Positions 1-32,510 of a stretch of 32,510 nt of DNA are shown piece after piece. Below the pieces are notes generated by a model. It was not told the origin of the DNA, ran no database searches, and was given only the letters and a program-made list of their open reading frames with translations. The stretch is taken from assembly GCA_003354045.1 (NCBI GenBank), contig PIVZ01000005.1:1-32510 (forward strand). The letters run 5' to 3'. The stretch's first letter is position 1; the number at the start of each line of letters is the position of its first letter. Both the position numbers and the translations under genes were made by a program. Origin of the DNA: a bacterium (GTDB lineage Bacteria; Desulfobacterota; Binatia; UBA1149; CAITLU01).

Positions 1-365
1 AGCAGTGCACAGAGGAGCGCCACGACCTGCGAGGTCAGGCCGATCATCGAAGTCTCTGCCGACACGAGAGACGCTATGCCGGCAACGACCAGCCCGCCCG
101 TGACCAGCGCCCCGCGGCTTATCCACGCTGCCGATGCCTTCGAGAGCACTCGCCAGAAGCGCAGCGGGTGTCCCAGGTGTGAAAACAATGCGGCAATGCC
201 CACGCTCACGAGAAGAAGGCCGAACAATGCGGCACCCTTGGCTCCGAGAATCCACGCGATGAGGAAGAGGGCGGCTCCCACTCCTTCGGCCGACATGCTC
301 AGTGCCACCATCACATCGACCTCTCTTTCCGTGTTTCGGAAACCGACCGTGAATTCGTCAACCAT
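1..365 (-). CDS. NrfD/DmsC-like polytopic membrane anchor subunit (partial, C-terminus beyond left edge)
   Basis: Reverse-strand translation from ATG at 365: MVDEFTVGFRNTEREVDVMVALSMSAEGVGAALFLIAWILGAKGAALFGLLLVSVGIAALFSHLGHPLRFWRVLSKASAAWISRGALVTGG..., with TM segments and an 'HLGHPLRFWR...WISR' pattern typical of DMSO-reductase anchor/NrfD families; open to the window edge. Confidence 0.65.
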   Translation of the reverse strand, partial: MVDEFTVGFRNTEREVDVMVALSMSAEGVGAALFLIAWILGAKGAALFGLLLVSVGIAALFSHLGHPLRFWRVLSKASAAWISRGALVTGGLVVAGIASLVSAETSMIGLTSQVVALLCAL

Positions 366-367
366 GG

Positions 368-1162
368 CTACTCCGTGGACTCTCGGCGCTCGCTGTCGAT
401 CTTGTACTTGTAGTACTCGGGCCGCATGAAGACGTGAACGACCTGCAACGGCTCGCCGGAGCTCAGCCACAGATGTGCGGTGAGCAAGAACAGCGGCGCG
501 AACATGTGCGAATGCAATAGCTCGGCGACGTCGGCCTCGGCCGGTACACTCTCCAGATAGCTCTCACTCTTGCCGATGCTGACCCCGCTCTTGTCGGCGA
601 GGATCTTTTGCAACAGGTGTTCGGAGAGATCCTGCTCGGTCACGTTTCTGGCCACCTCGGACGAGATGAAGTTCTCTATGAACGAGACGGGGTTGCCTTG
701 CAGAAGACGAACACGGCGGATGACGGTGATGTCGCCGTCGGCTCCGATATCGAAGAAGCCCTGAAGATCTCGCGCCACACGCGTCTGATTGACTTTCTTG
801 GTCTCGATTCCGACGACCTTCACCTCGTAGCGCTCGGCATCGCGGGCAAAGCTCTGGATGTCGCCGGTGACGATGATCTTCTCGCGCACCGGCACCGTGG
901 GCGATACGAACGTCCCTTTGCCGCGTCTGCGTACGATCAACTTCTCGGCCTCGAGGTTGGCCAGGGCCGTGCGAACGGTGATCTGGCTGACGCCGAAACC
1001 GGCGGCCAGGTCGCGCTCGGTGAGCAGCCGCTCGCCGGGCTCGAGTTGCCCCGTCACGATCTTCTGGCGCAGAAGAGACTCGATGTGTACATACATCGGA
1101 ATCTTCCGATCGAAGGCGGGCCGAGCCTCTAAGTCACTGTTATATTGAGTATTTTCTACCAT
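368..1162 (-). CDS. GntR/HutC-family transcriptional regulator (wHTH + UTRA)
   Basis: N-terminal 'PMYVHIESLLRQKIVTGQLEPGERLLTERDLAAGFGVSQITVRTALANLEAEKLIVRRRGKGTFV' is canonical GntR wHTH; C-terminal UTRA-like ligand domain. Confidence 0.93.
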   Translation of the reverse strand: MVENTQYNSDLEARPAFDRKIPMYVHIESLLRQKIVTGQLEPGERLLTERDLAAGFGVSQITVRTALANLEAEKLIVRRRGKGTFVSPTVPVREKIIVTGDIQSFARDAERYEVKVVGIETKKVNQTRVARDLQGFFDIGADGDITVIRRVRLLQGNPVSFIENFISSEVARNVTEQDLSEHLLQKILADKSGVSIGKSESYLESVPAEADVAELLHSHMFAPLFLLTAHLWLSSGEPLQVVHVFMRPEYYKYKIDSERRESTE

Positions 1163-1465
1163 TTGTTATTATCTTTATGAGTTTATAGTTTTAGTGTGAT
1201 GACTTGCGGTGGCCGTGTCAAGCGCCAAAGCGCGCAGCTCCCGCTTGGCAGCCTAGCTGTCTGATGTCGATTGTCGGGCACCCCTTACAACTAGAACTGC
1301 ATTCGCGGGGCGGTGACGTGAGGGGGAGTCTTGACCGCTTCTCCTCTCTCACCGCTGAGGTGCAGAGTCAGGCCTGCTGGCTTGCTCGTCTTGGAAGATC
1401 GTTACTGTTTGAATCGCGACAGCGCCGAGCGAGCGCCCGCGAGACAAAGTAAGGAGAGAGGTAGA

Positions 1466-2287
1466 ATGGCAGCCGAGGATCATCTTCTTTTTGACGTCGA
1501 GGACGGCGTCGGGATCGTCACATTTAATCGTCCCAAGCGGATGAACGCCGTTAACTGGGATCTGTCCACCGATTTGGTGCAGCTCTTTCGCGAGCTGCGC
1601 TTCCGTGACGATGTCCGGACTTTGGTGCTGACGGGTGCCGGCAACGCGTTCTGCTCCGGCGGTGATGCCGAGTGGCTGAGCGGTGGGACCGACCGTGGCA
1701 TCCCCGGCATCTCGGACAAGCCCTTGGCACGCTACCAGCGCAAGACGCCGGCCGGTCCCTTCGCCGAATTCACGCGCATGATAGTCGAAGTCGAGAAGCC
1801 GGTGATCGCGGCCATCCATGGACCGGCGATGGGTGCGGGGCTCGCCTACGCGCTGGCCTGCGATCGCCGCTTTGCGGACAACACTGCGCGCATGTGTGCG
1901 GCCATGGTCAGGCTCGGCTTCGCCCCTGATTGCGGGATCACCTGGCTCCTGCCACGCATTACGAGTCTATCGACCTCGCTGAGAATGGTTGAGACCGGCT
2001 GTATCCTGGAGGCCGACGAAGCATACAAGGAAGGGCTGATCGACGAGCTAGTCGATGAGGGGCAAGCACTGCCCGCCGCGATCGAGTATGCGAAGAAGCT
2101 GGCAACGGGGCCGAGCGTGGCCGTCGATCTGGCGCGCCGCTTCGTTCACAAGGCGCTCACCTCCACACTCGACGAGATACTCGACTACGAGGCCGTGGCC
2201 GCCACCATGTCGGCCCACACCGAGGATGCCAAGGAAGGAACCGCAGCCTTCGTGGAGAAGCGCAGGCCGAAGTTCAAGGGGCGCTAG
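1466..2287 (+). CDS. enoyl-CoA hydratase/isomerase family protein
   Basis: 'VGIVTFNRPKRMNAVNWDL...VLTGAGNAFCSGGDAEWL...IAAIHGPAMGAGLAYALACDRRFAD' crotonase motifs; start reset from 1331 to ATG 1466 preceded by aaggagag RBS. Confidence 0.92.
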   Translation: MAAEDHLLFDVEDGVGIVTFNRPKRMNAVNWDLSTDLVQLFRELRFRDDVRTLVLTGAGNAFCSGGDAEWLSGGTDRGIPGISDKPLARYQRKTPAGPFAEFTRMIVEVEKPVIAAIHGPAMGAGLAYALACDRRFADNTARMCAAMVRLGFAPDCGITWLLPRITSLSTSLRMVETGCILEADEAYKEGLIDELVDEGQALPAAIEYAKKLATGPSVAVDLARRFVHKALTSTLDEILDYEAVAATMSAHTEDAKEGTAAFVEKRRPKFKGR

Positions 2288-2380
2288 CCCCCGGCTGCGA
2301 ATTCGCGCTTGACTGCGGACGCAGCTCTGACGGATCATGGCACCTTGAGGCCTGCGGGCGTGCCGCAGGGGGGAGGAACC

Positions 2381-4567
2381 ATGAGGCTACGAGTTCGTCT
2401 GTTGTCGGTGGCCGTCGCGGCGGCCCTCGTCGTTCCCGTCACAGCGAGAGCCGCCGAGATCGACTATCGGACCTGGAGCGAAGGGCTCCTGGTGATGCTC
2501 GTTCAGGACTTGTTCACCTCGAAAGCGAAGCTCTACAACCTGGGCGAGAGCTCGACCCCCGGCATCAACCAGTATGGGTTACTGATCTCCGAGGATGCGG
2601 ATGACGAGGATGCCGGCACCAAGAATGCCGTCGTCTTCGAATGCGGCATGCACGCGCGCGAATGGTTCGCGGTGGAGTCGTGCTACTGGTTGATCGACTA
2701 CCTCTACTTCAACCGCAACAGCGACGAGGTAAAGGAACTGCTGCAACACGTGGACGTGTGGGTGCTTCCGCAGACCAACCCGGCCGGGCGCAACCTGGAT
2801 GACTTGGGCCTCGGTGATCCCACGCAGTTCATCTACTACTGCAAGGACGGCAGCAACGGCGGTGACGCGTGCAGCACCAATGCGGACTGCCCGAGCAGCT
2901 CGTGTTACAGAACCGGCTGGCGCACCAATGCTAACAAGTCCACCTGCGACGTCGGCGTGGACCTGGCCAGGAACTTCTCGAGCGACTGGAACGATGCGGC
3001 GCCGATGTGCTCGAAGGACAGTTTCTGCGGCGACAACTGGAACTCGTGTACGAGCAACTCGGACTGCACGTCGGGAGGTACATGTAAGTCGCGCTTCATC
3101 CAGTACCGCGGCCCCGATCCCTTCAGCGAGATCGAAACGCGAAACCTCCGTAAGTTCATCCACAATCACATGGTGTCGATGGTCACCATCGTCCATGCCA
3201 ACGCTCAGAAGACCCACAACCTGTGGTACAGCTCGAACGCCGCCAGCCAGTTCATGACCGACTCGCTGGTCTCGATGAACTGGGCCGGGTCTTCGAGCTG
3301 GTCGCCCAACCCGGCGATGGCGCGCGTCGGAGTCGGCGGCGGAAGCGGCCAGTTCTCGGCCTGGCTGACCACGGCCTCCGACGTATCCGGCGAGCTCGAC
3401 GACGGAACCCACCGGCGCATATCCACCTTCTTCTTCGAGGTGCCGGTGACGGGCGACAACTATCAGGCCCCGTACCGCAACTCCTCCGGTGACGACTCCA
3501 ACAGTTTTCATCCCTCGGACGTGGACATGGAGAATCTGTGGGAGGACGCGATCCGCGACATGATGCTCTATGTCATCCGCCAGGCGCGCGCGCCGCAGTG
3601 CCCGACTACCGACGCTCTCAATCCGCGTATCGACAAGTGCGACGACGACGACTTCGGGCTGGTCGGTGCGAAGATAGCCAAGGCGACCGATGAGCCCGGT
3701 CTGCTCGACTACAGCAACACTACACGCGAGGAAACGCTGCCGGCGGGAAACCATGAAATCGTCTTCGCCGTGCAGAACTACAGCGCCCTTCAGGCCAACA
3801 CGACGACAAACGCAACGGTGACGGTGACCAAGAACGGAAGTCTGGACGCCACCTACGTCGAGGCTTTCACGCTCTCGTTCACCGATCGTGAAACGCGCAG
3901 CGTGAGTCACACCTTCGTGGCCGGCTCTGAGTATCGGGTGGACATCTCCCTCGACTCGGACGATTTCTCGAGGAACAACACCAAGATCTTCGCCTTCTAC
4001 GTACCGACGCTGTTCGTCCTCGCTCCTCCCCTCGAGTTCGGCTCGGGAAAGGTCAAGGTCAAGGAGGGGCTGCAGGGCATCGCGGACGACAGGCTCAAGT
4101 TCAAAGCCGATTTCATCTCCGACCATCAGATCCGTCCCGAGGTCTTCGGCATCGACATCCTCATTCACGGCTTCCCCCCGCAGATTCCGATACCGCTGCC
4201 CGATCCGATCCCCGTCCTCTACAAGCTGCCGGAGGGGACCGAGTGGTGGGATAAGTCGCATCCCGCGAAAGGCAAGTGGCTCTATAAGGATCGCGATGCC
4301 GTGAATACCGCCATCCGCAAACTGAAGATCGTGCGGCGAGTAAAGGATGACGCTCCGACAGTGACCAAGGTACGCTTCAACGTGAAGAACGCCGACCTCG
4401 ACGTCTTGGACGAGTCGCGCGCCTGGACGGTTGATGTGAAGTTCCCGAGCGACAACCTCATCCTCTTGGGCGTCGCCAACGCCAGACGCGTGAGGTTGCC
4501 GGACAAACTCATGGAGCCCACCGACGAGAACGAAGACCATCCGCATACGGAGCCGGGCGGGCAGTAA
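2381..4567 (+). CDS. secreted M14-family zinc carboxypeptidase-like protein with Cys-rich insertions
   Basis: Signal peptide MRLRVRLLSVAVAAALVVPVTARA; 'ECGMHAREWFAVES' (HxxE zinc motif), 'GVDLARNF', 'TFFFEVPV' (catalytic Glu region); start reset to ATG 2381. Confidence 0.8.
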   Translation: MRLRVRLLSVAVAAALVVPVTARAAEIDYRTWSEGLLVMLVQDLFTSKAKLYNLGESSTPGINQYGLLISEDADDEDAGTKNAVVFECGMHAREWFAVESCYWLIDYLYFNRNSDEVKELLQHVDVWVLPQTNPAGRNLDDLGLGDPTQFIYYCKDGSNGGDACSTNADCPSSSCYRTGWRTNANKSTCDVGVDLARNFSSDWNDAAPMCSKDSFCGDNWNSCTSNSDCTSGGTCKSRFIQYRGPDPFSEIETRNLRKFIHNHMVSMVTIVHANAQKTHNLWYSSNAASQFMTDSLVSMNWAGSSSWSPNPAMARVGVGGGSGQFSAWLTTASDVSGELDDGTHRRISTFFFEVPVTGDNYQAPYRNSSGDDSNSFHPSDVDMENLWEDAIRDMMLYVIRQARAPQCPTTDALNPRIDKCDDDDFGLVGAKIAKATDEPGLLDYSNTTREETLPAGNHEIVFAVQNYSALQANTTTNATVTVTKNGSLDATYVEAFTLSFTDRETRSVSHTFVAGSEYRVDISLDSDDFSRNNTKIFAFYVPTLFVLAPPLEFGSGKVKVKEGLQGIADDRLKFKADFISDHQIRPEVFGIDILIHGFPPQIPIPLPDPIPVLYKLPEGTEWWDKSHPAKGKWLYKDRDAVNTAIRKLKIVRRVKDDAPTVTKVRFNVKNADLDVLDESRAWTVDVKFPSDNLILLGVANARRVRLPDKLMEPTDENEDHPHTEPGGQ

Positions 4568-4590
4568 AACCGCCGCGTGCCGCGCGTGAT

Positions 4591-6900
4591 TCAGCCCGAG
4601 CCGGCCGTGCCGCCCGCATCATCCGTGCCGGTCGCGCCATCGGCGCTGCCCGGGCTGCCCGTGCCATCCGTCCCACCCGTGCTGCCCGAGCCGGCCGCGT
4701 CTGGCGCACGCGCCTGAGTGGCCTGTTCGAAGGGCGCTCTCAATATTCCGGCCAGATTGCCCAGGTGCAAGGCGCTCTCGGGTGCCATGCGCAGAGCTTC
4801 CTTCTGGGCAGTGACGGCAACGAAAACGTCTCCGGTCATGACGCCCAGGTTGGCCATGTACTGATATACCAAGGGCGAGCGTGCGCTTTCATTGGATGCG
4901 GCGGCGGCAGACAAAATCGAGCGCGCCTGATCGTAGTGACCGGCCTGGATCCGCCGGTACGCTTCGCCACACATCGCTTCAACGCGCGCGCGAGCCTCTT
5001 TATCGGGCGGCGCTTTGCCGGCAGCCTCTGCCTTCCATCGCTCGACCACTGCCGCGAGGAAACCATCGAGGTCATCGCCGAATCGTTCGCGAAGTGCCCA
5101 CAGACCGGCGTCGCGGGGATCCGGTTCGAAGTAGGTGACGGTGACCGGCCCCTCGTACATCGTCGTCCAGCCCAGAGGCCAGGTGTTGAACCTCATACGC
5201 ACGCCGAGGTCCCTCGACGCTCCCTTGCCGCCCTCGTCAAAGCCGAAGGGAAAACCAAGGAAACGCGCGACCGGATCGTCGTAATCGGCGGGAGCTACGG
5301 CGTCAGGCAGATCGACGCTACGCAGGCGGTAGAAGAAACGAAAATAGGGATCGTCGGCCATCTCGTGGTCACCGAGATAGAAAGGCTCGCGTAGACCCGC
5401 GGAGTTGTACCACAGGATCGCACGCGGCCTCCGGTCGAGAACGTAGCGCCCCCAGCCACGGCGATGCCCCGACCATCCGGTCGATATGATGAAGACCTCG
5501 CGGCGGGCAATCTGGCGGTCGGTCAGGCCGAGCATGTCGAGCGCCGGGCGCTCGGAGTAATACGGCAGGCTTCCGGCGGTATTGACGGCGATGAGATCGT
5601 CCGGCTCGGTGTTGGCGGCAAACCACCTGCCCGCTCGCTCGCCGACAATCGTCGTTCGATCTGCAACGAACGCCCTGTACGACTCCTCGGTCCACAGGCT
5701 TGCCCCGAGGTGCACGAGCCACACCGCAATCACCCCCACCCGGGCCCATCTCCCCGTTGCCTTCAAATGCAGACCGGCAGCGCCTAGCGACCAGGACACG
5801 AGCAGACAACCGAGCGGCATGATCGGGACGAAGAAACGGAAATGCGGCATCGAATCGCCGCCGATCAACACCACATAGGCGCCATAGGCAACGACTATCA
5901 AGTAGACGGCGACTATCGGGGCATGACGGCGAAGGGTGTCGCGGGCGCTTCGATGCAGGAGGGCCAGGGGCAGAAGCGCAGTAGCAGCAAGGACTGGAAA
6001 ACTCAGCGCGAAGTCGCCGAGATAGCGAAAGCCGGTAGAGAGCTGGCCGGTGGCCCCGGTGACCTTTGCGTAAAACGTGTTGGGTAGAAGCTCGCCGTAG
6101 TAGTGATAGCGCCAGACCGAGTAGCCGACGAAGAAGAGCCCGAACAAGGCGACTTTCTCGATGTGCCGGCGCAGGCTGACACTGCCGCCCGTCCGAACGT
6201 ACTCGGCAATGGCAAAGGCCACCGTGCTCACCGCGAAGAGGTAGGCGCCTTCAGGCCGGGTGAGGCTCAGCAACACGAACAGGACCAACGATCCCCGGTA
6301 GCGACCGGAGCTCATCTCTGTGAAGGACAGATAGACGGCCGACAGGAGGAGCGCCGCGAACCAGGCGGTCTCCATAGGACAGACGCTCCAGTACGCAAAC
6401 GCTTCCAGGGGAAGGAGCCACAGGAGCGGCGACAACGAAGCTGACGCGGACGATTCCTCCTGCGGCGAACGTTCTCTTGACTCGGACTGCCGGGCGAAGA
6501 GCGAAGAGGCGCGTTGCATGAGCGGACTACCGGACGAGGAAGCCGCTGTCTGGGCGGCAAGGCCGGAAGACCGACCGAGTCGCTCCAGCTTGATCAGCAA
6601 GACCAGTACCCAGCAAGAAGCCATAACGCACAGGACCTTGAGGGCGAGCACCGGCTCGAGACCGATCTTCATGAACGCGGCGGCCACGAGCACGAACAGC
6701 AGGTTGGTATAGCCCTCGACCCTCTCGCCGGGGTTGAAGACCAGGCCGTGGCCCTCTACCAGGTTCTTCGCGTAGCGCAGGCTGATGAAGCTGTCGTCTA
6801 CGACGTAGTCCGCGTAGCGAAGCAGGTTGGCTACATAGATCGCCACAGCCACGACGAACAAGACTCGAAACACGCGCCGCATGGGGGTGCATTCGTACAC
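4591..6900 (-). CDS. polytopic membrane glycosyltransferase-like protein with C-terminal TPR-like region and G/S/T/A-rich tail
   Basis: 'DDSFISLRYAKNLVEGHGLVFNPGERVEGYTNLLFVL' typical of GT-C type arabinosyl/mannosyltransferase-like proteins; many TM helices; tail PDAAGSGSTGGTDGTGSPGSADGATGTDDAGG. Confidence 0.7.
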   Translation of the reverse strand: MYECTPMRRVFRVLFVVAVAIYVANLLRYADYVVDDSFISLRYAKNLVEGHGLVFNPGERVEGYTNLLFVLVAAAFMKIGLEPVLALKVLCVMASCWVLVLLIKLERLGRSSGLAAQTAASSSGSPLMQRASSLFARQSESRERSPQEESSASASLSPLLWLLPLEAFAYWSVCPMETAWFAALLLSAVYLSFTEMSSGRYRGSLVLFVLLSLTRPEGAYLFAVSTVAFAIAEYVRTGGSVSLRRHIEKVALFGLFFVGYSVWRYHYYGELLPNTFYAKVTGATGQLSTGFRYLGDFALSFPVLAATALLPLALLHRSARDTLRRHAPIVAVYLIVVAYGAYVVLIGGDSMPHFRFFVPIMPLGCLLVSWSLGAAGLHLKATGRWARVGVIAVWLVHLGASLWTEESYRAFVADRTTIVGERAGRWFAANTEPDDLIAVNTAGSLPYYSERPALDMLGLTDRQIARREVFIISTGWSGHRRGWGRYVLDRRPRAILWYNSAGLREPFYLGDHEMADDPYFRFFYRLRSVDLPDAVAPADYDDPVARFLGFPFGFDEGGKGASRDLGVRMRFNTWPLGWTTMYEGPVTVTYFEPDPRDAGLWALRERFGDDLDGFLAAVVERWKAEAAGKAPPDKEARARVEAMCGEAYRRIQAGHYDQARSILSAAAASNESARSPLVYQYMANLGVMTGDVFVAVTAQKEALRMAPESALHLGNLAGILRAPFEQATQARAPDAAGSGSTGGTDGTGSPGSADGATGTDDAGGTAGSG

Positions 6901-7039
6901 GCCGCCGAGCCCGCGTCAAGAATCTGCCAGGCAGGAGTCCGGCCTGCGAACAGAAAGACGTTGACAGTGCTGCCGCGGCAGGATTGTTATAGCCGCAATA
7001 TCGGACGCCGGATCGAGGGCTTCCAGAGGGAGAGAGACA

Positions 7040-7381
7040 ATGGCCAAGAAGGTCGATTGGTACTACCACCGCAAAGGTTGAACGTCTTGCACGCGAGCGT
7101 CCAAGTTTCTGGACGCCAACGGCATCGAGCCCAAGGAGGTCGTGCCCGCCAGCCGCAAGCTGGGAAAGAAGGAAGCGGCCGCAATGGCGCGGGCAGCGGC
7201 CAAGGTGATCGTCGCCAAGGGCAAGAAGGTATCGGAGTTCAAGCCCGGCGGTAAGGCACCGGCCGATGTGGTCGAAGCGATGCTCGGCCCCACGGGGAAC
7301 CTGCGCGCGCCCACCTTGAGGCTCGGCAAGACGGTGCTGGTCGGATTCAGCGACAACGTGTACGCAGATGAGATGCTGTAA
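7040..7381 (+). CDS. ArsC/Spx-like thioredoxin-fold selenoprotein; in-frame UGA (7079-7081) read as selenocysteine
   Basis: MAKKVDWYYHRKG-U-TSCTRASKFLDANGIEPKEVVPASRKLGKKEAAAMARAAAKVIVAKGKKVSEFKPGGKAPADVVEAMLGPTGNLRAPTLRLGKTVLVGFSDNVYADEML*; one frame across the UGA, RBS agggagagag, UxxC at the ArsC active-site loop, hairpin after the UGA; TAA abuts the next gene. Confidence 0.88.
7097..7116 (+). promoter_or_regulatory. candidate bacterial SECIS hairpin
   Basis: GCGTCCA-AGTTTC-TGGACGC: perfect 7-bp stem, 6-nt loop with G at position 2, 22 nt between UGA and loop. Confidence 0.75.
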
Positions 7382-8716
7382 ATGAACACCTGGCAGAAGG
7401 CTACGGAGTGGGTCGAGGCGGAGCTGGGCGGCACGGTGGTCGATGCCAGACACCAGGGCCGCTGGCGGGCGGCCTGGTACTTCGATCTCGAACGCGGGAG
7501 CGAGAGGCTACCGCTGTACTTTCGCGGGACCCGTCCGGGCCTCGACCAGGGAGTGGGGCTTTTCGAGCTGGAGATGAACGTGCTCCGCATTCTCGAGGAC
7601 CACGGCATACCGGTACCCCATGTCTACGGCCTTTGTCCGGATCCGATCGGCATCGTCATGGACCGCTGCCCCGGCCGACCGAACCTCGCGACGGCAGATA
7701 GCCAGGCCGAGCGAGAGTCCGTGCTCGATCAATACATCGATGCCCTGGCCGCGATGCACGGGATCGATCTCTCGCTGTTCGAGAAGATCGGTATGCGGCG
7801 CCCCTCGTCGTCCGAGGATATCGCCTTCGGCGATCTCGCCAGGTGGGAGGCCAGCTACCGGCAGGGCAAGTGCCGGCCGGAACCTTTGATCGAGTTCGTG
7901 CTTCGCTGGCTCAAGCGCAATGCGCCAGCCGACCGCTCGGAGGCGACTTTTCTTCATGCCGACTCCGGTCAGTTCATCTTCGAGGAGGGGCGGCTGACGG
8001 CTCTACTGGATTTCGAGCTCGCCTACCTGGGCGATCCCGCTGCGGATCTGGCCGGGATGCGCTGCCGCGACACCTCAGAGCCACTCGGCGACCTCGGAGG
8101 TGCGTTCAGACGCTACGAAGAAAAGACCGGGAGACAGATCGATCTTGCCGTCGTCGATTACCACACCATCCGCTTCATGCTGGTCACACCGATGTCGATC
8201 GCCAACATCTGCGCGAAACCACCGCCACGGATCAACCTCCCTCAGTATCTCGGTTGGTACCTCGTGTATGGCCGCATCCCGCTCGAGATCATCGCGAAAC
8301 TCGAAGGCGTAGAGCTCGAAGCACCTGTCATTTCCGAACCGTCGGTGCAGCGTCATACGCCGGCATACTCGACGCTGACTTCGATACTGGAAGGCGTCAC
8401 CGGCGAAGTGGAGGGCAAAGCCCTTCGCTACGAGCTCGATACGGCTTCGCGCCTGAGCACCTACCTCGAACGGATAGACTCGCTCGGACCATCGGTAGAC
8501 GAGGAAGACCGAGAAGAGCTCGCCGAGCTGCTCGGGCACGACTCCGGGAGCTGGCCCGAGGCCGACGCAGAACTCGAAACTCTCATCCTGTCCGGCGATG
8601 GCTCTCGCGACGAGGCAATACTCCGCTATCTGTACCGGCGCTACGTTCGCCAGGAAGCATTGCTCGGTCCGGTCCTTCGAGAGTTGGAAGGCGCGCGCCT
8701 GCAGCTTATCGACTGA
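7382..8716 (+). CDS. aminoglycoside-phosphotransferase (APH)-family kinase-like protein
   Basis: 'FLHADSGQFIFEEGRLTALLDFELAYLGDPAADLAGM' matches APH/choline-kinase catalytic and DFE metal motifs; start immediately follows the TAA of the upstream gene. Confidence 0.82.
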   Translation: MNTWQKATEWVEAELGGTVVDARHQGRWRAAWYFDLERGSERLPLYFRGTRPGLDQGVGLFELEMNVLRILEDHGIPVPHVYGLCPDPIGIVMDRCPGRPNLATADSQAERESVLDQYIDALAAMHGIDLSLFEKIGMRRPSSSEDIAFGDLARWEASYRQGKCRPEPLIEFVLRWLKRNAPADRSEATFLHADSGQFIFEEGRLTALLDFELAYLGDPAADLAGMRCRDTSEPLGDLGGAFRRYEEKTGRQIDLAVVDYHTIRFMLVTPMSIANICAKPPPRINLPQYLGWYLVYGRIPLEIIAKLEGVELEAPVISEPSVQRHTPAYSTLTSILEGVTGEVEGKALRYELDTASRLSTYLERIDSLGPSVDEEDREELAELLGHDSGSWPEADAELETLILSGDGSRDEAILRYLYRRYVRQEALLGPVLRELEGARLQLID

Positions 8717-8857
8717 CCGATTTCGCGCGCTGTAGTAACGGCGACGAGTCTCGAGGCGCGAGGGCGCATGGCTCGGCGATCTCGACTGGCAGGTGCTTCC
8801 TACTTCGTCGGCCCGGTTGGCGTCGCCCGTCCGCAGGGCGTTGCTGCAGCCGGGTTT

Positions 8858-9682
8858 CTAACTCGGCCCTGCGGCCAGGATCGTCTGAAACCGCGATTCG
8901 ACCATTTCCATGAACTCCGGGTGGGTGAGAACGTAGAGGTTCTTGTTCTCGATGGCCTCGAGGACTCTTTGCGCCACACCGGCGGGATCGATTCCGGTGT
9001 CGATCAGCTGGCCGATCTCTTCCAGCATCGCCTGTTTCTCGGGCGTTTCCTCGCTCAGCCCTTGACGGTCGCCCGCGTTTCGATCGCTCTCGTGTATACG
9101 CGTCTTCACCCAGGCGGGACAGACCACCGTTACCCCGACGTCGTGGCCCGCAGTCTGCATCTCGGCATTCAGCGTCTCGCTTATCGCCACCACCGCGGAC
9201 TTGGAAGCGTTGTACGGCCCCATGTTCCCGATCGCGATCAGCCCGGCGATCGACGCCGTGTTCACTATGTGGCAGGGCTCGCCGGATTCGATCATGCGGT
9301 TGAGAAAGGCCTGGATGCCGTAGATGACGCCGAAGAGGTTCACCTGGAGCACCCAGTCCCAGTCGGGCAGCGTGAGCTGGGTCATCGGGCCGCCACGGCC
9401 GACCCCGGCGTTGTTGCACAGGATGTGGGCCGCGCCGAAACGTTCCCAGACCTCGTCGGCAAGCCGCCCGACCGCGTCGCGATCGCTGACGTCGAAATGC
9501 TTGGTCATGACCTCGATTCCGGATTGCTCCAGTTCGGCGGCCGCACGCTGTAGCGGTTCGGCCTCGACGTCGGTCAGGCACAGATTCATGCCTCGCGCCG
9601 CAAACGCATCCGCCAGCGCCCGTCCAATCCCGCTGGCCCCGCCGGTCACCACCGCCACCTTGCCTTTTAACTCCTTCATCAT
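8858..9682 (-). CDS. short-chain dehydrogenase/reductase (SDR)
   Basis: 'KVAVVTGGASGIGRALADAFAARG', 'LCNNAGVG', 'GPYNASKSAV' (TGxxxGIG, NNAG, YxxxK). Confidence 0.95.
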   Translation of the reverse strand: MMKELKGKVAVVTGGASGIGRALADAFAARGMNLCLTDVEAEPLQRAAAELEQSGIEVMTKHFDVSDRDAVGRLADEVWERFGAAHILCNNAGVGRGGPMTQLTLPDWDWVLQVNLFGVIYGIQAFLNRMIESGEPCHIVNTASIAGLIAIGNMGPYNASKSAVVAISETLNAEMQTAGHDVGVTVVCPAWVKTRIHESDRNAGDRQGLSEETPEKQAMLEEIGQLIDTGIDPAGVAQRVLEAIENKNLYVLTHPEFMEMVESRFQTILAAGPS

Positions 9683-9697
9683 TTCCCTCGCTTGCGT

Positions 9698-9718
9698 GAC
9701 TCTCCCGTCCGGGAAGTC
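9698..9718. repeat. imperfect inverted repeat (operator or terminator candidate)
   Basis: GACTCTCCCG-TC-CGGGAAGTC with one bulged base, between the AKR stop (9819) and the SDR start (9682). Confidence 0.35.
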
Positions 9719-9818
9719 AGAACTTTCGTGTCGTTTTCATAGCCGGCCGGCGCAGCTCTACCAAGGGGCGATCCCCACCGTGCGCGAATCGTTCGAGATA
9801 CCGGAGTAGGTCTCGCCT

Positions 9819-11336
9819 TCAGACGAGCGTCAGCATCCTGTGCGCGCCGGCCATGCGCACGGGAATCTCCACGCCGTGCGGGCAGCTTCCTGTGCACGGG
9901 GCGGCACACCCCACGCAGACGTCTGCCTTGCGCTCGAGCTTTGCGTAGGTCTCCATCGCGTACTTCTCACGGCCGTAGTCCTCGAAGTACATGCGGTGAC
10001 GGAGGACGTCGTTGATCGCTAGCTTCTCCGGACAGCTGTCCAGGCAGTCCCCGCAGTGCGGGAGACAGTGGTTGCCGGCTATCAACTCGTCGTAGCGGTT
10101 GAGAAACGCGAGATCGGAATCGCCGAGCTTCTTGCCCGACGCGTGCAGATACTCATCGACGTGCTGGTGCTCGAAGAACGAGACCACCAGGCAGGCCACC
10201 GCCGGGTTGGAAAGCACCCACTTGAAGGCCGCTTGCGAATAGGCATCCGCCTCGCCCTGGAACTCCGACATGCCGCGGTGCTTGGCCCCCTTGAGCGTCT
10301 TCATCGCCACCACTCCCACGTCGGCGGCGGCAGCGCGGTCCATTATCTCGCCCAGGGCCGGCCATGAGCCGTAGTGGTAGGCGAGCATCATCACGTCGAA
10401 GCGGCCGTCGTCGATGGCCGCGTTGGCGACCGTCTCGAGATCCGGTGTGTGCGACGAGAAGCCAATGAAACGGGCCTTGCCTTGCTCCTTGAGACGCTCG
10501 AACGCTTCGTGAACGTTGGGGTCGAGCAGCCGCTCGACCGAATTGCAGGCGTGAATGTGGACGAGATCCACGTAGTCGGTCTGCAGCCGGCCGAGGCTTC
10601 CCTCGACGACATCCATGTACTCGCGGACGCTGGCGCCGGTGTGGAGATGGCCGCTCTTGGTGCAGAACTTCGTGGCCAGGAACATCTTGTCGCGCTGCCC
10701 TTTCATCGCACGACCGAGCACGATCTCCGAGCCCCATTCCGCGTAGTCGGGCGCCGTATCGAAGTAATTGACGCCACGTTCGATGGCGGCACGGGCGATC
10801 GCTTCGCCCTGGTCGCTTGCCGTGATCTGCCCGGAGCCGAGCGAGATGTCCGAGACATCGAAGCCGGTACGCCCGAGGCGCCGATAGGCCTGTATGCGCG
10901 AACCGGCCCATTCGTCGCGCGGGTTCGGGTCGGTCGTCACGGCCTGCGGATCCACGACGGCGGCCTTGGTGACGGTGATCCAGGGCACCATGCGCACAAG
11001 ACTTGCCGCGGCCCCGCCGAGCGTACCGCCGGCGATCACACCGGCACCCGCCAGGAAGCGCCGGCGTCCCATCCCCTCGCCGCCGCCCGGCGCGGCAACG
11101 TCGCGGCCAAGCGCGCGCGCCCAGCGTACCGACACGACGAGCGAAGCGACCAGGGCAAGCAGAGAGAGAGCCGGCAAGAGCTTGGGAACCTGAGTGAAGG
11201 CAACCCCTTCTGTTCGGCTTTCGATGAAGCTTCCAAGGCCTAGGTAGGCAAGAACGATGGTCACGGCCCAAAGGGCGGCAACCGTGGACCCCCGCGACGA
11301 CAGCCCGCCGGAGGCGGACTCACTAGGTTCGGTCAT
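9819..11336 (-). CDS. membrane-anchored/Tat-type aldo-keto reductase with C-terminal Fe-S motifs
   Basis: AKR core 'YRRLGRTGFDVSDISLGSGQITASDQGEAIARAAIERGVNYFDTAPDYAEWGSEIVLGRAM'; C-terminal 'CLPHCGDCLDSCP' and 'CVGCAAPCTGSCPHG'; N-terminal TM segments and 'GRRRFLAGAGVIAGG'; start reset to ATG 11336. Confidence 0.88.
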   Translation of the reverse strand: MTEPSESASGGLSSRGSTVAALWAVTIVLAYLGLGSFIESRTEGVAFTQVPKLLPALSLLALVASLVVSVRWARALGRDVAAPGGGEGMGRRRFLAGAGVIAGGTLGGAAASLVRMVPWITVTKAAVVDPQAVTTDPNPRDEWAGSRIQAYRRLGRTGFDVSDISLGSGQITASDQGEAIARAAIERGVNYFDTAPDYAEWGSEIVLGRAMKGQRDKMFLATKFCTKSGHLHTGASVREYMDVVEGSLGRLQTDYVDLVHIHACNSVERLLDPNVHEAFERLKEQGKARFIGFSSHTPDLETVANAAIDDGRFDVMMLAYHYGSWPALGEIMDRAAAADVGVVAMKTLKGAKHRGMSEFQGEADAYSQAAFKWVLSNPAVACLVVSFFEHQHVDEYLHASGKKLGDSDLAFLNRYDELIAGNHCLPHCGDCLDSCPEKLAINDVLRHRMYFEDYGREKYAMETYAKLERKADVCVGCAAPCTGSCPHGVEIPVRMAGAHRMLTLV

Positions 11337-11534
11337 GGCGTGTTCTCCTTGAGGATGGAGCCTGCCACACACCCCGCCGACTGGCAACGACGCCGTCGAG
11401 CTTCAGTGCGGGGCCGTGGCTGTCACGTGGAGAGATGAAAGGCGGCCAGACGCGCTCTGGAGTGACCCCTTCCGGGTGGTCCCGCCGCGCATTTCGCTGA
11501 GGCTACCGACCCGGCCGGCCGGATCACCGAAGCA

Positions 11535-11557
11535 GTCGAAAGCCGCGACTTGACCCC
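11535..11557 (+). repeat. dispersed repeat copy 1, GTCGAAAGCCGCGACTTGACCCC
   Basis: Identical 23-mer to copies at 11574-11596 and 14748-14770. Confidence 0.85.
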
Positions 11558-11573
11558 TTCAGATGCGTCAGAA

Positions 11574-11596
11574 GTCGAAAGCCGCGACTTGACCCC
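11574..11596 (+). repeat. dispersed repeat copy 2, GTCGAAAGCCGCGACTTGACCCC
   Basis: Direct sequence match, followed by cttcaggtgaccccttcaggt. Confidence 0.85.
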
Positions 11597-11611
11597 CTTC
11601 AGGTGACCCCT

Positions 11612-12229
11612 TCAGGTCTCTTCCGGGTCGGAGCAGATGAGGTTGCAGATTTCGTCGGTGCACTCGAGCGTGCAGATCTGGAATATCGGAGTCAGCGGCT
11701 GCCCGGCGGTTTCGAGAAGTATTACAGCCGGGTCGCTCGGCTTCGGCGTGGCCACCAGCGTGACCCCGGTGAACGAGCCACAGCCCATCCAGCTAGGGCC
11801 GGTGCAGTCGTCGTGGACGGTGCATGGGGTCGTCGTGAAAACGGTACCACCGACCGTGGCGGCGGCATCTATGCAGAAGCCGTCCGTGAAGGTCAGATCG
11901 GCCGTCCAGGAAATGGCATCCGGAGTGGTCCCCTGAGTCATACCGGAGAAAATCGGGACCTCGTCCGGGGCGAAGCGCAGCCCGTCGGAGTCCTCGAGGG
12001 TCACTCGTAGCCTCACCACCCCTCCTACCCCGTAATAGGATTCGGGGCCCTTTTTGATCTTGTTCAACGCTTCCGTAGCTTCGGTGGTCTTGGCCTTTCG
12101 GAAGTAGTTGATGAAGGTGGGGATAGCGACGACGGCCAGCACACCGAGGATGGCCACCACGATCATCAGCTCTACCAACGTGAAGCCGCGGCGGCGGCCA
12201 TCGGTCGTCCTGTCGCGGGCAAACATCAT
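11612..12229 (-). CDS. type IV pilin-like/prepilin protein
   Basis: 'MMFARDRTTDGRRRGFTLVELMIVVAILGVLAVVAIPTFINYFRKAKTTEA' class III signal (G^FTLVELMIVV); start reset to ATG 12229. Confidence 0.92.
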   Translation of the reverse strand: MMFARDRTTDGRRRGFTLVELMIVVAILGVLAVVAIPTFINYFRKAKTTEATEALNKIKKGPESYYGVGGVVRLRVTLEDSDGLRFAPDEVPIFSGMTQGTTPDAISWTADLTFTDGFCIDAAATVGGTVFTTTPCTVHDDCTGPSWMGCGSFTGVTLVATPKPSDPAVILLETAGQPLTPIFQICTLECTDEICNLICSDPEET

Positions 12230-12837
12230 GGTTCGATCAGGTCGTTGATGCTCGGGCTCGCGGAACCTGCCGGAGTCAAGCAACCCTCCTCGTAGCGATA
12301 GCCGACCGTCTCATCGAAGTAGTAGCTACGATCGCCAACTTTTCCGCAGGCTCGCGGAGTGGCCGTGACGAAAAAAGCGGGCGGTTCTATGCCTTCGTGA
12401 AGGCCGGTCTCGAACTCGTAGCAGGACAGAAGAAGCTTGCCGTCCTCGAGTAGCCGGCGAAGCTTGTTGATCCGTTTGGCAAACGGGCGCTTGACCGGCC
12501 TTGGGCCCTTGATGAACTCGCCTGAGGCCCAGGAGCGAACGCTCTTCCGATTGGCCTTACGCTCGGCCGCGCCTTCAAAGGCATACTGGGCCGAGACGAC
12601 CTCGTGCATGGTGACCACGGCCAGGTTTCGACAGCCCTCGTTCACCATGTCGCGGATCGTCGGGAGTTCGAGGAGCGTTTCGAAGAGAGTCTCGACCATC
12701 GAGAGCCCTTCTTCGGCGATCTCGTCCATCGGAGGAGCTGCCCGGGCCGGAGCCGGCACGACGACAGACGACGAAGCGAGTATGACCGCTGCCACAGCGG
12801 CAGCGGTCAACACTCTCGGGGTCCCCCCACTGGCCAT
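12226..12837 (-). CDS. secreted hypothetical protein, overlapping the pilin-like gene by 4 nt
   Basis: Signal peptide MASGGTPRVLTAAAVAAVILASSSVVVPAPARAAP; ATGA-type overlap with the pilin start; ORF opens at 12849 but ATG 12837 preferred because 12849 overlaps a -10-like element. Confidence 0.6.
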   Translation of the reverse strand: MASGGTPRVLTAAAVAAVILASSSVVVPAPARAAPPMDEIAEEGLSMVETLFETLLELPTIRDMVNEGCRNLAVVTMHEVVSAQYAFEGAAERKANRKSVRSWASGEFIKGPRPVKRPFAKRINKLRRLLEDGKLLLSCYEFETGLHEGIEPPAFFVTATPRACGKVGDRSYYFDETVGYRYEEGCLTPAGSASPSINDLIEP

Positions 12838-12844
12838 GGCCGCG

Positions 12845-12874
12845 ATCATCGACCACGGAGGCGGGGCTTGTCAA
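12845..12874 (-). promoter_or_regulatory. candidate sigma70-type promoter for the pilin-like operon
   Basis: Minus strand TTGACA (12869-12874), 18-nt spacer, GATGAT (12845-12850). Confidence 0.45.
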
Positions 12875-12875
12875 G

Positions 12876-12927
12876 ACCTTTATCTTACCTTTGCCTCACC
12901 TTTGTCTCACCAACAGACCTTTGTCTC
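12876..12927. repeat. 11-bp direct repeats upstream of the -35 element
   Basis: acctttatctt / acctttgcctc / acctttgtctc in tandem, 8-bp spacer, then acctttgtctc. Confidence 0.85.
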
Positions 12928-12974
12928 ACCACACCCCCGTGTCGATCCCCATACTCTTCTTTGGCGTTGCGCAG

Positions 12975-13010
12975 CTTGGGCTTGGGCTTGATCTTGGGCT
13001 TGGGCTTGGG
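12975..13010. repeat. hexanucleotide tandem repeat (CTTGGG)x6, one diverged unit (CTTGAT)
   Basis: cttggg cttggg cttgat cttggg cttggg cttggg. Confidence 0.9.
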
Positions 13011-13032
13011 CGACAAGGACGAGGTGATTCAA

Positions 13033-13053
13033 GGTGTCGCAAGCCGCGACACC
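13033..13053 (-). terminator. hairpin downstream of the DUF35 gene, possible terminator
   Basis: Perfect 8-bp inverted repeat GGTGTCGC-AAGCC-GCGACACC, 14 nt past the stop; U-tract weak. Confidence 0.5.
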
Positions 13054-13066
13054 ATCACTGCAACAT

Positions 13067-13474
13067 CTAGGCTGGGCGAAACTTGGGCAAGGCTATCGCG
13101 GGTCCGACGTCGTCGAACACCACCTCCACCGCCATCCCTACGCGAACCTCCTGGGGCTCAATCTCGACGATGTTGCTCATCATGCGGACGCCCTCCTCGA
13201 GCTCGACGAGGGCCACGGTATATGGAGTGTCCGCTGCAAACTTTTGGGTCGGGGGCCGGTGGATGATCGTATAAGAATAGACCTTTCCCTTTCCGCTTGC
13301 CGCAACCCAACCGATATTTTCCGACAGACATCCGCGGCAGCAAGATTGGGCGATGAACTGATACGCTCGGCATTCCCTGCAGCGTTGTATGAGCAGCTCG
13401 TGCCTTCCAGCGCCGTTCCAGAACTCTCTGGTAACGTGGTCCGCAACCGGGACGGGCTTCGCGTACTCGACCAT
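13067..13474 (-). CDS. DUF35 / Zn-ribbon + OB-fold acyl-CoA-associated protein
   Basis: 'FWNGAGRHELLIQRCRECRAYQFIAQSCCRGCLSENIGWVAASGKGKVYSYTIIHRPPTQKFAADTPYTVALVELEEGVRMMSNI'; start reset to ATG 13474. Confidence 0.9.
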   Translation of the reverse strand: MVEYAKPVPVADHVTREFWNGAGRHELLIQRCRECRAYQFIAQSCCRGCLSENIGWVAASGKGKVYSYTIIHRPPTQKFAADTPYTVALVELEEGVRMMSNIVEIEPQEVRVGMAVEVVFDDVGPAIALPKFRPA

Positions 13475-13482
13475 GCCTACAC

Positions 13483-14688
13483 CTACTCGTTCCCGAGGAT
13501 CAACGCCGTGTGCGACGAGAAGTGGCCGCCGAGACCGGTCATCAGTCCTGCCCGTGCGTCCTCTACCTGTCGTTGTTCGCCCACTTCCCCCCGCAGCTGC
13601 CTTACCGCCTCGATGATGTGAAAGATGCCCGAGGGCAATCCGGGGTGGCAATGGGCGTGACAACCCCCGTGGGTAACGATCGGAATCTCTCCTCCGATCT
13701 CGATTCTCTCGCCACCTTCGACGAACGCGCCGCCCTCGCCTTTTCCGCAGAAACCGAAGTCCTCGAGGAAAAGTATCGGTGTAATCGAGAAGCAGTCGTA
13801 GAACTCGGCGAAATCCATGTCGGCAGGCCCGAGGCCCGCCATCTCGTAGGCCTGGCGGCCGGCGTCGCGGCCGGCGGTGCACACCAGATCGTCTACCAGC
13901 GACACGTGCTCTCGCGCCGACCTTGCCCCGGCGCCGAGAAGAAGGACGGGCGCCTTGCCGAGGTCTCGCGCCCTCTCTGCACTGGTAACGACGATAGCGC
14001 CGCCACCACCGTCGGAGATGATGGAGCACATGTCCTTGGTAAGCGGCGACGAGATCATCTTCGAGGCAAGCACGTCATCTATGGTCAAGGGCTCTCGCTT
14101 CTGCGCACCGGGATGCAAGGAGGCATGCTTGCGGATACTCACGGCGACCTGCGCGAGCTGCTCGGCCGTCGTACCGTACTCGTGCATGTGCTTGGTAGCG
14201 GCCAGCGCATAGGTACTTATCAGGGTAGGCCCGTATGGCTGCTCGAACTGCGCGTGGCCGATCTTGGCCATCATCTCGGTCACGTCGGTGTCGCCACCTA
14301 CCATGCTCAGCCACTCTTCGTAGCCGACGAAGGAACGCATCGAGTCGGCCGAGACCACCAGAACCGTCTCGGCCATACCCGAGTGAATCGCATTGGCGGC
14401 GCTCATGACCATCTGGATGTGTGTGGCGCCGCCGATCTGCATGCTGGTCGTGAAACGGGGCTGGATGCCCAGGTACTCGGCCACCATGACGCTGTGCATG
14501 AGGTCGAAGCGGTTGGCGGTGCCGCTGGTGAGCACGCCGTCGATATCGGTGTTCTCGAGCCCGCAGTCCTCCAAGGCACGCTTGGCCGCATCGGCGTGCA
14601 ACTGCATGGCGTCTCTGCCCGGCACGGTCCCCAGCTCGCTTTCGCCGACGCCGGCAATCGCGATCTGCCTACTCCAGGTACTGCTCAC
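13483..14688 (-). CDS. thiolase-fold / lipid-transfer (SCP-x-like) acetyl-CoA acetyltransferase family protein
   Basis: 'IAIAGVGESELG...DAAKRALEDCGLENTDIDGVLTSG', 'ANAIHSGMAETVLVVSADSM', C-terminal 'THGGCHAHCHPGLPSGIFHIIEAVRQLRGEVGEQRQVEDARAGLMTGLGG'. Confidence 0.9.
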   Translation of the reverse strand: MSSTWSRQIAIAGVGESELGTVPGRDAMQLHADAAKRALEDCGLENTDIDGVLTSGTANRFDLMHSVMVAEYLGIQPRFTTSMQIGGATHIQMVMSAANAIHSGMAETVLVVSADSMRSFVGYEEWLSMVGGDTDVTEMMAKIGHAQFEQPYGPTLISTYALAATKHMHEYGTTAEQLAQVAVSIRKHASLHPGAQKREPLTIDDVLASKMISSPLTKDMCSIISDGGGGAIVVTSAERARDLGKAPVLLLGAGARSAREHVSLVDDLVCTAGRDAGRQAYEMAGLGPADMDFAEFYDCFSITPILFLEDFGFCGKGEGGAFVEGGERIEIGGEIPIVTHGGCHAHCHPGLPSGIFHIIEAVRQLRGEVGEQRQVEDARAGLMTGLGGHFSSHTALILGNE

Positions 14689-14716
14689 ACCATCTCCCTC
14701 GCGTCGGCTCGAAACT

Positions 14717-14739
14717 GTCGAAAGCCACGACTTGCCCCC
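14717..14739 (+). repeat. dispersed repeat copy 3 (diverged)
   Basis: GTCGAAAGCCACGACTTGCCCCC vs consensus GTCGAAAGCCGCGACTTGACCCC. Confidence 0.75.
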
Positions 14740-14747
14740 AGGTCGAA

Positions 14748-14770
14748 GTCGAAAGCCGCGACTTGACCCC
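14748..14770 (+). repeat. dispersed repeat copy 4
   Basis: GTCGAAAGCCGCGACTTGACCCC, identical to copies 1 and 2. Confidence 0.85.
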
Positions 14771-15573
14771 TACTCGCCCTTGAACTGGGGCTTGCGCTTT
14801 TCTTTGAAGGCCCGGGGGCCTTCTTTGGCATCCTCGCTGGCGAACACCGGGGCGGCCAGACGCATTTCACTGGCAAGCCCTTCGGGAACCGGCTTACCGA
14901 AGTTTTCGACGGCCGACCTCTTGATCGCGGTCACCGCGATCGGGCCATTGTCGGCAATGATGCGCGCAATCCTCTCGGCCTCCTCGACGACCTGCCCCTT
15001 GGGCACCACACGGTTGACGAAACCCAGCTGCAAGGCCTCTTCGGCGTCCATCAGCTCGCCGGTGAGCAGCAGTTCCATCGCCCTGGCATAGGGTATCTGC
15101 AGAGGAAGCTTGATGCTCGAGCCCATGGCCGGGAACAGCGACCACTTGACCTCCTGGACGCCGAACTTTGCACCTTCGGCGGCGATGCGAATATCCGTCG
15201 CATAGAGAATCTCCATGCCGCCCGCTATCGCGTGCCCGTTTATTGCGGCGATGATCGGCTTGAACAGGTCGGCGTCACGGAGCATCGCCTTGGCAGCCGC
15301 CCGCGGGTCCTCGACGACAAGGCGGTCCGCTTCGGTCTCGGGCTTCCTGGCGCCCGTCATGAGAGGAATCAGCAACCCGAGGTCCGCGCCCGCGCAAAAC
15401 ACCTTGTCCCCGGTACCGGTGAGGATCGCACAACGCATGTCCTTGTCCTCGCGGTAGTCGTCCCACGCGGAGATCAAATCCAAGATCGTTTGCGGATCGA
15501 GTGCGTTACGCGCCTCCGGCCGGTTGAACGTCAGATATGCGATCCCGTCCTTCTTCTCATAGATCAGTGCCAT
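14770..15573 (-). CDS. enoyl-CoA hydratase/isomerase family protein
   Basis: 'IAYLTFNRPEARNALDPQT...AILTGTGDKVFCAGADLGLL...IAAINGHAIAGGMEILYATDIRIAAEGAKFGVQEVK'. Confidence 0.94.
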   Translation of the reverse strand: MALIYEKKDGIAYLTFNRPEARNALDPQTILDLISAWDDYREDKDMRCAILTGTGDKVFCAGADLGLLIPLMTGARKPETEADRLVVEDPRAAAKAMLRDADLFKPIIAAINGHAIAGGMEILYATDIRIAAEGAKFGVQEVKWSLFPAMGSSIKLPLQIPYARAMELLLTGELMDAEEALQLGFVNRVVPKGQVVEEAERIARIIADNGPIAVTAIKRSAVENFGKPVPEGLASEMRLAAPVFASEDAKEGPRAFKEKRKPQFKGE

Positions 15574-15807
15574 GAAAACGCTTCTCCTCTTCTCGTTGGC
15601 AGATAGTCTCGTCTGCAGAAAGTCAACGCGCGTCGGGCGCGTTGCACGGAACTATAGCCTTTCCCGAGCTGCGGCAACGCTACCGCATTGCCACAGCATT
15701 GCCACGGCATTGTCGCAGTATCGCCGCGCACTATTGCGTCAGCCCTGCTGCACCGCCCTGGCAAAGCTCGGAGCGTTCTCCGCGGCAACAGGAAATCGAA
15801 ACGGCGG

Positions 15808-17325
15808 CTACTTCTTCCAACCCATACGGTTGTCGTGCAGCTGCTGCTCCCACTCGTCCATGCGGCGGGCAAGTTTCTCGGCCATTTCGGGATACTTTGT
15901 CGTCAAGTCGTAAGCCTCACCGGGATCGGTGTCGAGGTTGAAGAGAAGCGGCAGTGGCCCGTTGAGATGCTCGCTCAGGCTGCCCATCTTCTTGTTCACT
16001 GGCAGCGGCCACACGTAGTGATTGATCGACCGAAAGTATTTCCACTGCGCGACCCTTATGCCTTCGAGCTCGCCGACGTGGTAGAAGAGGAGCTGCTCGT
16101 GCGGCGACTTCGCGTTCGTCTCGGTAAGCAACCCGGAGATGTTCTTGCCGTCTACTATACGGTCACTGGGTGGCGTAAGCCCCGCCAATGCCAGGCTGGT
16201 AGGCAGTATGTCGATGTTCATCGCCGGCTCATGGCAAACCCGGCCGGACTCGATGTGCCCGGGCCACCTGGCGATGAAAGGTACACGGTGGCCGCCCTCG
16301 TAGCTCTGTCCCTTGCGGCCGCGGAAGAACCCGGGGCTTCCCTGGTACCAAGGGCCGTTGTCGCTGGTGAAGATGAGAAGGGTATTCGCCCCGAGATCGA
16401 GGCGGTCCAAGGCGGCCATCACCTCGCCGACACTCCAGTCCAGCTCCTCTACGGTATCCCCGAAAATGCCGCCCTCCGATTTGTTCTCGAACTCTTCCGA
16501 GGCGTAGAGCGGACGGTGCGGGAAGGTATGGGCGAAATAGAGGAAGAACGGCTTGTCCTTGGACGACTGAATGAACTCGATGGCCCTCTCGGTATAGAGT
16601 CTGGTCAGCTTGGATTGGTCGTCGATCTCCGCTTCCAACTCGTCTTCGTTCAGATAGAGCGGGAACGGATGCATGTCGTTGCTGTGAGGCACGCCAAAGT
16701 AGAAGTCGAACCCGTGATTTCGCGGATTGTGCCGCGGATTCTCCGTGTAGTCGCCGAGGTGCCACTTGCCCACCATGCCGGTCGCGTACCCTCTCACCGC
16801 GAGTGCCTCGGCCAGTGTTATTTCTTCCTCGAGCAAACCGGACGCTTCCCCTGCGGTGGCCATGTCCAGAAGGCCCATCTTTCCGAGAAGGAAACCGAAC
16901 TTCATCAACAGGGCCTGGCTCATTGATGTATTCTCCGCGTACAGCGGAACGTCCAGCCCCATCCTCTTTGCGTATCGTCCCGTCAGCAGGCCGGCTCGCG
17001 ACGGCGTACAGACCGAATCGCTGGAATGAAAATCGGTGAAGCGAACCCCTTGGTCGGCCAGACTGTCGAGGTTCGGCGTCTTGATAGCCGTGCTGCCATA
17101 AGACCCGAGGTCGCCGTAGCCCAGGTCGTCGGCATTGATGACGATGATGTTCGGCGGTTCGGTGCTTGCGTCTGCGCGCACTGCAACGACCTCTCGCACA
17201 TCGACGGGCGCTTCCTGCGCATCGCTGCCCGAGCCGGCCTGCAAGAGGAATGCGGCAGCCAGGGCCACCGCAGTGGCGGTTGCATGTTTCAACGATCTTC
17301 GAGATCTCGGGGTTCGGTCTTCCAT
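15808..17325 (-). CDS. secreted arylsulfatase-family sulfatase (Cys-type formylglycine motif)
   Basis: 'NIIVINADDLGYGDLGSYGSTAIKTPNLDSLADQGVRFTDFHSSDSVCTPSRAGLLTGRYAKRMGL' (CxPSR), 'KWHLGDY', 'TSDNGPW'; start reset to ATG 17325. Confidence 0.95.
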   Translation of the reverse strand: MEDRTPRSRRSLKHATATAVALAAAFLLQAGSGSDAQEAPVDVREVVAVRADASTEPPNIIVINADDLGYGDLGSYGSTAIKTPNLDSLADQGVRFTDFHSSDSVCTPSRAGLLTGRYAKRMGLDVPLYAENTSMSQALLMKFGFLLGKMGLLDMATAGEASGLLEEEITLAEALAVRGYATGMVGKWHLGDYTENPRHNPRNHGFDFYFGVPHSNDMHPFPLYLNEDELEAEIDDQSKLTRLYTERAIEFIQSSKDKPFFLYFAHTFPHRPLYASEEFENKSEGGIFGDTVEELDWSVGEVMAALDRLDLGANTLLIFTSDNGPWYQGSPGFFRGRKGQSYEGGHRVPFIARWPGHIESGRVCHEPAMNIDILPTSLALAGLTPPSDRIVDGKNISGLLTETNAKSPHEQLLFYHVGELEGIRVAQWKYFRSINHYVWPLPVNKKMGSLSEHLNGPLPLLFNLDTDPGEAYDLTTKYPEMAEKLARRMDEWEQQLHDNRMGWKK

Positions 17326-17561
17326 TTGTTTCCTCGCACCAAACAGCCGTCGGCTCTGCGCAATATGACCCGCGGACCGACTCAGAGCCAACGAGCTTTG
17401 ATCGTCGGAATCGCCAGGCGCTGCCGGCATCTTGACCGATTTCGAGTCGTCACGTATTCAGAGTTGCTGGGTTCCTGATGGTGGAACTTGCTACGCTGGC
17501 CTCGTGTCGGCGTGAGATGCGGGTACCGCCATCGACAGGTACGAGCATTCTGGAGGCAGCG

Positions 17562-17948
17562 ATGAAAGCGAGAAAGGTGAACGTGGCGGACCTTGCCCGG
17601 CTCCCGGCCTTCTGCCACGCGGTGGTGGCAGGCGATTACATTTTCGTCTCGGGCACTTTGGGCATCAAGCCCGGCTCGTTCGAACTGGCCGAAGGAGGAA
17701 CCGGACCGGAAACCGCGCAGACGCTACGCAACATCGAGACGGTTCTGAAAGAATGCGAGGCGTCGCTGGACGATGTGGTCAAGGCCAACGTCTTCCTCAC
17801 CGACATGGGCACGTTCACCGAAATGAACGAAGCCTATCTCGAGATCATGGGCACCGATCCGCCGGCGAGGATTACCGTCGGCCGCGCAGAGCTGGCGCTT
17901 GGCGCGGCCGTCGAGATCGACTGCGTGGCCTACAAACCGGCCCACTGA
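17562..17948 (+). CDS. RidA family protein
   Basis: 'FCHAVVAGDYIFVSGTLGIKPG...QTLRNIETVLKECEASLDDVVKANVFLTDMGTFTEMNEAYLEIMGTDPPARITVGRAELALGAAVEIDCVA'; RBS tggagg. Confidence 0.94.
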   Translation: MKARKVNVADLARLPAFCHAVVAGDYIFVSGTLGIKPGSFELAEGGTGPETAQTLRNIETVLKECEASLDDVVKANVFLTDMGTFTEMNEAYLEIMGTDPPARITVGRAELALGAAVEIDCVAYKPAH

Positions 17949-17975
17949 CCCGCAACCTGTCCGGTGACGAGCGGC

Positions 17976-20192
17976 TCACTGTCGAGTACCGCGTCGTTCG
18001 AGGACACCGAGCAACACCGGCAGCAACACCAGATCGGCCAACCAGGCCACGACGGCCACGGCGATCATCACCACGGCCAGGATCTGGTTGCCTCTGAAGG
18101 CAGACAGCAAGAGCGCGCCGAAGCCGGCCACGAGCATGGCGGAGGTGATCGACAGCGGCACTCCGCTTCGTTCGAGAGTGCGCGAGATTGCATCGTCGAG
18201 GCCGCTGCCGCTGGAGAGCTCGTCACGCAGGGCGAGCACGAAGTGTATGGTGTCATCGACGACCAGCCCCAGAGCCACGCCGGGCGCCAGCAGCAGGCCG
18301 GAGCTGAAGCCGGCGCCGCTCAGCCCGAGAGCGCCGAGCACCAGCCACAGAGGGATGAGGTTCGGAACAAGCGCGATCAGCCACAGCCGCAGCGAGCGCA
18401 CGGCCAGCAGGAGTAACACGCCGACCGCGGAGAAGGCCAGGACGAAGCTCTGGAGGATTTCGCCGAGGAGCGCTCGCTCCATGTTCTTGTAGACCAGCGG
18501 CCAGCCGGTCAGCCGCACCTCGAAGAGATCGTCCAGACCGTCTTCGAAGCCGTGAAGGTCACGCACGAAAGCGGGAAAGCGCTCGGGCTGCATCATACGC
18601 ACGCGCGCTACTACGCGAAGCAACTCCTGCTCTCGGTGAATCCATGTGCCGAGCGCTTTGGCCTGGGCCGGTGGCAGATCGGCAGAGCGAAGCCCCTCGA
18701 TTACGGCACGCATCTCCTCGGCAGTGGGATTGCGACCGAACGCTCCGCGGAAGCTGTTAGCACCGACTGCCAGCAGCTCGACCGGAGAAGTGACGGAGGT
18801 AACCAGCTCGCGCTGGCCGAGCAGGCGGGCGAAGTCCGTGAGTCTTTCGATTACCTCCGGGTCGCCCAGACGGTGCGGCTCACGCAGACGGAGCAGGAAC
18901 GAGACGGCGGCAATTCCGCCCCAATCTTCCTCGATGCGCTCTAGCTTCTCGGTAATCGGATGGCGGTCGCCGAACAAGCGGGGGAAGTCGGCACGGATGT
19001 CGAGACCGGCCAATCCCGGTGCGGTCAACGCTAGTGCAACAAGGGTGATCGCCAACACGGACCGCGGCCGGTGCAAACGGGTAAGCCTGGAGACGCCGCT
19101 CACGAGTCCGAGCGAGCCGCGGGGGTCGAAGCGGTTGAGCAAGAAAGGAAGTATCGTGAAGGAAGACAGCAGGGCCCAGGCGGTACCGACAGCGGCAAGC
19201 GCCCCGAACTGACGTATCTGCGGCAGCGAGCTCCATTGGAGCGCACAGAACCCTGCCATCGTCGTCAGCGAAGTCCACAGACAGGGCGGAAAGACCTCCC
19301 ACATGGCAGAAGCGATCGCAGCGTCCGCGGAAAGATCTTGCCGGCGTAGTCGGCAGTAGCCGTATGTCAGATGGATGCCGTCGAGCAGGCCGACGGTCAG
19401 GATCACCGCGGCAACGACCAGGCTGAAGTGACTGATCTGCCACCCCAGCAACCCGGCAAGCCCGAACGTACCCGATATGTTTAGGGCACTCACAGCCACA
19501 ATCACGGCTGCGCAGCGAAATGAGCGGAAGGACAGCGAGAGGATTACAAGGACCAGCGTAGCGAGTGGTGCGACGATGACCGCCACGTCGCGATGGGCAA
19601 CGTCGATCGCTGCCATCTGGAACGGAAGGCTGCCCGCCGGTGTGAAGGTGTAGGGCTCCGGCCTCGCCTCGATCCACTTCTCCAGCTCGCCCATCACCGT
19701 GGCCTGCGCGCCGGCCCGGGTGTCCGCTCCGACGTCGAGAGAAAGCACGAGGAGGGCTCCCCTTCGGTCGCGCCGCAGGAAGCTCGTGCGTGCGATCGGA
19801 TGGCGGTAGGCAGCCTCGACCGGGTGGTCGCTGTCGGCAAGCGTCGTTATCCGCCAGCTCGAGGGCGAGTCCCACGCGATCGTGGGAAGGTCGAGCAAGG
19901 TCGTTACACCGTTGACCCCCTGCAGAGCCGCTAGCTCGCGACTCCAGGTTCGGAGCTGGCGTGGCAATGCGCGAGCGTCGAGCTCGGTGGGCGACTCGAC
20001 CAGCACCACCACGGTCTCGCCAACGCCGAAGAGCTCTTCCTCGCGCTCGAGGCTGGCGACCGCCGGATCGTCCGGCAGGAAGCGGTCGCGCAACTCCTGG
20101 GTGAGTTCGAGCTTCACGATTCCAAGGCCGGCGCAGAGGTGCAGCGCGAGCGCGGCGAGCAATGCTCTTGTCAACCACCTGGGGTGCACCAT
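17976..20192 (-). CDS. RND-superfamily (MMPL/SSD-type) exporter
   Basis: Twelve-TM-like architecture with duplicated 'LVLVILSLSFRSFR...ILTVGLLDGIHLTYGYCR' and 'LAPGVALGLVVDDTIHFVLALRDEL'; start reset to 20192. Confidence 0.88.
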   Translation of the reverse strand: MVHPRWLTRALLAALALHLCAGLGIVKLELTQELRDRFLPDDPAVASLEREEELFGVGETVVVLVESPTELDARALPRQLRTWSRELAALQGVNGVTTLLDLPTIAWDSPSSWRITTLADSDHPVEAAYRHPIARTSFLRRDRRGALLVLSLDVGADTRAGAQATVMGELEKWIEARPEPYTFTPAGSLPFQMAAIDVAHRDVAVIVAPLATLVLVILSLSFRSFRCAAVIVAVSALNISGTFGLAGLLGWQISHFSLVVAAVILTVGLLDGIHLTYGYCRLRRQDLSADAAIASAMWEVFPPCLWTSLTTMAGFCALQWSSLPQIRQFGALAAVGTAWALLSSFTILPFLLNRFDPRGSLGLVSGVSRLTRLHRPRSVLAITLVALALTAPGLAGLDIRADFPRLFGDRHPITEKLERIEEDWGGIAAVSFLLRLREPHRLGDPEVIERLTDFARLLGQRELVTSVTSPVELLAVGANSFRGAFGRNPTAEEMRAVIEGLRSADLPPAQAKALGTWIHREQELLRVVARVRMMQPERFPAFVRDLHGFEDGLDDLFEVRLTGWPLVYKNMERALLGEILQSFVLAFSAVGVLLLLAVRSLRLWLIALVPNLIPLWLVLGALGLSGAGFSSGLLLAPGVALGLVVDDTIHFVLALRDELSSGSGLDDAISRTLERSGVPLSITSAMLVAGFGALLLSAFRGNQILAVVMIAVAVVAWLADLVLLPVLLGVLERRGTRQ

Positions 20193-20236
20193 AAGATGAC
20201 ATTGTGTGGGTCTGGTGAGAGGATGTCCACGATGCC

Positions 20237-20256
20237 CATGTGGCCTGCCGGCCATG
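20237..20256. repeat. bulged inverted repeat
   Basis: CATG-t-GGCC-TGCC-GGCCATG. Confidence 0.5.
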
Positions 20257-20283
20257 AGCACCGGCGGCGCCCGTAATCACCAT

Positions 20284-20308
20284 GGACCGGCTGTACAGCA
20301 GCCGGTCC
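20284..20308. repeat. perfect 10-bp inverted repeat with 5-nt loop
   Basis: GGACCGGCTG-TACAG-CAGCCGGTCC. Confidence 0.85.
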
Positions 20309-20346
20309 GGCACAGATGATCCCGAGACATACCGGAAGAGGCAACC

Positions 20347-20436
20347 ATGAGAATGTTCCCGTCATATCGACGACTGATTTTTCTGTCACTGGCAGTCATC
20401 GGCTGCATTGCCACTGCCGGATGTCCCGGCTGTTAG
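20347..20436 (+). CDS. Cys-containing 29-aa mini-ORF, possible lipopeptide
   Basis: ATG...TAG translates to MRMFPSYRRLIFLSLAVIGCIATAGCPGC; hydrophobic segment with lipobox-like VIGC; 23 nt before the next CDS. Confidence 0.45.
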   Translation: MRMFPSYRRLIFLSLAVIGCIATAGCPGC

Positions 20437-20458
20437 CCCGTTTCTCCAGAGGAGACAG

Positions 20459-21559
20459 ATGAAGATCACCACGATACATCGATGGATGAGCGGGCTCGCG
20501 ATAGCGGCCCTGCTCATATGCCCTCACTTTGCGAATGCCGCCCAGGGAGACTGCGGACAGCCGAGCAGCACTGGCCCGAAGCCGACGACCACGGATGCGC
20601 TGAGCGTGCTCAAGTCCGCGGTAAAGGGAAGCGGGTGCGACGAGTGTGTCTGTGACGTAAACGGCTCCGGCGGAGCCACGCCGATCACTGCAACCGACGC
20701 ATTGGTCACTTTGGGGGTCGCGGTCGGTAAGGATCTACAATTGCAGTGTCCGCCCTGCGGAACGACAACGACGAGTAGCAGCACTACCACATGCTACTGG
20801 TTCTGCTCGACGAGCACTTCGACTACTTTGTCTTCGCCGACCACCACGACGACGACCACGACGCTGGGCGGACAACCGGCCCTCGCGGCCGGCGACTTTC
20901 CCGGCGTGACGCCGTGCTCGGATCGAGACACGCTGCCGGACGATCCGACTTTCCTTACCGCCATCACCAACGCCGTCGAGGCCGACAACGTGGTGAACTT
21001 CACTCAGTACGACACCGACGGGCTGCCGGAGATCTGCGGCCTGGCGGACGCCGACAACGCGCTCGATCCCGGTAACGTGCCTTGGGACCCGGCAGAGAAC
21101 AACGAAATCACGGTCTGTAACCCGTTCCCGGGCAATGTGGTCGACTTCTTCAACAACGTTCCACTCGGCCATGGACCGGACCTGTGCCAGACCGGCAACA
21201 ACACCTCCACCCTGGCGATGCCGCGAGCGGGCACCTACCGAAAGGACGCTTGCATAGAACACGGGGGCAACGCCTACCGGGTGCGCACACGTATGTCCGT
21301 GAGCGGCGCATCCGTGGATCAGATGTTTGCCAACCTCGGTATCGGCAGGTCCGACTTGAAAGCGTGCGACGGGACGACGGAGATCGCCACGCAGGCTCAA
21401 GCCAAGGCGTTCCTCACCGCAAACCCGCGCAGCTTCGACGTCGCGATCAAGTCCGCCACCTGTAACGGAGGGGTCGAGCATCTGTCGGTAACCGCAGAGA
21501 TCATCTGCGTGAACAAGCTGGCGGGACCGTGCCCACCGGCGGACATTGCCTGCTTCTGA
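20459..21559 (+). CDS. secreted protein with dockerin-like repeats, Thr/Ser-rich linker and C-terminal domain of unknown function
   Basis: Signal peptide; 'TTTDALSVLKSAVKG...CDVNGSGGATPITATDALVTLGVAVG'; linker TTTTSSSTTTCYWFCSTSTSTTLSSPTTTTTTTT; RBS aggaga. Confidence 0.72.
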   Translation: MKITTIHRWMSGLAIAALLICPHFANAAQGDCGQPSSTGPKPTTTDALSVLKSAVKGSGCDECVCDVNGSGGATPITATDALVTLGVAVGKDLQLQCPPCGTTTTSSSTTTCYWFCSTSTSTTLSSPTTTTTTTTLGGQPALAAGDFPGVTPCSDRDTLPDDPTFLTAITNAVEADNVVNFTQYDTDGLPEICGLADADNALDPGNVPWDPAENNEITVCNPFPGNVVDFFNNVPLGHGPDLCQTGNNTSTLAMPRAGTYRKDACIEHGGNAYRVRTRMSVSGASVDQMFANLGIGRSDLKACDGTTEIATQAQAKAFLTANPRSFDVAIKSATCNGGVEHLSVTAEIICVNKLAGPCPPADIACF

Positions 21560-21637
21560 GCACGAGTGAGGCGGACGGGCTTACCGGTGTCAGCCGGCTC
21601 TTTCCCGGCCCGGGCGTACCGAGCCCTGCGTCTCTCC

Positions 21638-22432
21638 CTACTCGCGCAGCATACCGAGCGCATCTTCGGCGGACGTGTCGTCGTGAATCATGGCGCGCAC
21701 GGCTTTTATCAAAGGCACGGGACGATCGCTTTGCCAGATGTTGCGCCCCATGACGATTCCCGCTGCTCCTCCGTCGAGGGCACCGCGGATCATCCGTAGC
21801 GTCTCCTCGTCAGTCTCGCACTTCGGACCTCCGGCTATGGCCACCGGGACCGGACAACCGCCCGTGACCTTGTCGAAGCCAGTTGCCGTGTAGTAGGTCT
21901 TGACGATATCGGCGCCGTGCTCAGCCGCGACCCGCGCGCCCAAGGCGATGAACTCAGGATCTTGCGCTTTCTCTTTGTCCTTGCCCACCCCGATCACGCC
22001 CACCAACGGCACCTCCCAGCGCCGGCAGCTTTCCGCGACCGCAGCCATCTGCTGAAGCGTCGTGTGCTCGTTGGCAGAACCGATGAATGCAGAGAAAGCC
22101 ACCGCATCGGCCGAGAGGGTCAGCAACTCCTCCACTGATGCCGTCACGCCCTCGTTGGTGATGTCGGGGCCGGCGATGGTCGCAGCGCCGCTGGCGCGCA
22201 AGATTAGGCCGGTCGAACCGCGCGGCTCGTAGGCGTGAGTGAATATCCCTTTGGTCATGAGCCAGGCGTCCGTATAGGACTCGAGCATCTCGAAAACCTT
22301 GGCAGGCTTCTCGAGCCCGGTCATCGGTCCGAGCGCCATGCCATGAGCGACGGCGACGATCAGGCCGCGGCCTGTTTCGGGGTTGAGTATCCTGGAGAGC
22401 CTGTTCTTTTTGCCTTTCATGTACGTTTCCAT
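21638..22432 (-). CDS. DhnA/DeoC-LacD type class I aldolase family protein
   Basis: 'GRGLIVAVAHGMALGPMTGLEKPAKV...LILRASGAAT...ADAVAFSAFIGS...ADIVKTYYTATGFDKVTGGCPVPVAIAGGPK...GAAGIVMGRNIWQ'; Schiff-base Lys context VKTYYT; start could be 22420 (MKGKK). Confidence 0.88.
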   Translation of the reverse strand: METYMKGKKNRLSRILNPETGRGLIVAVAHGMALGPMTGLEKPAKVFEMLESYTDAWLMTKGIFTHAYEPRGSTGLILRASGAATIAGPDITNEGVTASVEELLTLSADAVAFSAFIGSANEHTTLQQMAAVAESCRRWEVPLVGVIGVGKDKEKAQDPEFIALGARVAAEHGADIVKTYYTATGFDKVTGGCPVPVAIAGGPKCETDEETLRMIRGALDGGAAGIVMGRNIWQSDRPVPLIKAVRAMIHDDTSAEDALGMLRE

Positions 22433-22437
22433 TCGCC

Positions 22438-23466
22438 TCAGTCGAACATGATGATGGTCTTGAAGCCCGCGCCACTCTTGGTCCGCTCTACCGCTTCAAT
22501 CAAGCCTTCGAGGCCACATCGCGCCGAGATCACCTTCGCCAGCGTATCGTGGTTGTCCTTCACGAATTCGAGAGACCTCAGGAAATGCTGCAACGATGCG
22601 GCAAACGTCCCTGTCAAGACGATCTCGCCATAGTGCAGCCAGCGGGGGTCGAGACTGATCGTCTCACCCTTCGGGGTCCCGCCGAAGATGTTGAATACTC
22701 CGCCGCTGCGAACGAGAGGCAGAGATTCCTCGACAACCTTCGATAACCCGATGGCGGCGATGACCACGTCGGCTCCGACCTCGGTCAGCCTTCGCACTTG
22801 TTCCAAAACGTTTGTTTCTTGTGGATTGATAGCCTCATCGGCTCCGACTTCTCGGGCTTTGATCAGCCGGGCCTCGATGGGATCGACGGCTATCACACGT
22901 GCTCCCATCGCCTTCGACACGATGACGTGCAGCAATCCCAGCGGTCCACATCCGATGACGGCCACGTTGTTGCCGGCCGTCGTCCCGCACAGCTCCGCAG
23001 CCGACAGACAGCAGGAAACCGGCTCGATCATTGCCGCCATATCGAACGGCATGTCTCCGATGTCCACTATCCCACCGAGCTCGACGATTCGGCTCGGCAC
23101 CAGTACATACTCGGCAAATCCGCCGTCGGCGCCGTGGGCCAACCCGTACTGATCGGTGCAGAGGCTGTGCCGCCCACGGGCGCAGAAGTAGCAGCGGCCG
23201 CAAGCCGCTATCGGATAGACGGCCACGCGCTGGCCGATGGTCAGGCCGGATACGCCTTCGCCGACAGCCTCGACAGTGCCCGCGACTTCATGCCCGAGTA
23301 TCGTTGGCAAGTCTTTCGGCAGCCCGGAGCCACCGAGGATCTTGACGTCGGTAGCGCAGACCCCCGAGCCCCTGACCTTTATCAGTACCTCCCCGGTTCC
23401 GGGACTCGGGGTCGGCACGTCGGCAATGCGGATGTCATCTTTACCGTGGACAACGGCAGCTCTCAT
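22438..23466 (-). CDS. Zn-dependent MDR alcohol/threonine-dehydrogenase-like protein
   Basis: 'GVCATDVKILGG...ILGHEVAGTVEAVGEGVSGLTIGQRVAVYPIAACGRCYFCARGRHSLC...VAVIGCGPLGLLHVIVSKAMGARVIAVD'. Confidence 0.95.
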   Translation of the reverse strand: MRAAVVHGKDDIRIADVPTPSPGTGEVLIKVRGSGVCATDVKILGGSGLPKDLPTILGHEVAGTVEAVGEGVSGLTIGQRVAVYPIAACGRCYFCARGRHSLCTDQYGLAHGADGGFAEYVLVPSRIVELGGIVDIGDMPFDMAAMIEPVSCCLSAAELCGTTAGNNVAVIGCGPLGLLHVIVSKAMGARVIAVDPIEARLIKAREVGADEAINPQETNVLEQVRRLTEVGADVVIAAIGLSKVVEESLPLVRSGGVFNIFGGTPKGETISLDPRWLHYGEIVLTGTFAASLQHFLRSLEFVKDNHDTLAKVISARCGLEGLIEAVERTKSGAGFKTIIMFD

Positions 23467-24164
23467 GTCTCACCTTTACGGATCTTCCCTGCCGCGGCGC
23501 TGAATCGCTCGACAAGCGTCCGTACCTTCTCGGGGTCTTTCTTGCCTCTCGATCCTTCCACCCCGCTACAGAGATCGATCCCATGCGGGCGCACTTCGGC
23601 AAGTGCGGCGCCAACGTTGTCGGGCCCGATTCCGCCGGCAAGAAAGACCGGCACTGAAGCGGCCTTCACGATCTCGGCGGCCGCGCTCCAGTCTCCGACT
23701 TTTCCCGTTCCTCCGCGACGCAGAACTCCGTCACTCGAATCGGCGCTGTCGATGAGCAACGCATCCGCGCCGGCCGCAATGTACGCTTCGGGCAACGCCT
23801 GACCGGTAAGGGGTGGTAGATGAATGGTCTTCCAGATGCGACACGGCAATCGAGCTTTGAGATCCGCCACGAGCTCGGGGGGCTCTTCACAAAGGAGCTG
23901 GAGAGCCCACGGCTCGATCTGCCTGACGATGTCTTCGGCCACGCCTGCCTCTGGATTGCAGAGCAATACGACGACCGGTACTGCCGAGGCCGAGGCTACC
24001 TCTCGAGCGTGGGCTGGTGAAAGGCTCCTCTCCGAGAAGGGTACGTCCACTACGATGCCGCAGAAGTCGGCACCAGAAGTTCCGACGAGCTCCGCGTCTT
24101 CCCTGTTGGTCACACCGCAGATCTTGAGCTGCACGCGGATCGACACGTCACTCTTCGGCTTCAA
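23463..24164 (-). CDS. phosphoribosylanthranilate isomerase (TrpF)-like TIM barrel
   Basis: 'LKICGVTNREDAELVGTSGADFCGIVV', 'GGTGKVGDWSAA', 'VFLAGGIGPDNVGAAL', 'GIDLCSGVEGSRGKKDPEKV'; 4-nt overlap with the MDR gene. Confidence 0.9.
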   Translation of the reverse strand: MKPKSDVSIRVQLKICGVTNREDAELVGTSGADFCGIVVDVPFSERSLSPAHAREVASASAVPVVVLLCNPEAGVAEDIVRQIEPWALQLLCEEPPELVADLKARLPCRIWKTIHLPPLTGQALPEAYIAAGADALLIDSADSSDGVLRRGGTGKVGDWSAAAEIVKAASVPVFLAGGIGPDNVGAALAEVRPHGIDLCSGVEGSRGKKDPEKVRTLVERFSAAAGKIRKGET

Positions 24165-25137
24165 CGACGCGCATGCCGGTATTGTTCGCCTTGGTCAGAA
24201 AAGTTTCGCCGCCACCGTGGTCATCAATCCACTGCTTGCTCTTTTCGTGAAGCTCCGAGAGATCTTCGCCGAAAGCGAACAAGGAGGGCCCCCAACTACT
24301 CATGCCGACGCCGACACCGCCATTCTCGCGCAAGAACCGGCGGCAGTCGTGAAGCAGCTCCGTTTGCGCCCGGAGCTCGAACACCTTGAAGCCAAGCGTT
24401 TGGAAATCGTCCATGGCGCGGCCGAAGGTTTCCAGATCCTTCTCCAAGACCGCAGGCAGCATCTGCATGAGGATGATGTGACAGATGCGCTGAACCTGGT
24501 CGAGCGGGATCGGACATACGACCCTGAAGAGAGTGACCTCGCGCAGCCCACTGGCGCCCTCCCCGAGCGGCGCGGTTACCAGTATGTCCCAGTCGGGAAA
24601 GTCGTGGCGCCCGAGAATGGGTGGCGGCTCCATCCCCGCCGATGCACCTGAAGGAGAGTAGCCCTGCTTGCTGTCATCCCCGCGGCGGAATTGATGACCG
24701 CCGTCAACTATGAATCCGCCGCGCTCGATGGCCTCCACGCCGATGCCGGAAGTTCCCCCTCTGCCGACCAGCTTCGCCAGCTCTCGTGAGGTCTTCTCGA
24801 GACCGTAGAGACGACATACTGCGAAGGCTGCGCCAACAAGCGCTTGAGTCGCACTGCCGAGCCCGGCGTGCGGAAGCGGGCGCTCCGTCACATTCACCTT
24901 GACGCCGCTGAGGTCGTAGCGATCGCAGACCGCGCTGAGAGCAGCGCCTATCCGCTCAGCGAACTCCGGTTCGTCGGCGCATTCGACCTCGATACCCTGC
25001 GCCTTTACCGCCTCTACCGTCGTATGTGGGGCTTCCAAAGCCAGGCCGACGCCGCCGTCGATGCGGCCGATCTCGCCGTTGAGATCGATGAGGCCGAAGT
25101 GCAATCGTGCCGGCGTGCTCAAAACAATGCGTTTCAT
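24148..25137 (-). CDS. beta-ribofuranosylaminobenzene 5'-phosphate (beta-RFAP) synthase family / GHMP-fold protein
   Basis: 'TPARLHFGLIDLNGEIGRIDGGVGLALEAP', 'PLPHAGLGSATQALVGAAFA', 'LVGRGGTSGIGVEAIERGGFIVDGGHQF', 'PPPILGRHDFPDWDILV', 'PLDQVQRICHIILMQMLPAVLEKDLETFGRAM'; 17-nt overlap with the TrpF-like gene. Confidence 0.88.
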   Translation of the reverse strand: MKRIVLSTPARLHFGLIDLNGEIGRIDGGVGLALEAPHTTVEAVKAQGIEVECADEPEFAERIGAALSAVCDRYDLSGVKVNVTERPLPHAGLGSATQALVGAAFAVCRLYGLEKTSRELAKLVGRGGTSGIGVEAIERGGFIVDGGHQFRRGDDSKQGYSPSGASAGMEPPPILGRHDFPDWDILVTAPLGEGASGLREVTLFRVVCPIPLDQVQRICHIILMQMLPAVLEKDLETFGRAMDDFQTLGFKVFELRAQTELLHDCRRFLRENGGVGVGMSSWGPSLFAFGEDLSELHEKSKQWIDDHGGGETFLTKANNTGMRVVEAEE

Positions 25138-25276
25138 CTAGTCGTTGACCCCTCGTTGCAAGGCGGCGTTCAACCGGCGCTTCGCCTCCCACAGATAGCC
25201 GCCGCCAGTCGCTTGCCCGTTTACACCCGTGTGCGGCCGCAACCGAGAGCAGTCGGTGAAGCCACGCGCTCGCTCT

Positions 25277-26626
25277 TTACGGGAAGATCTCACGTTCCGC
25301 AAAGACGGCCATCAAGCGCTCCAGTGCAACGCCGTAGCAGGCCAGGCGGAAGTCGCACTTGTTGTGATGCGCGAACTCTTCCATCTGCTCGTAGGCATCG
25401 TGCATGGCGCGTCTCAAGCGGTCGTCTACCTCGGAGGCGGTCCACTTCTCGCTTCGGCGGTTTTGCACCCATTCGTAGTAGCTGACGGTCACGCCCCCGG
25501 CGTTCGCGATCAAGTCCGGCAGGATCTCGATTCCCCGCTCCTGTAACACCGCCTCGCCCTCGGGAGCACACGGCCCATTGGCGCCTTCAACGAGCAAGCG
25601 GACCCTGAGGGCCTTCGCTTCCTGTTGGCCGATTTGGTTCTCCAGGGCCGCGGGCACACAGATGTCGGCATCGACGCCCCAGAAATCTTCACGGCTGATT
25701 GGCTCGCCGTTCGAATAGCCCTCGATGCTACCGTTTCCATCTACGTACTGCTGCAACCGATGTGTGTTGAAGCCTTCCGGGTTGTAGAGGTACCCGGTAT
25801 GGTCGCCGACCGCGACCAGCGACACACCGAGCTCGCTCAGCAACACTGCAACGTGCGACCCGACATTGCCGAAGCCCTGGACGATCAGCCCCTTGCCGTG
25901 CAGGTCAAAACGTTCGCGCTCGGCCCACTCGCAGATGCAATGCACGACCCCCTGCCCCGTCGCTTTGACGCGCCCGTGGGTGCCGCCGCTGGTGATGGGC
26001 TTGCCGGTGACGACACCGAGGGCCGCCTCCTTCTTGACCATGCCCACCGTGTTCATGAACGTGTCCATCGCCCATGCCATCACCTGTGCGTTGGTGCCCA
26101 TGTCAGGAGCCGCGATGTCGTAGTCGGGGCCGATGTTGGAGCCGAGTGCGTGGAAAAACTTCCTCGTGATGCGCTGCAGCTCCCCCCGCGACACATCGCG
26201 CGGGTTGAACTTGATGCCGCCTTTCGCGCCACCCAGCGGCAGGTTCATCAAGGCGCACTTGTAGGTCATCAAAGAAGCGAGCGCCTTGAGATCGTCCAAT
26301 GACGCCAACTCGTGATAGCGCATGCCGCCCTTGTAGGGACCGAGGATGTTCGAGTGCTGGATGCGATAGCCCTTGAAGAGTCGAAACTCGCCATCATCCA
26401 TACGAACCGGGAAGTTGACGATCAGCTCGTTCTTCGGCTGTCCCAGGATTGTCTCTACGTACTCGGGCAGCTCGACTATCCGGGCCGCTTGCTCCAGATA
26501 GCCCTGGATTGCACTGAAGAACGGGTACCTGTCCTCGGCCGGCCGTCTTCCCGGCAATGACGGATCCGCTTCACCAGATCTTGCGGCTGTTGCGCTCGTC
26601 TCCTGCCCGGTCGCGTCATCGCCCAT
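25277..26626 (-). CDS. Glu/Leu/Phe/Val-family dehydrogenase (glutamate dehydrogenase-like)
   Basis: 'GPYKGGMRYH...ALASLMTYKCALMNLPLGGAKGGIKFNP...PAPDMGTN'-type motifs and 'VQGFGNVGSHVAVLLSELG'. Confidence 0.95.
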   Translation of the reverse strand: MGDDATGQETSATAARSGEADPSLPGRRPAEDRYPFFSAIQGYLEQAARIVELPEYVETILGQPKNELIVNFPVRMDDGEFRLFKGYRIQHSNILGPYKGGMRYHELASLDDLKALASLMTYKCALMNLPLGGAKGGIKFNPRDVSRGELQRITRKFFHALGSNIGPDYDIAAPDMGTNAQVMAWAMDTFMNTVGMVKKEAALGVVTGKPITSGGTHGRVKATGQGVVHCICEWAERERFDLHGKGLIVQGFGNVGSHVAVLLSELGVSLVAVGDHTGYLYNPEGFNTHRLQQYVDGNGSIEGYSNGEPISREDFWGVDADICVPAALENQIGQQEAKALRVRLLVEGANGPCAPEGEAVLQERGIEILPDLIANAGGVTVSYYEWVQNRRSEKWTASEVDDRLRRAMHDAYEQMEEFAHHNKCDFRLACYGVALERLMAVFAEREIFP

Positions 26627-26814
26627 ATCGCTATCTCTCCTACGTATGCGTGGGTGGGACGAATGGGGGTCGGATACCCCTCTAGGTTAAGGCCTTTTGG
26701 CAGGGTGGCGCAACTACTTCTCTGCTGCGGCCCGCATGGGTCGCTCTCGGCACGTGCTCGAAGGTCTCGCCGGCGGGGAAGGCACGGGCCCCGGAGCGGC
26801 GGCAAACCTCCTGC

Positions 26815-28038
26815 CTACTTGCGGCCGCGCGCAGCGGCGAACGAGAACAGGCGGAAGGCAAACGGCCTGACCGCCCTGCCGATGGTGCTCGCCAGCAAGC
26901 CCGGTCTGCTCGTATTGGCCGCCGAGCCGAACTCGGTAAGCCTGAGCTGATCTTGAATGCCGACGCTCATGGCGTTTATCTCCGCGTCCAGCGGTATGCC
27001 GGTGGAGTCAGCGATACGCGTCATGCGCTGAAAGTTTCCGATGATGGCCGAGGTATCGACAAGGCCGGCCGGCCCGAGCTCGGCCAGGACTCTCTCGCGA
27101 GCCGCGGCCAGCGTTTGCTCATCACCACGCACGGCAGCCGTGGTAAAGGCCAGGAGGGCGGCCGCGTTCGGAATGCCGCTTGCGTCGGCGCCCTCGTCGT
27201 CGCGGACTGTGCTGACGTCGAGATCTTCTCCTTTCATTTCGCCACTCGCACGGAGCAGCAGCGCGTGCGCCGTAGTTCAATAGAAACACTCGTTCAACGC
27301 CGAGACGCGCCCGGCTACCAGCTCCATCTGCTGGCGGCTGATCGCACGGTTACCGGTGGCCGCGGGATCCGGCACGTCAACGAGGCCGACGTAGTAAGCA
27401 GTGCTCAGCTCCCTGAGGCCGCGCACCGCATCCGGCACCAAGCTCATGGCGCGCAGTACATTCGGGGCTCGTGGTGCATCGAAGAGGTCAGCCTCGGCGG
27501 CGGAGACGCGGCCAGGCACCAACATCGGAACCCACGCCTCGCCTTCCACGGCTCCCTCGGGCCGGTAGCTCGAGGGGTCGCCCGGCTGCGACTCCGGCAG
27601 CTCTTCCGGGGGCAGACCCGCGGCACGGTGAAAGCTGTCGATGCTGACGATGCTCACGAGAACGCCGATGATCTCGACGTAGTGTCCCTGGCTCAATCCC
27701 GAGGCCAGAGTTGCGTCGAACCAGTCCTTGGACAGACGCGCCTGGTCGGTCACCACTCTATGGATGACATCGACGGCCGCGGCCGGTAGCTCGCCGTTGC
27801 TGTCGTGATCGCCTTTGACGGCGTTGGGAGAGACGGCATCCTTGCGCGCCTTGCATAGCGCGCACGACGCGGCGTTCCTCACCTCGGCCGCAATCGCGAC
27901 TCGCTCGGCTCCGGACCACCACGCCCCCGGCCTGGCTATACGCGCCCAGGCGCTGCGGTTGGCCTCGGCAAGGTCCTCACGGATGGCTACCGGGCTGTCC
28001 GAGTACGAAAAATGCTGCTTTGCGGCTGCTTGCGCCAT
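26815..28038 (-). CDS. two-domain AhpD/CMD-like selenoprotein; in-frame UGA (27277-27279) read as selenocysteine
   Basis: ORFs 27277..28038 and 26815..27237 are in the same frame, separated only by UGA plus 13 sense codons; junction QMELVAGRVSALNECFY-U-TTAHALLLRASGEMKGEDLDVS reproduces E-x11-C-x2-C-x3-H of AhpD with the second Cys as UGA; RBS ggagggagagg before ATG 28038. Confidence 0.87.
27247..27269 (-). promoter_or_regulatory. candidate SECIS hairpin for the AhpD-like selenoprotein
   Basis: Minus strand CGCACG-CGCTGCTGCTC-CGTGCG (6-bp perfect stem); two further inner G-C pairs possible, giving loop UGCU 16 nt from the UGA. Confidence 0.5.
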
Positions 28039-28143
28039 TGTGCGCCTCTCCCTCCGCGTCGTGGTCTTGTGCGGGCTCGCTCCAATCCTATAGACCGGGC
28101 CGCCTGAGACAATGCAAGGACGCCATCAGGATGGAAAGAGCGT

Positions 28144-29526
28144 TCAGGCCAGCGGCCAGGGTGTACGCTCAAGGGTTGCGGGTGAGACCGTCGCGAGATC
28201 GATCTCTTGCGAACCTTCGGCTCCCTCGCCTTCTTCGATACCCTCGGCGCGCGCGTAGTAACGGCTGGCTTCTTTCAGGTTATACAGTGCCTTCTGCGGA
28301 TCGCCCGCCTTCCGCTCCAACCGCGCCGCGGCATAAAGCACCTGTGCTCGAGCGAGGTCGTTATCCATCTCGCGATACATCGCCATGGCAGTATTGTAAC
28401 GGCCGCGCGCCGCATCGATGTTGCCGAGCTCGGCATCGAGATCGGCCAAGGCAAACATCACGGTGCCTTCGCCGAAGCGATTCTCGCTGTTACGAAAGAC
28501 CGACAACGCGCCGACGAATAGCTTACGCGCGTCCTCAGGAGACTCCTCGCTCTGGATCTTACCGAGAACGATGAGCGCATTGCCCTCCCCCTGCGGGTTT
28601 TCCAGCTCGCGAAACAGCTCCAGCGCCTCTACGCAGTATGCACGAGCCTCGTCGAGCTCGCCGCTCACGCGTGCAACCTCGGCCAATCCGTAAAGCGCCT
28701 TCGCCTTACCCAGGGGATCCCCGAGTCTCTCGAAGCCGGCAAGCGCCTGCTCGTGGAGTTCCTTGGCCTCGGCGTCGTTTCCGGCCAACCACTCGACTCC
28801 GCCAAGTGCGCGCGCCGCCCGAGCTTCACCCGCAACGTCCATCACTCCGCGATACAGTCTCATGGTCCTGTTGTAGGCATCGCGCGCGTTGCCAACGTTT
28901 CCGCCCTGCAGCTCCAGCCTTCCGATACTGAGCATGACGCGACCTTCGCCGCCTTTGTCGTCGAGCTTTCCGTAGATGACCAGCGCTTCCGCAAACGCCT
29001 CGGCGGCGGCGGCTCTCTGACGCTCGTCCACTTCCAGGTCTCCGAGCTGTAACAGCGTGCCTGCCTGACCGCGGTAGTCACTCTGTTCTCGGAGTATCTC
29101 GAGGGCGGCCTGCAGCTCGCCGCGGCGCAAGTCGCTCTCACGTAGGTACTTCGGTGTGCCTATCTGAACGAAGCCATCATACCAGTGCCGCTCTCCCGCG
29201 GTCCGCTTTCCTTCCAGAGCGCCGTATGGCGCCAACACCGTCAAAGGGTCGAGTAAGAACACGAACAGCGCGACCGTGGCCGGAAGCACGCCGAGTATGC
29301 TCTTCGATTGAAAAGCGCAGGCGCGGGCCATCTCCGAAAGGACGAGAGCGGTCACCCCGGCCAAGGCAACGCGATAGCTCAGCGCCTGGGTAGAGCCGGT
29401 CGCGGGGACGAGAACCGCCAGCCCGATGACGAAGACGAGCAGAAGTACAGCAATCTCGAAAAAAGCACGCCGCGGCGGCGGGCCATCAAAGTCCGGACTC
29501 ACAGAGCTACCATTCATTCTCATCAA
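28144..29526 (-). CDS. membrane-anchored tetratricopeptide repeat protein
   Basis: Two N-terminal TM segments, then repeated TPR-like units (e.g. 'GKAKALYGLAEVARVSGELDEARAYCVEALELFREL'). Confidence 0.88.
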   Translation of the reverse strand: MMRMNGSSVSPDFDGPPPRRAFFEIAVLLLVFVIGLAVLVPATGSTQALSYRVALAGVTALVLSEMARACAFQSKSILGVLPATVALFVFLLDPLTVLAPYGALEGKRTAGERHWYDGFVQIGTPKYLRESDLRRGELQAALEILREQSDYRGQAGTLLQLGDLEVDERQRAAAAEAFAEALVIYGKLDDKGGEGRVMLSIGRLELQGGNVGNARDAYNRTMRLYRGVMDVAGEARAARALGGVEWLAGNDAEAKELHEQALAGFERLGDPLGKAKALYGLAEVARVSGELDEARAYCVEALELFRELENPQGEGNALIVLGKIQSEESPEDARKLFVGALSVFRNSENRFGEGTVMFALADLDAELGNIDAARGRYNTAMAMYREMDNDLARAQVLYAAARLERKAGDPQKALYNLKEASRYYARAEGIEEGEGAEGSQEIDLATVSPATLERTPWPLA

Positions 29527-29704
29527 CCTGGGTCATCACCCGCCGCCCCGGAACATTCAATGGAGTAGTTTGTCAGATTAGCATCCCCGACAAAGGCCAG
29601 CCAGACCAGGAAGAGCCCCCGCAAGGTGGTTGTCTCGCCGAAGCAGATGCCGCCACCGCTCCCGTTTTATCAACAGCCTGTCGTTTGCCAGGGTAGCATC
29701 TGAC

Positions 29705-29718
29705 TAGAACAGGTTCTA
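29705..29718. promoter_or_regulatory. KstR-like palindromic operator
   Basis: TAGAAC-AG-GTTCTA, perfect 6-bp inverted repeat with 2-bp centre, fits TnnAACnnGTTnnA; 93 bp upstream of the CoA-transferase start. Confidence 0.6.
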
Positions 29719-29810
29719 ATCCGCTTGTCTGCTCCGGCGACCCGTAATAAACCTCCGCCGGTGCGGGGAAATCCTGGGGTGGGCTGCCCGCCGCCAGCGG
29801 AGGATGACAT

Positions 29811-31022
29811 ATGACCGATGGCGCTTTGCAAGGAATACGGGTCGTGGAGCTGGGCCACATGGTCTCGGCGCCCTACTGCGCCAAGCTGTTCGCAGACTAC
29901 GGGGCGGAGGTCATCAAGGTAGAGCCACCGGCTGGCGACAAGGCGCGGTGCTGGGGGCCGTTTCCGGCCGACGAGCCGGACCCTGAGAAGAGCGGCCTGT
30001 TCTTCTTCCTCAACAGCAACAAGCAGGGCATCACGCTCGACGTCGGCAGCGAGCAAGGACGCGAGCTCTTCGTCCGGCTGCTGGCCGAGGCCGACGTCTT
30101 GGTCGAAAACAACGAGCCCCGCCAGATGCGCGAGTGGGGGTTGGACTACTCCGCCGTATCCAAGATCAATCCCGAGCTGGTGATGATATCGATCACACCG
30201 TTCGGGCAGAGCGGGCCCTACGCCGACTGGCGCGGCTACGACCTCAACGCCTATCACCTCTCCGGCGCGAGCAGCCGTTACTGCGGCCGTCCGAATGAGA
30301 CTCCGCTCGAGCATGGCACCTTTGCCGCCGACTTCTACGGCGCGGTGGCAGGGGCCACCTGGGGACTGGCGGCCACCTACGGACGCAAGGTCGCCGGCGG
30401 CGGGCAACAGATCGACGTATCGTGCGCCGAGGCGATCGCCGCCACCTTCGTCGGCGGCCAGAATATCGGCGCCTACGCCCAGGACGGAGCCTTCGAACGG
30501 CGCACCGGCGTGGGCATGCCGCTCGGTGCCCCCGCCACCATCCTGCCTTGCAAGGACGGGCACGTGTGGATGCTGGCGCTCGAGCCCGGACAGTGGAACG
30601 GCATGGTCCAGGTGATGGGCGATCCCGAGTGGGCACAGCTCGACATGTTCCAGGACATGTTCGTCCGCGCGCAAAACGCCGACGTCATCTACCCTCTCAT
30701 CGAAGAGTGGACGATGCAGCACAGCAAGTGGGACATCATGGAGAAGTGCCAGGAGGCCGGCTGCCCGGTGACGGCCGTCTTTACCGTGGCCGAGGCCGCC
30801 GAGCACGAGCACCTGCGCGAGCGCGACTACATCGTCGAGGTCGAGCATCCAGTGCTCGGCAAGCTGCGCGACCTCGGCGCCCCGTTCAAGCTGCCCGAGA
30901 GCCCGGGTGGGCCCGAGCGAGGAGCGCCGCTCATCGGCCAGCACAACGACGAGGTCTACACGGAACTGCTTGGCTTGAAGGCAGAGGAACTGACGCGTCT
31001 CCATGGCGAGGGCGTGGTCTAG
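29811..31022 (+). CDS. CaiB/BaiF (family III) CoA-transferase
   Basis: 'GIRVVELGHMVSAPYCAKLFADYGAEVIKVEPPAGDKARCWGPF...ADVLVENNEPRQMREWGLDYSAVSKINPELVMISITPFGQSGPYADW'. Confidence 0.96.
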   Translation: MTDGALQGIRVVELGHMVSAPYCAKLFADYGAEVIKVEPPAGDKARCWGPFPADEPDPEKSGLFFFLNSNKQGITLDVGSEQGRELFVRLLAEADVLVENNEPRQMREWGLDYSAVSKINPELVMISITPFGQSGPYADWRGYDLNAYHLSGASSRYCGRPNETPLEHGTFAADFYGAVAGATWGLAATYGRKVAGGGQQIDVSCAEAIAATFVGGQNIGAYAQDGAFERRTGVGMPLGAPATILPCKDGHVWMLALEPGQWNGMVQVMGDPEWAQLDMFQDMFVRAQNADVIYPLIEEWTMQHSKWDIMEKCQEAGCPVTAVFTVAEAAEHEHLRERDYIVEVEHPVLGKLRDLGAPFKLPESPGGPERGAPLIGQHNDEVYTELLGLKAEELTRLHGEGVV

Positions 31023-31041
31023 CACGAGCAGGAAAAAGTAG

Positions 31042-32262
31042 ATGGCAAAGTCACTCCCACTGGAAGGTATTCGCGTCGCCAATTTTGGTTGGGTGTGGGC
31101 CGGTCCCGTGGTCGGACAGACCATGTCCTTCCTCGGCGCCGAGGTCTACAAGATCGAGTCGCGCGCACGCATCGACATGACGCGTACGCTGCCGCCGTTT
31201 GCCGGCGGCGAGCGCGATCCTAACCGCAGCCTCTCTAATCATGCCTGCTGGGCGGGCAACGGCAGCGTCACGCTCAACCTCAAGAAGCCCGAGGCCAAGC
31301 AGCTCGCGCTCGAGCTGATCGCCAAGTGCGACGCGGTGGTGGAGAACTTCGGCCCCGGCGTCATGCAGGGCCTCGGGCTCGGCTACGAAGAACTACTGGC
31401 GGTCAAGCCGGACATCGTCATGTTCTCCATGCCGGCCGCGGGACTCTACGGCCCGTTCAAGAACATACGGACCTATGGGCTGAGCCTCACCAGCACGACC
31501 GGCCTCGACAGCTTGACCGGCTACTCGGGCGGAGGACCGATCCCGGTCGAGAACGCCTTCTCCGATCCGTTCAACGGAATCTTGGGAGCCTTCGCCATCC
31601 TTGCCGCGCTGAGCTACCGGGACCGTACCGGCAAGGGACAGCACGTGGACTACTCCCAGCAGGAGGCCGTCATGCAGATGGTCGGCCCGGCCTTCATGGA
31701 CCACGTCATGAACGGCCGTACGGCCGGGCCCATCGGCAACCGTCATCCGTTGATGGCCGCAGCACCGCACGGCGTTTTTCCGTGCGCGGGCGAGGATCGT
31801 TGGATAAGCATCGCCGTGGGAAGCGATGAGGAGTGGAACGGCTTGATAGCGGCAATGGGCGAACCAGAGTGGGCGCGCGCGCCCGCGCTGGCCGACCTGG
31901 CGGGCCGCTTGGCCGGCATCGACGAGCTTCACGAACAGCTCGCCGAGTGGACGGCCGAGCAGGACGACTACGAGTTGGCCGAGCGCCTGCAAAGCCACGG
32001 GGTGGCCGCCGCGCCGGTCTTGAATGTTGCCGACCTACTCAACGACCCTCACTACAAGGCGCGCGGCACTTTCGTGGAGGTGCGCCACCCTCTCGGGTTC
32101 GACGAGACGATCTACGGTGCCTACGTCAAGACGAGCCGCACTGAGGCTGACATCCGGCCAGGCCCGAGCATCGGTCAAGACAACGACCACGTCTTCAAAG
32201 AGCTGCTCGGCCTTCCCGAGGAACGCTACCGGCAGCTCATCGACGATGAGATCATCTACTGA
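31042..32262 (+). CDS. CaiB/BaiF (family III) CoA-transferase
   Basis: 'LEGIRVANFGWVWAGPVVGQTMSFLGAEVYKIESRARIDMTR...CDAVVENFGPGVMQGLGLGYEELLAVKPDIVMFSMPAAGLYGPF'. Confidence 0.96.
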   Translation: MAKSLPLEGIRVANFGWVWAGPVVGQTMSFLGAEVYKIESRARIDMTRTLPPFAGGERDPNRSLSNHACWAGNGSVTLNLKKPEAKQLALELIAKCDAVVENFGPGVMQGLGLGYEELLAVKPDIVMFSMPAAGLYGPFKNIRTYGLSLTSTTGLDSLTGYSGGGPIPVENAFSDPFNGILGAFAILAALSYRDRTGKGQHVDYSQQEAVMQMVGPAFMDHVMNGRTAGPIGNRHPLMAAAPHGVFPCAGEDRWISIAVGSDEEWNGLIAAMGEPEWARAPALADLAGRLAGIDELHEQLAEWTAEQDDYELAERLQSHGVAAAPVLNVADLLNDPHYKARGTFVEVRHPLGFDETIYGAYVKTSRTEADIRPGPSIGQDNDHVFKELLGLPEERYRQLIDDEIIY

Positions 32263-32325
32263 TCGAGCCAGTTGACGCGAGCAAAGGCCCTTCGCCGAAT
32301 CCAGCTCTGCGGCCTGCCCCTCTCG

Positions 32326-32510
32326 CTACTGCTCGTTCTGACGGCGGCGCTCTTCGAGCATGAGATCGATGCCGCGCTTGTAGTAGCGGCAGGCCTCGTC
32401 GAAGGCTCCCTTGCCTTCCGTGAAGACGGCCAGCTCGTAATAGAGAATCGGCTCGGCAACGTCGGTCTCAAGTGCTTGTCGGAGCAGGCCGGCGCCGTCG
32501 TCTTCTTTCC
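32326..32510 (-). CDS. TPR-like protein, C-terminal fragment (partial at right edge)
   Basis: Reverse translation KEDDGAGLLRQALETDVAEPILYYELAVFTEGKGAFDEACRYYKRGIDLMLEERRRQNEQ*; not in the ORF track because its start lies outside the window. Confidence 0.6.
   Translation of the reverse strand, partial: KEDDGAGLLRQALETDVAEPILYYELAVFTEGKGAFDEACRYYKRGIDLMLEERRRQNEQ

Follow-up and report, generated by a model that had tools for sequence, protein, structure and literature searches.

A conserved four-gene unit with RFAP-synthase, TrpF-like, dehydrogenase and LsrF-like genes that may make and then dismantle an aryl C-riboside phosphate

Introduction

RFAP-synthase chemistry is known from methanopterin synthesis (MptG) and from C-nucleosides, where the homologous enzyme ForT uses PRPP to form a C-C bond and releases CO2. 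Methanopterin carries an aryl deoxyribitol as its side chain, and its synthesis is believed to include the reduction of an isomerised ketose to an aryl ribitol phosphate. The usual TrpF reaction is the opening of an N-aryl riboside phosphate with a shift of the C2' proton, and Arg36 binds the carboxylate of anthranilate. In the class I aldolase family Tyr153 has a catalytic role. The p-aminobenzoate pocket in M. thermautotrophicus includes residues D19 and R26 (PMC6787355). For ForT, the residues Ser21, Gln266, T138, S174, E211 and K263 have been described, of which Ser21 and Gln266 hold the retained carboxylate (PMC9832568). LsrF, the 3-hydroxy-5-phosphonooxypentane-2,4-dione thiolase of autoinducer-2 breakdown, yields dihydroxyacetone phosphate (DHAP) and acetyl-CoA (PMC7828210), and Asp33 is the proton acceptor in MJ0400 (PMC4162585). 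No paper uniting an RFAP synthase, a TrpF and an aldolase was found in a search of open-licence papers. Here, a locus is described in which genes of these families, ordinarily parts of separate pathways that have nothing to do with each other, lie side by side with a dehydrogenase gene, within a window of 32,510 nucleotides (the whole stretch of DNA analysed) from a bacterium of the Binatia.

Results

Four open reading frames occupied positions 21638-25137 of the window on the minus strand, with gaps of -17, -4 and +5 in the transcription order RFAP synthase (RFAPS), TrpF-like isomerase, MDR dehydrogenase and DhnA/LsrF-type enzyme (ALD), an arrangement already described in an earlier note on this DNA. 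A promoter and terminator scan found nothing. A glutamate dehydrogenase gene (25277-26626) was rejected as a fifth member, being kept beside no other copy. The complete unit was observed in six distantly related genomes, each from a family of its own, namely the window genome, G285 (locus L040), G077 (L046), G126 (L045), G418 (L143) and G419 (L144). In G285 the gene order was TrpF-MDR-ALD-RFAPS, and in G419 the RFAPS start sat in another reading frame, perhaps as a result of a frameshift. Since the flanks differed around each of the six units and locus comparison found only the four genes to be common to all, only these four genes travel together. A conserved ligase, transferase, transporter, pterin or glycosyl gene was not found beside them when the six units were compared, nor was a conserved gene for using the pathway product across the units compared. 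Chance neighbourhood was rejected, as the unit recurs in five other genomes; the neighbours are thus conserved across relatives, and the four genes very probably serve one pathway, as had been supposed earlier.

The survey covered a sample of one phylum. Five of the 297 genomes searched phylum-wide for RFAPS were above the cut-off, and operon-type ALD was present in only four of 395 phylum genomes searched, clearly apart from the others (at least 60% versus at most 47% identity). Two further operon copies came from 277 genomes of the class to which G126 belongs, and plasmid searches yielded no additional operon. A seventh copy, in G253, comprised TrpF and MDR genes (61% and 68% identical) with an RFAPS gene ahead of TrpF; an in-frame internal deletion fuses the first ~29 codons of this RFAPS gene to its last codons, and an operon-type aldolase was not found in G253. 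Judged from its genes, this copy is decayed or misassembled.

The RFAPS gene (24148..25137, minus strand) encodes a class A protein of 329 aa, which scored 360.2 bits against the beta-RFAP synthase profile NF040726 and thereby passed the equivalog cut-off of 328; it also matched the C-nucleoside synthase ForT (4e-44, phmmer). Class A comprised the proteins of the window and G285 and of a lone gene in G077, with ~70% mutual identity and ~45% identity to archaeal MptG. The RFAPS proteins of the G077, G126, G418 and G419 operons formed class B (~400 aa, ~23% identity), and the two that were tested against NF040726 scored 78-87 bits. In the RFAPS tree, the window protein formed a clade of its own with those of L039 and L040 (support 100/100), separate from bacterial MptG, archaeal MptG, the Poribacteria and the ForT group, so that the phylogeny against MptG proposed in the earlier note placed it outside bacterial MptG. 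The TrpF tree grouped G285 with G077 and G126, and the MDR and ALD of G285 were also nearest to theirs, whereas its RFAPS was of class A and grouped with that of the window, unlike the class B proteins of its closest operon kin. It follows that one RFAPS class has replaced the other within the lineage, which is good evidence that the module needs the chemistry of this step.

Class A proteins carried D19 and R26 as well as the equivalents of T138, S174, E211 and K263 of ForT, but His and Glu replaced its Ser21 and Gln266. On these residues the class A pocket is of the p-aminobenzoate (MptG) type and not of the ForT type. D19 and the equivalents of Lys263 and Glu211 were kept in class B as in class A; the Ser174 loop was missing there, and the alignment was poor near Thr138. 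The protein is thus like MptG in family, equivalog score and pocket residues, and the same first reaction is predicted, i.e. decarboxylative C-glycosylation of a 4-amino- or 4-hydroxybenzoate-type acid with PRPP. It differs from MptG in its separate clade, in the absence of pterin or C1 genes and in the isomerase, dehydrogenase and aldolase genes beside it. A ForT-like C-nucleoside cluster was rejected on the pocket residues and for want of partner genes. No purine-type ring-building genes were present, and here the sugar is predicted to be opened and not kept. The lone class A genes of G077 and G041 adjoin a thiolase gene (with Cys/His/Cys motifs in G077), and in the G077 region a CoA ligase gene is found together with a set of genes resembling 2-hydroxyacyl-CoA dehydratase; these neighbours are circumstantial evidence for the pathway proposed below.

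Profile searches did not find mch in the window genome (G000), G077, G285, G126, G253, G041, G418 or G419, nor fae in the first six of these. Both genes were found in the positive controls G208 and G252, where the RFAPS gene (product ~30% identical) is part of an H4MPT cluster that also contains genes like mtdB, FTR and DHPS. The window genome is 86% complete and 7% contaminated, while G126, G285 and G418 are 98-100% complete. H4MPT synthesis was rejected as the function of the operon, since none of the operon genomes has mch and the five searched for fae lack that gene as well.

The second gene (23463..24164, minus strand, TTG start) encodes a TrpF-subfamily isomerase of 233 aa, which scored 93 bits against PF00697 (cut-off 22.7); Thermotoga TrpF is among its solved relatives. 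The operon proteins share the fold family of TrpF and keep the equivalents of Cys7, Arg36 and Asp126, which we take to be its catalytic and substrate residues. They also formed a clade apart from canonical TrpF (support 100/99, stem 1.12), and the motif FSxRSL was present in all seven operon copies. The region VVDVPFSERSLS, regarded earlier as an atypical N-terminal region, is a normal part of TrpF, namely the beta2 loop with the conserved Arg36, and FSxRSL is its form in this subfamily. A canonical trp cluster, trpD-C-F-B, lies elsewhere in the window genome on contig C620. The window genome therefore has the second trpF for which the earlier note had proposed to look; a second, canonical TrpF was also present in G077, G285 and G126, and none was found in G253. 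With the canonical cluster on C620 and the operon TrpF in its own clade, a tryptophan operon was rejected. Together with the missing mch and fae, this bears out the earlier view that the locus is neither an H4MPT nor a trp operon. The predicted activity is ring opening and an Amadori-like isomerisation of an aryl C-riboside phosphate, the substrate being C-linked and in this respect different from that of TrpF.

The dehydrogenase gene (22438..23466, minus strand) encodes a zinc-dependent MDR protein of 342 aa (PF08240/PF00107, ADH_N/ADH_zinc_N). The nearest curated models were those of threonine 3-dehydrogenase (tdh; 188 bits, below threshold) and scyllo-inosose 3-dehydrogenase (165 bits). The zinc motifs GVCATD and LGHE and a four-Cys loop were observed in 7/7 copies, and an acidic residue followed beta2 (VIAVDP) in all copies inspected. 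The protein looks like a threonine/sorbitol dehydrogenase of the NAD type and is predicted to oxidise a secondary alcohol on the opened sugar phosphate.

The last gene (21638..22432, minus strand) encodes a DhnA/LsrF-type Schiff-base aldolase or thiolase of 264 aa, which scored 124 bits against DeoC/LacD. Its best NCBIfam model was the LsrF thiolase model NF006081 (265 bits, below the cut-off of 297), with 210 bits against ADTH synthase TIGR01949 (below the cut-off of 299), and in a PDB search LsrF was the closest match (6e-57), MJ0400 giving 3e-53. The Schiff-base Lys184 was kept in the operon copies, and the Tyr153 site of MJ0400 was occupied by Gly in 6/6, which is also the LsrF residue. 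The phylum's other DhnA proteins are likewise without Tyr at this site and have Ala instead. At the Asp33 site the window protein has Ala (codon GCT), while Asp was kept in the other five of the six operon copies and in every copy examined except that of the window. The window copy may therefore be impaired, altered or mis-sequenced. With Ala, Gly and Lys at Asp33, Tyr153 and Lys184, it does not carry the full set of ADTH synthase (AroA', MJ0400). The ALD tree left it unsettled whether LsrF or other DhnA proteins are the nearest kin, a very long branch (Rhizobium X9) spoiling the rooting. LsrF and ALD thus share the Schiff-base Lys and the Gly, and the predicted ALD substrate is an aryl homologue of that of LsrF; the differences are the score below the equivalog cut-off, the absence of lsr genes and the loss of Asp33 in the window copy. 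Which reaction the last step performs had been left open earlier. C-C cleavage is predicted, and judged by the residues this step would be more like the CoA-thiolase reaction of LsrF than like a sugar aldol reaction.

Discussion

The following pathway is proposed. RFAPS would condense an aromatic acid (Ar-COOH, of the 4-amino- or 4-hydroxybenzoate type) with PRPP to an aryl C-riboside 5'-phosphate, CO2 and PPi, a step that follows from the RFAPS family and is likely. The para amino or hydroxyl group would then open the furanose via a quinone-methide, and the TrpF-like isomerase would shift the C2' proton; the product, 1-aryl-1-deoxyribulose 5-phosphate, would be the C-linked counterpart of that of the TrpF reaction. 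The quinone-methide route would be open to an aryl C-riboside with such a para group, a donor that RFAPS also requires on its substrate, and we lean towards this second step. The dehydrogenase with NAD would oxidise the C4 alcohol to Ar-CH2-CO-CHOH-CO-CH2-OP. LsrF acts on CH3-CO-CHOH-CO-CH2-OP, and from this aryl homologue of it the LsrF-like enzyme with CoA would release arylacetyl-CoA (Ar-CH2-CO-SCoA) and DHAP. As written, these two last steps are tentative. The order of the steps and the exact substrates are what we infer from the families, and the main argument is that three independent family reactions would converge on the substrate type of the fourth.

The model as a whole, in which an aryl C-riboside is made and then dismantled, is a serious candidate to which we give somewhat less than even chances. 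The earlier note had proposed a C-riboside-like intermediate on the way to a cofactor or metabolite. Of this, synthase, isomerase, dehydrogenase and aldolase probably do act in sequence, but a cofactor as the product is unsupported, as the conserved unit includes neither a ligase nor a transferase or transporter gene. Against the model stands the conservation of Arg36, although a C-riboside made from a monocarboxylic acid would have lost its only carboxylate on decarboxylation. Nor is the thiolase reading forced, since the LsrF-like Gly differs little from the Ala of the phylum's DhnA proteins, and the PRPP cost would be unusual for catabolism.

Other pathways were weighed against the same data. 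If the first two steps were the same and ALD were a true Schiff-base aldolase, retro-aldol cleavage between C3 and C4 of 1-aryl-1-deoxyribulose 5-phosphate, or of its oxidised form, would need no CoA and would yield glycolaldehyde phosphate together with an aryl hydroxyacetone. Class I aldolases occur within the DhnA family, and the Schiff-base Lys is kept, as is Asp33 in most operon copies; the replacement of Tyr153 by Gly in every copy points the other way, and this cleavage seems unlikely. The dehydrogenase might instead reduce the ketose to an aryl ribitol phosphate, to which ALD would add, or from which it would remove, a unit on the way to an arylpolyol metabolite or a piece of a cofactor. 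The side chain of methanopterin, together with sorbitol dehydrogenase and ketose reductase among the MDR relatives, would fit such a branch. The acidic NAD-type residue in the inspected copies suggests oxidation, however, the units have no pterin, glycosyl or ligase gene in common, and mch is missing everywhere and fae wherever tested, so that the reductive branch is distinctly unlikely.

That RFAPS is an ordinary MptG of residual or cryptic H4MPT synthesis, with the other genes as accidental neighbours, would agree with its passing the MptG equivalog model. This is exceedingly improbable in view of operon genomes without mch (some 98-100% complete) or, in five tested, fae, a position outside bacterial MptG and a conserved four-gene unit. 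In a further alternative, RFAPS would form an N-phosphoribosyl arylamine, TrpF would carry out its normal Amadori rearrangement, and an N-aryl glycine derivative would follow. Given an isomeric substrate in vitro, ForT can produce a C-N nucleotide (PMC9832568), and the Arg36 kept in TrpF would hold the retained carboxylate; since the RFAPS pocket residues match those of the C-C forming MptG, we regard this N-glycoside route as very unlikely.

The net result of the proposed aryl C-riboside pathway would be an aromatic acid one carbon longer, activated as its CoA ester. Homologation of a benzoate-type acid to arylacetyl-CoA, with the ribose of PRPP as two-carbon donor and DHAP returned, is possible as the function of the unit, though we hold it with some doubt. 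We know of no described biological route in which aromatic acids are homologated with the ribose of PRPP. A step in methanopterin synthesis has to solve the same chemistry as the ring-opening isomerisation required here. If the model is true, RFAP-synthase chemistry would have a third use after methanopterin and C-nucleosides, and the unit would be the first case of a C-riboside made as an intermediate for dismantling; the known substrates would be extended to a C-linked one for TrpF and to an aryl one for LsrF.

Sequence features in and beside the operon

The aldolase of the window carries an Asp-to-Ala substitution in its DHG motif (window 22340-22350, GCT codon), while the Asp was invariant in all other aldolase copies compared. 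The substitution could be real, or the metagenome assembly could be wrong at one base. The RFAPS gene at locus L050 (253-399) showed a clean in-frame internal deletion, by which the first 29 residues are fused to the C-terminal tail; the TrpF and MDR genes downstream of it are intact. This deletion represents either decay of the gene or a collapse in the assembly.

Convergent to the operon of the window, a gene on the plus strand (20408-21559) encodes a protein in which a dockerin-like motif, CDxNGSGxxTATDAL, is repeated and which has a linker rich in Thr and Ser. No Pfam family was recognised for this product, which is probably a secreted protein.

Homologues outside the operon

RFAPS class A and a thiolase are encoded by immediate neighbours at L039 (6498-9334) and L043 (1969-3405), and these loci are possibly a second acyl-CoA pathway based on RFAPS. 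In genome G077, a GNAT gene also adjoins the pair, and two HGD-D subunits, a BadF/G ATPase and a CoA ligase are encoded nearby. Homologues of the divergent class B were found without the operon in two genomes (L047, 7994-9151; L048, 7926-9080), flanked by a histidine kinase on one side and a sigma-54 response regulator on the other.

An orphan TrpF-like subfamily (L086, 16062-16721; L125, 7519-8241; L126, 7864-8547) lacks the catalytic Cys7, with QIYSMT or QIYEVS there. On a Mesorhizobium plasmid, about 7 kb separate a member of this subfamily from a gene for a ForT-like RFAPS that is accompanied by purC- and purH-like genes, a locus that is probably a C-nucleoside cluster.

In many genomes of the phylum (L060-L084, e.g. 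L063, L064 and L078), an MDR dehydrogenase gene, whose product shows about 31-40% identity to an operon MDR, adjoins an ordinary DhnA-type gene. This arrangement suggests that the DhnA-MDR pair is an older module, which TrpF and RFAPS joined later.
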